NCBI GenBank assembly: GCA_024244705.1
Contig: JAAEOK010000042.1
Coordinates: 1 to 64,000 of the forward strand
DNA from: Alphaproteobacteria bacterium
Lineage (GTDB): Bacteria > Pseudomonadota > Alphaproteobacteria > JAAEOK01
Reading direction: 5' to 3'
DNA: 64,000 nucleotides
This document shows, piece by piece, positions 1-64,000 of the stretch. The notes beneath the pieces are model-generated. The model made no database searches. It was not told where the DNA came from and saw nothing but the letters and a program-made list of their open reading frames with translations. Positions within the stretch are counted from its first letter, which is position 1. Each line of letters begins with the position of its first letter. The position numbers and the translations under genes are program-made.

Positions 1-229
1 GCCGGGTTTCTCATCGCCAAATCAGCCCGATCAAGAGCGGACCACAGCCTATCATGACAGCTCAGGGCCAGGTTCGCGGTCGGATGCCCATTCTGCTATC
101 ATTGTTGGCGATTGGGAGGAGCCATCTGGGGAATCCCGGCTGATATTGTTGTGGACGGTGCGGCGAGGGTATCCAGGTTGCCCCCGCGCACAGGTTTTTC
201 AGCGCATTCATCGAGGAAAGGGAAACACC

Positions 230-1789
230 ATGCCGTTAGCCGGACCGCCGATGACCAAAACGTTCGATATGACGCGATTGCTCGAGGTCGGACTGTCGAC
301 AAGGCCCGATGAGGATGTCCTGATTTCCGCGGCCACGACCTGGACCTGGCGGGAACTCGACCGCGATTCGGACAGGCTGGCGGCCCATTATATCGCCATG
401 GGTCTGCGCCCCGGCGACCGCGTCGCCTCGTTGATGCCGAACCGCAATGCGCTCCTCGTGCACTATCTCGCCTGCTTCAAGGCGCGGCTGGCCGCGACGC
501 CGCTCAACTACCGCTACATGACGCCGGAGATCGATCACGCGCTGGGGGAGAGCGAGGCGTCGATTCTGCTGGCCCATGCCGAACGCGATGAGGACGTGGC
601 CGCGAGCACGGAAGCCGCCAAGCTGTCCCTCGGCGTAATCTCGTTCGGCGGCGAAGACGGCCGCGCGACGAACTTCGAGGGCCTGCTGAAAGAGGCGCCG
701 CCGGCGGTCGACCTCCCGGTCCCGGAGCCGTCCGATCCGGTCATCGTCTTCTTTACGTCGGGCAGCACCGGCAAACCGAAGGCCGTGACCCATACCCGCG
801 AAACCTATGCCGCCGTACTAGCGTCGGCCATCGAGAGCCACGAGATCACGGCAAACGATGTGGTCCTGCCGGGGTCTTCGATCTCCCACTCCGGCGGCAT
901 GTTGTATTCGCTCATGGCGATGACGGTCGGCGCGCGCGTCGTCATGCCGCGGACCTTCGACGCCGACGAGCTGCTGCCGCTGCTGCGCGAGCATCGGCCG
1001 ACCCTGATGTGGATGCTGCCGTCGGCGCTGATCACCCTGGTCCGCGATCACGGCGCCAGCCATGAGGACTTCTCGTCGGTCCGGCTTTGCACCTCCGGCG
1101 GCGACAAGGTGTCGGCGGAACTGGAGAAGGAGTTCACCGAACTCGTCGGCTTTCCGATCGACGAGCTCTGGGGCTTGAGCGAGATCGGCTGCGCGACGAT
1201 CAATCCGCCGTCGGGCGTCAACAAGCTCGGTTCGGTCGGCCCCCTCGGCCCCGGCTACGAGGGCTCGGTCCGCGACGAGGACGGCCGGGAACTCGGCGTC
1301 GGCGAGGCCGGCCGGCTCTGGATCCGGTCGCCGGCGAACATGATCGGTTACTGGAACCGGCCCGACGCGAACGCCGAATCTTTCCGGGACGGCTGGCTCG
1401 ACACCGGCGACGTCATGCGCGCCGACGAGGATGGCTATCTCTGGTTCGAGGGCCGCAAGAAACAGATCATCGTGCACGACGGTTCGAACATCTGCCCGCA
1501 GGAGGTCGAGGAAGCGGTCATGGCCCATCCGGCGGTCGAGCATGCCGGCGTCGTCGGCGTCCACGACGCGGTGCACGGCGAGAACGTCTGGGCCTACGTT
1601 ACGCTCAGGGAAGGCGCCGGGACGCCGGTCGTCCAGGAGGTCATCCAATGCGCGCGGGAGCAGGTCGGCTACAAGGCGCCGGAGGCGATCATCTTCCTGG
1701 AGGACATGCCGCTCAACGCCACCGGCAAGGTCGACCGGGTTACCCTGAAGAAGATGGCCGCCGACCAGCTCGGCGCCCACCATCCATAA
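230..1789 (+). CDS. Acyl-CoA synthetase (AMP-forming, ANL superfamily)
   Basis: This enzyme should activate a carboxylic acid to its acyl-CoA through an acyl-adenylate. The nucleotide loop TSGSTGKPKAV lies near residue 176, followed by ELWGLSEIG, the WLDTGD/GYLWFEGRKK hinge region and the C-terminal NATGKVDR motif with the catalytic lysine. The 519-residue length is normal for the class. An ATG exists 84 bases further upstream, but GAGGAAAGGG sits about 7 bases before position 230 and the family core begins soon after, so 230 is chosen. The substrate cannot be read; medium- or branched-chain and aryl acids are all possible. It is monocistronic and followed by a small hairpin. It could supply CoA esters to the acyl-CoA dehydrogenase cluster about 10 kb away, but that is only inference. 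Confidence 0.9.
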   Translation: MPLAGPPMTKTFDMTRLLEVGLSTRPDEDVLISAATTWTWRELDRDSDRLAAHYIAMGLRPGDRVASLMPNRNALLVHYLACFKARLAATPLNYRYMTPEIDHALGESEASILLAHAERDEDVAASTEAAKLSLGVISFGGEDGRATNFEGLLKEAPPAVDLPVPEPSDPVIVFFTSGSTGKPKAVTHTRETYAAVLASAIESHEITANDVVLPGSSISHSGGMLYSLMAMTVGARVVMPRTFDADELLPLLREHRPTLMWMLPSALITLVRDHGASHEDFSSVRLCTSGGDKVSAELEKEFTELVGFPIDELWGLSEIGCATINPPSGVNKLGSVGPLGPGYEGSVRDEDGRELGVGEAGRLWIRSPANMIGYWNRPDANAESFRDGWLDTGDVMRADEDGYLWFEGRKKQIIVHDGSNICPQEVEEAVMAHPAVEHAGVVGVHDAVHGENVWAYVTLREGAGTPVVQEVIQCAREQVGYKAPEAIIFLEDMPLNATGKVDRVTLKKMAADQLGAHHP

Positions 1790-1797
1790 AATAATGG

Positions 1798-1817
1798 GGA
1801 CAGTATCACTACTGTCC
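1798..1817. repeat. Perfect 8-bp inverted repeat after the acyl-CoA synthetase
   Basis: GGACAGTA, a TCAC loop and TACTGTCC form a perfect 8-base-pair stem starting 9 bases after the stop codon. No T-run follows on either strand, so it is a weak candidate for an intrinsic terminator. It may be a short dispersed palindrome; a related ACTGTCCCC string occurs near 10992. Confidence 0.4.
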
Positions 1818-1920
1818 GGGAAAACTATGGCGGCTGGATCATAACGTTTTGGAAAACATAATCCAAATATCCGATTAAAATAGCGAATGTCCCATAAAAA
1901 AGGTCAGACTGTGTAAGGGG

Positions 1921-2607
1921 CTATCGACCGGTCTGCATTAACGCAGCCGTGTCTTTGGCGGAGAAATGCACCATCAGATGCTCATGCGGCTTTCCCACGG
2001 CCATTATCCACGTGTTGAACGGATTGCTGGGGTTGTAGCTGGTCGTCAGACTTGCGCCGTGTTCACTGGCTGGAAGCGGCATGATCATCACATGCGGCGT
2101 CATCTGGTACACGTCGGGTTTCTTCTGGTCTGAGTTGCCTGGCGAGACGCTTATGCCGCTGGCGCCAACATCCACTGCCGTCTTGCTGACGTTCATGCCC
2201 GCAAGCATCCAGACGAGTCCAGGTGCGGTAGGAAGTTTCCTGCCCGCATTTCCTGCTGATTTCACCGACCAAAGCGCCTTCAGAAATGCCCACGAATTCT
2301 GATCCAGGCAAATCGGGTCGGGATATGGTAAAGCAGGCTTCCCAAGCCGTATGGAGAACGAGCCGCTGGCTATGCATGTATAAGTTCCCGAACCATAGCG
2401 TGCTAGTATAAGTTCTCCCGCTGGTGACCAGCCAAAGATCGTGGCGTCATGGGTCACCGAAGGCGGGGCGGCCAACAGAGCGTCGGCAATCGTCTTCGAC
2501 TTCCAGGCTTCGTCGCCTGCCTGAGCTGAATTTGCAACGCCTGCGATCAGGATTCCAAAAATGCCTAACATGCCGGCGAAAGAAATTCTATGTCCAAAGT
2601 GTTCCAT
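1921..2607 (-). CDS. Secreted protein of unknown function
   Basis: I do not recognise this 228-residue protein. It starts with a clear Sec signal peptide: a short basic n-region, a hydrophobic segment FAGMLGIFGILIAG, and a probable cleavage after NSAQA. The mature part has no transmembrane segment and few cysteines. GGGAGA lies about 8 bases before the ATG at 2607, which favours that start over an in-frame one 78 bases upstream. The gene sits alone between the acyl-CoA synthetase and an integrase, in sequence less GC-rich than the neighbouring genes, so it could be cargo of a decayed island. No catalytic motif is visible. Confidence 0.7.
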   Translation of the reverse strand: MEHFGHRISFAGMLGIFGILIAGVANSAQAGDEAWKSKTIADALLAAPPSVTHDATIFGWSPAGELILARYGSGTYTCIASGSFSIRLGKPALPYPDPICLDQNSWAFLKALWSVKSAGNAGRKLPTAPGLVWMLAGMNVSKTAVDVGASGISVSPGNSDQKKPDVYQMTPHVMIMPLPASEHGASLTTSYNPSNPFNTWIMAVGKPHEHLMVHFSAKDTAALMQTGR

Positions 2608-3196
2608 CGCTGTTTCTCCCTGGTTGTTGGCCAGCGCCGGTCGACGCCCGGGAGACAGTGGCTGTCCGCGAATCGCCGACGCCAAGGCGGCAACTTAGCA
2701 TAAACCGATATCCCCCGGATGACAGCCGGTTCCGGCCACCAGGGGAGAAAAATCATTGCTAAACCTGTGCTCGGTGGACTGCATCACGTCTACGAACTGG
2801 CTGCATGACTTGCTGGATCGTATTATTGCGCCCTACAGGTATAAGGAGCGTCGTTCGAACGGCCGGTTTGTGGTTCGCAAGCAGCCCTTGCGTGAGGCCC
2901 CAGTGAACGACCGACATTGGCCGACTCCCGCCGTTGCTGCTCGATCTGTTTCAATGACGGCTATGGGTCAGAAACGGACGAAGACAGAATGCCGAGCGTA
3001 TGTCCGTTCTTGGAGGTAGTCCGGACGAAATCAGCGAAAATGCGGACATTGTCGAATTGTTTATTTAATACCAATCGGTATCTTCGTCTTTGGCGCGAGG
3101 ACACCAAACTGGAGTCTCTCTTCGTAATCGCTCCCGTCCCCAAGCAACTTGGATGATCACTCGACCAATACTTCTAAGCTAGCCTGGGAAAACGCC
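2608..3196. other. Intergenic, no convincing gene
   Basis: Short open frames cross this 589-base stretch, but none has a good ribosome site or recognisable product. Around 2953-3010 one frame reads MTAMGQKRT. From memory this resembles a peptide seen repeatedly in spurious intergenic ORFs of Rhizobiales genomes, so it may be a dispersed noncoding repeat. It borders the integrase terminus and could contain an island junction, but no direct repeat was identified. Confidence 0.35.
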
Positions 3197-4429
3197 CTAT
3201 GCCCTTCCCCTCATCTTGGACAGAGCGACAATTTGACCGTCCGTCGAGGGCATCTCACAAAACTCGGCCCATTCCTTCATCAATCGCCGACGCTTCTCGA
3301 ATAGGTCGCCACGCCGGTAGGCGGCCTCGACTTTATCGCCAACAACATGTGCGAGAGCCATCTCACAGACTTCGCGCGGATAGGCAGTGCATTCTGCCGC
3401 CCAATCTCTGAATGTGCTTCTAAATCCGTGAACCGTTAGATCGCTTCGGCCCATCCGTTTTAAAACGCTTAACATCGCCATGTTGGAAAGCGGCCGTCCC
3501 TTCCGTGCACCGCGAAAAATGAATTCGGCTTTCTCCTGGTCCTGCGCCATACCTTCCAGAATTTTCAAGGCCGCTTCGGATATCGGGATCCGATGCTCCC
3601 GGTTTCCCTTCATACACTCAGCGGGAACAGACCAAATGGCATTCACCAGATCGACTTCATCCCAATTCGAGCCGATAACTTCACCGGTTCGGGCGGCGGT
3701 CAATATTGTAAACTCGAGTGCTCTCGCTCCCACTCCGCCTTGCTGTCGAAGTTCCGCGATGAAATCAGCAACTTCGTCATAGGGCAATGTCGGATGGTGC
3801 CGGACTCGCTTGAGTTTCTCGACTCTCGGCAACAGGTTCTTTAGATGACCTCGCCAGCGGGCGGGATTCTCGCCTTGGCGATATCCACGCGCAGCGGCCC
3901 AATCCAATACAGCTTCTATTCGACCTCGGACGCGAGAGGCGGTTTCCGGCTTTACAGTCCAGACCGGCTCCAAGACCTTCAGAACGAGGCCAGTGTCGAT
4001 CGACTCAACCGTGACGTCACCGAACACAGGGAAGACATAGGTCTCAAGCGTGGAGGACCATTGGGCGGCGTGTTTTTCGTTTTGCCATCCGGCCCTATGC
4101 GCCTCGACGTATCTTGACGCTGCATCCCTGAACTTGACAAAGCCTTCTTCGGCTTGCCTGTCGGCGCGACGGCTATCGATTGGGTCTTTTCCTTCGAGCA
4201 GGAGCCTGCGGGCGTCTAGCGCCTTTTGACGGGCCTCTTGAAGGGATACCAAATCGAGTGAGCCCAATCCCATCCACCGAGCCCGCCCTCGCCTCTGAAA
4301 GCGAAAAACCCACGATCGACCTCCGGCAGGCGCAATCTGAAGATAGAGACCGCCACCGTCAGATTGAAAGCCTGGCTTTTTCAGCGCCGCTATGGAGCGC
4401 GCCGTCAACTTGTTTTTGACACGAGCCAT
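3197..4429 (-). CDS. Tyrosine recombinase / P4-type integrase
   Basis: A site-specific recombinase of the prophage P4 integrase type, 410 residues, complete. Residues 1-90 form the DUF4102 arm-binding domain (SDGGGLYLQI, ARWMGLGS, GKDP). A SAM-like core-binding domain follows at about 95-190, then the catalytic domain. The catalytic set is present: Arg247 in AARTGE, Lys274, His334 and Arg337 in HGFR, His361 and the nucleophile Tyr371 in AAYRRGD. It is therefore probably active. Such enzymes move genomic islands, usually at tRNA 3' ends, but no tRNA lies nearby. No excisionase, phage gene or obvious cargo boundary is visible, so it may be the remnant of a small or decayed island. Confidence 0.93.
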   Translation of the reverse strand: MARVKNKLTARSIAALKKPGFQSDGGGLYLQIAPAGGRSWVFRFQRRGRARWMGLGSLDLVSLQEARQKALDARRLLLEGKDPIDSRRADRQAEEGFVKFRDAASRYVEAHRAGWQNEKHAAQWSSTLETYVFPVFGDVTVESIDTGLVLKVLEPVWTVKPETASRVRGRIEAVLDWAAARGYRQGENPARWRGHLKNLLPRVEKLKRVRHHPTLPYDEVADFIAELRQQGGVGARALEFTILTAARTGEVIGSNWDEVDLVNAIWSVPAECMKGNREHRIPISEAALKILEGMAQDQEKAEFIFRGARKGRPLSNMAMLSVLKRMGRSDLTVHGFRSTFRDWAAECTAYPREVCEMALAHVVGDKVEAAYRRGDLFEKRRRLMKEWAEFCEMPSTDGQIVALSKMRGRA

Positions 4430-4708
4430 CCACCAAATGTATCCACGTTTATATCAACAATTAAAGGCCGGATTATGCCGGATTTCTAGGGATCATTCTA
4501 GACATAAAATAGACCTAATGCCCTATTTTTTATCATATTTTCTGGAGCACTACGGAACTACTCGGAACAAACCTTTGGCGGACACCCCATCCGCCATTTG
4601 AGCGCTTCGGCACGATCAGACTTGCCGCCAGATGACGGACCGACCGTACCTCGCCGAATCGCGGGCACAATTCGTGAAGGCGCTTCCCGCCGAATCGGAC
4701 CCACAGAT
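4430..4708. other. AT-rich intergenic segment upstream of the integrase
   Basis: The stretch at about 4440-4575 is visibly richer in A and T than the surrounding genes and contains several TATA-like strings. It must hold the integrase promoter and is the most likely place for an attachment site. I could not pick out a convincing repeat or operator by eye. Confidence 0.4.
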
Positions 4709-5173
4709 TCACGTTATCGCGATATCGAAATGCACGACATCCTCGCGCGTGCCCAATTTGGTGTAGAGCGCTATAGGCGGTGCATCGCCGAGATCAGCCT
4801 GCACGTAGACGACGTGGGCGCCACGATTCGCTGCGATCTTCTTGAGCTCCCCGATCAGCGCGGTCGCGATGCCCTCACGCCGGTGCGCTGCCGCCACTGC
4901 CAGATCGTAGATATAGATTTCGCTGCGTTCCCGCTCAAACTTGGGGAGTTCGTAGGCCGCGAGCCCACCCACGACCGCACCGTTCTTCACCGCGGCCAAC
5001 GCGATGAAATGATCACGACCGAGCAGGTGCTCCAAATAGGCCCTGCTGGGTCGCGCCCCGGTATAGGTCTCGACGTCGTCGAAGGCCTCGCCGAATGCCG
5101 TCATGAGAGCCTCCATCAGCGCAATGTCATGGCGCGTGACGTTTTTTATGCTGAAGAGGCTGGAAGACGACAT
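4709..5173 (-). CDS. AAC(3)-I-like GNAT N-acetyltransferase
   Basis: A single-domain GNAT acetyltransferase of 154 residues that closely follows the aminoglycoside 3-N-acetyltransferase I family. Shared landmarks are [36 protein letters not shown], the acetyl-CoA loop [17 protein letters not shown] and [15 protein letters not shown] at the C terminus. This order and wording are those of AAC(3)-I as I remember it, which acetylates gentamicin-type drugs. Whether this homologue uses aminoglycosides is not shown by sequence; chromosomal relatives may have other amine substrates. The start is uncertain: ATG at 5173 lacks a good ribosome site, and a TTG at 5191 would add six residues. It is monocistronic beside the integrase, without an attC site or other cassette features. 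Confidence 0.85.
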
Positions 5174-5453
5174 GGTTGACGGCAAACCCAAGTGATGCGC
5201 GCCAGCTTACCCAATACGACGACTGGCCGGAAGCGGGCAAACGCGGGAGCCGAGGTGACACACATCGCGAACGTCCACGTTTCCGGTCTGACACGCCACT
5301 TCCGAAACTTCACTTTGTCTTCATGTCGATCATGGCATTTTAGCGTCGAAGTGAAATCCACGGCCCCATTCGGCCTATGCGAAGGCGGCGGCGGTCGGCT
5401 AGTTTGGTCGCGAGACAGTTTGCCCCTGAACGACGACAGAGGGAACGCGATCT

Positions 5454-7193
5454 GTGCCGGGCCCCCGCGTCACCAAAGTCACGACGATCGGCATCGACGC
5501 GCCGCCAAGAGTGCTGCTGTCATTGGCCGCGCGGGCGGTCAAGGAGGGCCGCCTCGACGAGGCCAAGGGGCATCTCTTGAAGGCGGCGGAAACCGCCGGG
5601 ACCGGCACCAAGGACGCACGTTCCATCGCCGCGCAACTCAACAATCTGGCCACTGCATTTGTCGCGGCGCGGCGCGATAATGTTGCGGTCACGCTGCTGG
5701 AACGGGCGGTCGTGCTCGATCCCGACTACCCGCTCGCCTCCCTCAATTTGGGCACGATCCACCTCAATCATCGCAACCCGTCGCCGGCTCGACGCGCTTT
5801 CGACCGGGTCCTTTCGCTCACGCCGGACAATCCGGCGGCGCTTGCCGGGAGCCTCGACGCGCGGCTGATGACAGCGGATTGGAAAGACCTCGAATCCGAT
5901 ACCGACCGGCTCATGGCGCTAATCAAACGCTATCGAAGCGACGGCCGGAGCCACAACGTCCGACCTTTCCTGGCGTTGCAACTCGATATCGACAATGCCG
6001 AACGGCGGCGCATCGCCGAGGATTGGGCCGCTCCCTTCACAGTCGTCGACGTGCCGGAACGACGCGAGCCTCACCATGGCCCGCTCAAGATCGGGTACTT
6101 GTCCGCCGATTTTCGCAACCATCCGGTGGCCCACCTGTTGGCCCCCCTGTTCGGCGCCCATGATCGCGCCAAGGTGGAGGTTTGCGGTTACTCGTTCGGC
6201 GCCGATGATGGCAGTGCCGAACGGCAAAGGATCGAGGGCGGCTGCGACAAGTTCGTCGATTTGAACACACTCGACGATGGGAACGCGGCGGCGGCAGTCG
6301 CGGCCGACGGGATCGACATCTTGATCGACCTAGTGGGTTGGACGGGATCGGTCCGGGCCGGCGTTCTCGCCCCGCGTCCGGCACCGGTTCAGGTCGCCTA
6401 TTTCGGCTATCCCGGAACCTCCGGCGCCCCTTGGATCGATTACATCATTGCCGATCCGGTGGTTCTACCCAAGGACGACTATAGTTTCTTCTCCGAGCAG
6501 GTGATCACCCTGCCCCGCACCTATCTTGTCTCCGATCCCGATCAGGCCGAGACGGCAGATCCACTGCGCCGCGCCGATTGCGGGCTGCCGGAAGAGGCCA
6601 TCGTGTTCGCTTGTTTCAATCATGCCAACCGACTCGAGCCGGCGGTCTTCGCGCTGTGGATGGAGATCCTGACCGCCGTGACCGGCTCCGTCCTGTGGCT
6701 CCATGCCGATTACGAGGAGACCAAGGACAACCTTCGCCACGCCGCGGCCCAAAAGGGTGTCGATCCGGGCCGTATTGTCTTTGCGCAGCGTGAGAACCGG
6801 CCGCGCCATCTCCGCCGCCAACAATGCGCCGACCTGTTCCTCGACACTCTGATCTATAACGCCCACGCGACGGCCTGCGACAGCCTGTCCTCTGGCTTGC
6901 CCCTGCTGACCTGCCGCGGTCGATCATTCGCCGGACGGGCCGCGGCCAGCGTCTTGACCACGCTCGGTCTCGACGACCTCATCGCCGAAGATCACGGTTC
7001 CTATGTCGCCCAAGCGATCGCCCTCGCCGAGGATCCTGCCCGGCTCAAGAATGTCCGCCGGCGACTCGAGGAAGCCCTTAGATCCAGCCGGTTCCGGGAT
7101 ATCGGATCGTTCGCCCGGGACCTCGAACGCGCCTACGAACTGATTTGGCGAAATCATGCCGCGGGCAAGGCACCCCGCGATTTCGACCTGTGA
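5454..7193 (+). CDS. TPR protein with O-GlcNAc-transferase-like (SPINDLY/GT41) domain
   Basis: A putative cytoplasmic protein O-glycosyltransferase of 579 residues. Residues 15-135 carry TPR helices (NNLATAF, LASLNLGTIHLNHRN). From about 210 the GT41 domain shows YLSADFRNHPVAHLL with the conserved His, GYPGTSGAPWIDYIIAD, FACFNHANRLEP, and LDTLIYNAHATACDSLSSG followed by FAGRAAASVL, which parallel human OGT motifs. The GTG at 5454 is preceded by GAGGGA at a suitable distance. The acceptor protein and the sugar are unknown. A paralogue with the same architecture lies at 60842-62710. It is followed after 82 bases by an Ala-rich helical protein on the same strand. Confidence 0.88.
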   Translation: MPGPRVTKVTTIGIDAPPRVLLSLAARAVKEGRLDEAKGHLLKAAETAGTGTKDARSIAAQLNNLATAFVAARRDNVAVTLLERAVVLDPDYPLASLNLGTIHLNHRNPSPARRAFDRVLSLTPDNPAALAGSLDARLMTADWKDLESDTDRLMALIKRYRSDGRSHNVRPFLALQLDIDNAERRRIAEDWAAPFTVVDVPERREPHHGPLKIGYLSADFRNHPVAHLLAPLFGAHDRAKVEVCGYSFGADDGSAERQRIEGGCDKFVDLNTLDDGNAAAAVAADGIDILIDLVGWTGSVRAGVLAPRPAPVQVAYFGYPGTSGAPWIDYIIADPVVLPKDDYSFFSEQVITLPRTYLVSDPDQAETADPLRRADCGLPEEAIVFACFNHANRLEPAVFALWMEILTAVTGSVLWLHADYEETKDNLRHAAAQKGVDPGRIVFAQRENRPRHLRRQQCADLFLDTLIYNAHATACDSLSSGLPLLTCRGRSFAGRAAASVLTTLGLDDLIAEDHGSYVAQAIALAEDPARLKNVRRRLEEALRSSRFRDIGSFARDLERAYELIWRNHAAGKAPRDFDL

Positions 7194-7275
7194 CGACGGC
7201 GCGGCCATTCCGGTCGCGGAGAAGAGGTTGTATGCTGCGCGAGAGCCGCGATCACCAAGTAGAGAGGAGGAACCG

Positions 7276-7851
7276 ATGAGCGAAGAAAAGAACGAACAAT
7301 CGTCGAAGGCGGGGACCGGCGGCAATGTCGCGGCGGACGCCGCGCGCGATATGATGCAGAGCGCGGTGGACATGCTCAATGCAGCGATTTCGCAGCAGGA
7401 TTCGGTGATGAAATCCGTTGCCGATCGAAAGGAAGCCTTCGACCAAGCCTTCGAGGATCAGCGCAAGGCGGCGCTCGATCGGATCGCCGATGCCCGCCGC
7501 GCGATCTTCGATGCCTCCCATGCCGCCAACCAGGCGTTGCACGAAACGACAGAACAAATCATGGAATCCCCAGAAACGGCGGAGGCCAGGAAGGCGGTTT
7601 CGGAAGCCGCCAAAGCCAATATCACGGCGTCGAACGCGGCCGCCGACGCTCTGTCGCACGCCTTGAGGCAGGCGTCCGATCATGTTGCGGACGCGGTACG
7701 CGCCGGTCATGAAGAGCACGTTGCTCAGGCGCAAACCGCGCTCGACAGCGCCAAACAGCAAATCGCGATCCTCAAGGAAAAAGCCGATGCGGCGGTGAGC
7801 GAACTCGAGGGTCACGTCGACGATTTGATCAAGAAATCGAAGGGATCGTAA
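7276..7851 (+). CDS. Ala-rich helical phasin-like protein
   Basis: A 191-residue soluble protein that is almost entirely predicted amphipathic helix: rich in Ala, Gln, Glu and Lys, with no signal peptide, no Cys and almost no Gly or Pro outside the first 20 residues. The composition resembles phasins and apolipoprotein-like coiled coils that coat granules or membranes, but no PHA synthesis gene is in the window. The start is fixed by AGAGGAGGAA just before the ATG at 7276; an upstream in-frame ATG lacks such a site. It lies 82 bases after the TPR/GT41 gene and could be cotranscribed with it. The function is unassigned. Confidence 0.75.
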   Translation: MSEEKNEQSSKAGTGGNVAADAARDMMQSAVDMLNAAISQQDSVMKSVADRKEAFDQAFEDQRKAALDRIADARRAIFDASHAANQALHETTEQIMESPETAEARKAVSEAAKANITASNAAADALSHALRQASDHVADAVRAGHEEHVAQAQTALDSAKQQIAILKEKADAAVSELEGHVDDLIKKSKGS

Positions 7852-7871
7852 TTCGCGTTCGCGGGGTTTTC

Positions 7872-8819
7872 CTAATCGGCATCGGGGATCGATTGGCGCG
7901 GTGCCGCATACCTCAGATAGGCCATGCGTTTGGCCTCGAGGCGGCCACGGCTGACGCTTTCGAGAACCAACCCGCAGGCAAGGCTCAGGAACGACAGCAT
8001 CATGATCGCAGTTACGATCATTGCCGTCGGTAGGCGGGGCACCAAGCCGGTCTCCATGTAGGTCGCGACGAGCGGGATACCGAGCGCCAGGGCGAGCACT
8101 GCGAGCATCAATCCCGCGACCGAGAAAAACAGCAGCGGTCGGACGTGCCGGAGCAGGCTGAGCGTGGTCCAGAGGATACGAATTCCGTCGCGCCAGGTAT
8201 TCAGTTTGCTCTCCGACCCGTCGGGCCGGGCTCGATAATGGGTTTCCACTTCCGCGATCGGCATGCGCAATTGAAAACAGTGCACGGTCAATTCCGTCTC
8301 GATACCGAATCCCGCCTCGGCGGTGGGAAAGGATTTGACCATCCGGCGCGATAAGACGCGATATCCGGACAACATATCCGCGACCCGCCACCCGAACACG
8401 GCGGCGAACAGCCAGTTGAGGGCGGCATTGCCGAGAACGTGCCCGGTTCGGTAGGCCGCGGCACTTTCGACCGTGGTCCGGCATCCGACGACCATGTCGA
8501 GGTTGTCGCGAAGCAGGAGGTCGACCATTTCCGGCGCCCGTTGGGTCTCATAGGTGTCGTCGCCATCGGCCATTATATAGATGTCCGCCTCCACGTCGGC
8601 GAACATCCGTCGCACCACGTTGCCCTTCCCGGGGCGGCCTTCCGTGCGCACGATGGCGCCGGCGGCCTTGGCGATCGCGGCGGTCTCGTCCTCTGATTCG
8701 TTGTCGTAAACATAGATTCGCGCACCCGGCATAGCCCCTCTGAACCCCGCGACGACGTCGGCGATCGCGGCCGCTTCATTGCGGCACGGCAACAAGACCG
8801 CGATGTTCGGCAAAGGCAT
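7872..8819 (-). CDS. GT2-family glycosyltransferase with C-terminal membrane anchor
   Basis: A 315-residue family 2 glycosyltransferase of the dolichyl/undecaprenyl-phosphate sugar transferase type. The N-terminal GT-A fold shows ALLPCRNE-like VLLPCRNE, VYDNESEDET and the metal-binding DGDD at 85-88. GKGNVVRRMF and SGYRVLSRR follow. Two transmembrane helices lie at about 230-257 and 265-290, which places the active site at the inner face of the cytoplasmic membrane. It probably loads a sugar on a polyprenyl phosphate for envelope glycan synthesis. It is convergent with the Ala-rich gene and is not in an obvious polysaccharide operon. The ATG at 8819 starts directly at the conserved domain. 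Confidence 0.88.
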   Translation of the reverse strand: MPLPNIAVLLPCRNEAAAIADVVAGFRGAMPGARIYVYDNESEDETAAIAKAAGAIVRTEGRPGKGNVVRRMFADVEADIYIMADGDDTYETQRAPEMVDLLLRDNLDMVVGCRTTVESAAAYRTGHVLGNAALNWLFAAVFGWRVADMLSGYRVLSRRMVKSFPTAEAGFGIETELTVHCFQLRMPIAEVETHYRARPDGSESKLNTWRDGIRILWTTLSLLRHVRPLLFFSVAGLMLAVLALALGIPLVATYMETGLVPRLPTAMIVTAIMMLSFLSLACGLVLESVSRGRLEAKRMAYLRYAAPRQSIPDAD

Positions 8820-9063
8820 CGTCGTGATCTCCAGCGGCAGAGCGGGGTCGAATTATTGTCGTTGTTGGCCAGAAACCTACGGCATAAACGAAGCCGGTGG
8901 CAATGGTCCGCGCAAGGCCGTGCGCAATCCCGATACTTGGTCGTCCGACATTACGGCGCCCCTCCTCACATGCGATCACAATTGCGGGAGCACGAGTTCC
9001 CTAACGCCGCAATTTCATTAAAATATAAACAACAAACATGTTTTAATCACTTTGCGGTGGATC

Positions 9064-9327
9064 ATGGACCTCAAGCTCTTCGCACTCGCAATCCCGATCA
9101 TCCTCACAGGATGCGGCACCTATTCACCTCCGGGGAACGCCGAATTCGAAGCCGGCTACTACAACGGCTGCATGCATGGATACGCCCTCAACTCCCCCTA
9201 TGTCGCCAATCGCGACGAGGGCAAGTATGCCGCCAGCGGCGACTACCGGACCGGTTGGAACAGCGGCCAAAACGAATGTGCGGATGAAGCCCATTCGGGC
9301 TCGATCGCCGAGTCCTGGCACCCCTAG
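9064..9327 (+). CDS. Small lipoprotein of unknown function
   Basis: An 87-residue protein with a short lipoprotein signal: MDLKLFALAIPIIL followed by the lipobox LTGC, giving Cys17 as the lipidated residue. The mature part is hydrophilic with a few further cysteines (NGC, NEC) and repeated Gly-Tyr pairs (AGYYNGC, HGYAL). The ATG at 9064 follows GCGGTGG closely; a TTG at 9052 is an alternative start. No family is recognised with confidence. It is flanked by divergent and unrelated genes. Confidence 0.65.
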   Translation: MDLKLFALAIPIILTGCGTYSPPGNAEFEAGYYNGCMHGYALNSPYVANRDEGKYAASGDYRTGWNSGQNECADEAHSGSIAESWHP

Positions 9328-9497
9328 CCATAGCGCTCCCGCCTTCGGTGAAACTTGCCGGCTGCGCCATCGCTGACCTCGTCCCGGCGAGCGATGCCGA
9401 TGGCTTGCCGCCGCATGGCCAATCCGATAGGAAGATGCGGGATGCCGGCGCCACCTTTCGAAGATCTCGGAACCAGCCGGCCAAGCGGGAGGCACGG

Positions 9498-10286
9498 ATG
9501 GGCTACGAAACACTGGGTTTGGAAAAGGACGATGGCATTGCCACCATTACAATGTCCCGTCCCGCATCGCTCAATGCGCTAGATGTCAAGCTGGCCGCTG
9601 AACTGCGCGAAGTCCTCGAGGACCTACGTGAAGATTCCGATGTCCGCGTGTTGATCATTACCGGCAGCGGCCGCGGCTTTTGTGCCGGCGGCGACGTGGC
9701 GGCGTTTCACGCAAACCTCGATCATGAACCCCGATACCTGCGCGACCTGCTGTTGCATTTCCATACGGCCATGGCGTGTTTGGTCGCGCTGCCCTTCCCG
9801 GTCATCGCCAGCATCAATGGGGTCGCCGCGGGCGCCGGCATGGGCTTTTGCTTGGCGCCGGATCTTGCGATCGCTGCCGAGAGCGCGGTGTTCACCATGG
9901 CCTACACTCGAATCGGCGCGACGCCCGACGGCAGTACGACCTACTTCCTACCGCGGGTGGTCGGCACCCGGCGCGCGATGGAAATGATCCTGTTGAATCG
10001 CTCGTTGACTGCCGCCGAGGCGCTCGACTGGGGCATCGTCAATATGGTCGTCGCCGACGGCGCCCTGGAAGACGAAGTCAAGAAACTGGCGATCAAGCTG
10101 CGCGATGGACCGACCGTTGCCTACAGCGCCGCGCGCCGACTCGTCGGCGGCAGCTTTGATGCGTCGCTGGCCGCGCAGTTGGAGCGTGAGGGCGCGTCTA
10201 TCGCAGCCATGGGCGCCACGGCGGACTTTCGCGAAGGTGTCACCGCCTTCGTCGAAAAACGACCGGCCCAATTCAAGGGTCGCTAG
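9498..10286 (+). CDS. Enoyl-CoA hydratase/isomerase family protein (PaaG-like)
   Basis: A 262-residue crotonase-fold protein. The oxyanion-hole signature GRGFCAGGDVAAF and the second loop NGVAAGAGMGFCLA are intact. In the active-site region the sequence is IGATPDGSTTYFLPRVVG, with Asp where classical hydratases have Glu, as in PaaG-type isomerases. It should therefore act on a double bond of an enoyl-CoA, possibly as an isomerase. GGGAGG about 7 bases before the ATG at 9498 rules out the longer upstream reading. Its last 14 bases overlap the end of the convergent gene at 10273. Confidence 0.88.
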   Translation: MGYETLGLEKDDGIATITMSRPASLNALDVKLAAELREVLEDLREDSDVRVLIITGSGRGFCAGGDVAAFHANLDHEPRYLRDLLLHFHTAMACLVALPFPVIASINGVAAGAGMGFCLAPDLAIAAESAVFTMAYTRIGATPDGSTTYFLPRVVGTRRAMEMILLNRSLTAAEALDWGIVNMVVADGALEDEVKKLAIKLRDGPTVAYSAARRLVGGSFDASLAAQLEREGASIAAMGATADFREGVTAFVEKRPAQFKGR

Positions 10287-10797
10287 AAGTCGATTTCAGA
10301 GATCGAATGACGTTCTCGATCGGACGGCTTTCGGCAACGGCGTCATCCCACAGACGATTCGCCATGACCACATCGCAAAAGCCGTAAAACTCCATCCACA
10401 TCCGGGTCAATTCCAGATCCTGGCGTTTTTGTGTCACCCGCCAATCATCGAAATCCCACGGCGCATCGACGAAATCGATGGCGCCGGTATCGACGAATAG
10501 GCGCGCCCGCACCGATCGACCACGTGCAAGCGACACCATCGCCTCGACGGGCGTGTATTCGATCGACTCGTAAAACAATATCCGATCCAAATCGCGGCCG
10601 GTCAGCCAATTGATCACTAGGCCGTCGACCGTGGCGGTCGGGTCCGGAACCAGGGCCGGAAACGGCTCTTCGCGCAGAACGACGCGCCGATATCCTCGGA
10701 GGACGGCCGGTAGCCCTACGATTTCGGGCGGCGGCCGTCCGATTACCGCCGCCATGATCTCCCGGTCGCGGAGCGTGCCAAAGAAGAAATAGCGCAT
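10273..10797 (-). CDS. Gamma-glutamylcyclotransferase-like (AIG2 fold) protein
   Basis: A 174-residue protein starting MRYFFFGTLRD, which matches the N-terminal substrate loop (FxxGTL) of the gamma-glutamylcyclotransferase/AIG2 fold. LVINWL and LDRILFYE follow the usual order, with the Glu of YESIEY a candidate catalytic acid. The C-terminal 60 residues (QKRQDLELTRMWMEFYGF) form an added helical region. The substrate is unknown. An upstream in-frame start would add 19 residues that do not belong to the fold. The gene ends inside the 3' end of the convergent enoyl-CoA hydratase gene. Confidence 0.8.
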   Translation of the reverse strand: MRYFFFGTLRDREIMAAVIGRPPPEIVGLPAVLRGYRRVVLREEPFPALVPDPTATVDGLVINWLTGRDLDRILFYESIEYTPVEAMVSLARGRSVRARLFVDTGAIDFVDAPWDFDDWRVTQKRQDLELTRMWMEFYGFCDVVMANRLWDDAVAESRPIENVIRSLKSTSSDP

Positions 10798-11043
10798 GGC
10801 TGCAGAAAACGGGTCAATCCGGAATAGGTCAAGTTTGCAAAAAAATATTACCAAGTGTGACGGCCGTCATACCACCCCCGGTCGCCTTGGCCTACGCTGT
10901 GATCATTCCGGCGGCGCTGGTCGGAGGATCTGCCGGTTCCTGATCGACGCGCCGCCACGGGAAAAAGTTTCGAAGGGCTGCCCCAACGGAACTGTCCCCT
11001 CGAAGGTCAAGTGGGTCAGACCGAATTAACGAGGGCAACGAGG

Positions 11044-11129
11044 GTAAGATGGCTACGTAATAGCGTAGCCGGAACTGAGTGTCCGCTCTAGGGCGCCTCC
11101 CCGGGGAAACCCGGGGAGGCTTCTTTTTT
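11044..11129 (+). ncRNA. Candidate small RNA ending in a strong terminator
   Basis: Two perfect hairpins stand in tandem in a 378-base gap: GGCTACG/CGTAGCC with loop TAATAG at 11051-11070, then an 11-bp GC-rich stem followed by a T-run at 11095-11129. The terminator works on the plus strand, but the nearest plus-strand gene ends 0.8 kb upstream with an opposing gene between, so a short independent transcript is the simplest explanation. No promoter could be fixed and no known sRNA family was recognised, so the 5' end is a guess. Confidence 0.4.
11095..11129 (+). terminator. Intrinsic terminator
   Basis: The perfect stem GCCTCCCCGGG / CCCGGGGAGGC (11095-11105 and 11110-11120) closes a GAAA tetraloop and is followed directly by TTCTTTTTT. 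On the minus strand no T-run follows, so it does not serve the acyl-CoA dehydrogenase operon that ends at 11176. Confidence 0.85.
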
Positions 11130-11175
11130 GCCCAATTTCCGATTGAGGCCGGTTTGGCCCCTTTCCACGGGCGGG

Positions 11176-12363
11176 TCATAAACGCTTGGCGATTTCTTCC
11201 AGCATCACCTCGGTGGCGCCGCCGCCGATGGCATGGACCCGCGCATCGCGGTACATGCGCTCGATCGCCATATCCCGCATATAACCCGCTCCGCCATGGA
11301 ACTGTAGACAATCGTAAGTCACGTCGTTGACCAGTTCACCGCATAAAGCCTTGATCATCGACACTTCCTTGACGCAGTCCTGGCCGCGACAATCGAGCCA
11401 GGCCGTATGATGGACGAGTTGACGGGCGCATTCGACGCGCGCCGCCAGCATCGCCAAACGCTGTCGAATCGCCTGCTTTTGCCACAGCGTCTCGCCAAAT
11501 GCGTGGCGCTCGCGAACGTAGTCGAGGGTGATCTCGAGCGCGCGGTCGCACATGCCGACGATCATCGCGCCGATCACCAGACGTTCGTTCTGGAAGTTGC
11601 TCATGACGGCATAGAAACCCTGGTTTTCAGCACCGAGCAGCCGATCCGCGGGGATCCGGCAATCATCGAAAACCAGTTCCGCCGTATCGGAGCAGTGCCA
11701 GCCCATCTTCTCGAGCTGGCGGCCGACCGAGAATCCGGGGTCGTCACGGCGAACGATGAACATGGATATCCCGCGCGATCCCTTGGTCGCCGCATCGGTA
11801 CGGGCGGCGACGAACAGGAGGTCGGCATGGACCCCGTTGGTGATAAAGGTCTTGGACCCGTTCAGGATCCAGGAATCATTGCCGGCCCGCGTCGCGGACG
11901 TCCGAAGCGCCGCCACGTCCGAGCCGGCACCCGGCTCGGTGACCGCGACCGCGGTCACGGTCTCTCCGCCGATCATCGACGGTAAATACGCGGCCTTCTG
12001 CTCATCGCTGCCAAAACGCGCCAAGTGCGGCGCCGCCATCTCGGAATGAACCATGGCCGAGACCGCAACCCCGTTATAGGTGGTGCGGCCGAGCTCCTCC
12101 GCGACGGCGACGGTGGCGAGACTGTCCATGGCGGTGCCGCCATAGGTCTCCGGATACCGGACCCCGAAAAGCCCAAGCTCGCCCATACGGCGAAACACGT
12201 CGCGGGGGATACGGCGGTCCGCCTCCCAGGCGCCGCCATTGGGTTCCACCTCGTCCTCGACGAATCGGCGAATTTGATCGCGGAGGATTTGGTGCTCGGT
12301 CGAAAAGTAGACGCTGTGATTCACGGCAATGCACTTATGAATAGGTTTAAATATGTCATTCAA
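11176..12363 (-). CDS. Acyl-CoA dehydrogenase
   Basis: A flavin-dependent acyl-CoA dehydrogenase of about 395 residues, last gene of a five-gene minus-strand run. Typical segments are AVTEPGAGSDVAALRT, LNGSKTFITNG, a FAD/ETF region and LQFHGGAGYMRD. The catalytic Glu of the usual YEGTxE motif is missing (IGGGATEV); a Glu in FQNERLVIG takes the place used by isovaleryl- and long-chain-type enzymes. The start is uncertain: a TTG at 12363 overlaps the stop of the preceding gene and follows GAGGGG very closely, while a GTG at 12324 gives MNHSVYFS. It probably oxidises an acyl-CoA produced by the neighbouring genes. Confidence 0.88.
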   Translation of the reverse strand: MNDIFKPIHKCIAVNHSVYFSTEHQILRDQIRRFVEDEVEPNGGAWEADRRIPRDVFRRMGELGLFGVRYPETYGGTAMDSLATVAVAEELGRTTYNGVAVSAMVHSEMAAPHLARFGSDEQKAAYLPSMIGGETVTAVAVTEPGAGSDVAALRTSATRAGNDSWILNGSKTFITNGVHADLLFVAARTDAATKGSRGISMFIVRRDDPGFSVGRQLEKMGWHCSDTAELVFDDCRIPADRLLGAENQGFYAVMSNFQNERLVIGAMIVGMCDRALEITLDYVRERHAFGETLWQKQAIRQRLAMLAARVECARQLVHHTAWLDCRGQDCVKEVSMIKALCGELVNDVTYDCLQFHGGAGYMRDMAIERMYRDARVHAIGGGATEVMLEEIAKRL

Positions 12364-12754
12364 GCCCCTCTTTTTTCAAATATTTTGGATTAGTTTCTCG
12401 GACCCGCTCCATGGTCGTCTGGACCAGGTGGTTGCGCACCTGTTCGCGCCGTGGCCGATCCGAAAGAAACGTACCCTTCCGGATATCGACCGCCAGCCGT
12501 CGATTGATACGGTCCAATTGGGTGGCGAGAGGTTCCTCGGTAGCCGGGGCCGACGGATAGAGCACCCGCAGTCGTTCCAGCTCGGCACGCAGAGGCGCAT
12601 CGCCGCAAGCCAATTCCCGTTCGGCATTGGCAAGTGCGTTGGCGACCATCAACGCCGTATATCGGTATTTGTCCGCCATCTCCGGCAACAGCGTGTCGGC
12701 AAACGTCTGCCGCGCCACCGTGATCAAATCGGTCGAATTCGGTCGCGTTCGCAT
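12356..12754 (-). CDS. DUF6285-type small protein
   Basis: A 132-residue, mostly helical soluble protein (DLITVARQTFADTLLP, YRYTALMVANALANAEREL). I recall this family (DUF6285) as a regular neighbour of APH-type kinases and acyl-CoA dehydrogenases. It lies between exactly such genes, 31 bases after the kinase and overlapping the start of the next dehydrogenase. By position it may match LvaB, the small protein that works with the kinase LvaA in levulinate catabolism of Pseudomonas putida, but that link is inference. No catalytic motif is evident. Confidence 0.72.
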   Translation of the reverse strand: MRTRPNSTDLITVARQTFADTLLPEMADKYRYTALMVANALANAERELACGDAPLRAELERLRVLYPSAPATEEPLATQLDRINRRLAVDIRKGTFLSDRPRREQVRNHLVQTTMERVRETNPKYLKKEGLE

Positions 12755-12785
12755 CTGGTTTCAGGGCCCGTTCCCAGATCGCCAT

Positions 12786-13832
12786 TCATGATCCTACCCT
12801 TCCCTCGTCATATTCTTCGGTTAGCATGAGAATTTCCAGTTCGAGCTCGGGGACGATTCGCCCGGTCAGCGCCAGCTCAATCGACGTTTCTTCGCCGGAA
12901 AGGTGCCGCTGGGCCTGTTGCGCGGCCATGACCGCCCATCGAACATGGGCCATGACCTCCCAGAAATGAACCTGTCGCGGATCGATCTTTGCTCCGGATA
13001 TGCCGCGGTATCCATCGTAAAACGCCTCGCGGGAGCCTATCCCGCCGGCCTCATTTTCGGCGGCGCCGAAACGCCAGCATTTAGCGCAGAACCAACCGAT
13101 ATCCTCGTGGCGATCGCTCCACCCGGCAAACTCCCAGTCGAGAATCGCGGTAAGACCGTCGTCATCGACCATGTAATTTCCGGTCCGGTAATCGTGGTGG
13201 GCCAGAACCAGTCCGCCCGCGGAGTCCGGAGCGTGGGTGTTGGCCCAGGTCAGGCCCCACTGAATGGCCGCATAGACCTCCGGGAGTTTGTCGAGGTAGC
13301 CCTGGAATTTATCGATGGCGTAATGGGCCGGGTCGGGCACGGGTTGCGGAAGGAAGGCCAACTCGGCACGGGGTGGGGTGACCGAATGAATCCGGGCCAG
13401 CTCCTCGCCCATGCGTCGAGTGAGCGCATGGTGATTGCCGCCGGGTCCGCCGTCACGCGCAATCCGATGGCCTGCCGCCGTCCCGGAAACCCGGCGCATG
13501 ACGAAGAAGCTACGTTCTCCGTTCGCCGGGTCGGCACAGGCCCACAACGGCTCAGGAACCGTCACGCCGGCCGTGTGTACGGCCTTGATTACAGTGAATT
13601 CCTCGAGGCGGCTCAAACTCTCCGAAACCCCGGAAATAGCGTCGGTTCGGACGACTGCAGCCAGCTCGCCGGGAATGGAACCGCCGTCGAATATAACGTC
13701 CCACGCCCAATTTTCCTGGATGGCGCCACCGGAGAGCCTCTCAAGGCGCGTGGTGGTGACGTTTCGGGCCCCGGTTTGTTCGGCGGCGAATCGCTCGAGC
13801 GCGTCACGGCCCGATGCTGTGTCTAGCCCCAC
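12786..13832 (-). CDS. APH-family phosphotransferase (LvaA/ACAD11 kinase-like)
   Basis: A 348-residue kinase of the aminoglycoside-phosphotransferase fold. It shows the glycine-rich start LSGGAIQENW, the catalytic loop HHDYRTGN (Asp214, Asn219) and the metal-binding ILDWEFAG (Asp232). The gene begins with GTG at 13832, overlapping the stop of the preceding dehydrogenase by ten bases; the open frame continues far upstream but that part is only a shadow of the dehydrogenase. Its context, between acyl-CoA dehydrogenases and a small DUF protein, matches kinases that phosphorylate 4-hydroxyacyl-CoAs (LvaA, the kinase domains of ACAD10/11) rather than antibiotic resistance enzymes. Confidence 0.85.
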   Translation of the reverse strand: MGLDTASGRDALERFAAEQTGARNVTTTRLERLSGGAIQENWAWDVIFDGGSIPGELAAVVRTDAISGVSESLSRLEEFTVIKAVHTAGVTVPEPLWACADPANGERSFFVMRRVSGTAAGHRIARDGGPGGNHHALTRRMGEELARIHSVTPPRAELAFLPQPVPDPAHYAIDKFQGYLDKLPEVYAAIQWGLTWANTHAPDSAGGLVLAHHDYRTGNYMVDDDGLTAILDWEFAGWSDRHEDIGWFCAKCWRFGAAENEAGGIGSREAFYDGYRGISGAKIDPRQVHFWEVMAHVRWAVMAAQQAQRHLSGEETSIELALTGRIVPELELEILMLTEEYDEGRVGS

Positions 13833-15022
13833 GACCAGAAATCCCGGCCTTCCTTCAAAAGCGCCCGCGACAACACCATCTTGTGCACTTCCGATGCGCC
13901 GTCCACGAGCCGGGCCTGGCGCGCATAGCGGTACATCCACTCGAGCTTGGTGTCCTTGGAATAACCCTTGGCACCCATCAACTGGATCGCGGTATCGACC
14001 GCCTTGTGCAAGACATCCGCGACAACGACCTTGGCCATCGAGACCTCCTTGCGGGCGAAATCGCCCTGGTCGATCTTCCATGCCGCGTGCATCGTCATCA
14101 GGCGGCCGACCGAGATCTCCATCGCCGCCTCGCCCAGCATCCATTGCACGCCTTCGTGCTCGGCGAGCGTCATGCCGAAGGATTTGCGCTCTTCGACATA
14201 AGCGGAGCAGATTTCCAAGGCGCGCTTGGCCATGCCGAGCCAACGCATGCAGTGGGTGAGACGCGCGGTGCCGAGACGTATCTGCGTCGCCTTCAGTCCA
14301 TCGCCGACTTCCATCAGGCGGTTGTCGTCGGGGATCTTCATGTCGGTAAAGCGGACCTCGCAATGGCCGCCATGCTCCTCCGGCCCCATGATCGGGATGC
14401 GGCGAACTATCTCCCAGCCGGGCTCGTCGGCATCGAAAAGGAAAGCGCTCAGGCCCTTGCGCGGATCGTCGGAGGTGCGTGCGATGAGAATGAATTTTTG
14501 CGCGCCCTCGGCGCCGGTAATGAACCACTTGTCGCCGTTGACGACCCATTGGTTGCCCTGACGCTCGGCCCGGGTCAGCATCATCCCGGCCGGATCGGAC
14601 CCGGAGCCGGGATCGGGCTCCGTCATGACAAAGGAAGACCGGGCCTTGCCGTCGATGATGGGTTGCAGGAAAGCATCCTTCTGGCGTTCGGTGCCGACGC
14701 GATTGAGGAGGACCATATTGCCGTCATCCGGCGGCGCGGCGTTGAACACCATCGGTCCAAACAGCGATCGCGCCATTTCCTCATAGCAGGCCGCCATGCC
14801 GACCACGGAAAATCCGCGGCCGCCGCGTTCCGTCGGCATGCTCAAGGCCCAAAGGCCCTGGGCGCGGGCCTTGTCCCGCAACGGCTCAAGGCGTTCCGGG
14901 CGGATGTTCTCATGCTCGTCGTATATCGACGGATCGTCTTCCAGCGGCAGGATATGCTCGGCGACGAAGGCGCCAATCTCCTCGCGGGTCGCCTCTACCT
15001 CCGCATCTAATTTAAAGTCCAT
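13823..15022 (-). CDS. Acyl-CoA dehydrogenase, ACAD10/11-like
   Basis: A 399-residue acyl-CoA dehydrogenase-fold protein. It has SFVMTEPDPGSGSDP, NGDKWFITGAEG and a C terminus LVDGASEVHKMVLSR, where an Asp stands at the usual catalytic Glu position. That ending, and the immediate partnership with an APH kinase, are typical of the ACAD10/11 subgroup, which eliminates phosphate from 4-phosphoacyl-CoA and so moves a 4-hydroxy group to position 3. The ATG at 15022 begins at the conserved N terminus. It lies 36 bases after the SDR gene and overlaps the kinase start, consistent with one transcript. Confidence 0.88.
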   Translation of the reverse strand: MDFKLDAEVEATREEIGAFVAEHILPLEDDPSIYDEHENIRPERLEPLRDKARAQGLWALSMPTERGGRGFSVVGMAACYEEMARSLFGPMVFNAAPPDDGNMVLLNRVGTERQKDAFLQPIIDGKARSSFVMTEPDPGSGSDPAGMMLTRAERQGNQWVVNGDKWFITGAEGAQKFILIARTSDDPRKGLSAFLFDADEPGWEIVRRIPIMGPEEHGGHCEVRFTDMKIPDDNRLMEVGDGLKATQIRLGTARLTHCMRWLGMAKRALEICSAYVEERKSFGMTLAEHEGVQWMLGEAAMEISVGRLMTMHAAWKIDQGDFARKEVSMAKVVVADVLHKAVDTAIQLMGAKGYSKDTKLEWMYRYARQARLVDGASEVHKMVLSRALLKEGRDFWSWG

Positions 15023-15058
15023 TCTTCGAAATCCTTCTCAACGATTTGATATTAAACA

Positions 15059-15826
15059 TTATATGGAGCTGATAGAATGGCCGCCGTCGACCACGATGAC
15101 CGATCCGGTCATATAGCTGCCGGCGTCGGAAGCCAGCAGCAGGAGTGCCCCATCGAGCTCAGATGGTTGGCCCAACCGCCGTTGCGGCACCCGTTTCAGC
15201 ATCGCTTGGCCGGCTTCGCCTTCGAAATAACCCTGGTTGATCTCGGTGGCGAAATAGCCGGGAGCGATGGCGTTGACGCGAATTCCGGAGACCGCCCATT
15301 CCAGGGCCAGCGCCTTGGTCAATTGGATGACGCCGGCTTTGGAAGCGGCATAGCTGGCGAGTTGCTTGGTCACGCGGAGGCCGAGGATCGACGCAATATT
15401 GATGATACTGCCGCCCCGTCCCTGGACGATCATGTGGTTGGCCACCTCGCGCGCCATGAGCCAGACCCCGCGAAGATTGACATCGACCACGTCATCCCAC
15501 TCGCTATCCGTTGTCTCCAGCGCCGGCTTGGTAAGGGCAACGCCGGAATTATTGACCAAGACGGCGATCGGCCCGAGTTCCGTTTCGACACAGGACACCA
15601 CTTCCCTGACGCTGTCGCCGTCGGTGACGTCCAGCGCCACGGAAATCGCCCGCCGGTCCATCGCCTCGATCTCGGCAACGACGTCGCGAAGCCGGTCCAC
15701 GCGTCGCGCCGCGACCGCAACCTTGGCGCCGGCCTCGGCCAGGGTCAGGGCGAAGTGACGACCGAGTCCGCTCGATGCTCCGGTAACGATGGCGACCTGG
15801 TCGAAAAGCGTAGCGTTGACACTCAT
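15059..15826 (-). CDS. Short-chain dehydrogenase/reductase
   Basis: A classical SDR of 255 residues with the NAD(P)-binding TGASSGLG at 15-22, NNSG at 92-95 and the catalytic Ser146, Tyr159 and Lys163 (YAASK). AARR after strand 2 hints at NADP preference. AGGAAA about 8 bases before the ATG fixes the start. It is placed directly upstream of the dehydrogenase/kinase genes, where an lva-like pathway would need a reductase converting a 4-oxoacyl-CoA to the 4-hydroxyacyl-CoA (LvaD role). That role is inferred from context. A methyltransferase gene ends 54 bases upstream on the same strand. Confidence 0.9.
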   Translation of the reverse strand: MSVNATLFDQVAIVTGASSGLGRHFALTLAEAGAKVAVAARRVDRLRDVVAEIEAMDRRAISVALDVTDGDSVREVVSCVETELGPIAVLVNNSGVALTKPALETTDSEWDDVVDVNLRGVWLMAREVANHMIVQGRGGSIINIASILGLRVTKQLASYAASKAGVIQLTKALALEWAVSGIRVNAIAPGYFATEINQGYFEGEAGQAMLKRVPQRRLGQPSELDGALLLLASDAGSYMTGSVIVVDGGHSISSI

Positions 15827-15880
15827 GTCCGATTTCCTCGCCTCACCAGCGACCCCGATCGATATGTCTTGCGCGACGGC

Positions 15881-16702
15881 TCACCCGCCCGCTGCCGGCG
15901 CTTGGAAAAGATAGCGTTTGTAGCGCTTGTATTCGAGGAAGTCCGCGCGGTCGACGTAGCGTCTTTTGGCCGAGAGCTCGGAGATCTTGCTGCGCAACAG
16001 CCAAAGCAGTGAGCGCGTCAGGACAGGGTATTTGCGGAGTGCGGTCGCGTGTGCGATCTCGATCGCCGGCAGGACGCGATTGTCAACGATATCGCGGGCG
16101 AAATCCAGGGTCGGGAGGACCTCTTCGGTGATGTCCGCTTCTCGCAACAGCCGGAATTCATGTGCCGCCGCCGCCGCCACGAACTCATCGACAAGGTGCC
16201 CGATGCGGGTGCCTCGGGTGCCGTCCCGCTTGAGCAGGAAATAGTCGGCGACCAGGAGATATCCGCCGGGTGACACCGCCTGGCTAACGGCAAATAATTT
16301 GTCCAGTGGCACGTGATGGCAGGATTGGCTCATAAGGACGAGATCGAACCTTCGATCGGGAGAAAACTCCTGAAATTTGCCGAGATGGCACGGCAAATCG
16401 GTGCGCCGTTCGAAGGCTTCCTTCTGGTCGTGATCCGGCGTGAGGCCGACCGCGTTGAAGCCGCGCTCGGCGAGTGCTTGCGAAATGCTGCCGTAGCCGC
16501 AACCGACATCGAGAACATCCTTGACCTCGTCACCGATCCAATCGAGCAGGTATTCGGTATAGCGTTTTTGCGCCGCCTTGAGATTGTCGAGCGTCAAATC
16601 CTCGCCGTTCCAGATCCCGTAGTGGAGATCATCGAGACCAAGCACGTCGTGATAGAGCTGCAAGCCGGGATTCTTGGACGGTGTCCGCGCAGGCGCGTCC
16701 AT
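15881..16702 (-). CDS. Class I SAM-dependent methyltransferase, copy 1
   Basis: A 273-residue methyltransferase with motif I VLDVGCGYG, then VGLTPDHDQ and FDLVLMSQSCHHV, and the post-core strand GGYLLVADYFLL. This wording resembles small-molecule methyltransferases of the RebM/tocopherol type rather than RNA or protein ones. It starts with an N-terminal box VLGLDDLHYGIWNGE that is repeated in the second copy at 17912-18724. GGAG precedes the ATG at 16702; the open frame extends further upstream without a plausible start. The substrate is unknown. It is divergent from the ornithine-cyclodeaminase-like gene and may be the first gene of the transcript containing the SDR. Confidence 0.85.
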   Translation of the reverse strand: MDAPARTPSKNPGLQLYHDVLGLDDLHYGIWNGEDLTLDNLKAAQKRYTEYLLDWIGDEVKDVLDVGCGYGSISQALAERGFNAVGLTPDHDQKEAFERRTDLPCHLGKFQEFSPDRRFDLVLMSQSCHHVPLDKLFAVSQAVSPGGYLLVADYFLLKRDGTRGTRIGHLVDEFVAAAAAHEFRLLREADITEEVLPTLDFARDIVDNRVLPAIEIAHATALRKYPVLTRSLLWLLRSKISELSAKRRYVDRADFLEYKRYKRYLFQAPAAGG

Positions 16703-16934
16703 GCCGGATCTCCATTGTGGGCATCTTGGCGGCGCGGCATGCGCCGTTCGCGATTGCAGCGCATGTATCATATCTGCGCGCCGCAAGTCCACGGCACCGC
16801 CGCCTTGCGCGGTCGCCGCCTCGCGATCCGGCGCGCGACCATCATTTAGATGACGTGGCAACCGCGAACGGGCACGATAAGATCCAAGGACTGCGCGCGA
16901 TCGACAGAGTGCCCGCACTTCGGTAGGAGAAAAT

Positions 16935-17894
16935 ATGAAGCTCGGCCAAGATCTACTCTACCTCTCCAACGCCGATATCGAGGCCTGCGGGATCGGCGTC
17001 TCCGATGTTGATCGCGCGATCGAAGCGATGTTCGCCGCCAAGGCGGCCGGAACCGCCATGATGAAGCCAAAGGTCACTATCCATCCGCCTGACGGCGCGT
17101 GGTTTCTCGCCACCTCCGCCGCCCTTGGCGCGCCGCCCTTCGCCGGCGTGAAATGGGTCGGTGTCGCCGAAAACAGCGAACGCGGCCTGCCCCACATCGC
17201 CGGTCTAATCGTACTCAACGACGTCACCACGGGTATGCCGGTCGCCGCCATGGATGCGCGCTGGGTGACCGCAAAACGGACGGCGGCCATCACCGCGGTC
17301 GCCGCCCGCCGTCTTGCCCGGGCCGACAGCGCATCGATCGGCTTCATCGCCTGCGGCACCCAAGCGCACGCGCACTTGGCGGCCCTCGGCCCCCACTTTC
17401 CTTTGACGCGCCTCCGCGCCTACAGTCGCCGCTTGTCCACCGCCCAAGCATTTGCCGAACACGCGCGCGACGCCGGCCTCGATGCCGAGGCGGTCGAAGA
17501 CCCCCGTGCCGCGGTCGAAGGCATGGACATCGTGATCACCTCCACCCCGGCCGTGCCGCCGCCCGATCGGTTCCTCGACGCGGGGTGGCTCGGGCCCGGC
17601 GCGTTCGCGGGCATAGTCGATATGGGACTGCCGTGGGTCATCGAATCACTCACCGTTGTGGACAAGATCTTTACCGACGATGTCGCCCAAGCGGCGTCCG
17701 AGGGTTTGCCGGCCGAAAAACCCTATGACGGAGAAGTCGCCGATTTGGTTGCCGGAAATTCCCCGGGCCGCGAAAACGCCAAACAGCGCACGGCGCTGCT
17801 TTTCGCCGGCGTTGGCGTCGCCGATATCGCGGTGGCGGCGCTGATCTACGAACAGGCCATCAACAAGGGCATCGGCCACGTGCTGCCGCTCTAG
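16935..17894 (+). CDS. Ornithine cyclodeaminase / mu-crystallin family protein
   Basis: A 319-residue NAD(P)-binding enzyme of the ornithine cyclodeaminase, alanine dehydrogenase and ketimine reductase group. MKPKVTIHP, DARWVTAKRTAAITAVAARRLA and FIACGTQAHAHL match the substrate- and nucleotide-binding segments, although the dinucleotide loop is CGTQAHA rather than the common GTGxQA. Possible reactions are amino-acid cyclodeamination, imine reduction or amino-acid dehydrogenation; the sequence does not decide. GGAG lies 8 bases before the ATG. It is flanked on both sides by paralogous methyltransferase genes, which is unusual and suggests a shared small-molecule pathway. Confidence 0.86.
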   Translation: MKLGQDLLYLSNADIEACGIGVSDVDRAIEAMFAAKAAGTAMMKPKVTIHPPDGAWFLATSAALGAPPFAGVKWVGVAENSERGLPHIAGLIVLNDVTTGMPVAAMDARWVTAKRTAAITAVAARRLARADSASIGFIACGTQAHAHLAALGPHFPLTRLRAYSRRLSTAQAFAEHARDAGLDAEAVEDPRAAVEGMDIVITSTPAVPPPDRFLDAGWLGPGAFAGIVDMGLPWVIESLTVVDKIFTDDVAQAASEGLPAEKPYDGEVADLVAGNSPGRENAKQRTALLFAGVGVADIAVAALIYEQAINKGIGHVLPL

Positions 17895-17911
17895 GCCGTC
17901 GCCAGGGACCG

Positions 17912-18724
17912 CTAGGACGGCACTCGGTAGAGCAATCTCATATATTGTTTCTTGTGGCGAAAATCGTCGCTGTCGAGATAACCGCGGCGCACCTGGAACT
18001 TCGCGATTTGCTTGCGCATCAGCCATCGGCCGAGTTTGAAAAGCATGGGATGCTTTTCCGTCACCACATCGCGACCGAGCTCGACGCCGGGAACGATGTG
18101 GTCGTCGACGAGCGCGCGCGCGAATTCGAGGGTCGGCAAAACCTGTTCGGTGATGTTTTCCTCCCGCTCAAGCACGAAGCCGCGCGAGGCGGCGTCCTCG
18201 AGGAACTCGGCCAGCGGATGGCACCCTTCGGTGGACGGCGTGCCGTCATTGTGGAGGACGAAATAATCGGCGATCAACAGGTAGCCGCCGGAGCAAACCT
18301 GACGCAATTTTTCGAATATGGCCGGACGTTGAATGTATTGGCAGGATTCGCTCATCAGGACCAGATCGAACCGCTCATCGCTATCGAGGTCCTCGAACCG
18401 GGCGAGCCGGCAGGGCAAGGAGGTCCGTTCCTCGAAGATACGCTTTTGATAGGAATCCGGGGTCAACGCCACGACGTCGAACCCCGCCTTGGACAATCGC
18501 AGGGCGGTCGCACCGGTGCCGCAGCCGACGTCGAGGACACGTTGGACACCGGCGGGTATCCATTGGATCAGAACGTCGGTATAGCGAATCTGTGCAAGTT
18601 TGAGGTTCTCGAAAGTGGTGGCCTCGCCGTTCCATAACCCATAGTGCAAGTGATCGAGTCCCAGCACAGCATGGTAGAATTTGAGGCTGTAATTGACCTC
18701 CGCATCGATCGCCTTGCCGCCCAT
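17912..18724 (-). CDS. Class I SAM-dependent methyltransferase, copy 2
   Basis: A 270-residue paralogue of the protein at 15881-16702. Shared features are VLGLDHLHYGLWNGE near the N terminus, motif I VLDVGCGTG, ALTPDSYQK, FDLVLMSESCQYI, GGYLLIADYFVL and a similar C-terminal helix ending in aromatic-basic residues. Because the two differ throughout, they are probably old duplicates with different substrates or successive methylations. AAGGA lies about 9 bases before the ATG at 18724. It is convergent with the ornithine-cyclodeaminase-like gene, ending 17 bases after it, and divergent from the DsbA-like gene. Confidence 0.85.
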   Translation of the reverse strand: MGGKAIDAEVNYSLKFYHAVLGLDHLHYGLWNGEATTFENLKLAQIRYTDVLIQWIPAGVQRVLDVGCGTGATALRLSKAGFDVVALTPDSYQKRIFEERTSLPCRLARFEDLDSDERFDLVLMSESCQYIQRPAIFEKLRQVCSGGYLLIADYFVLHNDGTPSTEGCHPLAEFLEDAASRGFVLEREENITEQVLPTLEFARALVDDHIVPGVELGRDVVTEKHPMLFKLGRWLMRKQIAKFQVRRGYLDSDDFRHKKQYMRLLYRVPS

Positions 18725-18834
18725 CACTGGGAGTCCTTGTCGAATATTGAATTGGCTGCAATATCATGGTTTGTGATTGGTTGGGCAACCGCCAAACGCA
18801 CGACCGACAAAACACTTATCAAACGGAATGTGCC

Positions 18835-19524
18835 ATGACCGAGGCTGATACCAATCCAACGACGGTGCCGATCCGTATCGATGTCGTCTCCGACGTCGTC
18901 TGTCCCTGGTGCTATATCGGGAAGCGGCGCCTCGAACGCGCCCTCGCTGAGGCCAACCTTCCGAGCGTCGAAATCGGTTGGCGGCCATTCCAGCTCAATC
19001 CGGATATGCCACGGGACGGCATGGATCGGCGTGAGTATTTGAGCGAAAAATTCGGCGGTGACGGTTCCGGTGGCACCGTCTACGACGCGGTCCGGGCGGC
19101 CGGCGACGCCGAACAGATTCCCTTCGACTTCACTCGGATCGAGCGCCAGCCCAATACCGTGAAGGCGCATCGCCTTATCCACTATGCCGGTGAAAAGGGC
19201 GTGCAGGACGCGGTCGTCGAAGGTCTGTTCCTGGCCTATTTCACGGCTGGGCAAGACATTGGCGAGACCGAACCATTGGTCGCTGTCGCCGTCGCCGCCG
19301 AGCTCGATGGCGACGAGGTGCGCGCCTACCTCGAGAGCGACGCCGATGTGGAGCGCATTCGTTCGGAAGATCAAGTCGCCCGCCAGATCGGAGTTCAGGG
19401 CGTGCCTTGCTTCATCGTCAACCGCAAATACGCGGTCTCGGGCGCCCAGGATCCGGGCGTATTTCTTCAGGTCTTCGACACCATCGCCAAGACGGAAGAA
19501 GAGGCAGAGCCGGCGGCCGAGTAA
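18835..19524 (+). CDS. DsbA-family oxidoreductase (FrnE-like)
   Basis: A 229-residue thioredoxin-fold protein of the FrnE/2-hydroxychromene-2-carboxylate isomerase group. The redox motif CPWC is at 23-26, just after the first strand, and the cis-Pro segment GVQGVPCFIVN comes near residue 190. There is no signal peptide, so it acts in the cytoplasm, probably in thiol-disulfide exchange or stress protection. The helical insert between the two halves of the fold has the usual length. The gene stands alone, divergent from a methyltransferase and convergent with mfd. Confidence 0.88.
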   Translation: MTEADTNPTTVPIRIDVVSDVVCPWCYIGKRRLERALAEANLPSVEIGWRPFQLNPDMPRDGMDRREYLSEKFGGDGSGGTVYDAVRAAGDAEQIPFDFTRIERQPNTVKAHRLIHYAGEKGVQDAVVEGLFLAYFTAGQDIGETEPLVAVAVAAELDGDEVRAYLESDADVERIRSEDQVARQIGVQGVPCFIVNRKYAVSGAQDPGVFLQVFDTIAKTEEEAEPAAE

Positions 19525-19555
19525 ACTGGATCCCGCGAATCGCTCGGGCCCAATT

Positions 19556-22500
19556 CTATCGTCCGGAGGGTCGGGCCTCGGAAGCCAGTTTTGCCAACCG
19601 CTTCATCAGATACAGAACGCCCTCGAGGCGTTGGTCGGCGTCGTCCCAGACCCGGCGGTAGACCAACTTATGGTCGGGCCGCAGTTTGACCACGCCCGCC
19701 GCGTCATTGATGAAGGTGACCAATCCGGCCGGATCGGCGAACCGGTTTTCATGGAAGGAAACCAGTGCTCCTTTTGGGCCGGCTTCGATGCGGTCGACAC
19801 CGGCCGCACGACAAAGCGCCTTGATCGATACGATCTGCAGCAGGTTGTCCGCTTCTTCGGGAAGCGGGCCGAAGCGGTCGACAAGCTCGGCGGCAAATCC
19901 GTCGATCTCGTCACTCTGGCGAAGATGGGCAATGCGCCGATAAAGGCTCAATCTCAATCCGAGATCCGGCACATAGGTGTCGGGGAGCAACACCGGCATA
20001 CCGATGGTGATCTGCGGCGACCACGCCTCCTCCGCCGCCGCCGCCTCGCCGCCGGTTTCCTCTCGGGCCGCCGCCACCGCCTCCTCCAGCATCTGTTGAT
20101 AGAGCTCGATGCCGACCTCGCGGATATGCCCCGATTGCTCATCGCCAAGCAAATTGCCGGCGCCGCGGATGTCGAGGTCGTAGCTTGCCAGACTGAAACC
20201 CGCGCCCAGGCTGTCGAGGGTCTGCATGACTTGAAGCCGTTTTTCCGCCGGTCCGGTCAGAAGCTTTCCGGGCGGTAACGTCAGATAGGCATAGGCGCGG
20301 GTCTTGGCGCGGCCGACACGGCCCCGGAGCTGATAGAGCTGGGCCAGGCCGAACAAATCGGCGCGATGGATAACCAACGTATTGACACGCGGCAGGTCGA
20401 GGCCGGATTCGATGATATTGGTCGACAGGAGAACATCATAGGTGCCGTCGTAGAACGCGGTCATCGCCGCCTCGAGTTCGCCGACACGCATTCGCCCATG
20501 GGCGGTGACGATCTTGACCTCGGGCACCAATTTTTCGAGCCGCTCCCGCAGACGCGGCATGTCCTCGATACGCGGGCACACATAGAAGGTTTGACCGCCG
20601 CGGTATTGCTCTCGCAGGACGGCTTCCCGCACGACCACCGGGTCGTAGGGCATGACGAACGTGCGCACCGCCAGACGGTCCGCCGGGGGTGACGCGATTA
20701 GGCTGAGATCGCGCACGCCGGTCAGAGCGAGCTGCAACGTTCTGGGAATCGGCGTCGCGGTAAGAGTCAGGACGTGGACATCCGTGCGGAGACTCTTGAG
20801 GCGTTCCTTCTGTCGAACGCCGAAGTGCTGCTCTTCGTCGACGACAAGGAGCCCGAGGTTGGCGAATTCGATCGTTCTCGCCAGCAGCGCTTGGGTTCCG
20901 ACCACGATGTCGACCGTTCCGTCGGCGATGCCCACCTTGGTCGCGTTCGCGTCCTTTGTCGTGACCAAGCGGGACAACTGCGCGATGTTGACCGGAAACC
21001 CCGCGAATCGTTGACGAAAGACCTGGTGGTGCTGTCGTGCGAGCAAGGTTGTCGGCACGACGACGGCGACCTGAAATCCGGACATCACCGCCGAAAAGGC
21101 AGCGCGCAGGGCGACTTCGGTCTTGCCGAATCCGACGTCGCCGCAGATCAGCCGGTCCATCGGCCGACCATTGGCGAGATCGCTAAGCGTATCCTCGATC
21201 GACCGCGCCTGGTCCTCGGTTTCCGCGAAGGCGAAGCGCGAGCAGAATTCGTCGTAAAGCCCGCTGTCGATTTGCATCGGCGTGATCTTCTTTAGTGCCC
21301 GCTGGGCGGCAATCCTGATCAGCGACTCGGCAATGTCGGCGAGGCGCCCCTTGACCCTCGATTTGCGTGCCTGCCAGCCGGCTCCGCCGAGCCGGTCCAG
21401 GGTGACGGTCGCCGTCTCCGAGCCAAACCGCGACACGACATCGAGGTTCTCGACGGGCAAGAACAGCTTGTCGCCGCCGTCGTAAACGAGGTGCAGACAG
21501 TCGTGCGGGGCGCCATCGACCTCGATCGTCTCCAGACCCTTGAACCGCCCAATCCCATGCTCCGCATGGACGACCAGGTCGCCCGCGGTGAGCGTCGACA
21601 CTTCCCTGATGAAATCCTCCGGGCGTCGGCGGCGCTTCGCGGCACGTGACAGCCGATCACCGAGAATGTCCTGCTCGCTGATAATGGCGATTTCGCCGCG
21701 TTCGAACCCATGCTCCAGCGGGAGCACGCTCAGGGTCACGGAAGCCGTCGATCCGTTGACGATATCCGGCCACGAATCGGCAGACCGAAGGACACCCAGT
21801 CCATGGGCGTTCAAGATATGGCCGAGCCGTTCACGGGATCCCTCGCTGAAGGCCGCGACGACCACGCGGCGCCCGGTGTCCCGCAATTCGGTGATATACG
21901 CTACGGCGGCATCGTAGAGATTGGTATCGGGGCTGTTGCGCTCGGGGGCAAAATCACGACCGACGCGGCCGCCGGCATCGACGGCATCGGGTTCCGCATA
22001 GGGGCTAAGCCGGACCCGGGGCCGCTCGCCGATCAATGTCCGCCAATCGGTCTCGTCGAGAAAGAGAGTACCGATCGGCACCGGATAGTAAGCCCGGTCA
22101 TCGGGCGCACCGGTGTCGTGGGTCCGCCGCGCTTCGTAATATTCCTCGATCAACTCCCACCGCGCCACGCGGGCTTCTTCAAACTGGGGATCGAACGACA
22201 TCACCGCGCCGGGCAGGTAGTCGCAGAGCGTCGATAGCTGTGGATAGAACAACGGCAGCCAATGCTCCATGCCGGGATGGCGGCGGCCGGCGCTGACCGC
22301 TTCGTAGAAGGGGTCGGAATCGACCGCCCGCCCCGCGAGCTCCCGATATCCGGTGCGAAAACGTGTAATCGATTCGGAACTGAAGACAAGCTCGCTGACC
22401 GGGCGCAAGGTGAGCATTTTCCGTTTTCGCAGGGTACGCTGGCTCAACGGATCGAAGGCACGCATGCCTTCGATGGTGTCGCCGAACAAGTCGAGCCGAA

Positions 22501-23062
22501 TCGGCTCGGGCTCCCCGGTCGGAAAGATATCTACGATGCCTCCCCTGATCGCATATTCGCCCGGCTCGCGCACGGTCTCGGCGCGGTAGTAGCCATTACT
22601 TGCAAGAAAGGTCTGGAGCAGATCGCGATCGAGTTCCGCGCCCGAAGCCAGCTCGAAGGTCGCATTGGCGAGGATCGGCGGCGGGGGTACGCGCTGTAGG
22701 ACAGCGCTGACGGTGGTGACGACAACCAACGGATCCGCCTCGTCGTCGCGCCGATCGGCCAGCTTACTCAGGGTCGACACACGGTGCGCGGCTACCGTGC
22801 CATGCGGCGACGCGCGATCGTAAGGCAGGCAGTCCCAGGCCGGGATCGTCAAACAGGTGAGACCGGGTGAGAAGTAACCGATCAGGTCCCGTAACTGGCT
22901 CATACGGACGTCGTCCCGGGCGATATGGAGTACCGGGTGCGGTGCCGCCTTATCGGCGATCTCGGCAAGGACTTGCGCGTCGACGCCCTCAGGCGCCCGG
23001 CCGACCGTAACAATCCCCGATAGTTCAGAGAATAAATTATTGTTAAACAAACTATTACTCAC
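19556..23062 (-). CDS. mfd: Transcription-repair coupling factor Mfd
   Basis: The complete 1168-residue Mfd, a DNA translocase that removes RNA polymerase stalled at lesions and recruits UvrA. The N-terminal UvrB-like part, the CarD-like RNA polymerase-interacting domain (DLVVHAEHGIGRFKG), the helicase core with Walker A GDVGFGKTE and DEEQHFG, the TRG-type relay region (QLRGRVGRAKTRAYAYL) and the C-terminal D7 domain are all in order. The GTG start at 23062 overlaps the stop of sdhE by eight bases, so the two are translationally coupled. An sdhE-mfd pair beside divergent recG is a common alphaproteobacterial arrangement. Confidence 0.97.
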   Translation of the reverse strand: MSNSLFNNNLFSELSGIVTVGRAPEGVDAQVLAEIADKAAPHPVLHIARDDVRMSQLRDLIGYFSPGLTCLTIPAWDCLPYDRASPHGTVAAHRVSTLSKLADRRDDEADPLVVVTTVSAVLQRVPPPPILANATFELASGAELDRDLLQTFLASNGYYRAETVREPGEYAIRGGIVDIFPTGEPEPIRLDLFGDTIEGMRAFDPLSQRTLRKRKMLTLRPVSELVFSSESITRFRTGYRELAGRAVDSDPFYEAVSAGRRHPGMEHWLPLFYPQLSTLCDYLPGAVMSFDPQFEEARVARWELIEEYYEARRTHDTGAPDDRAYYPVPIGTLFLDETDWRTLIGERPRVRLSPYAEPDAVDAGGRVGRDFAPERNSPDTNLYDAAVAYITELRDTGRRVVVAAFSEGSRERLGHILNAHGLGVLRSADSWPDIVNGSTASVTLSVLPLEHGFERGEIAIISEQDILGDRLSRAAKRRRRPEDFIREVSTLTAGDLVVHAEHGIGRFKGLETIEVDGAPHDCLHLVYDGGDKLFLPVENLDVVSRFGSETATVTLDRLGGAGWQARKSRVKGRLADIAESLIRIAAQRALKKITPMQIDSGLYDEFCSRFAFAETEDQARSIEDTLSDLANGRPMDRLICGDVGFGKTEVALRAAFSAVMSGFQVAVVVPTTLLARQHHQVFRQRFAGFPVNIAQLSRLVTTKDANATKVGIADGTVDIVVGTQALLARTIEFANLGLLVVDEEQHFGVRQKERLKSLRTDVHVLTLTATPIPRTLQLALTGVRDLSLIASPPADRLAVRTFVMPYDPVVVREAVLREQYRGGQTFYVCPRIEDMPRLRERLEKLVPEVKIVTAHGRMRVGELEAAMTAFYDGTYDVLLSTNIIESGLDLPRVNTLVIHRADLFGLAQLYQLRGRVGRAKTRAYAYLTLPPGKLLTGPAEKRLQVMQTLDSLGAGFSLASYDLDIRGAGNLLGDEQSGHIREVGIELYQQMLEEAVAAAREETGGEAAAAEEAWSPQITIGMPVLLPDTYVPDLGLRLSLYRRIAHLRQSDEIDGFAAELVDRFGPLPEEADNLLQIVSIKALCRAAGVDRIEAGPKGALVSFHENRFADPAGLVTFINDAAGVVKLRPDHKLVYRRVWDDADQRLEGVLYLMKRLAKLASEARPSGR

Positions 23063-23318
23063 TGAACTTAAAGTTGATTAGCAGATGTAGAACGTCGCTG
23101 GCCTCGGCTGGCGGCGGCGACTCTCGGCCGGTGATCCAGTTGTAGAGATCGGGGTCGCTATTCTCGAGCAGGCGCTCGAACCGGTCCAACTGGCCGCTGT
23201 CGAAAGTGCTTAGGTTTCGTGTCGCGAACCGGCCCAGCATCAAATCCATCTCGCGCGTACCCCGGTGCCAGCAGCGAAACAAGAGTCTTTTGCGGCGTAT
23301 CGCGTCGTCTGATGCCAT
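23055..23318 (-). CDS. sdhE: Succinate dehydrogenase assembly factor SdhE
   Basis: An 87-residue member of the SdhE/SDHAF2 family, which assists covalent FAD attachment to the flavoprotein subunits SdhA and FrdA. The signature RGxxExD appears as HRGTREMDLML, preceded by the basic KRLLFRCWHRG strand and followed by LYNWITGRE. The length is standard. It is the first gene of the unit with mfd, which it overlaps by eight bases, and a promoter-like pair lies just upstream. Confidence 0.93.
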   Translation of the reverse strand: MASDDAIRRKRLLFRCWHRGTREMDLMLGRFATRNLSTFDSGQLDRFERLLENSDPDLYNWITGRESPPPAEASDVLHLLINFKFSE

Positions 23319-23344
23319 ATTGCCCGCCTGTTTGGTCCGCGTAG

Positions 23345-23373
23345 GATATAGAGCCTGCGCGTCGTACTGTCAG
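23345..23373 (-). promoter_or_regulatory. Putative sigma-70 promoter for sdhE-mfd
   Basis: Read on the minus strand, CTGACA (23368-23373) and TATATC (23345-23350) are separated by 17 bases, close to the consensus -35 and -10 hexamers. They lie 27 bases and more before the sdhE start in the 72-base gap to recG. Confidence 0.45.
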
Positions 23374-23390
23374 CTATGCTGTGAAGTGTC

Positions 23391-25472
23391 ATGCGCCCGG
23401 CCCTTTTGTTCGACCTGTTCGCTCCCATCACGACGCTCGGCGGCGTCGGTCCCCGTGTTGCCGCATTGATCGAAAAGGTCGCGGGCGCCCGTGTTGTCGA
23501 TTTGTTGTGGCACCTTCCAACCGGTCTGATCGATCGCAGCTACAGCCCCAAAATTGCCGAAGCTCGGGTCGGTTCGATCGCCACCATGACCGTGCGAGTC
23601 CTGGATCATCGGCCGTCTCGGGCGGCGCGTCAGCCCTACCGCGTCCGATGCGCCGATGAGACCGGAGAGCTCATTCTGATATTCTTCCATGCGCGGCCCG
23701 ACTATCTGTCCAAGGCGCTCCCCCCGGGTGAAGTTCGCATCGTCAGCGGGACGATCGAGGCCTATGGCGGTCAACTCCAGATGACCCATCCGGACCATAT
23801 CGGGACGGTCGACGACTTGGCGTCGCTGGCGGGCGTCGAACCGGTCTATGGGCTCACCGCCGGCTTGTCGCTGAAGGTCATGGGCCGCGCCGTACATAAC
23901 GCATTGGCGGTGGCACCGGAACTCGCCGAATGGATCGATCCGGCGTGGCGCCGCCAGCAGGCCTGGGCCGGGTGGCGCGAATCCGTAATCCAGGCACATT
24001 CGCCCGAGCACGAGAACGATCTTCTTCCGCAATCGCCGGCGCGTGCCCGCCTCGCTTACGACGAGCTTTTGGCGAGCCAGCTTGCCCTGCTCCTGGTCCG
24101 CGCTCAGGTCCGCCGTCAACGGGGCCGCAGCACCGCCGGGGACGGCCGCATGCGATCGGACGTGGAAAGCATCCTGCCCTTTACGCTTACCGTTTCTCAA
24201 CGCCAGGCGGTTGCCGATATCGTCGCGGACCTGGCGTCGGATAATCGGATGCTGCGGTTGCTCCAGGGCGATGTCGGAAGCGGCAAGACGGTGGTCGCCT
24301 TGATGGCGATGCTCAACGCGGTCGAAGTTGGCCGCCAGGCCGCTCTGATGGCACCGACTGAAATCCTGGCGAGCCAGCATTTTGCGACCATCAAGCCGCT
24401 CGCCGATTCACTGGGGGTCGACGTCGTACTCCTGACCGGGCGCGATCGCGGCAAGGCCCGGACGTCGATTGTCGAGCGAATCAAGGACGGCGACATTCCG
24501 CTCGTCGTCGGAACCCATGCTTTGTTTCAGGACGACATCGCGTTCAAGGATCTTGCGCTCGCGGTGGTCGACGAGCAGCACCGGTTCGGTGTTCACCAAC
24601 GCATGATGCTGGCCGGCAAAGGACGCGGCGTGGATATCCTGGTCATGACCGCGACACCGATCCCGCGGACACTATTGCTCGCTGCCTACGGCGATATGGA
24701 CGTCTCTCGGCTCAGTGAAAAACCTGCCGGGCGGCGCCCGGTCACGACCCGCACGGTCTCGCTTAGCCGTCTCGAAGACGTGGTGGCGGCAGTCGGACGG
24801 GCGCTCGACGGCGGCGACAAGGTCTATTGGGTATGTCCTTTGGTCGAGGATTCGGAGGTCGTCGATCTCGCCGCCGCGACGGAGCGCTACGACCACCTCG
24901 TATCGCTGTTCGGCGATCGCGTCGGTCTCGTCCATGGACGCATGAAGGGGAAAGAGAAGGATCGGGTGATGGCCGCCTTTGCGGCCGGCTCGACGGATAT
25001 TCTGGTGGCCACGACGGTGATCGAGGTCGGCGTCGACGTCCCGGCTGCGACGATCATGGTAGTCGAGCATGCCGAGCGTTTCGGATTGGCCCAACTCCAC
25101 CAATTGCGCGGCCGCGTTGGGCGCGGTGAGCAGGCCTCGGCCTGCCTTTTGCTCTACGCAAGCGGGATGTCCGATACTGCGCGCAAGCGCTTGAAGATCA
25201 TGCGCGAGACCGACGACGGCTTCCGCATTGCCGAGGAGGATCTGAAATTGCGCGGCGCGGGCGAAGTATTGGGGACACGGCAAAGCGGACTGCCCGACTT
25301 CCACCTCGCCGACCTCTCGGTTCACGGCGAGCTTTTGGCCGCCGCGCGCGATGACGCGAAACTCGCGCTCGAGCGCGATCCGCAGCTGAAATCGGACCGC
25401 GGGACCGCCTTGCGCACCCTACTCTATCTGTTCGAACGGGACGTTGCCGTGACCTATTTGCGCTCCGGGTAG
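23391..25472 (+). CDS. recG: ATP-dependent DNA helicase RecG
   Basis: A complete 693-residue RecG, which reverses stalled replication forks and branch-migrates Holliday junctions. The N-terminal wedge/OB domain (YRVRCADETGELILIFF) precedes the helicase core with Walker A GDVGSGKTVVALMA, the DEQHRFGVHQR box, TATPIPRT and the C-terminal LHQLRGRVGRGEQ motif VI. The length is normal. It is divergently transcribed from sdhE across 72 bases and convergent with the DUF502 gene six bases further on. Confidence 0.97.
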   Translation: MRPALLFDLFAPITTLGGVGPRVAALIEKVAGARVVDLLWHLPTGLIDRSYSPKIAEARVGSIATMTVRVLDHRPSRAARQPYRVRCADETGELILIFFHARPDYLSKALPPGEVRIVSGTIEAYGGQLQMTHPDHIGTVDDLASLAGVEPVYGLTAGLSLKVMGRAVHNALAVAPELAEWIDPAWRRQQAWAGWRESVIQAHSPEHENDLLPQSPARARLAYDELLASQLALLLVRAQVRRQRGRSTAGDGRMRSDVESILPFTLTVSQRQAVADIVADLASDNRMLRLLQGDVGSGKTVVALMAMLNAVEVGRQAALMAPTEILASQHFATIKPLADSLGVDVVLLTGRDRGKARTSIVERIKDGDIPLVVGTHALFQDDIAFKDLALAVVDEQHRFGVHQRMMLAGKGRGVDILVMTATPIPRTLLLAAYGDMDVSRLSEKPAGRRPVTTRTVSLSRLEDVVAAVGRALDGGDKVYWVCPLVEDSEVVDLAAATERYDHLVSLFGDRVGLVHGRMKGKEKDRVMAAFAAGSTDILVATTVIEVGVDVPAATIMVVEHAERFGLAQLHQLRGRVGRGEQASACLLLYASGMSDTARKRLKIMRETDDGFRIAEEDLKLRGAGEVLGTRQSGLPDFHLADLSVHGELLAAARDDAKLALERDPQLKSDRGTALRTLLYLFERDVAVTYLRSG

Positions 25473-25478
25473 GCGCCG

Positions 25479-26252
25479 CTAGGCGGCGTCGGGCTTGCGC
25501 CGCTCTTCGCGCAGCCTGCGGACCTGGTGATCCGGCAGCACGATGCCGCCGGATATGACCAGCTTCATCGCTTCCTCGATGGTCATATCGAGAATGATTA
25601 TGTCGCGTTTCGGCACGAACAAGAGATAACCCGATGTCGGGTTCGGCGTGGTCGGCAGCATGATGCTGACCAGATCGTCTTCGATGTACCGTTCGATGCC
25701 GCCTTGTTGGTAGTTTGTGACGAATCCGATTGCCCAGCATCCGGGCCGCGGATATTCGAACAGCGCGACCTCGCGAAAGGCGTTCGATTGCTGGGCCAGG
25801 ACAGTTTCGAAGATTTGTTTCGCGGCGCCATAGACGCTTCGAATGATCGGCATCCGATTGAGAACGCGCTCGCTGGTGCGAATGAATATGCGGCCGACCA
25901 AACCCGCCGTCATCGAGCCGACGAGGGTCAGGGCGACGATGAGGACGACAAGCCCCAGGCCAGGCAGAGAGAACGGCAAGTAGGTCTCGGGATTGTATTT
26001 TGCCGGGATCAGGGGAGTGACCCGGGAATCGACGAAACTCACCAACACCCAAGCGAGGTAGAGCGTTACCGCGAATGGGGCGGTGACCAGAATTCCAGCG
26101 AGGAAATAGGCGCGCAACCGGGCGCCCATCCCGACTTGGAGACTGTTCTTACCCTTCCCTATGTCGTCCGTCTCACCTTGAGCTGGCGTATCGACCTCGG
26201 TCGGGGGAGCATCCTTTTCAGGGCTCTTACGCTTTGCCACGACGCCTCTCAT
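25479..26252 (-). CDS. DUF502 family inner-membrane protein
   Basis: A 257-residue membrane protein of the DUF502 family. A charged cytoplasmic N terminus of about 40 residues is followed by a helix near LRAYFLAGILVTAPFAVTLY and a second near LGLVVLIVALTLVGSMTAGL. A soluble domain follows with the family motifs PIIRSVYGAAKQIFE, GFVTN and TPNPTSGYLLFVP. The biochemical role is unknown. The ATG at 26252 is preferred over a TTG five codons upstream, though neither has a clear ribosome site. Adjacency to recG is frequent in related bacteria. Confidence 0.88.
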   Translation of the reverse strand: MRGVVAKRKSPEKDAPPTEVDTPAQGETDDIGKGKNSLQVGMGARLRAYFLAGILVTAPFAVTLYLAWVLVSFVDSRVTPLIPAKYNPETYLPFSLPGLGLVVLIVALTLVGSMTAGLVGRIFIRTSERVLNRMPIIRSVYGAAKQIFETVLAQQSNAFREVALFEYPRPGCWAIGFVTNYQQGGIERYIEDDLVSIMLPTTPNPTSGYLLFVPKRDIIILDMTIEEAMKLVISGGIVLPDHQVRRLREERRKPDAA

Positions 26253-26298
26253 ATGGACGCAATTCAACCAAATCTATCATGGGGACCCCGGCGGCAGT

Positions 26299-27180
26299 CT
26301 ACAAGACCCTATCACGGAAGAAGCGGCGGAACGCGGCGAGCGTTTCCGCGGCCGCCTCCTCCGGCAGGTAGTGGCCGCAGGGCAACGCCTGACCTGTCAC
26401 CTGCTTGGCTCGTTCGCGCCATGTCTCGAGGACGTCGAACTGGGCGTCCATCATGCCTTTCTTGCCCCAGAGCACCAGCAACGGGCAGGCGATCTTGCGG
26501 TCCAAATCGGCTGCATCGTGCTCGAGGTCGATGGTTGCCGCGGCGCGATAATCCTCGCAACTGGCGTGGATGACAGCCGGGTTCGAAAAACAGCGAATGT
26601 ATTCGGCAATCGCCTCCTCGGTGAACCCGTCCATAGTTGCGCTCCAGCCGTTCATTTTCATGCGCAAATAATACTCGGGATCGTTGCCAATCAATCGCTC
26701 CGGCAGGCCATCCGGCTGGATCAGGAAGAACCAGTGGTAGTATCCGGTGGCGAAGCGTTGATTTGTCGAAGCGAATAGCTTGTAGGTCGGAACGATATCG
26801 AGCACCGCCGCGCGTTCGATGCGCTCGGAATGATCCAACGCCATTCTGTGCGCGACGCGTCCGCCACGATCATGACCGGCAACCATGAAGGCTTCGAACC
26901 CGAGCGTCGACATGAGCTCGATCATGTCGTTTCCGGTTGCACGCTTCGAATAACTCGAATGATCGAGTGTCGAGGGCGGACAGCCGCTGTCGCCGTAGCC
27001 GCGCAGGTCGGGCAGAATCGTGGTGAAATCAAGCGACAGGTCAGGCGCGACCTTGTGCCACATGACATGCGTCTGCGGATAGCCGTGCAGCAACAGCAAA
27101 GGTGGCCCACTACCCTTAATGCGGTAGTTGATCGTCGTTTCCGTGGTCTCGCAACGACCGTGATCGAATCCCTCAAACAT
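26299..27180 (-). CDS. Alpha/beta hydrolase, fluoroacetate-dehalogenase-like
   Basis: A 293-residue alpha/beta hydrolase that fits the haloacetate/fluoroacetate dehalogenase group. The nucleophile elbow is GHDRGGR with Asp104 in place of Ser, and Arg105 and Arg108 can hold the carboxylate. Asp128 and His270 (CGHYLPEE) complete the triad, and His149-Trp150 with Tyr211 can bind halide. Spacing from the nucleophile to +1, +4, +24, +45 and +46 is the same as I remember for the Rhodopseudomonas fluoroacetate dehalogenase (D110, R111, R114, D134, H155, W156). HGYPQTHVMW supplies the oxyanion hole. No signal peptide is present. It may hydrolyse fluoro- or chloroacetate; an epoxide hydrolase activity is less likely given the residues. 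Confidence 0.85.
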   Translation of the reverse strand: MFEGFDHGRCETTETTINYRIKGSGPPLLLLHGYPQTHVMWHKVAPDLSLDFTTILPDLRGYGDSGCPPSTLDHSSYSKRATGNDMIELMSTLGFEAFMVAGHDRGGRVAHRMALDHSERIERAAVLDIVPTYKLFASTNQRFATGYYHWFFLIQPDGLPERLIGNDPEYYLRMKMNGWSATMDGFTEEAIAEYIRCFSNPAVIHASCEDYRAAATIDLEHDAADLDRKIACPLLVLWGKKGMMDAQFDVLETWRERAKQVTGQALPCGHYLPEEAAAETLAAFRRFFRDRVL

Positions 27181-27311
27181 GACGTCGCCCTCGCTCGGCG
27201 CCTATTGGCGGTTTCGCTCCGGTTTCCCCCGCCTGCTCGGAGGTCGGCCGTGTCGAGCGCCGATAAACTTTTCGTGTAGTTAGAGACATTCCGGGTTTCA
27301 GCCAATACCTA

Positions 27312-28391
27312 TTGTCGAGACGTATCTCGAAACGAGCCGGTCATTCCATTTCCGATGTCCCTCGATTAGTATCCTTGGCGACCGCGAACCCGCGTCATGT
27401 TCTCCGCCAAGCGGATGTCTGCGCGTTCGCGAAATCGATCTTTCCGGATCGAACGAGCGCCATCGACCGTATGCTTCCGGTCTACGCGAATGCAGGGATC
27501 GAGACGCGGTATTCCTGTGTGCCCCTGGACTGGTACACCCAGGACCACGGGTGGAAGGACCGTCACCGATTGTTCGTCGAAAATGCCGTTGAATTGGCGG
27601 AACGGGCGGCGAGCGATGCGATCGGCAATGCCGGGCTGCGCATCGACGATGTGGACGCCGTGGTTGCCGTGTCGACGTCAGGCATTTCGACGCCAAGTCT
27701 CGATGCGCTCTTGATCGACTGCATGGGCCTGCGCCGCGACGTCACGCGATTGCCAATCTTCGGCCTCGGGTGCGGTGGTGGCGTCGTCGGATTGGCCCGG
27801 GCGGCGAACCTGGCGGGCGCCGAGCCGGGGTGCAAGGTTCTCTTCGTGGTGGTCGAACTCTGTGGCCTGACGTTTCGCCGCGACGATCTGTCAAAGAGCA
27901 ACATCATCGCGACTGCGCTGTTCGGGGATGGTGCCGCGGCGGCGGTCATCGCGATCGGCGATGACGGTCCTGCGCTCGTCGATTCGGGTGAATACACCTG
28001 GCCGGGATCGCTCGACGTCATGGGCTGGCAGATCGAGGATGACGGTTTCGGTGTCTTGTTCTCGCGCGATATTCCGGCCCTCGTTCACGACCGGTTGGGC
28101 GATGCGCTGAACAGCTATTTGGACGGCCGCGGACGCGTTCTCGCCGACTACGACGGCTTCATCTGCCACCCGGGTGGGGAAAAGGTCCTCAACGCATTGG
28201 AGCATGTTCTGGGTCTTCCCCGGGGCGCCATGCACGACGCCCGCGAGATCCTGCGCAGTTACGGTAATATGTCGGCGGCGACCGTGCTCTTCGTTCTCGA
28301 GCGGGCCTTGAAGAAGGGAATTTCGGGGCGCCATTTGCTATCGGCGCTCGGCCCAGGATTCACCGCCGAATTCCTTACACTCGACGCCTGA
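27312..28391 (+). CDS. Type III polyketide synthase (chalcone/stilbene synthase family)
   Basis: A 359-residue homodimeric-type ketosynthase that would extend an acyl-CoA starter with malonyl-CoA. The catalytic triad is in place: Cys154 in FGLGCGGG, His286 in ICHPGG and Asn319 in YGNMSA. The length is typical. The next gene, three bases downstream, encodes an ICMT-like membrane methyltransferase, the same pairing as BpsA-BpsB of Bacillus and SrsA-SrsB of Streptomyces, so an alkylpyrone or alkylresorcinol and its methyl ether are plausible products. The start is weakly supported: TTG at 27312 has no clear ribosome site, but the conserved region begins only 17 residues later. Confidence 0.88.
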   Translation: MSRRISKRAGHSISDVPRLVSLATANPRHVLRQADVCAFAKSIFPDRTSAIDRMLPVYANAGIETRYSCVPLDWYTQDHGWKDRHRLFVENAVELAERAASDAIGNAGLRIDDVDAVVAVSTSGISTPSLDALLIDCMGLRRDVTRLPIFGLGCGGGVVGLARAANLAGAEPGCKVLFVVVELCGLTFRRDDLSKSNIIATALFGDGAAAAVIAIGDDGPALVDSGEYTWPGSLDVMGWQIEDDGFGVLFSRDIPALVHDRLGDALNSYLDGRGRVLADYDGFICHPGGEKVLNALEHVLGLPRGAMHDAREILRSYGNMSAATVLFVLERALKKGISGRHLLSALGPGFTAEFLTLDA

Positions 28392-28394
28392 AGC

Positions 28395-28913
28395 GTGGGC
28401 TGGCCGCAGATCATCGTTCTGCTGGTGGCTATCCAGCGCGCCGCCGAGCTCGTTCTTGCCGCCCGCAATCGCAAGAACCTGCTCGCCGTCGGTGGCGTCG
28501 AATTCGGCGCCGGACATTACCCGTCGTTCATGGCCCTTCATGGCGCCTGGCTCGTGGCCCTCTTCTTCGCGGTCCCGCCGGCTGCCCCCATCGAATGGGG
28601 TTGGCTGGCACTTTTCTGTGCCCTGCAGGCCGGTCGCGTGTGGGTAATCGTCAGCCTTGGCCGCTTCTGGACCACTCGAATCATCACCGTCCCCGGCGCG
28701 CCCCTCGTCGAACGCGGCCCCTATCGTCACGTCCGACATCCCAACTACATCATCGTTGCGGGGGAAATCGCCGTATTGCCTTTGGTCTTCGGCGCCTGGC
28801 AAATCGCGCTCGTGTTTTCGGTCCTCAATGGTGCCCTGATCTGGTATCGGATAAGAATTGAAGATGCGGCACTCGAAGACCGCAGGCGGCGCGTTACAAA
28901 GGATACAGGATGA
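28395..28913 (+). CDS. Isoprenylcysteine carboxyl methyltransferase (ICMT)-family membrane protein
   Basis: A 172-residue protein with about four hydrophobic helices and the ICMT/PEMT signature GPYRHVRHPNYIIVAGE, which binds S-adenosylmethionine at the membrane, followed by LIWYRIRIEDAAL. It begins with GTG three bases after the polyketide synthase stop and overlaps the amidase start by four bases (ATGA), so translation is coupled. In comparable loci this protein O-methylates the lipophilic polyketide; that substrate assignment is inferred from context. Confidence 0.85.
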   Translation: MGWPQIIVLLVAIQRAAELVLAARNRKNLLAVGGVEFGAGHYPSFMALHGAWLVALFFAVPPAAPIEWGWLALFCALQAGRVWVIVSLGRFWTTRIITVPGAPLVERGPYRHVRHPNYIIVAGEIAVLPLVFGAWQIALVFSVLNGALIWYRIRIEDAALEDRRRRVTKDTG

Positions 28914-30325
28914 CCCGATTGCTCGACCAACCGATTGCCACCATTGCCGAGCGCTATCGCGACGGATCCCTGCGCGTTGCCGATGTCGTCGAGGAGGCGA
29001 TCGAACGGCATGACGGAGATGGCAGCGCGCTCGACGCCTATCGCGACTGGAATCCGCAGCACGCGCGGGCGCAAGCCAAGGTCGCCGACAGCTACCGCGA
29101 CGTCGGCGCGCCATTGCGGCCGTTGTTCGGGTTGCCGATTTCCATCAAGGACCTCTATGGCGTCCACGGATTCCGCACCTACGCCGGTTCGGCCAAGCCG
29201 TTACCCGAGAAGTGGGAAACCGAGGGTCCGATCGTAAGTCGATTGCGCGAGCAGGTTGGGATCGTAATGGGCAAGACCCATACCGTTGAATTTGCGTTCG
29301 GCGGTATCGGCACCAATCCCCACCATCCGGTGCCGCGTAATCCTTGGGACGCGACGGCGCACCGGGTTCCCGGTGGTTCGAGCGCCGGGGCCGGCGTCAG
29401 CCTGTGCGAAGGTTCGGCGATGATTGCACTGGGCTCCGACACTGGCGGCTCGGTTCGCATTCCGGCAAGTGTGACCGGGAATGTCGGCCTCAAGACCGGC
29501 GCCGGCCGGTGGCCGTTGACGGGCATTGTTCCGCTGAGCCCGACGCTCGACACCCCGGGACCGCTGACCCGGTCGGTCGCCGACGCGGCCTATGCCTTCG
29601 CCGCCTTCGATCCCAAATGGGGTGACACCGCCGCGTTCGACGCCTGGCTGCCGCGCCTCGAGGTCGCGGATCTCCATATCGGCTACGGCGACCCATTCTA
29701 TTGGGAGAACTGTTCGCCGGGGATCGCCGAAGGTGTCGAGGCGGCGATCGGCGAACTCAAGAATGGTGGCGCCCGATTCAGCGATCATGCCATGCCGGAG
29801 ACCGCCGAGGCCTATGACCTGTTTCGGCAAGGTATCCGCATCGCCCCCGATCTCTACGCCTTCCTCTCGACCGAACTGTCCGACCACATGGAAACATTGG
29901 ATCCCAATGTCGGGACCAGGATGGGCCCGGCCGGCGAGGTCACCGCGGCCGACTTCTCGAATTGCGTCACGCGCTTGAACGCGTTGGGCGCCGCGGTGGC
30001 GGCACGCATGCGCGACGTGGATATTTTCATCACCCCGACCATACCGATTACGCCGCCGACGGTCGAAGAGGTCGCGACCGGCGAGGGATACCGGAAACAC
30101 AACTTTATGATTCTGCGTAACACCGGCATGGTGAATTATCTGAATCTATGCGCGATCACGATGCCGGTCGCCCTCGATCATGCGGGCATGCCGGTTGGAC
30201 TGCATTTGGTCGCCCGGCTCGGCCAGGAGGAACGGCTTCTCGCGGTCGCCCTGGCCTGCGAACGCCACCTCGGGACCGGCGCCGAACGCATCGGCCGACC
30301 GCCAATCGGTCCGACGCCGGCATGA
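28910..30325 (+). CDS. Amidase-signature family hydrolase
   Basis: A 471-residue amidase of the GatA-like signature family. The Ser-cisSer-Lys triad is visible: Lys80 in PISIKD, the cis-Ser of GGSSAGAG at 157-158 and the nucleophile Ser181 in GSDTGGSVRIPAS. It is third in the polyketide synthase/ICMT unit, overlapping the preceding gene by four bases. No GatB or GatC is nearby, so a metabolic amidase is more likely than the tRNA amidotransferase. The substrate is unknown, and a role in tailoring or degrading an amide linked to the polyketide is speculative. Confidence 0.88.
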   Translation: MTRLLDQPIATIAERYRDGSLRVADVVEEAIERHDGDGSALDAYRDWNPQHARAQAKVADSYRDVGAPLRPLFGLPISIKDLYGVHGFRTYAGSAKPLPEKWETEGPIVSRLREQVGIVMGKTHTVEFAFGGIGTNPHHPVPRNPWDATAHRVPGGSSAGAGVSLCEGSAMIALGSDTGGSVRIPASVTGNVGLKTGAGRWPLTGIVPLSPTLDTPGPLTRSVADAAYAFAAFDPKWGDTAAFDAWLPRLEVADLHIGYGDPFYWENCSPGIAEGVEAAIGELKNGGARFSDHAMPETAEAYDLFRQGIRIAPDLYAFLSTELSDHMETLDPNVGTRMGPAGEVTAADFSNCVTRLNALGAAVAARMRDVDIFITPTIPITPPTVEEVATGEGYRKHNFMILRNTGMVNYLNLCAITMPVALDHAGMPVGLHLVARLGQEERLLAVALACERHLGTGAERIGRPPIGPTPA

Positions 30326-30353
30326 GGTCTTCGGGATTCTTTGTTTAGCCTGT

Positions 30354-33300
30354 TTATTCGCCGGCGTGGAGGGGCGCCGGTCGGTGACCCCGCCGCGGCC
30401 GCAGCCACCGGCCGAAATCGGATTGGATGCCAATCAGGGCCGGAACCACGAACAAGACCAGCAGCGTCGTACCGAGGAGGCCGAATACCAAGGTCACCGC
30501 CATCGGGATCAGGAACTGCGCCTGCAGGCTGGTCTCGAAGAGCAGCGGCGTCAGGCCGCCGATCGTCGTTGCCGAGGTCAGTATCACCGCCCGCAGGCGG
30601 TCGCAGGTGCCGTCGACAATGGCCTGAAAGGCATCCTCGCCGCTGGCCAATCGCTCGTCGATGGTGCTGACCAGGATGATCGAATCGTTGACGACAATCC
30701 CGGACAGGCCGACCAACGCAATCATGCTCAGAATTGTGAGGTCGAAGCCCAGCAGCAGATGCCCGATCAAGGCGCCGACAAAGCCAAACGGAATGATCGA
30801 CATGACGACGAGAGGCCGCGAGTAGCTGGCGAACATCCATGCCAGAATGATGTAGATCAAAACCAGCGCGACGGATGCGCCGATCCTCATGTCGCCGAAC
30901 GTCTGCGCCTGTTCTTCTGCCTTGCCGCCAAAGCTGAACTCCACGCCGTAGCGTGAGGCGAGGTCGGCCAGCGGACCTTGCTCGAGTTGGGACTTTATCT
31001 CGTTGAGGTCGCCGCGTTCGGTATCGAGTTCTCCGGTTACGGCGACCCGGCGCGAGCCGTTCTCGCGGTAGACCTGAGCAAATCCCCGCTTTTCGCGTAG
31101 CGTCACGATCTCCGAAAGCGGCACCTCGATACCTGACGGATTACGCAAATAGAGGATATCGAGCGCACCCGGGCCGGTATCCTCGTCGGCAAACTGAACG
31201 CGAACCAGCACTTCTTCATCGCCGCGCGGAAAACGCGTGGCGATGGCACCTTCGAACGTATTTCGTACTTGCCGCCCGACGGAGCTGGTCGTAAATCCCA
31301 TCGCCTTGCCCTTGGGCGTCACCTCGAGAATGATCTCGGGCTTGCCGTAGGGGAGATTGTCGTCGACGTCACTGACGCCCGGATAGGCATCGAGCAGCCG
31401 TTTGAGGTCGTCCGATGCCGTTTTGAGCGCGGCGGTGTCCTGCCCCGAAATATCGACGTGGATCCAGCGTCCCGGCGGCCCCGCCTGAGCAGCCAGGATC
31501 GACATTTCCGTGACCCCGGCAATCGGCCGGATCTCCTCGCGCCACGCATCTATCACCGCCGAGGTTCGGATGTCACGCAGGTCGGATGGCACCAGCTCGA
31601 CGGTCATCCCGCCGATATTGTCGCCACTGCCGCCGCCCGACAGGCTGGCACGTCCCATCGTCGTCCCGATAGCGGAGAGATTGATATGAACCAGCCCGCC
31701 ATCGCCGCCGGTTAGTTTATCCTCGGCGCGCGCCAGCGAATCTTCGAGCTCGGCCAGCATGGCCAATGTCCTGTCCCGCGGCGCGCCGACCGAGAGTTCG
31801 AAATTCGCATAGATCCGATCGGCCTCGGGTGATGGAAAAAAGATGAACCCGACGCGGCCGCCGCCGACGATGCCGATAGCCACGATCAACGCTCCAACGG
31901 CGCACGCCAGGGTCGAATATCGCCATGCCAGCGCGATAGAGATCCAGCGCCGAAACGTCCCGTCGCGGAAACGCTCGAAAGCGAGGTCGAAGGCGCGGCG
32001 GAACCGCGGCAAGAATTCGCGATGCCGCACCAAGGAATGATGGAGATGTCCGGGTAGCACGAGAAAGCACTCGACCAGGCTGGCCAGCACCACGGCAATG
32101 ACCACCATTGGTATGGCGGCGATAATCTGGCCGATGATATCGGAGATTACGAGCAGCGGAATGAATGCGGCGATGGTCGTCAACGAGGCGCTGGTCACCG
32201 GGCCGGCCATGCGCCTAGCGCCGGTTATCGCGGCTTCAAGCGGCGGCATCCCGTGCCGATAGCGGGATTCGATGTGTTCACCGACAACGATCGCGTCGTC
32301 GACCACGATCCCGATGACCATGATCAAGCCGAACAGGCTGACCATGTTTATGGATTGCCCGGTGGCCAGCATGAAGGCCAACGCGGCCATGATCGATACC
32401 GGGATCCCGACGGCCACCCAAAATGCGACCGGGCCGTTGAGAAAAATGAACAAAATGAGCAGAACCAGGATCAGGCCCCCGACACCATTCCGCAACAACA
32501 GATTGATACGGCTTTCGATCAGCTCGACGGCGATATCGTGTTTTTCGATACGCAGGTTGGGCGGAAACGATGGCACGACCTCATCAAGGTATGTGTTGGC
32601 GTGTTCGGCGAGCTCCAAGGCGTCATTGGACAACGCCCGCTGAACATTGAGATCGATGGCCACGTCGCCGCGGCGGCGCAGTTCGTGATCGTCATCGTCG
32701 AAATTTTCTTGGACCCGAGCAATATCGCGAAGGTAGACCTTCTGCCCGTTCGGAAGAGATTTGATCTCGATCTCGCCGATTCCCCGCGCATCCTTGACCA
32801 GTCCGAGGCTGCGCAATTGCCGCTCCGCCCCTCCCCCGGCCACGCCGAGCGGCAGATCGATCGAGGTCTCGTCGATGCGTCGAGCGACGTCGCCGAGCGT
32901 AAGGTCAAACCGCCGCAGCGTGGCGGGCGTTACTTCGACCGTTATTTCCTCGTCGCGCCCACCCGAGATGGTGACCCGGTCGATACCGCGCTCGAGCAAA
33001 TCATCGCGTATGCGTTTGGCGAACGATTTGAGTGCTCTTTCCGAATAGGGCCCGGAAATGACCAGCCGCATGATTGTCTCGTAGCGGACGATGCGGCTAA
33101 TAATCGGCCGTTCGCTCTCTTCGGGAAGCGTCCTCACCTGCCCGACCGCCGCTTCTACGTCCGACAGGGCGGCTTGCATATCGGTGCCGGTGACAAACTC
33201 GATGACGATGTTCGCCGCACCTTCCGTCGAGGTCGACGACACCTTGTCGACACCATCGATAAAGCGGACCTCCGGCTCGATGGCCTGCACGATATTGCTG

Positions 33301-33488
33301 TCGACATCCTCCGCGCTGGCGCCGGGCCAGACGACAGAAACGCGGATAATATCGATGCCGAATTCGGGAAAGAACTGCGTGGTCAGGCGATAAAGCGCGA
33401 ACAGACCGACCACAATCATCAGCACCATGAGCAGATTGGCCGCCGTCCTGTGCCGCGCAAAGAGACCGATCAGCCCATCACCGGTCAT
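30354..33488 (-). CDS. RND-family efflux transporter, inner-membrane pump
   Basis: A 1044-residue resistance-nodulation-division transporter (AcrB/MexF-like size). It has the N-terminal transmembrane helix, two large periplasmic loops and a second block of helices. The proton-relay helix carries GIVVDDAIVVGEH and its internal repeat GLSGIVVNDSIILV. It is preceded by its membrane-fusion partner with a four-base overlap. No outer-membrane TolC-like gene is in the unit, so a shared channel must be used. The substrate cannot be predicted; absence of a heavy-metal signature argues against the CusA type. Confidence 0.94.
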   Translation of the reverse strand: MTGDGLIGLFARHRTAANLLMVLMIVVGLFALYRLTTQFFPEFGIDIIRVSVVWPGASAEDVDSNIVQAIEPEVRFIDGVDKVSSTSTEGAANIVIEFVTGTDMQAALSDVEAAVGQVRTLPEESERPIISRIVRYETIMRLVISGPYSERALKSFAKRIRDDLLERGIDRVTISGGRDEEITVEVTPATLRRFDLTLGDVARRIDETSIDLPLGVAGGGAERQLRSLGLVKDARGIGEIEIKSLPNGQKVYLRDIARVQENFDDDDHELRRRGDVAIDLNVQRALSNDALELAEHANTYLDEVVPSFPPNLRIEKHDIAVELIESRINLLLRNGVGGLILVLLILFIFLNGPVAFWVAVGIPVSIMAALAFMLATGQSINMVSLFGLIMVIGIVVDDAIVVGEHIESRYRHGMPPLEAAITGARRMAGPVTSASLTTIAAFIPLLVISDIIGQIIAAIPMVVIAVVLASLVECFLVLPGHLHHSLVRHREFLPRFRRAFDLAFERFRDGTFRRWISIALAWRYSTLACAVGALIVAIGIVGGGRVGFIFFPSPEADRIYANFELSVGAPRDRTLAMLAELEDSLARAEDKLTGGDGGLVHINLSAIGTTMGRASLSGGGSGDNIGGMTVELVPSDLRDIRTSAVIDAWREEIRPIAGVTEMSILAAQAGPPGRWIHVDISGQDTAALKTASDDLKRLLDAYPGVSDVDDNLPYGKPEIILEVTPKGKAMGFTTSSVGRQVRNTFEGAIATRFPRGDEEVLVRVQFADEDTGPGALDILYLRNPSGIEVPLSEIVTLREKRGFAQVYRENGSRRVAVTGELDTERGDLNEIKSQLEQGPLADLASRYGVEFSFGGKAEEQAQTFGDMRIGASVALVLIYIILAWMFASYSRPLVVMSIIPFGFVGALIGHLLLGFDLTILSMIALVGLSGIVVNDSIILVSTIDERLASGEDAFQAIVDGTCDRLRAVILTSATTIGGLTPLLFETSLQAQFLIPMAVTLVFGLLGTTLLVLFVVPALIGIQSDFGRWLRPRRGHRPAPLHAGE

Positions 33489-34774
33489 CGTGCGACTTTG
33501 ACCAGCAGGCCTGGCCCGATCTCGGCGAAGTCGGTCACCACGATCCGGCGACCTTCGAAATCGCCCTGGACCAAATACCGATCGCCGTCCCGCAATTGGA
33601 TTTCCCCGTGTTCGCCGATCAATCGATCGTCATCGCCAACGACATAGATCGTCGATCCGGGATGGATCGCGTATTCCGGTATGAGGTAAACGTCGTGATA
33701 GCGTCGATCGGGTATCTGTATCTCGACAAACGCGCCGGGCCGCAACAGCGTATCCGGACCCGTTCCGGCAATCTCAGCGTAGAACTCGATGCCGCCGCTG
33801 GACGCTTCGATGCGCCCTTCCGACCGCCTCAAAACGGCGTCATAGGCGGTCTCCCGGTCGCCGACACGCCATGTCACCTGTGCCGGCCGGCCGTCAATTC
33901 CACCGCTCGCCAAGAGACGGGAGAACTGGGTGTCGCTCAAATGGAAGCGAGCCTCCAAGCCGCCGGCATCGTAGAGACGCGCGACACGATCACCGGTCCC
34001 GACGCGTTTGCCGATCGCTATGTCGGTATCGGCAAGAAAACCATCAAAGGGCGCGATCAGCTTGGTTTCTTCGAGGTCACGTTCGGCGCGGCGCAATTGG
34101 ACCCGCGACCGAAGGATCGTGGCTGCCTGCTGTTCGGCGCGGGCCGACAACATCTCGATATCGCGGTGGGCGCTCAGGACACGTTGTCGTTCCTCGTTTC
34201 GTGCGATCACCGCATCGTCATGGGACTTCTTCGATCCCGACCCCTTGTCGAGCAAGGTCTTGCGTCTTTGCAGCTCCTTTTCCCGAAGCGCGAGTTGCTC
34301 GCGGTCGGTCGCCAGCATTGCTTGTTGGGCGTCTATATCAGCCTGGATTTCGTCGAGCCGGGCCTCGGCCTCGGCAATTTCGGCATTCGCCTCGTCGACC
34401 GCGGCCTGATAGTCGAACGGGTCGATCGCGATCAGTAATTCGCGCTGCCGAACGATGCCACCATTGTGAAAGTTGGCCCCGACTTCGACGACCGGTCCGG
34501 CGACCAAAGGTCTTAGGTCGACCTCGCGGCCGGCGACGATCTCGCCAAAGGCGGTCAGCATCGGTTGCCGGTCGACCGCCGCGCCGACCATGATCTCGAC
34601 GGTCCATTCCCGTTCCTCCGGGACCGCTGGATTAAGGATCGGGCGGGTCGCATGAAGGTACCCGGCGAATGCGCCGGCGACGACGACAATAAGAATGGGC
34701 AACCCAATCAACCAAAACCGGCGTTTGGGCGCACCGGCCATCGTAATGGCTGCCTTGTTAATTCGAAGCCGCAT
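33485..34774 (-). CDS. RND efflux periplasmic adaptor (membrane-fusion protein)
   Basis: A 429-residue HlyD/AcrA-type adaptor. An N-terminal anchor helix (FWLIGLPILIVVVAGAFAGYL) leads into a biotinyl-lipoyl-like strand pair, a long coiled coil at about 130-225 rich in Glu, Arg and Gln, the returning lipoyl half (IAPFDGFLADTDI) and beta-barrel domains. It bridges the inner-membrane pump and an outer-membrane channel. Two starts are possible: ATG at 34774, or ATG at 34741, which has AAGG about 11 bases upstream and gives MAGAPKRRFW. It is the promoter-proximal gene of the pair; the AT-rich region above it contains inverted repeats. Confidence 0.9.
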   Translation of the reverse strand: MRLRINKAAITMAGAPKRRFWLIGLPILIVVVAGAFAGYLHATRPILNPAVPEEREWTVEIMVGAAVDRQPMLTAFGEIVAGREVDLRPLVAGPVVEVGANFHNGGIVRQRELLIAIDPFDYQAAVDEANAEIAEAEARLDEIQADIDAQQAMLATDREQLALREKELQRRKTLLDKGSGSKKSHDDAVIARNEERQRVLSAHRDIEMLSARAEQQAATILRSRVQLRRAERDLEETKLIAPFDGFLADTDIAIGKRVGTGDRVARLYDAGGLEARFHLSDTQFSRLLASGGIDGRPAQVTWRVGDRETAYDAVLRRSEGRIEASSGGIEFYAEIAGTGPDTLLRPGAFVEIQIPDRRYHDVYLIPEYAIHPGSTIYVVGDDDRLIGEHGEIQLRDGDRYLVQGDFEGRRIVVTDFAEIGPGLLVKVAR

Positions 34775-34804
34775 TCTATCGCGTCGCGCTATGCTAATAT
34801 ATCA

Positions 34805-34862
34805 ATCAAAGTAGATAACATAAGTTATTGTTTTAAAAAAGTTATAATAATCATACTTTGAT
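34805..34862. repeat. Inverted repeats in the RND operon upstream region
   Basis: ATCAAAGTA (34805-34813) and TACTTTGAT (34854-34862) form a perfect 9-bp inverted repeat around a 40-base AT-rich spacer. Inside it ATAAC-ATAA-GTTAT (34815-34828) is a small palindrome. This could be an operator or structured leader for the efflux operon. No regulator gene adjoins it. The remainder of the gap up to 35182 shows nothing recognisable. Confidence 0.4.
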
Positions 34863-35182
34863 GCTCGTGAGCGTTGGTAATCGACCCCGGATTCCAACTT
34901 CACGCCGCTTGTAATAGATGGGCATACATGACCGTCGGCGCCACTCTTTGCGCCCGAACCCTATTACCGACATGCCCACGTCGCTGTCCGCATTCGCATG
35001 CGGACAGATCAACTAAGACACGTCCGGTATTCCGAATTCCTGCGGTTCAATTCCACACTAGGTTGTTGGCAGAACCAAACGATAAAATTTTGTCGTTGAC
35101 GTGACAAGAATCACAGATTCCCGTTGGTTCATGGAAGATAGTTCGGTCCTCGGCATTGAGGGTTAGGACGGAGACCAGGACC

Positions 35183-35350
35183 ATGGCCCACTCCATTCCG
35201 TATTTCCGGCGCATTATGGCTGCCAGCTTGGGTTTCATGGTGGTGCTGATGCTTACTGCGATGTCGGCGCTCGGCATGACCGACGAATGCCATCACGAAA
35301 CGTCCACAGTCTCCGTCGGCGAGACCGCCAACGCCGCTATCAAGCACTAA
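35183..35350 (+). CDS. Small single-helix membrane or secreted protein
   Basis: A possible 55-residue protein. After MAHSIPYFRR comes one hydrophobic stretch (IMAASLGFMVVLMLTAMSALG) and then a short acidic tail with a Cys-His-His cluster. GGAG and AGG strings lie 5-15 bases before the ATG at 35183. Size, composition and a proper ribosome site make it credible, but no family is recognised and it could be chance. Confidence 0.4.
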   Translation: MAHSIPYFRRIMAASLGFMVVLMLTAMSALGMTDECHHETSTVSVGETANAAIKH

Positions 35351-35449
35351 TCGATACGGTCACGCGCATCGAATAACGGCCCGTCGCTGCACCACGCCCG
35401 GCAATTGTCCAACAACTCATTCCGTGAATGCCCGCGTCGCGGCCGCACC

Positions 35450-35911
35450 TCAGAACGAGTTCTTGAACAAATCGACAATGACGTTGGTCGCCTGAGCAAT
35501 CAGAAGAACGTCATTGCCCGCCATCGTCCATTCATATCCCTGATAATACGGTAGCTGGGAAGTCAATCCGTTGGGGAACCGGGTCTTGGCGATGCCTGGC
35601 GGGATTGGTTTCCCACGCGCGAGATTCTTCGCGATTCCGGGTGGCAGCGGCTTGACGGCACCGCCGAACGCGTTCGGGTCGCTGCGATAAAAATTGCGGA
35701 TGATATCAATATCGGACTGGGTTATGACCGGAAGCCCGGACGACGTGATCGTGACACCCGTATTCGTTCCCGGAATCGTCACATCGACGCTGCCGCCCTG
35801 ATTTCCTTGGTTTCCCTGATTGCCCTTGTTCTTTTCGTTCTTGGCGTCGGACACCGATGCGACGGAAAGGGCCAAAAACACGGCGAGAACGAGTGTTGGA
35901 ATCTTGCCCAT
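35450..35911 (-). CDS. CigR-like periplasmic protein
   Basis: A 153-residue exported protein. The signal peptide (LVLAVFLALSVASVSDA) is followed by a low-complexity GNQ-rich linker and a conserved C-terminal region: LPPGIAKNLARGKPIPPGIA, YYQGYEW and VLLIAQATNVIVDLF. This pattern matches proteins annotated as the CigR family, named after a Salmonella protein that dampens virulence. The biochemical function is unknown. The start is the second ATG, six bases after a perfect GGAGGT; the ATG at 35917 directly abuts that site and is unlikely to be used. Confidence 0.75.
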   Translation of the reverse strand: MGKIPTLVLAVFLALSVASVSDAKNEKNKGNQGNQGNQGGSVDVTIPGTNTGVTITSSGLPVITQSDIDIIRNFYRSDPNAFGGAVKPLPPGIAKNLARGKPIPPGIAKTRFPNGLTSQLPYYQGYEWTMAGNDVLLIAQATNVIVDLFKNSF

Positions 35912-35917
35912 TTTCAT

Positions 35918-35923
35918 ACCTCC
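35918..35923 (-). promoter_or_regulatory. Ribosome binding site deciding the CigR-like start
   Basis: GGAGGT on the minus strand touches the first ATG (35917) and is six bases from the second (35911). Only the second has a workable spacing. Confidence 0.7.
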
Positions 35924-36068
35924 GAGCTGCTCACATTGAAGTCATGATACCAAAAACGAAGTACCGGCGCCTTACTTCGATCCAACCGTATCGATCAAAA
36001 AACGCTGGAAATAATTCCGGCGAACGCCACCTAGGAATAGACCGGCGAAACTGAATGCGGGATGAACG

Positions 36069-36746
36069 ATGGGTATCGTCGAAATCATTGCCGTCACCAT
36101 GGGGGTGGCCTGGGCCAGCGGCATCAATCTCTATGCCACAATCGGAATGCTCGGAATTCTGGGCGCGACCGGGAACATCGCCCTGCCGCCCGATCTGCTG
36201 ATTCTCCAGGATCCGATTGTCATCGCCGCGGCGTGTTTCATGTACGTCGTCGAGTTTTTCGCCGACAAGGTGCCCGGCGTCGACAGCGGGTGGGACGCCA
36301 TTCAGACATTCGTCCGCATTCCGGCAGGCGCGGTGTTGGCCGCGGGCGCGGTCGGAGAGCTCGGACCTGGCGCCGAGCTCGCGGCGGCGATTGCCGGCGG
36401 CACGCTGGCCGCGTCGACCCATTCGGTCAAGGCCGGAACCCGCCTCATGATTAACGCCTCGCCCGAGCCGTTCACCAACTGGGGCGCCTCGGTCAGCGAG
36501 GACCTCATGGTCTTCGGTGGGTTGTGGCTCGCCTTGAACTATCCGATCATGTGGATCGGCATCGTCATCATCTTCGTGCTCTTGCTGATCTGGCTGTTGC
36601 CGAAGATCTGGCGCGGGGTGCGGGCTCTGTTTCGGAAGATCGGATCCATTTTCAGTGGCAAGGAAGCGTCCGCCGCCAAGGAGGCGGATGCGGCATTCGT
36701 TGCCGAGGCGGAAAAGACGGTTCGTTCGTTGCAACGGAACGATTAA
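36069..36746 (+). CDS. DUF4126 membrane protein
   Basis: A 225-residue integral membrane protein that fits the DUF4126 family: MGVAWASGINLYATIGMLG at the N terminus, DPIVIAAACFMYVVEFFADKVPGVDSGWDAIQ split over two helices, and a middle region GTRLMINASPEPFTNW. Five or six hydrophobic helices are visible, and the last 45 residues form a charged cytoplasmic tail rich in Ala, Glu and Lys. The role is unknown. GGGA lies about 6 bases before the ATG. It is convergent with mtgA. Confidence 0.8.
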   Translation: MGIVEIIAVTMGVAWASGINLYATIGMLGILGATGNIALPPDLLILQDPIVIAAACFMYVVEFFADKVPGVDSGWDAIQTFVRIPAGAVLAAGAVGELGPGAELAAAIAGGTLAASTHSVKAGTRLMINASPEPFTNWGASVSEDLMVFGGLWLALNYPIMWIGIVIIFVLLLIWLLPKIWRGVRALFRKIGSIFSGKEASAAKEADAAFVAEAEKTVRSLQRND

Positions 36747-36784
36747 TGACCCCGGCGCGGCGCGGGTTTTCGGCCGGCCGGCGC

Positions 36785-37465
36785 CTATCGCAAGCAATCG
36801 AAGTGAGGCCCCAATTGACTCATACGCCGTTTCAATTTGATCGCCCGTTCGGCGACATAGGGAGACGGTGGATTGACATTGTAAACACGCGGATTGGGTA
36901 GGGCAGCGGCGAGCAACGCCGCTTCGCGCCGCGACACCGAATTCGCCGAGGTGCGGAAATTTATCTGGGCGGCCGCTTCGACGCCGAAAACCCCCTGCCC
37001 CCACTCCGCTATATTCAGATACACCTCCATGATTCGCCGCTTGTCCCAAAGCGCTTCGATTACGAGCGTCAGATACGCTTCGGCGACCTTGCGGACAATG
37101 TCCCGCCCGGGCCAAAGGAACAGGTTCTTCGCCACCTGCATGGTAATGGTGCTGGCGCCGCGCGGTCGCTCGCCGGAAAACGCTCGCCCCACTTCGTTCT
37201 CCAAGGCATCCCAATCGAAGCCGCCGTGGCTGCAGAACAAATTATCCTCGGCGGCAATAACGCCTTCCGGCACGTAGGCCGAGATGCGGTCAAGCGGGAC
37301 CCAGGACTTGCGCAGTCCCTCGCCCTCGACCAAACGGATCACCATGAGTGGCGTGATCGGCACCGGGAGAACCCGATAGATCGCGATCATCAGGATGGGC
37401 CCCAGCAATAGCAACAAGATCAGACCCAGCGCGAGACGGCGAACGAATCTGAGGGGACGTATCAT
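36785..37465 (-). CDS. mtgA: Monofunctional peptidoglycan transglycosylase MtgA
   Basis: A 226-residue GT51 enzyme that polymerises lipid II into glycan strands without a transpeptidase domain. One N-terminal membrane helix (LALGLILLLLLGPILMIAIY) is followed by the catalytic EDNLFCSHGGFDWDA, RGASTITMQVAKNLFLWPGR, and KRRIMEVYLNIAEWG motifs in proper order. The ATG at 37465 gives MIRPLRFVRR, a normal start; the longer frame upstream adds no family feature. It is preceded by speE on the same strand, 67 bases away. Confidence 0.94.
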   Translation of the reverse strand: MIRPLRFVRRLALGLILLLLLGPILMIAIYRVLPVPITPLMVIRLVEGEGLRKSWVPLDRISAYVPEGVIAAEDNLFCSHGGFDWDALENEVGRAFSGERPRGASTITMQVAKNLFLWPGRDIVRKVAEAYLTLVIEALWDKRRIMEVYLNIAEWGQGVFGVEAAAQINFRTSANSVSRREAALLAAALPNPRVYNVNPPSPYVAERAIKLKRRMSQLGPHFDCLR

Positions 37466-37532
37466 GGCGCCAGCATTGAGACCCAAGAGGAGCGGCGGCG
37501 CAAGGTCGAGCGCCACGCGCCCGCGCCGTTGG

Positions 37533-38396
37533 CTAAGCCGATCCGCTTTGGTTGCCCATCAGGGCGGCGATATAGGGCGGGACTGCAAAGGCGCCGCTAT
37601 GAACGGCCGGCGTATAGTATCGGGTGGCGATATCGGCGGCGGCGAACCGCGTCTCCAAAGTCGCCGCGGAAACCGACCTCAAATCGCTATCGTCGCTCGC
37701 CCAACCGAACGCCATGACTCCGCCGACATACATCGGCACCGCCGCCAAGTAACAGGAAACGTCGCGAAATATCGGGCGCAGGCCTCGCGCCGTCGCGGTC
37801 AATTCGTCGCCCTGATAAAACGGGACACCGTTTTGGGTCACCAGCACGCCGCCGGGATTGAGGCGGTTCTTGCAAGCGGCATAGAATTGGCCCGAGAACA
37901 GGGCCTCGCCAGGACCGACAGGGTCGGTCGAATCGATGATCATGACGTCATAGCGTTCGCCGTCGCGGCCGACGAAGGCCACGCCGTCATCGATCACCAG
38001 GTCGGTGCGCGGATCATCGAACGCACCGCCGCAAATCGTCGGCAAATACTCGCGGCTGATATCGACCACGGCGCGGTCGATCTCGACCAGGGTCGCCCTG
38101 TCGACGGTCTTGTGCTTCAGGACCTCCTCGAGCGTGCCACCGTCACCGCCGCCGATAATCAAGACCGTGCGGGCGTCGCCATGGCCCAGCAGAGGAACGT
38201 GGGCCAACATTTCATGATAGACGAACTCATCGGCCTCGGTGGTCTGGACGATATCATCGAGCATCATGACCCGGCCCAGGGTCGGGTTGTCGAAGATCAC
38301 CAGCCGCTGATGCTCGGTGGCGCTGTCGTAGAGCACCGACTCCGCCTCGACCTGCATGCGGACCCCGTCATGCAGGGTTTCGACCATCCAGGCCAT
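37533..38396 (-). CDS. speE: Spermidine (polyamine aminopropyl) synthase
   Basis: A 287-residue aminopropyltransferase that moves the aminopropyl group from decarboxylated S-adenosylmethionine to putrescine. The N-terminal beta strands precede the Rossmann core with LIIGGGDGGTLEEVLKH, VEIDRAVVDISREYLP and the catalytic IIDSTDPVGPGEALFSGQFY. AAGGAG lies eight bases before the ATG at 38396. The gene starts two bases after the stop of speD, so the pair forms a compact polyamine operon. Confidence 0.95.
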   Translation of the reverse strand: MAWMVETLHDGVRMQVEAESVLYDSATEHQRLVIFDNPTLGRVMMLDDIVQTTEADEFVYHEMLAHVPLLGHGDARTVLIIGGGDGGTLEEVLKHKTVDRATLVEIDRAVVDISREYLPTICGGAFDDPRTDLVIDDGVAFVGRDGERYDVMIIDSTDPVGPGEALFSGQFYAACKNRLNPGGVLVTQNGVPFYQGDELTATARGLRPIFRDVSCYLAAVPMYVGGVMAFGWASDDSDLRSVSAATLETRFAAADIATRYYTPAVHSGAFAVPPYIAALMGNQSGSA

Positions 38397-38398
38397 GG

Positions 38399-38890
38399 TC
38401 AGGCTCCTTTGCCGCGGAGATGTTCGGAGACGACGATACGCGTCGGCGCGAAGGCGGCGCGGATCACTTCGACCGCACGCTGGGGCTCGGCGTCGCCGCA
38501 CATGAATATGTCGAGCGCGGCGAAACCACGTTCCGGCCAGCTATGAATGCTGATATGGGATTCCGCCAGCACGGCCACACCGGACACGCCGCCGTTGGGC
38601 GTAAAGTGGTGCAGGTGGATATGCAACAGGGTTGCCTTCGCGGCTTCGACGCAGTCGCGCAGCGTCTGCTCGACGTAACCGAGGTCGTCGAGGCGGTCGG
38701 CGCCGATCAGATCGATAATCAAATGGGTGCCGGCGAATTCGATGCCGTCGCGTTCGACGAAATAGTCCTTGCGGTCGTCGCCCGAGGGCGCGGATTCGCT
38801 TTGCGTGAGCAGTTCTTCCGTTCGGGCGGTGCTTGAAATCGGTTCCAAGTCCATCCCCAATTGGAAGAGGGCGTGATTTGCAGATGTCAT
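38399..38890 (-). CDS. speD: S-adenosylmethionine decarboxylase proenzyme
   Basis: A 163-residue class 1b AdoMet decarboxylase, which makes the aminopropyl donor for SpeE. Autocleavage should occur between Glu110 and Ser111 in LAESHISIHSWPE, leaving a pyruvoyl group on the alpha chain. The conserved THLIIDL and LHIHLHHFTPNGGVSG segments are present. The first 45 residues, rich in Ser, Thr and Glu, extend beyond the roughly 125-residue core of minimal SpeD proteins. GGGGAGG about 7 bases before the ATG at 38890 settles the start; the open frame running further upstream is not coding. Confidence 0.93.
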   Translation of the reverse strand: MTSANHALFQLGMDLEPISSTARTEELLTQSESAPSGDDRKDYFVERDGIEFAGTHLIIDLIGADRLDDLGYVEQTLRDCVEAAKATLLHIHLHHFTPNGGVSGVAVLAESHISIHSWPERGFAALDIFMCGDAEPQRAVEVIRAAFAPTRIVVSEHLRGKGA

Positions 38891-38941
38891 CTGCGACCTC
38901 CCCAACCAGTAGATGACCCGGCGCGGTGCCCGGGAGCGCCG

Positions 38942-38971
38942 GATATAGGGCTTCGCGGGTGAGCTTTTCAA
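38942..38971 (-). promoter_or_regulatory. Putative sigma-70 promoter for speDE
   Basis: On the minus strand TTGAAA (38966-38971) is followed after 18 bases by TATATC (38942-38947). The transcript would have a leader of about 45 bases before speD. The rest of the gap between 38972 and 39331 shows no gene or clear structure. Confidence 0.4.
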
Positions 38972-39331
38972 GCGAAAACTGCTTGCAAACCCTAAGATTT
39001 TCGGATTCTTCGCGGAGCCGGGAAGAGCCAGTTCGCCGGCCGACCGTGCCGGTCTCAAATCGCCGTCTTCGGACGCGTCATACCGGGCGGGTTTCGGACC
39101 CCGATGTTGTTCCGCCAGGCACTCTAGACCGCGCCCCAAATCCGGCCAAACCCAGCCGGAGCCCTCCCGATGGGCGGCACCCCAGCGCCGGTGGTAGCGG
39201 CGCCCATGAGGCACCACCAAACTTGAAGGTCCGAGCCATCGGCATGAAATCGAAATGAATGGCATCGGAATTTCATTGTGTGCAGAATGGCCAACGTCTG
39301 CGATGGCCGCGGACGAACAGGAGATGACAAC

Positions 39332-39826
39332 GTGACCCACCGCGACCGGCCGGGACCAAAGGCATTGCTCATACAGATCGCGCGCAGCGTAGCGATCGCA
39401 GCCCTCGTCGTAGTCGGCGCTTGCTCAACGATCGGCGTCGAACGGCCGCGGGTCTTCGTCGAAGATATCCGTCCCATTGGCGGCGGCGCGCTTTCGCAGC
39501 GGTTCGAACTCGTTCTGCGCCTTCAGAATCCCAACGATTCGGACCTTCACGTGCGTGGCATGAGTTTCGACCTCGATCTGAACGGGGGCCGCTTCGCGTC
39601 CGGGGTCAGTAATCAGCGAGTAACGATCCCGCGCCTCGGCAGTGCCACGATGACGGTCGATGCCTCGACCTCGACATTCGATCTGCTAGCCCAGGTCTTC
39701 CGCCTCTCCAACAACCCCACCCTGGATTATAACCTCCACGGCAAGGTGCTCGTCGACGGCACCTTGAGCGGCAGTGTGCCGTTCGAAGACGGCGGCGAGA
39801 TAACCCTCACTCGGCCCACGTCCTAG
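39332..39826 (+). CDS. LEA14/WHy-domain lipoprotein
   Basis: A 164-residue lipoprotein. The signal ends in the lipobox VGAC, and the mature part is one LEA type 2 (water-stress and hypersensitive) beta-sandwich domain: FELVLRLQNPNDSDLHVRGM, DLDLNGGRFASGV and a closing YNLHGKVLVDG. These domains are linked to desiccation or envelope stress, but no enzymatic role is known. The start is a GTG eight bases after AGGAG. Its last 20 bases overlap the 3' end of the convergent gene at 39807. Confidence 0.85.
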   Translation: MTHRDRPGPKALLIQIARSVAIAALVVVGACSTIGVERPRVFVEDIRPIGGGALSQRFELVLRLQNPNDSDLHVRGMSFDLDLNGGRFASGVSNQRVTIPRLGSATMTVDASTSTFDLLAQVFRLSNNPTLDYNLHGKVLVDGTLSGSVPFEDGGEITLTRPTS

Positions 39827-41411
39827 CCCCGGTCGCCGGCGCCATCGACTGGGAGGGGATATCCTGTCGTGAAATCAGGCACTGGAGCGCGCCCAACGAT
39901 CCGCCGATGAATCCGGCCGTCACCGGCGCGGCAATCAGAAAATATTCCTCCGGTACGCCCCTGACCGCCAATCCCAGGGCATAGGTCAACTTGACCACGA
40001 TCAGGCTGACGACGGCAGCGGGCACGCCATGTGCAACGAGATCGACGACGAAATTGATCGCCCGATGGTCGCTCAGCCGTAGATTTGACATCAGGACAAA
40101 TATCGTGCCGACCAGCGCCGGCGGCACGGCCCACGGAAAGATCTGCTGGATAACGACGCGGGCGTTCTCGGACGATCCGGTGGATACCATTTCCGTGTTC
40201 GCGTCCAACACCGCGAGCAAGAGTGCAGGCAAAACCGCCAGGCCGTAGCAGCCGGCAAACGTCAGGATCGCGGCGACCAGTTTGTCATCCCACTCGAGCG
40301 CGCCCATGAACTGTTCGCGGTCGAGCAGGTAGAGTTGAGTGCCGGCGCCGAACATCAGCGGCAACATGAACATGGGCACCGCGAGGACGCTCCAGGCGAC
40401 GCCGATTTCGATGAAATAGACGATGATGCTCGATTCGATCGCGCTGCCGGTTTCGATCAGCAACAGATAGGCGGATAGGGTGGAACCGATTATCGTTACC
40501 AGCCCCACAGTGACGATACCGACGATGATCTGGCCGGTCTTGAATTGCCATCCGACGACCCGCACGGCATGGATTTCGAGCTCTCCGGCCAGGACATTGC
40601 GCGCCTTGTATTCGTTGTTTTCAACCTGCAAGACGGCACAGACCAGGTAACGCGCAATGCGTTTGAGCATGGCCTCGAGATGGTCGTGGAAGAAGTCGGC
40701 GTCGCGCAATCCTTCTTGCACATCGTTGTGGATCGCTTCGAACTGCTCCTCCAACCGGTCCTGGAACGCCTGGTTCTTGGCAAAGAACAGGAAATAGGCC
40801 TTGGCTGCGCGAAAGCGGCGCGAGTTCTTGAGCCGCCGAATGCGGTCGCAGATTTCCTCGAAGACCCGGAGATCGCGTTCGATCGAACCGAGGCTTGGGC
40901 CGGCATTGGATTCGTCGTTTCCGACCCGTTCCAGATTCATCCGTATGCCGGTGATGACGTCCTCGGCGATCGCCCGCGCCTTCAGCGGTATGCTGGCGAA
41001 TTCATCGAGGAAATCACGCAGGCGCTGGTCGATTCGCGCGACCACCGGCACCGCCGGCAGCACCGCCGTTACCGCCATCGCCGCCCACGCCGGCGCGCCG
41101 ACATCCTTGCCTTCGATGGTGCCGATGAAGGTGACCAGATATTGCTGAAGCTCGGGAAACGAGCCAATGATGATGAGCCCGAAATAGACCGCGACATAGA
41201 CCCCGGTGTAGGTGAAGGACGCTAAATAATAGCGAAACCGCGTCGTGAACGATCGCGGATAGACCGGCGGATCGAGCTCCTCGATATCCGCCTTCATCAG
41301 GCTGTAGCGACCCTGGCTGAAGACGAACACCACGCCGAGGCCGACCCAGAAAGCCGGATCAGCCAATGTCGTGCCGAGGGTTCGGAGGACATCGTCGAAC
41401 AAATTCGACAA
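39807..41411 (-). CDS. Large multi-pass membrane protein of unknown function
   Basis: I do not recognise this 534-residue protein. It has an N-terminal membrane helix pair, a central soluble helical domain of about 160 residues rich in charged residues (about 130-290: RRLKNSRRFRAAKAYFLFF, RLEEQFEAIHNDVQEGL), then six to eight further transmembrane helices. There are no transporter signatures, ATP motifs or histidine-kinase features. Codon use and GC content resemble the neighbouring genes. It ends within the LEA14-like gene on the other strand. Confidence 0.75.
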   Translation of the reverse strand: MSNLFDDVLRTLGTTLADPAFWVGLGVVFVFSQGRYSLMKADIEELDPPVYPRSFTTRFRYYLASFTYTGVYVAVYFGLIIIGSFPELQQYLVTFIGTIEGKDVGAPAWAAMAVTAVLPAVPVVARIDQRLRDFLDEFASIPLKARAIAEDVITGIRMNLERVGNDESNAGPSLGSIERDLRVFEEICDRIRRLKNSRRFRAAKAYFLFFAKNQAFQDRLEEQFEAIHNDVQEGLRDADFFHDHLEAMLKRIARYLVCAVLQVENNEYKARNVLAGELEIHAVRVVGWQFKTGQIIVGIVTVGLVTIIGSTLSAYLLLIETGSAIESSIIVYFIEIGVAWSVLAVPMFMLPLMFGAGTQLYLLDREQFMGALEWDDKLVAAILTFAGCYGLAVLPALLLAVLDANTEMVSTGSSENARVVIQQIFPWAVPPALVGTIFVLMSNLRLSDHRAINFVVDLVAHGVPAAVVSLIVVKLTYALGLAVRGVPEEYFLIAAPVTAGFIGGSLGALQCLISRQDIPSQSMAPATGARTWAE

Positions 41412-41527
41412 CGCGCTACCTCATCTGTTGCCGCTCGCGGCTGACCCCGGTAATGCTGAGCGGAGGTGCTAAAGACGTCGTTTAGCTTTTAATCTTAGAT
41501 ATCAAGACACAAGCTTAGTACATTGTA

Positions 41528-41911
41528 TTAATTATTACACGATTTGCAACAATCCCATTCGATGCAGCCTTCCGGCGATCGCCGTATGCGGCAGGTTTGC
41601 CAGGCGCAACCGGGCTCTGCTTGGCGCTGTTGACATTGCGGCGGAGGCTGGCAGCTCGCCGCCAAGCTCGGGACCGTGCCCCGATCAGGAGCACTGCAAG
41701 AGCCTGCTGTCTCGACGGTGTCGACCGGCCGATTGGCGAACGATAGATCGGTACTGCAGGTGGCCGCCGGCGATACGGTCGCGATCCTGGTCTCACCTTC
41801 TGCCGAGTCGCCATACGATCCGGCATCGGCCGTCAAAGGCAGCGATCCGCCGCAAAGCAAAAATATCCACAGCACCGCCAGTCGCATGATGTGAAACGTT
41901 GTTGCGTGCAT
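41528..41911 (-). CDS. Small secreted cysteine-rich protein
   Basis: A 127-residue protein of unknown function. The N terminus is a signal peptide (MRLAVLWIFLLCGGSLPLTADA), and the mature region carries eleven or so cysteines, densest at the C terminus (GCAWQTCRIRR, GCIEWDCCKSCNN). Such a pattern implies several disulfides in the periplasm or outside the cell. The gene is flanked by AT-rich spacers. A second ATG eight codons later is an alternative start. No known toxin, inhibitor or knot family could be assigned. Confidence 0.55.
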   Translation of the reverse strand: MHATTFHIMRLAVLWIFLLCGGSLPLTADAGSYGDSAEGETRIATVSPAATCSTDLSFANRPVDTVETAGSCSAPDRGTVPSLAASCQPPPQCQQRQAEPGCAWQTCRIRRSPEGCIEWDCCKSCNN

Positions 41912-42107
41912 TTTCGTATCCGGCTAAGCCCAAGTCAGGGTCGGATTATACGCCGCTTTATCATCGAAATGAATGTCACCAATGCGTCCATATTGCCTGC
42001 ATGAAAACAAATCGCCATGCTAGAATAAGTTCGATCGACGGACCCGCCTAATGCACAGGTGGTTCGAGTCGTCGGCGAACAAATGTTGGGTGATCGAGGG
42101 TGTCGCG

Positions 42108-42890
42108 GTGCGGCTGACTGCGGATCAAATCGAAGGGTTCCAGCGCGACGGCTATGTGGTCCTACCCGACCTTTTCTCGCCGGAAGAAATTGCGGCGCTA
42201 CGGCGCCCCCTGCCCCGCCTGTTTGCCGAGGATATTCCCGCCAACGTCATCGAAAAACGCAGCGGCGTGGTGCGTACGGCGATGGGCCTGCATCTGCGCC
42301 ATCCGATCTACGCGGACCTGGTGCGCCATCCGCGGCTGATCGAGCCGGCGAGCCAGTTGCTCGAGGACGATGCTCTCTATGCCCAGCAGGTCAAGGTCAA
42401 CGTCAAGGCGGCGTTCGAGGGGGAAACCTGGCAATGGCATTATGATTTCGCCACCCATCACCACGAAGACGGCGTTGTCGCCCCGCTCGCCCTGAACCTG
42501 CACGTCTTTCTCGACGACGTGACCGAATTCAACGGGCCGCTGCATTTCATCGCGGGATCCCACAAGAAACCACCGCAACCGGCCTTCCTGGATACGACGA
42601 CGACGAGTTACGACCTCTGGTGCGTCGGGCATGATGTCGTCGCCGAGTTGACCGCGGCCGGCCGCCTGTTTGCCGCCAAGGGACGCGCCGGCACGGGATT
42701 GATATTCGGCGACTGCCTGGTCCATTGCTCGCCACCGAACCTTTCACCTTGGGACCGGCATATTTTTTCGCTGATCGTCAACCCGGTGTCGAATGCCTAT
42801 ACGCGGGCCGAGCGGCCCGATTGGAAACATCACCGCGATCTGACGCCGATCGAAACCGTGGCCGACGATTGTCTTATCGCGAAGAATTGA
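42108..42890 (+). CDS. PhyH-family Fe(II)/2-oxoglutarate dioxygenase, EctD-like
   Basis: A 260-residue non-haem iron dioxygenase. WQWHYDFATHHHEDG supplies two iron ligands (His111, Asp113) and is close to the ectoine hydroxylase signature WHSDFETWHxEDG. FNGPLHFIAGSHK and GLIFGDCLVHCSPPN with a downstream Arg give the third His and the 2-oxoglutarate contact. It should hydroxylate a small substrate, possibly ectoine or a relative, but no ectABC genes are in the window. The start is a GTG preceded by GAGGGT; longer in-frame starts exist up to 42051. Its final 60 bases are repeated near 45788-45848. Confidence 0.85.
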   Translation: MRLTADQIEGFQRDGYVVLPDLFSPEEIAALRRPLPRLFAEDIPANVIEKRSGVVRTAMGLHLRHPIYADLVRHPRLIEPASQLLEDDALYAQQVKVNVKAAFEGETWQWHYDFATHHHEDGVVAPLALNLHVFLDDVTEFNGPLHFIAGSHKKPPQPAFLDTTTTSYDLWCVGHDVVAELTAAGRLFAAKGRAGTGLIFGDCLVHCSPPNLSPWDRHIFSLIVNPVSNAYTRAERPDWKHHRDLTPIETVADDCLIAKN

Positions 42891-43431
42891 ACGACACCGG
42901 CGGCGCGATCCGCAATCTTTCAAGGCAGGACGGCATTTAGAATAATCGAACGGCGCTCAGAAGAGCGCAACGCCGCGGTGCAAGCAGTCGACCATGCATA
43001 AACGGCAGTAATCGCTCGCCGAGTTTGAAAGGTGCCGCAATGGCGTCTGTCGTGTTGGGGCGCTCTTGCCAAGATTTACTCAGAAGAACAACATATTCGC
43101 AGCTGCCATCTTTGCCATTTCCTCTGAATCTGGGCAGAATAGATTTACATTACAAATTAGGCGTGAGGGGGCGCAAGAGCGCGCCAACCGTCGCTTTAAA
43201 GCGACCACAACCTAGTCGTTGCCAAGGAAATTTCGGGACGCGCCCTCAACTTGCCCGTCTGGGACATGATCATTTCTCGTCCGCATGGATTGCAAGGATC
43301 CCGTGCTCTGCGATTTTTCCGTTTCTCCTCGCTTGGGCTCGCGGACGATGTGGCCCAAGTGATCAAGATCCTCCGACGCCTGTTAAGGCGGGCACAAACT
43401 CGTCCCTCATATCGTAATGAAAGGTGCGAAA
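42891..43431. other. Intergenic, no supported gene
   Basis: A 541-base gap between the dioxygenase and a lipoprotein. An open frame of 130 codons from 43025 exists, but its peptide has irregular composition with many Arg, Ser and Pro and no domain, so it is not called. No terminator or repeat was identified by eye. Confidence 0.4.
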
Positions 43432-44070
43432 ATGTTCTCATGCGAGAAAATACTCAATTTGTTTATGCCGATGATCGCGGCCGCGTCGCTCATATCGTTG
43501 AGCGCCTGCGCATCCTACGACAAGCAACATGTCGACTATGCGGATTCGAGCGCCTACGTCAGTACCGTTACGGTGGAAGGGATCACATTGTCAGCGGAGC
43601 CTTACGACACCGAGGCGGAAGTCGTGAGCGCCTTCGATGAGCCGCTAAACGAAAAGGGTTACTACCCGATAAGGGTCCATTTGAACAACGGGTCCCAGGA
43701 CCGCATCATCGTGCTGCGGGAAACGGTCGAATTGGAATCCCCGAAAGGGCAGACTTTTCGGCCGGTTGGGGCGGCGGTGATGGCGGACGATTTCGAGGAC
43801 GACGCGGTTGCCTATGCGCTGCTCGGGTTCGGCATTTTCTCCTACGCTTCGGCCAAGGACGCAAACAAGGAGCGTGAGGCCGACTATCACGCCAAGGAAA
43901 TTCCTGAATCACGAATCATCGCACCCGGAAGCTCCTTGGGCGCGTTCGTCTATTTCCAGCTGCCGGAGGGGGTCGACATCAACAGCTGCACACTGAGGGG
44001 GACCGTCGAGCACATGGACGGCGGCGGGGTGACGTCGTTCGAGTTGCCGTTTGGCCAAAGGTCAAGTTAG
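43432..44070 (+). CDS. Lipoprotein of unknown function
   Basis: A 212-residue lipoprotein with lipobox LSAC after a standard signal. The mature protein begins CASYDKQHVDYADSS, has a beta-rich middle and one hydrophobic, Gly/Ala-rich segment (AYALLGFGIFSYASA) that might contact the membrane, then another beta-rich region ending in FELPFGQ. No family is recognised. AAAGG precedes the second ATG at 43432; an ATG at 43417 lacks a site. It is the first of three consecutive lipoprotein genes on this strand. Confidence 0.7.
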   Translation: MFSCEKILNLFMPMIAAASLISLSACASYDKQHVDYADSSAYVSTVTVEGITLSAEPYDTEAEVVSAFDEPLNEKGYYPIRVHLNNGSQDRIIVLRETVELESPKGQTFRPVGAAVMADDFEDDAVAYALLGFGIFSYASAKDANKEREADYHAKEIPESRIIAPGSSLGAFVYFQLPEGVDINSCTLRGTVEHMDGGGVTSFELPFGQRSS

Positions 44071-44131
44071 ACCTCGGCGAAAGTCGGGACCGCAACCGCG
44101 GAGCCACGGCCTCGGGGCGGAAGGAATTCAA

Positions 44132-44947
44132 ATGGTTGTTCAAAACGACAAAGTGCCTGTCATGCCGCCAAACGGCATGATTGCTATGGCGGCAATAGGA
44201 ACAAGCGCGGGCAGGATTGTCCGGAATCTGGCGGTTGCCGTGCTTTGGTTTGGCGCCCTGTTCTTGGCCGGCTGCGGGACGAGTTCGGTGGAGGCGTCCT
44301 GCTCGTCCTTTGGCTATGGCGCCGTCCCGGCGAATCCCGAGCGCATATACGGCGATACGTACTCGGTGCTGACGCCGCAGGGTGAGGGCTGGTGCATCGT
44401 CGGATCGACGGATACGAGCCAAACGTTCTTTTACCATCCATGGATAGGGCGAACCTTCACCGCCGACGATCCACCCGACGAGGACTACACCACCAATACC
44501 TTCGCCCTCGCGGTTTACCCGCTTCAATTGACCGCGGCGGAAGGCGACCGAGCCCGGGACTTGGCCGGGTTCGTCAAAGAATGGGTCGGCGGTCTCATGC
44601 CGAACCGTGCCGCGGGCCGCGTACGCATGACCGCCAAAATCGATACCGGCCGCTTCACCGTGTTGGATAATACCGTTGAGCTCCAGCCACGGATGGAGGC
44701 CGAATGCGTCCGGTTCGAGATGCGTTCGGAAGAGCGGCGCAATCCGAAGTTACCGGGCGCGGTGATGCTGATTCACGTCGTCGGTATCGCGTGCCGGCAT
44801 CCAACCGATTCCAATCTTTTGGCCGTGATCGCGTTCAGCGAGCGGCTCGTCGTCGGCAAGCAACTCGATCCGTCGCTCTTCGACCGGCTCGAAAGGACCG
44901 CGGTCGAACCGGTTTTTCGAAGCCTTGAGCTAGCCAAGGCGTCATGA
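44132..44947 (+). CDS. Lipoprotein of unknown function
   Basis: A 271-residue lipoprotein. A long n-region of about 30 residues precedes the hydrophobic segment LAVAVLWFGALFLAGC, with Cys near residue 48; a later ATG might be the real start. The mature part has no transmembrane helix and contains TPQGEGWCIV and a Cys pair (EAECVRFEM, GIACRHP). No catalytic motif is clear. AAGGAA lies five bases before the ATG at 44132. It sits 61 bases after the preceding lipoprotein and 13 bases before the next, so a shared transcript is likely. Confidence 0.68.
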   Translation: MVVQNDKVPVMPPNGMIAMAAIGTSAGRIVRNLAVAVLWFGALFLAGCGTSSVEASCSSFGYGAVPANPERIYGDTYSVLTPQGEGWCIVGSTDTSQTFFYHPWIGRTFTADDPPDEDYTTNTFALAVYPLQLTAAEGDRARDLAGFVKEWVGGLMPNRAAGRVRMTAKIDTGRFTVLDNTVELQPRMEAECVRFEMRSEERRNPKLPGAVMLIHVVGIACRHPTDSNLLAVIAFSERLVVGKQLDPSLFDRLERTAVEPVFRSLELAKAS

Positions 44948-44960
44948 TCGACGGACCGTA

Positions 44961-45773
44961 ATGCCAAGCGCCATGAACCGCTACGCTTCGGGCTTGGCTG
45001 TAGTTCTCTGTGGGCTCATGTTATCGGGATGTGCGTCGGTACCACCGGACGAGCAAGTTAAAGCGGAACCACAGCCGCAACAGACGGCCGAAGAGGAATG
45101 CACGCGCCTCGACGCCGTTGCACTAAGTGCGAAGTTTGCGATCGTGGATATGCCTGTCGGCGTGACAAAGCGCGCAGTGGAAGATTGCTCGGCGGGCGAC
45201 ATTTATGCATGCGTCGCACTGCCGGGCGTTCCTTTTTTTGCGGCAATCGCCGGTTTAGGTATATCGCCTTTGCTAGCCGTGATGCCCTTATTCGAGGACA
45301 AACAATACCATCGAGTCTGCGCTTCGAAAGAGGACGATGAAGAGGAGGGTGTCGCTCAAGCGCGGAAAGATAAAATGCAAGATCAGGCGGACAATGGGAG
45401 CGCGAACCGCCAATGGTATTTCGCCGTCTACTACGCTGAAGGCCCCGAACAGATCGATTACCTTTGCCGTTCGGCTAAGCAGGGCTATGCGCCTGCCCAG
45501 TATTACCTCGGCAGCAAACTTAATGTAGGCGATTACCGACCGGATGCGCGGGTCACCCCCGACCCTGTCCGCGCTGCGCCGGTCACCCCCGACCCTGTCC
45601 GCGCTTACATGTGGTACACGCTGGCGGTAAACTCGTACGACAAGAATGAAGCATTCTTTGGACGAGACGCGGTATCCGATCGCAACGCACTAAGCGCTTC
45701 CATGACTCCCGATCAAATCGCCGGAGGCGAACGCCTGGTCGCCGCGTGGACGTCCGAGAGCCCATGTCCATGA
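44961..45773 (+). CDS. Sel1-repeat-like lipoprotein
   Basis: A 270-residue lipoprotein with lipobox LSGC. After an acidic Gln/Glu-rich linker and a hydrophobic segment (GVPFFAAIAGLGISPLLAVMP) the C-terminal half has a Sel1/TPR-like helix pair: LCRSAKQGYAPAQYYLGSKL and AYMWYTLAVN. Between them the ten-residue unit VTPDPVRA(A/Y)(P/M) occurs twice in tandem, from a 30-base DNA duplication. Sel1 repeats usually mediate protein contacts. It is the last of the three lipoprotein genes; a fragment of the dioxygenase 3' end follows 15 bases after its stop. Confidence 0.68.
   Translation: MPSAMNRYASGLAVVLCGLMLSGCASVPPDEQVKAEPQPQQTAEEECTRLDAVALSAKFAIVDMPVGVTKRAVEDCSAGDIYACVALPGVPFFAAIAGLGISPLLAVMPLFEDKQYHRVCASKEDDEEEGVAQARKDKMQDQADNGSANRQWYFAVYYAEGPEQIDYLCRSAKQGYAPAQYYLGSKLNVGDYRPDARVTPDPVRAAPVTPDPVRAYMWYTLAVNSYDKNEAFFGRDAVSDRNALSASMTPDQIAGGERLVAAWTSESPCP
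45545..45604 (+). repeat. 30-bp tandem repeat, two copies, in frame
   Basis: Positions 45545-45574 and 45575-45604 differ at one base. The duplication keeps the reading frame and adds ten residues to the lipoprotein, pointing to recent slippage or unequal exchange. Confidence 0.85.
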
Positions 45774-45787
45774 GCCGAAAAAGTCGG

Positions 45788-45848
45788 CGCGACCTGACGC
45801 CGATCGAAGGCGTGGCCGACGATTGCCTTATCGCGAAGAATTGAACGA
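45788..45848 (+). pseudogene. Copy of the EctD-like dioxygenase 3' end
   Basis: These 61 bases match 42834-42894 with about four mismatches, covering the C-terminal residues RDLTPIE..VADDCLIAKN, the stop codon and a few bases beyond. Nothing of the rest of the dioxygenase is present here. The intact gene and the fragment bracket the three lipoprotein genes. The fragment is either a relic of a second dioxygenase copy or the footprint of a duplicative insertion. Confidence 0.75.
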
Positions 45849-46049
45849 GTCGATCGATCGGCCGCGACAATTGAGAGGTCACGCGTGAATCGAGCGACAA
45901 CCTCACAATTTTGTTAGACAAACCTGCTGCTTGGTCCTTCAAATAGCTGGCTTTTTCGATTACGATCATCTTAGACGATAACAAATCGCGACCGAGATTG
46001 CGTTACGGCGGGGTAACGGACTAACCTGGAGGACAAAGGGGGAATTCAT

Positions 46050-47399
46050 TTGAGGGGCTTGTTTCTGGCGCTGGCCGTTGTCGTCGGGTTCGTCCTCGGC
46101 GGCATTGCAGATGCGCGATCCCAGACGCCCGAGCCGTCGCAGGCCGAGTTGCAGGCCGAATACGACCGGCTGTTCCAACAGATGTTCCGCGACCCGTCGA
46201 ACCTGGACCTGACCTTCAAGTTCGCCGCCGTCGCCAACAAGCTGGGCAATTTCGAGTCCGCGATCAGTGCCCTCGAGCGGATGTTGCTGATCAACCCCAA
46301 CCTGCCCCGGGTCAAGCTCGAGCTCGGCGTCCTCTACTACCGGCTCGCCGCTTATGCGATCGCGAAGTCCTATTTCGAAAGCGCCATCGCCGGCGGCGAC
46401 GCGCCCGCATTGGTGATCGAACGGGTCAACTTCTATACCGAGGAAATCGACCGGCGCCTGAGCCGGCACAATTGGACGGGGGCGATCAGCGCCGGATTCC
46501 GTGGCCAAAGCAACGCAAATGCCGGACCGTCATCGAACCTCGTTCGTGTCCTCGGCAACAACGCCACGCTCGACGACCAATTTCTTGGACAGCCCGACGG
46601 TAATATTTTCACCGGCGGAAACGTCACGCATTCCTATGATTTCCGTAACAGTATCGTCGATAGCTGGCAAACCGACGGAACCGCGTTCTACACTCATCAG
46701 TTCACCTTCGACCAACTCGACCTCGCGTTCGGCGAAGTTCGGACGGGGCCACTGTTCCTCGTCGATCCGGACCTGGCCAATCAATTCTCGGTACGCCCCT
46801 ATGTGACATCGAATGTGTTGGCGCTCGGGGAGCTCATCAATTTCTACAGCTACGGTGCCGGGGTACGAGTGTTCAAGCTGATCGATACGGTGACCTCGAT
46901 GTCGGCCGATTTCCAGTACCGGCACCAGGTCTACATCAACACCTCGGCGCGGCCGCTCAACAGCGAGCTCACCAACGACGGGCCGTTGTTGCAGGCGGCG
47001 GTGCAGCATTTCGTCACGCTGGATACGTCCGTCGGCCTGAATTTCACCTTCTCCGACGAAGAAGCGACGATGAACTACAATTCCAATACGGAATACATCA
47101 TCGCCGGTTTCGCCAGTTTCCAGTATCCACCGCCGATGGATCTGACGAATTGGCCCTGGCGCCTCGACGTTTCCGCGCTCGGCGCGCTCACCGATTATGA
47201 TGCGCCGGACCCGAGCGTCGATCCGCTGGTCACCCGACAGGATCGCGAATGGCGCGTAAATGTGGTAAATACAATCGGTTTTTCGCGCGAATGGTCCGCG
47301 TTCCTGCAGCTCGGGTATACTGAAAATCAATCGAATTTACCGAATTTTACGTTTCAAAATTTATCAGGGGTCGTGGGCGTGAGGAAATCGTTCTTCTGA
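46050..47399 (+). CDS. TPR plus outer-membrane beta-barrel protein (Slam/DUF560-like, tentative)
   Basis: A 449-residue exported protein. After a signal peptide (LFLALAVVVGFVLGGIADA) residues 35-145 form TPR helices (FAAVANKLGNFESAISALERM, ELGVLYYRLAAY). Residues 150-449 look like a transmembrane barrel: alternating strands, many aromatic and polar residues, SAGFRGQSNANAGP at its entry and a terminal Phe (VVGVRKSFF). N-terminal TPR plus a roughly 300-residue barrel is the Slam architecture, the outer-membrane component of type XI secretion. The TTG start follows AGGGGG by eight bases. The next gene encodes a large exported protein with a TbpB-like end, a typical Slam cargo feature. Confidence 0.7.
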   Translation: MRGLFLALAVVVGFVLGGIADARSQTPEPSQAELQAEYDRLFQQMFRDPSNLDLTFKFAAVANKLGNFESAISALERMLLINPNLPRVKLELGVLYYRLAAYAIAKSYFESAIAGGDAPALVIERVNFYTEEIDRRLSRHNWTGAISAGFRGQSNANAGPSSNLVRVLGNNATLDDQFLGQPDGNIFTGGNVTHSYDFRNSIVDSWQTDGTAFYTHQFTFDQLDLAFGEVRTGPLFLVDPDLANQFSVRPYVTSNVLALGELINFYSYGAGVRVFKLIDTVTSMSADFQYRHQVYINTSARPLNSELTNDGPLLQAAVQHFVTLDTSVGLNFTFSDEEATMNYNSNTEYIIAGFASFQYPPPMDLTNWPWRLDVSALGALTDYDAPDPSVDPLVTRQDREWRVNVVNTIGFSREWSAFLQLGYTENQSNLPNFTFQNLSGVVGVRKSFF

Positions 47400-47439
47400 T
47401 CACATTTTCGCCGCATACCCCCGTTAAGGAGCTGTGGCC

Positions 47440-50400
47440 ATGATGACAAGATCCCATCTTACGCGCTCGGCGTCGGCGATCGTGCTCGCGCTGTGTATCG
47501 CGGCGCCGGTCGGCGCCAAGGAAATCGGCACGACAGCCGCTGTCAACCCTGCGACCTACGGCACGCCCCCGGATGCGGGCCGACGCACCCTGCTGCTCGG
47601 CGCGGATGTGGTGTTCAAGGAAGCGGTCGAGACCGAAGGACGCGGCCAGACCCAGATCTTGTTCCTCGACGAATCGACGCTGACCATCGGACCGAACTCG
47701 AAGATCGTCCTCGATGAGTTCGTCTATGATCCGGCCGCGGCCGACGGCACGCTGTCGATCTCGATGGCCCAGGGCGTCCTCCGCTATGTCGGCGGCAAGA
47801 TCAGCAAGACGGGCGGCGTCAGCATTGAGACACCTTCGGCGATTATTGGTGTTCGCGGTGGCATCAGCGTCGTCAAGCATGACCCCGGCACCGGCGACAC
47901 CTCGGTCTTGGCGCCATTCGGGATCATCACGATCAAGACGCCGGGCAGCGATCCTGGCGGCTCCGGAGAAGGCGAGGACGACGACGGCACGACCGCGGAT
48001 TCGACCGTCTTGGTCACCGTCGGCAGTGACGGCAGCGTCGAATCGACCGAGGTCGATCCCGACGATGTGGCGAGCCTCTTTTCCAATTTCCAGGGCGGGA
48101 CCGGAGACGGCCTCGGCAATGAAGAGGTCGAAGAGGGGTTCAATGAGAATCCGCCTCCGTCCAATGATCCCAGCGCTGATCCTGGCAGTTACACGCCCAA
48201 TCATAACATCGGCACCAACACCATAGGTGGCATTGATCTAAATATCGATCCAGGTGAAGTAAATCAAAATAACAACGCGGCGGGTCCGCCTGAGGTGGCG
48301 CCGCCACCACCACCGCCGAACATGGCGCCGGATGCCATGAACGACCTCTACAACACCCTGCAGGACACCGTGTTGATTGTTCCCATGGGGGCCACGGACC
48401 TCAATGCCAACGACCTCGACGAGGCTGGGATGCCGCCGGTGACGGCGTTCGATGCGGTTAGCGCGTTCGGCGGCGCCGTCGTCGCCAACGCGGACGGGTC
48501 GTTCACCTATACGCCTCCCGCAGGCTTCTTCGGCACAGACACGTTCGAATACACGGTCACCGATGCCGGCGAGCTTATGGACACGGCCACCGCGTCGATC
48601 GTCGTCAGCGGCATAATCGGCGGACGGGTGATGCTCACGACCGATCCTTTTACCACCGATGATGGGGGTCTCGTCACCGATCCTTTCCTGCAGAATTTCA
48701 TCGGCGGTCCGGATCTGGATTCCAACACCGGATTCAGCGACGCGATCTACAACCCGGCAAGCGGCGTTCTCGCCTTGCCGATAGTCGGCGTTGCCTTGCC
48801 GGCACCGTGTGAGAACGCCGCTGGCGCCGCCTGCCTGTTCCCAACGCTTGCGTTCGGCACGGAGTTCGAGTTCGACGTCATCGCCGTGCCCGGTGAGGGT
48901 CCGTTCGAGGCGACCGGGTACGTTTCGAACTTCGACTTCGATTTCTATTATTTCGACGCGACGAACAGCACGGCAGGCTTCGAAGACACCGCCTTCATCT
49001 TCGGCGGCAATCCGACCGATCTCAGCAACCCGGCATTGGCCAACGGCACCGTGCGCACCTACGACCTCCGCCCCGATCCCAACCTGTCACCATCGGTCAT
49101 TCCCTTCGTTTCACAATTTGCCGGCGGCAATTTCACGAATCCGAGCGTGTCGCCCTACTACCTCGTCGAGCCGACTTCCGGCGGTTTCGACACGACAACG
49201 CCGATCGGCGTCGAGGAATTTCTGTTCAACGGGGCCCAGACGCTTCAAGCCTCGTTCGCGATCCAAGGCCAGTGGGCGGCCCAAAAGTCAATCCTGGTCG
49301 GCGTGGCGGGAGGATTGTTCGAGAGCGAGGACGACGAGGGCGCCATCGTGATCACGGAAGGCACGCGGGGCACGGCGCGCTATGACGCCACGGAGGACAC
49401 GACGCGGTTCACCGCGCAGATCGGTTCGGTCCCAGACGAGAATGACGATCATTTCTTCGGTCCGGACCTCGATTACTTCGTCCTCCACAACAACGACCCA
49501 TGGGGCGTGAATTCGAACCCGAGCGATATTTTTACGTCGGGAAACTTCGAGATTACCCATAGCGGGATCGGCACGGTGAACGGCTATCGCCACGTCGCCA
49601 GCGCCACCGACACCGCGTTCGTGCCCGGCATGCGCGTCGACCACACCAGCGAGAGCAATCCGCTCCGCGGCTATTTCGCGGTGCTCGGGCAATCGGTCGA
49701 ATTCCCGGAAGGCCCGGTGTTCTCCGATCCCTATCCGGTGATGACGGAGAACGACCTGCCATTCGGCGCCGAGCAGGGGCTCTTCATGGCCACCGACACG
49801 ACGACCAACTCCCTCTTCGCCCGCTTTAACTTCGACACCGATGCCATCCCCGACGGGCCAGTCACCGACATCACCGACGGCCGGTTCACGTTCGGCGGGA
49901 TCGGCGGAACCCGCGGGACCTATATCGACGAGCAGCATTTCGGCGCTCGCAATGTCGGGGGGCCTTCGGCGCCGCAAGGCGATATTAACGGCGAACCTGG
50001 CGAATCCTTCACGTTCAACCCGGACGGCTTCCGCTCGCTCATGGTCGCCCATGACGTCGTCGGCGAACCGACCTTCAAGCCCGGCGTCGACTATTGCGAA
50101 TGCGACTACCTGAAATGGGGCTATTGGACGTCGGAGTTCATTTGGGACGATTCGCAATCGGAGGTTTTCAGGACGGAGCGCTTCCACCTCGGCACCTTCG
50201 CCGCCGGCGAGCTACCGACCCAAGGCGATATCAACGACCTGCGGACGGCCGGCGCGGTCGCGAATTTCGACGGCCATATGATCGGCAACGTCTGGGACAA
50301 TACGGGCGAGGTAGCGGAACAATATATCGAGGCGGCGAATTTCGACGCGTTTTGGAACTTCGGCTCCCAAGACGGCACCTTCGCGGTCGACGATTTCGAT

Positions 50401-50682
50401 GGCGCGGCATTCAGCGGGTCGATCAACGCCAAGGGCGATATCGCCGTTAGTCCGCTGGGCGCCCATTTCAGCGGCTCCGACACCGCCATGCGTGGGTCGA
50501 CCGAGGTGCAGATCGATATCGACGGCTCGTTCTTCCAGGGCGCGACCACCGCCGCGGATCATATCGGCGGCCACGGCGTGATCTACGATACCGGCACCGG
50601 CGGCGAGGTCCCGATACCCGGGGAAGAGTATCGCGCCACCGTCACGTTCGCGGCCGACGGAGATGTAACGATTCCGCAGTAA
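47440..50682 (+). CDS. Large secreted FecR-domain protein with Ig-like and TbpB-like C-terminal domains
   Basis: A 1080-residue exported protein with a Sec signal (VLALCIAAPVGA) and no lipobox. Residues 48-200 form a FecR-type domain (LFLDESTLTIGPNSKIVLDEFVY split by turns, and TPSAIIGVRGG). An acidic Gly/Asp linker follows, then a cadherin/Big_9-like unit near 295-395 with ADGSFTYTPPAGFFGTDTFE. A long region of unknown fold leads to the last 110 residues, where AFSGSINAKGDIAV and DIDGSFFQGATTAADHIGG recall the TbpB-type beta barrel recognised by Slam proteins. AAGGAG sits eight bases before the ATG at 47440; a GTG lies six bases upstream. It is 40 bases downstream of the TPR/barrel gene. Confidence 0.78.
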   Translation: MMTRSHLTRSASAIVLALCIAAPVGAKEIGTTAAVNPATYGTPPDAGRRTLLLGADVVFKEAVETEGRGQTQILFLDESTLTIGPNSKIVLDEFVYDPAAADGTLSISMAQGVLRYVGGKISKTGGVSIETPSAIIGVRGGISVVKHDPGTGDTSVLAPFGIITIKTPGSDPGGSGEGEDDDGTTADSTVLVTVGSDGSVESTEVDPDDVASLFSNFQGGTGDGLGNEEVEEGFNENPPPSNDPSADPGSYTPNHNIGTNTIGGIDLNIDPGEVNQNNNAAGPPEVAPPPPPPNMAPDAMNDLYNTLQDTVLIVPMGATDLNANDLDEAGMPPVTAFDAVSAFGGAVVANADGSFTYTPPAGFFGTDTFEYTVTDAGELMDTATASIVVSGIIGGRVMLTTDPFTTDDGGLVTDPFLQNFIGGPDLDSNTGFSDAIYNPASGVLALPIVGVALPAPCENAAGAACLFPTLAFGTEFEFDVIAVPGEGPFEATGYVSNFDFDFYYFDATNSTAGFEDTAFIFGGNPTDLSNPALANGTVRTYDLRPDPNLSPSVIPFVSQFAGGNFTNPSVSPYYLVEPTSGGFDTTTPIGVEEFLFNGAQTLQASFAIQGQWAAQKSILVGVAGGLFESEDDEGAIVITEGTRGTARYDATEDTTRFTAQIGSVPDENDDHFFGPDLDYFVLHNNDPWGVNSNPSDIFTSGNFEITHSGIGTVNGYRHVASATDTAFVPGMRVDHTSESNPLRGYFAVLGQSVEFPEGPVFSDPYPVMTENDLPFGAEQGLFMATDTTTNSLFARFNFDTDAIPDGPVTDITDGRFTFGGIGGTRGTYIDEQHFGARNVGGPSAPQGDINGEPGESFTFNPDGFRSLMVAHDVVGEPTFKPGVDYCECDYLKWGYWTSEFIWDDSQSEVFRTERFHLGTFAAGELPTQGDINDLRTAGAVANFDGHMIGNVWDNTGEVAEQYIEAANFDAFWNFGSQDGTFAVDDFDGAAFSGSINAKGDIAVSPLGAHFSGSDTAMRGSTEVQIDIDGSFFQGATTAADHIGGHGVIYDTGTGGEVPIPGEEYRATVTFAADGDVTIPQ

Positions 50683-50708
50683 GATCCGCTCGGCGGAGTG
50701 CCCCTCTC

Positions 50709-50741
50709 AACCACCGCACCGGCCCACCCGGTGCGGCGGTT
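50709..50741 (+). terminator. Probable terminator hairpin
   Basis: AACCACCGCACCGG pairs with CCGGTGCGGCGGTT with one mismatch around a CCCAC loop, 26 bases after the FecR-domain gene. The following bases (GCCGTTTC) are only weakly T-rich, so efficiency is uncertain. Confidence 0.5.
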
Positions 50742-50885
50742 GCCGTTTCGGGGGTGCCCACCTGACAGGCGCGGTCACGCGCGTCGGTCGGCGAGGCGAC
50801 GGCAATGCACGAATATCTTGCACCGAACCCCTGCTCTTGCCAGATTGCGCGCCGTCGCCAACGACCCGCAGCGAGGAAACCCGGG

Positions 50886-51761
50886 ATGACACGCATCGTC
50901 TACGTCAATGGCGCTTATGTGCCGGAGGACCAGGCCACGGTTTCGGTCTTCGATCGCGGATTCCTGTTCGCCGACGGCGTCTATGAAGTCACCGCCGTCC
51001 TCGATTGCGGCCTGGTCGATTTCGACGGCCATCTGGCGCGCCTCGACCGCTCGCTGGGTGCTTTGAACATGGCATGGCCGGTGAGCCGGAACGAGCTCGC
51101 CGCCGTTCATCGCGAGCTGATCGCCCGCAACAGCGTGGAGTCGGGCGCGGTGTATATGCAGGTCACGCGGGGCGTTGCGGAGCGTGATTTCGTCTATCCC
51201 GAGAACACACCGACGTCACTGGTCGCCTTTACCCAGGCCCGCGACCTGGTCAATTCGCCGCTCGCCGAAACCGGTATTTCGGTGATTACCCTGCCCGATA
51301 TCCGCTGGCAGCGCCGCGACATCAAGAGCATTGCGCTCCTCGCCCAGGCCATGGGCAAGCAGGCGGCGGCCGAACAGGGCGCCTACGAGGGGTGGTTGGT
51401 CGAGGACGGCTATGTCACTGAAGGCACATCGTCCAACGCCTATATCGTGACCGCCGACGACCGCATCGTCACGCGCCAATTGAGCAGTCAAATCCTCGCC
51501 GGCGTCACCCGTGCCGCCCTGTTGCAATTGGCGCGGGAGACCGGCATCACCATTGAGGAGCGGCCCTTCAAACCCGAAGAGGCCTATGCGGCGAAGGAGG
51601 CGTTCCTCACCAGTTCCTCCACCTTCGTCTATCCGATCGTCCGCATCGACGGTAAGGCCATTGGCACCGGTACGCCCGGCCCGGTCGCCCGGCGGCTGCG
51701 GGAGCTCTATATCGACGCCGCCCGCAAGACCGCGGCGGCGCCCCTCGCCTCCACCGCGTGA
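50886..51761 (+). CDS. D-amino-acid aminotransferase (class IV PLP enzyme)
   Basis: A 291-residue fold-type IV aminotransferase, most like D-alanine transaminase. SVFDRGFLFADGVYE opens the protein, the PLP lysine is Lys147 in RRDIKSIALLAQ, and the cofactor phosphate site is EDGYVTEGTSSNAYIV. This combination separates it from branched-chain aminotransferases. It should interconvert D-amino acids and 2-oxo acids, serving cell-wall D-Ala or D-Glu supply or D-amino-acid catabolism. GAGGAAA about 8 bases before the ATG at 50886 fixes the start. It is convergent with the aldolase gene. Confidence 0.9.
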   Translation: MTRIVYVNGAYVPEDQATVSVFDRGFLFADGVYEVTAVLDCGLVDFDGHLARLDRSLGALNMAWPVSRNELAAVHRELIARNSVESGAVYMQVTRGVAERDFVYPENTPTSLVAFTQARDLVNSPLAETGISVITLPDIRWQRRDIKSIALLAQAMGKQAAAEQGAYEGWLVEDGYVTEGTSSNAYIVTADDRIVTRQLSSQILAGVTRAALLQLARETGITIEERPFKPEEAYAAKEAFLTSSSTFVYPIVRIDGKAIGTGTPGPVARRLRELYIDAARKTAAAPLASTA

Positions 51762-51768
51762 CCCATCA

Positions 51769-52530
51769 TTAGAGCCGGTAGCCGGCGTCTTCCTCGTCGA
51801 GGATCGCCCTCAACGCGTCGAAGTGCCGGGTCGAAATCTCGGGATAATCCAGCCATTGCTGGGCCGTCTTGCGCGCCACCTCGTCGGACGCGATCCTCAA
51901 TGGTCGCCCGGTCGACAGGGCCGCGATGTAGGTCTCGCAGGCACGCTCGAAATAGTAGAGCTCGTCGAAGGCATGGGCCACCGAACGGCCGAAGACCATC
52001 ACACCGTGATTGCCCATCACCAGGACCGGTTTTTCGCCGACCAGCTTGCCGACCCGTTCCGCCTCGTCGCCGAGCCCCATGCCGTCGAAACCGTCGTCGA
52101 TCACGACGCGGTCGTAAAACCGCATGGTATTTTGGTCGATCGGCGGCAGGGTCGAATCGGCAAGAGAGGCGAGCACCGTCGCGTATTTGGCGTGACAATG
52201 CAGCACGCAGCGCGCGTCTGGCACATTGCGGTGAATGGCACCATGCAAGGCCCAAGCGGTGCGATCGGGCGCATTCGGCTGTTCCATAGTCGTGTCGTCG
52301 TTCGCGTCCAGGAGCAGCAGCTCGCTGGCCTTAACGCGTGAGAAATGACTGCCGTTGGGATTCACCAGGAACCGGGTCCCGTCGTCGGAGACCGCCAAGC
52401 TGAAATGATTGGCGGTGCCTTCGTGCATGTTCAGGCGCGCCGTCCAGCGAAAAGCGCAGGCGAGGTCGACCCGTTCCTGTTCAAAGGGAAGATTGCTGCC
52501 CCAGGCATCGGCGGATTTGATCACGGTCAT
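51769..52530 (-). CDS. Class II aldolase/adducin family protein
   Basis: A 253-residue member of the zinc-dependent class II aldolase family (fuculose-phosphate aldolase fold). Metal ligands His111 and His113 in LHCHAKYAT and a later His in VMGNHGVMV are visible, and HEGTANHFSLAV gives the N-terminal substrate loop. The substrate is not predictable; many relatives act on sugar phosphates or other short hydroxy acids. The ATG at 52530 begins at the conserved region, rather than the extended upstream frame. It is divergent from the sulfatase across 82 bases. Confidence 0.88.
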   Translation of the reverse strand: MTVIKSADAWGSNLPFEQERVDLACAFRWTARLNMHEGTANHFSLAVSDDGTRFLVNPNGSHFSRVKASELLLLDANDDTTMEQPNAPDRTAWALHGAIHRNVPDARCVLHCHAKYATVLASLADSTLPPIDQNTMRFYDRVVIDDGFDGMGLGDEAERVGKLVGEKPVLVMGNHGVMVFGRSVAHAFDELYYFERACETYIAALSTGRPLRIASDEVARKTAQQWLDYPEISTRHFDALRAILDEEDAGYRL

Positions 52531-52612
52531 CGTGCGGCACTCCCGAGTAGAAGATATCGTTTTGGTATAGGATGGCGTCAACGGCAAGCCTTTTGTGTTT
52601 GAGAGCCTCGGA

Positions 52613-54043
52613 ATGACCGGAAATCTGCTGATCCTGGTGGCCGACGAATTTGCCCGATCCTGCCTCGGGTGCGCCGGACATCCGGTGATCCAGTCCCCGC
52701 ATCTCGACGCCCTGGCGGCGCGGGGAACGCGCTTTACCCGTGCCTATTGCAATTCGCCCATTTGCGTGCCGGCGCGCGCCGTCATCCAGACCGGCCGCTA
52801 CGTCCACCAGAGCGGCCATTGGGACAGCGCGCATCCCTATCGCGGAAAGCCGGAAGGCTGGGCCCACGCATTGCGACATCGTGACGTCGACGCGGTTTCA
52901 GTCGGCAAATTGCATTTCGGGTCAAGCCGGGACGATAACGGCTTTTCACCGGAAATTCTGCCGCTCCATGTCGCGGACGGCGTCGGGTGGATGCCGGCTC
53001 TCCTACGCGATCCCTTGCCGGACTTTCCGGCCGCGCGCGAACTGGCGGCGGAGGTGGGACCGGGAGAGACCGAATACCATCGCTATGATCGCGACGTCCG
53101 GGACGCCGCTTGCAGTTGGCTTGACCACCGCGGCCGAGAAAACCCGCGCCCATGGGCGCTGTTCGTGTCCTTCGCCAGTCCCCACTATCCGTTGGTCGCA
53201 CCGCACCGCTTTTTCGATCTCTACAGGGACCGGGAACTCGGCGAACCGATCCCGTCGGGCGGCCAAGACGCCACGCATCCCGTACTCCGTAAACTTATCG
53301 GCTTTTTCGACTACGACCGCCATTTCACCGCGGAGCGGCGGCGCCTCGCGCGGGCCAGCTATTTCGCCCTGATAAGTTTCGTCGACGAGCTTATCGGGGA
53401 TGTCCTTTCCGCTCTCGGCGATTCCGGATTCGCCGACGACACCACCGTTCTGTTCCTTTCGGACCATGGCGAGATGCTCGGCGACCTCGGGATCTGGACC
53501 AAGCAGGTCATGTACGAAGGCTCGGTCGGCATACCGCTCATCCTCGCCGGGCCCGGGACGCCGGGCGGCCATGTATCGCACACCCCAGTGTCGCTGATCG
53601 ACATCTATCCGACCACATTCGACGCGGTGTTGGGCGAAGTCCCGGAAACGGAATTACCGGGCCAGTCGTTAATTTCACTTGCCGGCGCGGCGGACGATCA
53701 TGACCGGGTCGTGTTTTCGGAATACCACGACGGCGGTTCCCCGACCGGCATGTTCATGGTGCGGAAAGGACACTGGAAGCTGGTTCACTACGCGGGCGCA
53801 AGACCGCAGCTCTTCAACCTCGATACGGACCGCGACGAGTTACGGGATTTGGCCGACGATCCGGGCACGGCGTCCACACTCGCGGAGATGGAACGGACCC
53901 TGTGCGGGATTTGCGATCCGGCCGAAGTCAATGCGCGCGCCTTCGCCGATCAGGCCGCGCTGATCGCCGAATACGGCGGCGAGCAGGCACTCCGCCGCCG
54001 CTCCGACCTGTCCTTCAACTACACGCCGGTCCCGGCCGCCTGA
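52613..54043 (+). CDS. Sulfatase / alkaline-phosphatase-superfamily hydrolase
   Basis: A 476-residue sulfatase-fold enzyme. The formylglycine motif CxPxR is Cys51-Val-Pro-Ala-Arg55, extended by AVIQTGRY, so it needs activation by a formylglycine-generating enzyme not seen here. LLILVADEF near the start and LFLSDHGEMLGD bring metal ligands. No signal peptide is present, so it is cytoplasmic, as are choline sulfatase and phosphonate monoester hydrolase, its likely relatives. The exact ester is unknown. The ATG at 52613 has a GAGAG site; a GTG six codons upstream is possible. Confidence 0.9.
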   Translation: MTGNLLILVADEFARSCLGCAGHPVIQSPHLDALAARGTRFTRAYCNSPICVPARAVIQTGRYVHQSGHWDSAHPYRGKPEGWAHALRHRDVDAVSVGKLHFGSSRDDNGFSPEILPLHVADGVGWMPALLRDPLPDFPAARELAAEVGPGETEYHRYDRDVRDAACSWLDHRGRENPRPWALFVSFASPHYPLVAPHRFFDLYRDRELGEPIPSGGQDATHPVLRKLIGFFDYDRHFTAERRRLARASYFALISFVDELIGDVLSALGDSGFADDTTVLFLSDHGEMLGDLGIWTKQVMYEGSVGIPLILAGPGTPGGHVSHTPVSLIDIYPTTFDAVLGEVPETELPGQSLISLAGAADDHDRVVFSEYHDGGSPTGMFMVRKGHWKLVHYAGARPQLFNLDTDRDELRDLADDPGTASTLAEMERTLCGICDPAEVNARAFADQAALIAEYGGEQALRRRSDLSFNYTPVPAA

Positions 54044-54052
54044 GCGCGCCGA

Positions 54053-55540
54053 TCATTGACCGGCCGTATTTTCGATCAGGCGGACATAAAACCGAATGAC
54101 ATCGCCATAGGCGGCGACGCCAAGGCGCTCATTGACACCATGAATGCCGCTCAGGCGCTCGTTGTCCAGCTTCACCGGCAGGAAGCGATAGACGTTGTCG
54201 GCGATCGCCACATAGTGCCGGCTATCGGTCGCCGCGATGACCAGACCGGGCGCGACGAGCACGTCCGGAAATACTTCCAACGTTGTCAGTTCTATGGCCC
54301 GGTAACTGTCCGCATCGATGCTCGACACCGGCGACGCCTCGTTCGCCTCGCCCTCGACGTCGATCGTAATTTCCGGGTCGTCGATAACCTTGCGGACATG
54401 GCCGACAATGTCATCGATGTCGTCGCCCGGCAGTATCCTGAAATTGACGATGACATTCGCCGATTGCGGCAGGACATTGTCCTTGATACCGCCGGCAATC
54501 TTTGTTGCGGCAGCCGTCGTACGGATGGCCGCATTGGTCGTCGGTGAGGATTCGAACTCCGAGACAACCATGCCCTCGAACAACCACAGATTGGTCACCG
54601 CAATATCTTGGGGGAACGACATTTCGGGCGCCAGGGCGGCCAGCATCTGCGAAGTCGGTGGTCGAATCTCCGCCGGCATCGGGCGTTTTTGCAGGCGCAC
54701 GATGGCACGGGCCAAACGCCCGATCGCGGTTTCCGGCGGTGGCATCGAGGAATGTCCTCCAGTGCCCATGGCGGTCAGGCGGAGGGACAAATACCCCTTC
54801 TCGGCGGTACCGATCAGCGCCACCGGTGGCTTTACCCCCGGCACGATGCCATCGGTTATGACAAGACCCTCGTCCAGGACGTATTCCGGATGGACGCCAC
54901 GGCTTCGGAGCATTTCGGCAATCGTCTGGGCGCCCTTGGCACCCGAAAGTTCTTCGTCGTGACCGAAGGCGATATAGATCGTCCGGTTTGGCCTGAACCC
55001 TTGCTTGACCAGAATGTCGACCCCTTCGAGGATGCCGAGTACGCTGAGCTTGTCGTCCAGACTGCCGCGGCCCCAGATCATGCCGTCCGCGACAAGTCCT
55101 GAGAATGGCGGGTGATGCCAATCGTCCCTGGTCTTTTCGTCGATCGGCACGACATCAAGATGAGCGATGAGCAGTAGTGGTTTTGCGCTCGAGTCTTCGC
55201 CTTTCCACGTATAGAGGAAGCTGAACTCGTTCACCGTCTCGCGCGTCAAGGCGCCGCCGAAGTCACTATATTTCTCGGTCAAAAAATCGGCGAATTGACG
55301 AAACGGCGCGGTTCCGTTCGGCTCCTCGAGATCGGCGGAAATCGTCTTGATGCGTATCGCCTCGCCCAAGCGTGTGGCGGCGCCGTCGGCGTCGACGGCA
55401 ATGGCGGGCCGCTGGGATGGGGCGGCGGGTCGGGTCGCGTCCGAGGCGCATCCGCCGGCGAACAGAATTAGCAAGGTTGCCGGAAGAACCCACGAAAAGC
55501 CTATCAGCCGTGACAAACTCTTATTTAATTCTAATGCCAT
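54053..55540 (-). CDS. M20 family metallopeptidase lipoprotein (PM20D1/carboxypeptidase-S-like)
   Basis: A 495-residue dizinc hydrolase anchored as a lipoprotein: the signal LPATLLILFAGGC supplies the lipobox. The catalytic domain shows LLIAHLDVVP, GRGSLDDK with the bridging Asp, GHDEELSG with the catalytic Glu, and a late metal His in SGIHGVNERL. The lid domain lies at about 240-390 (GTGGHSSMPP). The size and order fit the PM20D1/carboxypeptidase S group, which cleaves N-acyl amino acids or dipeptides. It probably works in the periplasm. The ATG at 55540 is directly followed by the signal sequence. Confidence 0.9.
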   Translation of the reverse strand: MALELNKSLSRLIGFSWVLPATLLILFAGGCASDATRPAAPSQRPAIAVDADGAATRLGEAIRIKTISADLEEPNGTAPFRQFADFLTEKYSDFGGALTRETVNEFSFLYTWKGEDSSAKPLLLIAHLDVVPIDEKTRDDWHHPPFSGLVADGMIWGRGSLDDKLSVLGILEGVDILVKQGFRPNRTIYIAFGHDEELSGAKGAQTIAEMLRSRGVHPEYVLDEGLVITDGIVPGVKPPVALIGTAEKGYLSLRLTAMGTGGHSSMPPPETAIGRLARAIVRLQKRPMPAEIRPPTSQMLAALAPEMSFPQDIAVTNLWLFEGMVVSEFESSPTTNAAIRTTAAATKIAGGIKDNVLPQSANVIVNFRILPGDDIDDIVGHVRKVIDDPEITIDVEGEANEASPVSSIDADSYRAIELTTLEVFPDVLVAPGLVIAATDSRHYVAIADNVYRFLPVKLDNERLSGIHGVNERLGVAAYGDVIRFYVRLIENTAGQ

Positions 55541-55588
55541 AGAACAATACCCTCTTATCTTACATTTGCTATCTTTCGCCCCGTATCG

Positions 55589-56554
55589 TCAGGCACCCGA
55601 CGGTTTTCGAAACCACAGGCAGCCGCCTCCGATGCCGTGGGCCGGGAATTCGAGGCCCGGCGGCGCGATTGTCTTTATCCGTTCTTCGTACCGAACCCCC
55701 GCATAAGCACAAGAAAAGACCAGCGGAAATTTCTCGCCGAAGGCCAGCATGTAGGCGCCCAGCACATACTGCTCGTTGTAATGACGCTTGACCCAGCTTG
55801 GCGGATAGTCGTTGGGCCAAAAGATGTCGTGGATACCGATACGGGTACCGGCCTTGAGACGGGGTAGCACGTCGAGGAAGAATGCCGTCACGTCCGAGTT
55901 TTGCAGGCAATGATGGCTCCCATCGATGAAAACAACATCGTCTGCCGCGATCCTGTCGAAGAATGCCGGATCGAGATCCTCCATCGCCACGTGCTCGACA
56001 TGGTCGGCGAGGTCCGAAATCTCGGCGCGCGGCGAAGGGTCGATCGACGTGATGGCGGTGCGCAAACCCTGGTCCCGAATAGCGCGCCTCGCGAATTTGG
56101 TGGAATTTCCCGATCCGATCTCGATGTATCTCGGCGCCGGTTCCCCGGTCAGAACCGTATAGAGACTCATCCCATCGAGCGGGCTGAACCAATTCTGGTT
56201 CCAGTACGGTTCGCTACCCTCGTCCGGCCCATCGAGGGGAATGGCCGCGAAGGCGTCGCGATGCGCGGCCATGTGTTCGATGAATTTCGCTTGCGCCGTA
56301 TCGTGCGCCGCGAGGATCTCCGCAATGAACCCATTGGCCGGTTCGCCGTAACCGTAACGCGGACGAAAATCCGGCGGATGGACGATTTTGATCCGAACGA
56401 CGTCCGAATAGGCGCCGCGCAGGACTCGATCCTCCTGCGTCATGTAATGGGAGACCAGGTTGCCGCGCCGGCTCCTGCTGACCAGGACGGTCTTCTTTTT
56501 CGTCCCAACCGGTTTCGCCGGGTCGTCGGCCACGCAGCAATCTCCCATCGTCAT
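55589..56554 (-). CDS. SAM-dependent methyltransferase-like protein
   Basis: A 321-residue protein with a Rossmann core like the Methyltransf_24 group: YIEIGSGNSTKFARRAI as motif I, AITSIDPSPR, DVVFIDGSHH and a downstream GTRIGIHDIFWP. About 120 residues precede the core, with a conserved-looking FSPLDGMSLY segment. Such proteins are often found with polysaccharide or glycan genes, but none adjoins it here. The substrate is unknown. Two ATGs six bases apart compete as start. A transposase fragment ends about 40 bases upstream of it. Confidence 0.75.
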   Translation of the reverse strand: MTMGDCCVADDPAKPVGTKKKTVLVSRSRRGNLVSHYMTQEDRVLRGAYSDVVRIKIVHPPDFRPRYGYGEPANGFIAEILAAHDTAQAKFIEHMAAHRDAFAAIPLDGPDEGSEPYWNQNWFSPLDGMSLYTVLTGEPAPRYIEIGSGNSTKFARRAIRDQGLRTAITSIDPSPRAEISDLADHVEHVAMEDLDPAFFDRIAADDVVFIDGSHHCLQNSDVTAFFLDVLPRLKAGTRIGIHDIFWPNDYPPSWVKRHYNEQYVLGAYMLAFGEKFPLVFSCAYAGVRYEERIKTIAPPGLEFPAHGIGGGCLWFRKPSGA

Positions 56555-56597
56555 GCGCCCGACGTAGATTACTCAATTCGAGCCGATTGGCCCACGA

Positions 56598-56858
56598 TTA
56601 CTCCTCGCCTGTCGAAGCCTCACGGGCCGTATCACCGGCGAGCCGTTTCCTCCCCGCCTCCAGGAATTCCTTCGACAAGCTGTAGTGGAGACTCTGGGCG
56701 ATACCCTCACGGCGGCACAACTCGCCAATGCTGTCCTCGCCGCGCAGGCCATCGAGCACAATGCGGATCTTCTCCTCAGCCGAATAGCGCTTGCGTGTCG
56801 CCCGACGGATGTTCTTGACAACCTGCTCAGAGGTCTCGTTCGGTGGCCCGGATTTCAA
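56598..56858 (-). pseudogene. Truncated IS3-family transposase OrfA
   Basis: An 86-residue fragment with the IS3 OrfA helix-turn-helix region: IRRATRKRYSAEEKIRIVLD, GLRGEDSIGELCRREGIAQS and AGRKRLAGDTAREAS. In intact relatives the frame continues with a DEVKDLRREA-like leucine-zipper segment and an overlapping integrase-type OrfB. Here it stops soon after, and no OrfB or terminal inverted repeat follows. It is a dead remnant, and the neighbouring noncoding DNA up to 57508 may contain more of the element. Confidence 0.82.
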
Positions 56859-57508
56859 TAACCCAAATCTGTCTCACAGTTGTTGACGCCGCAAACCCCA
56901 GTATGGCCAACTCCCCGGCCCTTTCGAAGCGATTCTCGCCGCATTGCGCCGGTTTGATACGGGAACATCGTTGCCGTAGCGCTGTGTTCCAATTGTGGCG
57001 CCGACAGTCGCTCGCCTCCCCGGAAAACGACCGATCGCGCGCCGGCGAGATTCAGCGGCGCCAAATGTCCGATATTGGTGAAACGAATGCGAATTTTTTT
57101 AAGATCGGTCAACGCATCCAGGAAATTGGGCCACTATGCTGAACGCCGGTGCGTCGTCGCGTAGCGGTATCTGCACGTACTCGCCGACGAAAACGCAGCG
57201 GGCGGCGGTCGGGCGCCACGGCGAAATGATCGACCGCGCCCAAAGTAAGGACCGTCAGCGGCAATCTTGTCGAAGTGCCCACCTAGATCACGGCGAAAGA
57301 TCCGCTCGACCGGATGTGGGGGCTGGGTGCCATCCAGGATTGATGCGCTACCCGCTGGATGAGCATGGGACTGGTCGCGACCGGCATGCCTCAGCACTTT
57401 TTGTCAATTCTAGTCCACCGTGGTACGGTTTCAGCGGGTCATAAAGGGGAGCAGGATGAGACGACGTCCTGTCCTAGCGGATTGAGCGCACCAGGGTTTC
57501 TGTTCGGC
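56859..57508. other. Gene-poor segment next to the IS remnant
   Basis: About 650 bases without a convincing gene. Both strands have short open frames of irregular composition. The minus-strand peptide around 57150-57390 (HPVERIFRRDLGGHF) is reminiscent of coding sequence but matches nothing I can name and has no good start. Degenerate mobile-element DNA is the likeliest content. Confidence 0.35.
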
Positions 57509-58987
57509 ATGGATGTCCGCCGATTTGGCAGGGTCTTCAGTGGACTGCTTATTGTGATGCTGCTGCAGTCGGCGCCGTCGGCGACTGCCGACTACTACGA
57601 TGGCCTGCGCGCCTACGATGCCAAGGACTTCGCCGCCGCGCTCGCCGAATGGCGGCCCGCATCCGATGCCGGCGACGCCCAAAGCCAGTTTCGATTAGCG
57701 GAACTTCTTGAACACGGCCTTGGCACGCCGCAGAACTTCGTGCGCGCCCATCTTTACTACAATCTTGCCGGGGCGCAGGGAAACGAAGAGGCGCGCGCGC
57801 GCCGAGACGCTATCGGCGAAATGATGACTGGGGAAGAGCTTGCCGAGGCGCGGAAGCTCGCCGCCGACTGGGTTTCGCGCGTGGCGGTCGAACCGGTTAG
57901 CGAGCCGTCGAGCGCGTCAGCCGAGAGCGTAGAGGCCGAACCATCGGTCGACGTTACAGCACCGCCGCCACCGAGCGACCCAGGGCCGGAAATCAGCGAT
58001 GCCGGCACGATACGCGAAGCGCAGACCATCTTGACCCAGATTGGCTTCGACGCCGGTCCAGTGGACGGAGTGATCGGCGCCAAGACCAGAGACGCGATCA
58101 GCGAATGGCAGTCCAATCACGACCGTGAGCAAACCGCACGTCTCACGACCGATGTTCTTGCCGGCCTGCGCGAGATCGATGTGACAAGCATTGTCACCGA
58201 CAAGGATCTCATACGCGAGGCACAGACGATCCTTTGGCGTGCCGGTCGTCTCGATGAACCCGGGTCCGCCATAACCGGAGTGGACTTCAGATATGCAATC
58301 GGTGCTTGGCAGAGCTACGGTGGAATGAAACCCACATATCTCTTGACGCCGGATGTCCTGGAGGCGCTGCGCGCGATCAATTTTTCGTCGGAAATTACGG
58401 ACCCGAACGTGATCCGAGAGGTACAGAACATTCTTTTTGAGATCGATTTGCTCGATCTCTATGGCGAGGAGCTTGGCTCCGAGGCCGGTATCTTGGCCGG
58501 CGATACTAGGTTCGCGCTGTGGGGCCATGAACTGTTGGATGAATCGAGTATGGAGCTGCCGCCGGCGTTCGTCCTGCTGACGCCCGATTTGCTTGCGGAA
58601 CTGCGGGCGATCGACTTGAACAAATACATCTGGGGCGCCGCCTGCGCCTGCACGGACGGGACCAATGCCGCGACTTGGAACCACCAGAGCCGCGCCTCGT
58701 CCCAGGAAGCCGTGACGAAACGATGCCGCGAACTAACCGGAGTTCCCGACAAATGCTCTGTGCTGAGCGTCGTTGCGACGCCGGACTCGGTTGATTGGCT
58801 TGGGTGGCGGTGGTGCACGCAGGAGACAGAGGAGTACATCTACCAAGCGATATCCGCTTTCATTGGAATCTCTCGCGCAGAAATCGAGGAGGAGGCATTC
58901 GCCAATCTCCAAGGCGACGACAGGACGTGGCAGAGAAGCGAATGCGAACTGTTGGCAGTGATTGCCGCCGACGGGAGCCATCAATGA
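57509..58987 (+). CDS. Exported Sel1 / peptidoglycan-binding / DUF4189-like protein, copy 1
   Basis: A 492-residue exported protein. The signal peptide (LLIVMLLQSAPSATA) precedes a Sel1/TPR region (YYDGLRAYDAKDFAAALAEW, GLGTPQNFVRAHLYYNLAG), a Pro/Glu linker, and three divergent peptidoglycan-binding-like units starting IREAQTILTQIGFDAGPVDG. The C-terminal 120 residues, with scattered cysteines and YIWGAACAC, look DUF4189-like. A cell-wall-associated role in the periplasm is likely. The ATG at 57509 is chosen because it opens the signal peptide; its ribosome site is weak. A paralogue lies directly downstream. Confidence 0.75.
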   Translation: MDVRRFGRVFSGLLIVMLLQSAPSATADYYDGLRAYDAKDFAAALAEWRPASDAGDAQSQFRLAELLEHGLGTPQNFVRAHLYYNLAGAQGNEEARARRDAIGEMMTGEELAEARKLAADWVSRVAVEPVSEPSSASAESVEAEPSVDVTAPPPPSDPGPEISDAGTIREAQTILTQIGFDAGPVDGVIGAKTRDAISEWQSNHDREQTARLTTDVLAGLREIDVTSIVTDKDLIREAQTILWRAGRLDEPGSAITGVDFRYAIGAWQSYGGMKPTYLLTPDVLEALRAINFSSEITDPNVIREVQNILFEIDLLDLYGEELGSEAGILAGDTRFALWGHELLDESSMELPPAFVLLTPDLLAELRAIDLNKYIWGAACACTDGTNAATWNHQSRASSQEAVTKRCRELTGVPDKCSVLSVVATPDSVDWLGWRWCTQETEEYIYQAISAFIGISRAEIEEEAFANLQGDDRTWQRSECELLAVIAADGSHQ

Positions 58988-59148
58988 TGGGTGCCTCTTG
59001 GGAGGCCGCCCCCACGGTCCCTGCCGCCGGACCGAACCGAGTTCGTGCGGCCGCAACGCCAAGGGTCGACAGCGTTGAAACGATTGTTAGCCGTTGTTCG
59101 AACGCTAGGAGACGAGTTCGAAGTATAAGCTTAGTTCAGAACGCTGCC

Positions 59149-60342
59149 GTGACATTTCGGGATTGGCTGTTTGTCGATCGAAGGAAGCCTCGCCGGTATC
59201 GTAGGATTCTTCCGGTGGCGGCATTTGCGCTCCTACTACAGTCGACCGCACCGGCAACGGCCGACTTCTATGACGGCCTCCGTGCCTATGACGCCAAAGA
59301 CTATGCGTCGGCGTTGGCCGAATGGCAGATTTGGGCGGATACCGGCGACGCCGACAGTCAGTACCGGTTGGCGGCGCTCTTCGGACAGGGATTGGGCACG
59401 CCGCAGGATCTCGTTCGAGCCCATCTCTACTACAATCTTGCCGCCGCTCAGGCCCACGAGGAAGCGCATGCGCGTCGCGATGCCCTGAACGCATCGATGC
59501 CGAAGGTCGAACTCGCCGAGGCACGCAAGCGGGCCGCTGAGTGGACGCCGCGCACCGCCCCCAGGGCGGCGGATGCCCTAGCTGAAGGCGCGCCGGAACC
59601 GGTGGCGCCGGCGCCCGTAGTCGCCGAACCACCACCGATAGCGGTCGAGGAGCCGCCCGTGGTGTCATCGCCGCCGCCTCGCTCGCCGGACTCGACCGTC
59701 CAAATGGTGCAACGACAACTCGCCGAGATCGGCTATGACCCGGGCCCTGCGGACGGGTTGATGGGCGCCAAGACCTCGCGCGCGATTATGAAATTCGAAC
59801 GCGACTATGAGCTTGAGCCGAACGGGACCGTGACCGACCGCCTGATCGAACGGTTGGCCGCGGTGACCACTGGGAGCCCCGATCCCGGCGGATCCGGAAC
59901 AGATGCAACCGCGCCGGTGGACTACGAGGCACTGTGCGACGACTACTTTCTCATGGGCGAGGGCGATCCGGACCTGGACATGTTGTGTTCGGTCTATGAA
60001 AACCCGTACGCGGTCCTTTGGGGCGCGGTCGCCAAGGGCGTCGACTACTCGGACAATGACGCCTTCTATTTCGCCTACAACTATCCCGATGCCGACGAAG
60101 CCGAGACCAATGCGATGTCGAGCTGTCTGGCGGAGGCCAGCTATGGCTGTGAACTCGCGACTCTTATTACCGGCTGTTTCGCCGTGGCCCGTGCGCCCGG
60201 CAACGGATGGGGCTGGGCAACTCAAGATACAATCGAAACCGCCCAGGCGATGGCGCTTAGCCAATGCCGAGAGAGCAATACCGGCTGCTATCTGAGCAGT
60301 TCCTTCTGCGCGGATGGATCGGGAGAGTTTTTCTCCAACTGA
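59149..60342 (+). CDS. Exported Sel1 / peptidoglycan-binding / DUF4189 protein, copy 2
   Basis: A 397-residue paralogue of the preceding gene: same signal-peptide ending (LLQSTAPATA), FYDGLRAYDAKDYASALAEW, GLGTPQDLVRAHLYYNLAA, then a Pro/Ala-rich linker. It has only one peptidoglycan-binding unit (QRQLAEIGYDPGPADGLMG). The C-terminal DUF4189-type domain has AVLWGAVAKG and paired cysteines. The start is uncertain: GTG at 59149 gives a normal signal peptide, while an ATG at 58984 overlaps the stop of copy 1 (ATGA) but would add 55 unlikely residues. Tandem duplication followed by loss or gain of binding units explains the pair. Confidence 0.75.
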   Translation: MTFRDWLFVDRRKPRRYRRILPVAAFALLLQSTAPATADFYDGLRAYDAKDYASALAEWQIWADTGDADSQYRLAALFGQGLGTPQDLVRAHLYYNLAAAQAHEEAHARRDALNASMPKVELAEARKRAAEWTPRTAPRAADALAEGAPEPVAPAPVVAEPPPIAVEEPPVVSSPPPRSPDSTVQMVQRQLAEIGYDPGPADGLMGAKTSRAIMKFERDYELEPNGTVTDRLIERLAAVTTGSPDPGGSGTDATAPVDYEALCDDYFLMGEGDPDLDMLCSVYENPYAVLWGAVAKGVDYSDNDAFYFAYNYPDADEAETNAMSSCLAEASYGCELATLITGCFAVARAPGNGWGWATQDTIETAQAMALSQCRESNTGCYLSSSFCADGSGEFFSN

Positions 60343-60641
60343 GGGCCGACCACCACATCGCTTCGGCCGGGTCGTTGATGGACCGGCACGGGGCCGCACG
60401 GAATCGCGGCGGGCGGGCGTCAAGCGGAGCAGCGAATTGATCGGCCGCGCCTGTCGCGGATATCTCAACGAACCGAATGACCGCGACGACATCGCGCGCT
60501 GTCTCGAGGCCTTCGATGCTGCGTAGCAAAGCGCATGAAGAGATCGCCGCCGAACCTTCCGGAAGGAATATCCTTTGCCGGGCGCACGGCTCAGCCACCT
60601 GTGCTCGCTGCTGACAATAAACAGGGCAAGGTTGAAAAACT

Positions 60642-60717
60642 TGGTGAGCCCGGCAGGGATCGAACCTGCGACACCCTGATTAAAAGTCAGGTGCTCTACC
60701 GACTGAGCTACGGGCCC
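60642..60717 (-). tRNA. tRNA-Lys (anticodon TTT)
   Basis: A complete 76-base tRNA on the minus strand with encoded CCA. The acceptor stem GGGCCCG/CGGGCTC has one G-T pair, the T arm contains GGTTCGATCC, and the anticodon loop CTTTTAA gives TTT at 60682-60684. Its promoter lies just upstream. Confidence 0.97.
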
Positions 60718-60728
60718 CGCGCGGCGCG

Positions 60729-60757
60729 AACATAAGGACCGGTCGTCGGCCGGTCAA
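60729..60757 (-). promoter_or_regulatory. Promoter of tRNA-Lys
   Basis: On the minus strand TTGACC (60752-60757), a 17-base spacer and TATGTT (60729-60734) form a good sigma-70 promoter whose -10 box ends about 11 bases before the tRNA 5' end. Confidence 0.65.
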
Positions 60758-60841
60758 TAGACCTCGCCGCGCCGCTCGCGATAGCGGTGTGTCACCTGCC
60801 GCGAGACGGTATAGTCGGGAGATCGTGGCCCGCAGGATGTG

Positions 60842-62710
60842 ATGATGGCCGAGTCCGAGGAAAACCGCTCCGCCCTCCCCTTGCCGCCCGAGGCCGAGGA
60901 GCCGCTGCGCCGCCTGCTGGCCGAGGCAAAGCCGGCGTTGGCGGCGGGGCGCCACGACGAGGCGCGAGCGATCCTGTTGCGCGCCGTTGAAATGGCGACC
61001 GGCCAGCCCACCGTTCCACGCTCCCTTCCCGCTCAACTCAACAACCTGGCCAACGCGTTCGCCGGTTCCGGGCGTCCCCGAGAGGCGGTTGAGCTGTTCT
61101 CACGCGCCCTCGCCTTCCATGCCGACTACGCCCTGGCCCACGCCAATCTGGCTACGGTCCTAGTCGGGTTGGGGCAAATCGAGCAGGCGGTGACCCATTT
61201 CGAGCGGGCGGAGGCGTTGTCTGGGCCCGATTCGTGGCGCCTCTATCTGCAAGGCGCTGCCTTACAGAGCCTCGGCCGTATCGATGACGCGCGGCGATGC
61301 TTCGCCGGCGCGCTGACCCTCGATCCGAACAACGCGTCGGCGCTGGCCGCGGACCTTCAGGCCCGGCTTCTGGTGGCCGACTGGACAGACCTGGCGACCG
61401 ATACCAGGCGCCTGGTCGAACTGGTGCGCCGCGATCGCGCATATTCCGTGGTCAACGACGTCCGGCCCTATGCCGCGCTGTTTCTCGACATCGACCCTGC
61501 CGAACGGTGCCGGATCGCCGAAACCCGTGCCGCGCGTGACGACCAAGGAGCGGCGCGCCCGGCCCTGAGGCGCCACGACGCCCCGCTCCGCATCGGTTAC
61601 CTGTCGGCCGACTTCCGCCGCCATCCAACGGCACATTTGATGCTGGCCTTGTTCGGTGCCCATGATCGTTCCCGGGTCGCCATCGACGCTTATTCGCTGG
61701 GGCCGCCCGAGGACAGCGCGCAACGCCGGCGAATCACCGCCGATAGCGACCGCTTCGTCGACCTCCATGACCGCAACGATGTCGATGCCGCAGAACAGAT
61801 ACGGGCCAATGGCGTCGACATTCTCGTCGATCTGATGAGCTGGACGCGCCACGCCCGACCGGGGATCGCGGCCCGGCGGCCGGCGCCCATCCAGATCTCC
61901 TATTTGGGATTCCCCGGGACCACCGGGGCGGCCTGGATCGACTATATCATCGCCGACCCCATCGTGGTGCCGGCGCCGGACCGGCGTTGGTACACAGAGA
62001 AAGTCATTACCCTTCCGCGCTGTTACCAGGTCAACAATCCGGACCAGGAAATCGCACCCGGGCCGCCCGCCCGTGCCGAATGGTCATTGCCCGACGACGC
62101 ATTCGTCTTTGCCTGCTTCAACCTCAACAACAAGATCGAGCCGGCGACATTTGCGGCCTGGATGCGCATCCTCCGAAAAGCACCGGCCGCAGTGCTGTGG
62201 CTGTTGGCCGATCAGGCCCACGGACGCAGAAACCTACTCGCCGCGGCGGCGGCCAACGGCGTCGACCCGCGGCGTCTGATCTTCGCCGATCGCGCGCCGA
62301 GACCGGTCCACCTCCGTCGACAGCAATGCGCCGACCTGTTCCTTGATACGTTCCTCTGCAACGCCCATACCACCGCCAGCGACGCACTCTATATGGGCCT
62401 GCCCGTGCTCACTCATCCGGGGGATCATTTCGCCGGTCGGGTCGCCGCCAGCCTACTCACCACCCTCGGCATCGAGGAGCTGATCGCACCCGGCATCGAC
62501 AGCTACTGCGAGACCGCCATCGACCTGGCCCGACAGCCGGAAAAACTAGCGGCGTTGAGTGATCGAATCGCCAAGGCGGTGGCCGAAGGCCCGCTCCACG
62601 ACACCCAAGGCTTCGCCCGCGATCTCGAACGGGCCTATGCGTTGGTGTGGCGGAAGGCAATGGCCGGACAGGATCCGGACCACATCATCGTACCGCCGGC
62701 CGCTCCCTGA
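60842..62710 (+). CDS. TPR protein with O-GlcNAc-transferase-like domain, second copy
   Basis: A 622-residue paralogue of the protein at 5454-7193. TPR units run over residues 20-165 (LNNLANAFAGSGRPREAVELF, HANLATVLVGLGQIEQAV). The GT41 domain has YLSADFRRHPTAHLM, GFPGTTGAAWIDYIIAD, FACFNLNNKIEP and LDTFLCNAHTTASDALYMG with FAGRVAASLL. It keeps more TPR repeats than the other copy. A cytoplasmic protein glycosyltransferase role is likely, with acceptor and sugar unknown. The first codons are GTG-ATG-ATG; the middle one is used here, after AGGA. It ends one base before the convergent coaD. Confidence 0.88.
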   Translation: MMAESEENRSALPLPPEAEEPLRRLLAEAKPALAAGRHDEARAILLRAVEMATGQPTVPRSLPAQLNNLANAFAGSGRPREAVELFSRALAFHADYALAHANLATVLVGLGQIEQAVTHFERAEALSGPDSWRLYLQGAALQSLGRIDDARRCFAGALTLDPNNASALAADLQARLLVADWTDLATDTRRLVELVRRDRAYSVVNDVRPYAALFLDIDPAERCRIAETRAARDDQGAARPALRRHDAPLRIGYLSADFRRHPTAHLMLALFGAHDRSRVAIDAYSLGPPEDSAQRRRITADSDRFVDLHDRNDVDAAEQIRANGVDILVDLMSWTRHARPGIAARRPAPIQISYLGFPGTTGAAWIDYIIADPIVVPAPDRRWYTEKVITLPRCYQVNNPDQEIAPGPPARAEWSLPDDAFVFACFNLNNKIEPATFAAWMRILRKAPAAVLWLLADQAHGRRNLLAAAAANGVDPRRLIFADRAPRPVHLRRQQCADLFLDTFLCNAHTTASDALYMGLPVLTHPGDHFAGRVAASLLTTLGIEELIAPGIDSYCETAIDLARQPEKLAALSDRIAKAVAEGPLHDTQGFARDLERAYALVWRKAMAGQDPDHIIVPPAAP

Positions 62711-62711
62711 T

Positions 62712-63212
62712 CTACGAAAATTTCGCCGTAAGCCGCGCCACCACGCGCGGCGACACGAAGCTGCTGACATCACCGCCGAGCTTTGCAATCTCCTTGACGA
62801 AGCGCGACGAAACGAAAGTCTGCTTCTCCGAGGCCATAAGGAACACGGTCTCGATTTCCGGATTGATACGTGCGTTCATGCCCGCCATCTGAAATTCGTA
62901 CTCGAAATCGGACACCGCCCTGAGCCCGCGGACGATCATTCGCGCGCCGCATTCCGACGCGAAATTCACCAGAAGGATATCGAACGGCCGAATCTCGACC
63001 CGCGCCGCGTCATCACCGAGCTTGGCGTCGACTTCCTCGCGCGCCATGGCGATACGGTCGTCGACGTCGAACAACGGGCCTTTCCCGTCGTTGGTCGCGA
63101 TGCCGATGATCAGCCGGTCGGCGATTACCAGCGCGCGGCGGATAATATCGACATGGCCGCCGGTGATCGGGTCGAAGGTACCCGGGTATACGCCTATTCG
63201 TTCACCTGCCAC
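62712..63212 (-). CDS. coaD: Phosphopantetheine adenylyltransferase
   Basis: A 166-residue nucleotidyltransferase catalysing the fourth step of coenzyme A synthesis, from 4'-phosphopantetheine to dephospho-CoA. The ATP-binding GVYPGTFDPITGGH, the RGLRAVSDFEYEFQM loop and the C-terminal SSRFVKEIAKLGGDV are all present. The length is standard. It lies 32 bases downstream of gyrA on the same strand, an arrangement common in alphaproteobacteria, and probably shares its transcript. Confidence 0.96.
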   Translation of the reverse strand: MAGERIGVYPGTFDPITGGHVDIIRRALVIADRLIIGIATNDGKGPLFDVDDRIAMAREEVDAKLGDDAARVEIRPFDILLVNFASECGARMIVRGLRAVSDFEYEFQMAGMNARINPEIETVFLMASEKQTFVSSRFVKEIAKLGGDVSSFVSPRVVARLTAKFS

Positions 63213-63244
63213 CTGTTTTCCCCCTGCATTGCCTGCGGCGGCGA

Positions 63245-64000
63245 TCAGTCCTCATTGCCGTCGTCTTCCGCGACCTCGGCGAGCCATGCGACCGAGACCA
63301 CGTGCTCACCCTTGCCCACCTTGAACAGGGTGACGCCTTGGGTTTTGCGCGATTGAATGCTGATATCCGCGACCGGGCTGCGAATGACTTGGCCGGCGTC
63401 GGTGATCATCATCACCTGGTCGCGGCCTTCGACCGGGAACGAGGCGACCACATTGCCGTTGCGTTCAGAGGTTTCGATATTGGCAATGCCTTGCCCGCCG
63501 CGCCCTGTTACCCGGTATTCATAAGCGGAGGTCCGCTTGCCGAAACCGTTCTCTGTTATGGTCAGGATGAACTGCTCGTCGGTCGCGAGCTGCCCGATAA
63601 CCGCTTCGTCGAGATCGACTTCTATGTCGTCCTGCTCCTCGCTCCGCCGTCTCGCGTTGGCGATCCGGATGTAGGCGTCTCGCGTCTCGGTCTCGAGCTC
63701 GGCGTGACGCAAAATCGACATCGAGATGACCTCGTCGTTCTTGGCCAGCCGAATACCACGCACACCGGTCGAGGTTCGTCCGCTGAACACGCGGACGTCT
63801 GTTGCCGAGAAACGGATGCATTTGCCGGCGCGAGTCGAGATCAAGATGTCGTCGTTGACGGTGCAAGTACGAACGCCGATCAGCCGGTCGCCCTCGCCAA
63901 GCTTCATCGCGATCTTGCCGTTGGCCTTGACGTGAATGAAATCCTCGAGCGTGTTGCGCCGCACGTTGCCCGCTGCGGTAACGAAGACGACATGCAAATC
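63245..64000 (-). CDS. gyrA: DNA gyrase subunit A, C-terminal part (cut by window edge)
   Basis: About 251 C-terminal residues of GyrA, open at the right-hand window edge, so the 5' part lies outside. The visible blades of the DNA-wrapping beta-pinwheel carry repeats such as DDILISTRAGKCIRFSATDVR, GIRLAKNDEVISMSI and GQVIRSPVADISIQSRKTQG, and the protein ends in an acidic tail (EVAEDDGNED). The GyrA-box and catalytic Tyr are not in view. ParC is a weaker alternative, because its C-terminal domain is usually shorter and less regular. coaD follows. Confidence 0.93.
   Translation of the reverse strand, partial: DLHVVFVTAAGNVRRNTLEDFIHVKANGKIAMKLGEGDRLIGVRTCTVNDDILISTRAGKCIRFSATDVRVFSGRTSTGVRGIRLAKNDEVISMSILRHAELETETRDAYIRIANARRRSEEQDDIEVDLDEAVIGQLATDEQFILTITENGFGKRTSAYEYRVTGRGGQGIANIETSERNGNVVASFPVEGRDQVMMITDAGQVIRSPVADISIQSRKTQGVTLFKVGKGEHVVSVAWLAEVAEDDGNED

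Follow-up and report, generated by a model that had tools for sequence, protein, structure and literature searches.

The gene pair at positions 46050–50682 of the window (by which we mean the whole stretch of 64,000 nucleotides of alphaproteobacterial DNA that was analysed) probably constitutes a divergent type 11 secretion (T11SS, or Slam) unit of Alphaproteobacteria, exporting a FecR-headed surface protein; we put the probability of this reading at about 0.78. The computations show that both proteins are homologous to a Slam/cargo pair, predict their folds and show that the gene pairing is conserved. From these results we infer the translocation of the cargo, its exposure at the surface and the topology of its FecR domain.

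The first gene (46050–47399, + strand) starts with a TTG codon at 46050 and runs to the stop at 47399, coding for 449 residues. Its product has a hydrophobic N-terminal signal sequence, TPR-type helices, an outer-membrane barrel and a C-terminal phenylalanine (...RKSFF), the last three as described in the first-pass annotation. The TPR domain (46140–46460, residues 31–137) is matched by TPR models of Pfam, the match to TPR_Slam being weak and below the cut-off (E 0.014), and the barrel is formed by residues 140–448 (46467–47393). The AlphaFold model (pLDDT 93.7) contains six helices and 14 barrel strands; 14 strands is also the topology reported for the Slam/DUF560 network (PMC8406197).

When searched alone as a single sequence against Pfam, the window protein does not match the Slam model PF04575. 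Neither protein of the pair matches PF04575 or PF01298, which counts against the T11SS assignment; a family search of the whole genome found no match to either model, but this is weak evidence, as control genomes were equally without a match. Both partners of the pair escape the standard domain models. Full-length relatives of the barrel protein are present in many families among the 385 genomes of the class that were searched, mostly at 24–38% sequence identity. Scanned one by one (E up to 0.1), 31 of 44 aligned relatives match TPR_Slam and 15 match PF04575, the best with an E-value of 7.9e-14. Proteins gathered via PF04575 were aligned into a canonical Slam profile, and the two families were compared profile to profile with hhalign. 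They match with a probability of 99.8% over 370 columns (E 5e-28), from the TPRs through to the terminal phenylalanine. For the barrel columns by themselves (286 columns) the value is 98.9%, compared with 0.2% for a control in which the barrel alignment was reversed. Judged by these profiles, the homology of the family to canonical Slam extends across both the TPR domain and the barrel. The Slam-like character proposed earlier is therefore confirmed for the family, not for the window protein alone in Pfam.

The second gene (47440–50682, + strand) begins 40 bases downstream. The open frame starts with a GTG at 47434 (1082 residues), but the ATG at 47440 is better placed, with AAGGAG just upstream, and yields the exported protein of 1080 residues that had been predicted at this distance from the barrel gene. 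The domain order is a putative signal peptide, FecR, linker, Big_9 and, at the C terminus, a lobe that contains an eight-stranded barrel. The FecR domain (47524–47928, about residues 31–165 of the 1082-residue frame; Pfam E 7.5e-8) lies right behind the signal peptide, and the Big_9 or cadherin-like domain (E 8.1e-14) comprises residues 296–389 (48319–48600). As read from the sequence, the N terminus is Sec-like and a canonical lipobox is absent (...LALCIAAPVGA-KE). The architecture proposed for the cargo in the first-pass annotation, starting with a FecR domain and a cadherin/Big_9-like unit and without a lipobox, is what we find. Unlipidated T11SS cargos are already known.

The C-terminal region shared with related FecR proteins includes a CxCxxxxWGxW motif, a GTWVAG segment and the terminal domain. 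In the window partner alone, Pfam has no match in the C-terminal barrel region, PF01298 included; among the C-terminal domains of its FecR relatives, 16 of 23 match PF01298 and 13 of 23 match FHBP_C (E up to 1). A profile of this domain, compared with the PDB, retrieves NHBA (3.2e-7), TbpB (1.2e-5), fHbp and LbpB, and the first 23 matches are to these four proteins only. The same profile recovers, at 1.6e-11, a TbpB_B_D protein that was absent from it; this 985-residue protein has no FecR domain and is encoded directly upstream of a Slam-like gene (locus L092, 8281–11238, − strand).

Residues 393–1082 of the partner were modelled with AlphaFold. The first 125 residues of the model are of low confidence, the middle part of medium confidence and the last 190 of high confidence (pLDDT mostly above 90). 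The high-confidence part consists of a handle region with two long strands (50110–50208, residues 893–925), beside the conserved CxCxxxxWGxW motif, and the eight-stranded barrel of the TbpB/NHBA/fHbp type (50257–50670, residues 942–1079). Structurally, the lobe matches NHBA best (Z 13.3, 2.6 Å over 142 residues), with TbpB (Z 12.9), fHbp (Z 12.9) and HpuA (Z 11.9) close behind; among the VIA-align matches listed, all are to these four proteins, with Z-scores of 11–13. The TbpB-type barrel suspected at the C terminus is thus supported by strand number, profile and fold. The motif that had been quoted as the C terminus itself, DIDGSFFQGATTAADHIGG, is located within the last 60 residues, short of the very end. 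Two loci encode FecR cargos of about 1620 residues with two TbpB-type lobes, as in TbpB (L039, 8167–13065; L045, 8181–13043).

Conservation of the pair, for which the first-pass annotation had proposed a survey, was found in two partly overlapping surveys. In the first, the barrel gene has a FecR gene beside it at 40 of 58 loci, on the same strand and nearly always immediately downstream; in the second, of named organisms, it is so in 62 of 80 loci, and the partner carries a TbpB-like lobe in 53 of the 80. The gap between the two genes is usually less than 50 bases. Six barrel genes of the second survey are close to a contig end. A search of genome contigs with the window protein as a single query gave no match, and a wide alignment offered no conserved stretch that could serve as a query; the second survey was obtained with a narrower one. 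Among the named hosts are Oceanibacterium, Reyranella, Microvirga, Chelatococcus, Aureimonas, Vineibacter and Mesorhizobium. Four loci (L086, L145, L148 and L151) have a tandem pair of FecR partner genes behind a single barrel gene.

In a tree of 64 barrels, the FecR-paired ones belong to one clade of 51 (SH-aLRT 99), separate from Slam proteins of the PF04575 type, and the FecR neighbour changes only five times. Some barrels of this clade have no FecR neighbour, and a recognised barrel is absent from 17 of the 40 FecR partners of the first survey; both observations count against the T11SS assignment, and the latter implies that barrel recognition is not the whole story for the clade. Partners with FecR only and partners with FecR plus lobe are intermixed on the tree, so the lobe has been gained, lost or diverged past recognition more than once. 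The short FecR partners, and those of the group L086, L088, L091, L093 and L094, have no significant Pfam domain besides FecR. One subclade of barrels of the same family (L119–L128, L046, L049, L050 and L051) has neither a FecR nor a TbpB-type partner nearby. Partners of this FecR-less marine subclade were not found; at L049, most of the neighbouring genes that were scanned have housekeeping functions (SurA-like, acyl-CoA dehydrogenase, flavin oxidoreductase).

The genome of the window has two detected barrel genes of this kind, each followed by a FecR gene, and four FecR genes in all. The second pair (L036) is on the same contig, at a distance of 100 kb. Its barrel is 38% identical to that of the window, and its partner is a FecR protein of 338 residues, one of those without a recognised lobe; a CHASE2 adenylate cyclase gene is directly upstream of the pair.

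Three genes upstream of the window pair do carry lipoboxes (LSAC, LAGC and LSGC), but the suggestion that they encode further partners was rejected, as the roughly 140 related loci contain no homologue of any of them. These orphan genes are flanked by the copies of a 70-base direct repeat with 89% identity (42825–42894 and 45779–45848), one at the end of a PhyH dioxygenase gene and the other a stray copy just upstream of the pair. The repeated 3'-end of the PhyH gene suggests an insertion, duplication or local rearrangement at this position. The third lipoprotein gene contains a 30-base tandem duplication (45545–45604). A scan for promoters and terminators gave nothing informative.

Transposing the mechanism of Slam1 to the window pair, the barrel protein would act as the translocon in the outer membrane, and would use its periplasmic TPR domain together with the 14-stranded barrel to capture the partner after Sec export. 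In Slam1, unfolded TbpB passes through the barrel, assisted by the periplasmic holdase Skp (PMC9090332); by analogy, the window barrel would take its partner from the periplasm by the C-terminal lobe. The FecR domain directly follows the signal peptide, which is the place of the lipid anchor in known lipoprotein cargos. Occupying this position, it may anchor the cargo or report from the periplasmic side, while the disordered linker and the Big_9 unit may connect the FecR head to the lobe at the surface. Two topologies can be envisaged: either the cargo is exported as a whole, or its FecR head remains periplasmic and the linker crosses the membrane. FecR-only partners are conserved beside the same barrel family, which argues that FecR is functionally tied to the barrel or to the cyclase instead of being carried along passively.

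An alternative, which we consider unlikely, is a trans-envelope sensor, in which the Slam-like barrel and its FecR partner form an outer-membrane receptor. From the periplasm, the FecR domain would signal to CHASE2 adenylate cyclases in the inner membrane, and the TbpB-type lobe, where present, would bind ligand. The existence of FecR-only partners fits such a sensor, and so does the gene neighbourhood: a CHASE2-cyclase gene is within the locus in 23 of the 40 loci with FecR and in none of the 18 without (Fisher p 1.8e-5), and each of the three CHASE2 genes in this genome adjoins a FecR gene or is one gene away from it. Pair and cyclase are linked in cultured relatives as well, for example in Microvirga pakistanensis (L163) and Vineibacter terrae (L183). 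FecR-CHASE2 neighbourhoods are also known in Burkholderia (PMC5192318) and near cyaD1 of Sinorhizobium meliloti (PMC5498481), and in S. meliloti an outer-membrane barrel, NsrA, feeds CHASE2 cyclases (PMC7529298). Against it, the window pair has no CHASE2 gene near it, within the window, and the S. meliloti FecR protein SMc02177 is dispensable for perceiving the plant signal tested (PMC5498481). With no more than 3 to 5 independent contrasts on the barrel tree, significance is out of reach for the association, and among 20 CHASE2 loci sampled independently of Slam, FecR is nearby in five and a Slam-like gene in one. Because the contingency p-value does not survive phylogenetic pairing and independently sampled CHASE2 loci rarely have the pair, CHASE2 coupling is retained as a rival explanation only.

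The CHASE2 linkage nevertheless hints at cAMP signalling. It is conceivable, if rather improbable, that the translocon itself serves as a receptor, with a periplasmic FecR head, the lobe displayed via the Slam-like barrel and surface binding reported to CHASE2 adenylate cyclases and thence to cAMP. The same genome has two further FecR-CHASE2 neighbourhoods. At L084, a FecR protein of 223 residues (6770–7441, + strand) is encoded directly upstream of a CHASE2 protein (7456–9504, + strand); this is the third such neighbourhood of the genome. At L085, a protein of 1364 residues with FecR, cadherin/Big_9 and RTX repeats (3599–7693, − strand) is divergent from a CHASE2 cyclase (7856–10126, + strand). 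From its sequence, it looks like a type I-secreted adhesin, that is, a FecR head on another secretion route.

A TPR-porin that exports exopolysaccharide (PgaA/BcsC/PelB type), with the FecR protein as an accessory, is very improbable. The top Foldseek match of the Slam-like protein by E-value is indeed a TPR-barrel protein, BcsC, and no solved Slam structure is among the PDB matches listed. BcsC is a TPR-porin with a 16-stranded barrel; the window model has 14 strands, and the best solved structures matching its barrel among the matches listed are CymA and OmpG (Z 19–22), both 14-stranded barrels. The TbpB-type lobe of the partner is a further argument against a polysaccharide porin, which we reject on the strand number and on the profile match to Slam across TPRs and barrel. 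That an ordinary surface or periplasmic protein of the FecR family should neighbour an unrelated porin by chance, as the absence of FecR beside some barrels of the clade might suggest, has a negligible probability and is rejected by the conservation of the pairing, with adjacency in 102 of 138 loci (the two surveys overlapping in part) and a second pair in the same genome.

Returning to the secretion unit, the clade and its FecR-headed cargo are new. In the literature searched, we found no paper joining FecR with Slam or T11SS, and neither FecR nor CHASE2 is mentioned in the main text of the 2021 and 2025 T11SS surveys (PMC8406197, PMC12282271). Typical cargos were not found for most marine (Rhodobacteraceae) T11SS systems, according to the latter (PMC12282271). 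The clade described here adds a large number of alphaproteobacteria, free-living for the most part, that have an evident, if putative, cargo; its architecture places a signalling-type domain at the head, and protein export may thus be linked to cAMP signalling. The unit points to a so far undescribed branch of T11SS, which may be tied to signalling. To our knowledge, all experimentally verified T11SS translocons belong to a single animal-associated cluster.

Compared with the FecR-CHASE2 loci of Burkholderia (BiofilmReg) and of the S. meliloti cyaD1 region, the paralogous L036 pair likewise has its FecR protein beside a CHASE2 gene, whereas no CHASE2 gene accompanies the window pair; at those loci, neither a Slam-like barrel nor a lobe of the TbpB type has been described. 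With the T11SS cargos TbpB, fHbp, NHBA and HpuA and the soluble haemophores, the window partner shares the C-terminal handle strands and eight-stranded barrel (Z 11–13), but it differs in its N-terminal FecR domain, long disordered linker, Big_9 domain and lack of a lipobox. Like Slam1 and Slam2 of Neisseria and other T11SS proteins of the DUF560 family (PF04575), the window barrel protein combines a TPR domain with a 14-stranded barrel and has a neighbouring gene for a protein with a C-terminal barrel of the TbpB/fHbp type. It differs from them in being too diverged to match PF04575 or TPR_Slam above the cut-off, in belonging to a separate alphaproteobacterial clade and in having a partner that starts with a FecR domain instead of a lipid anchor.
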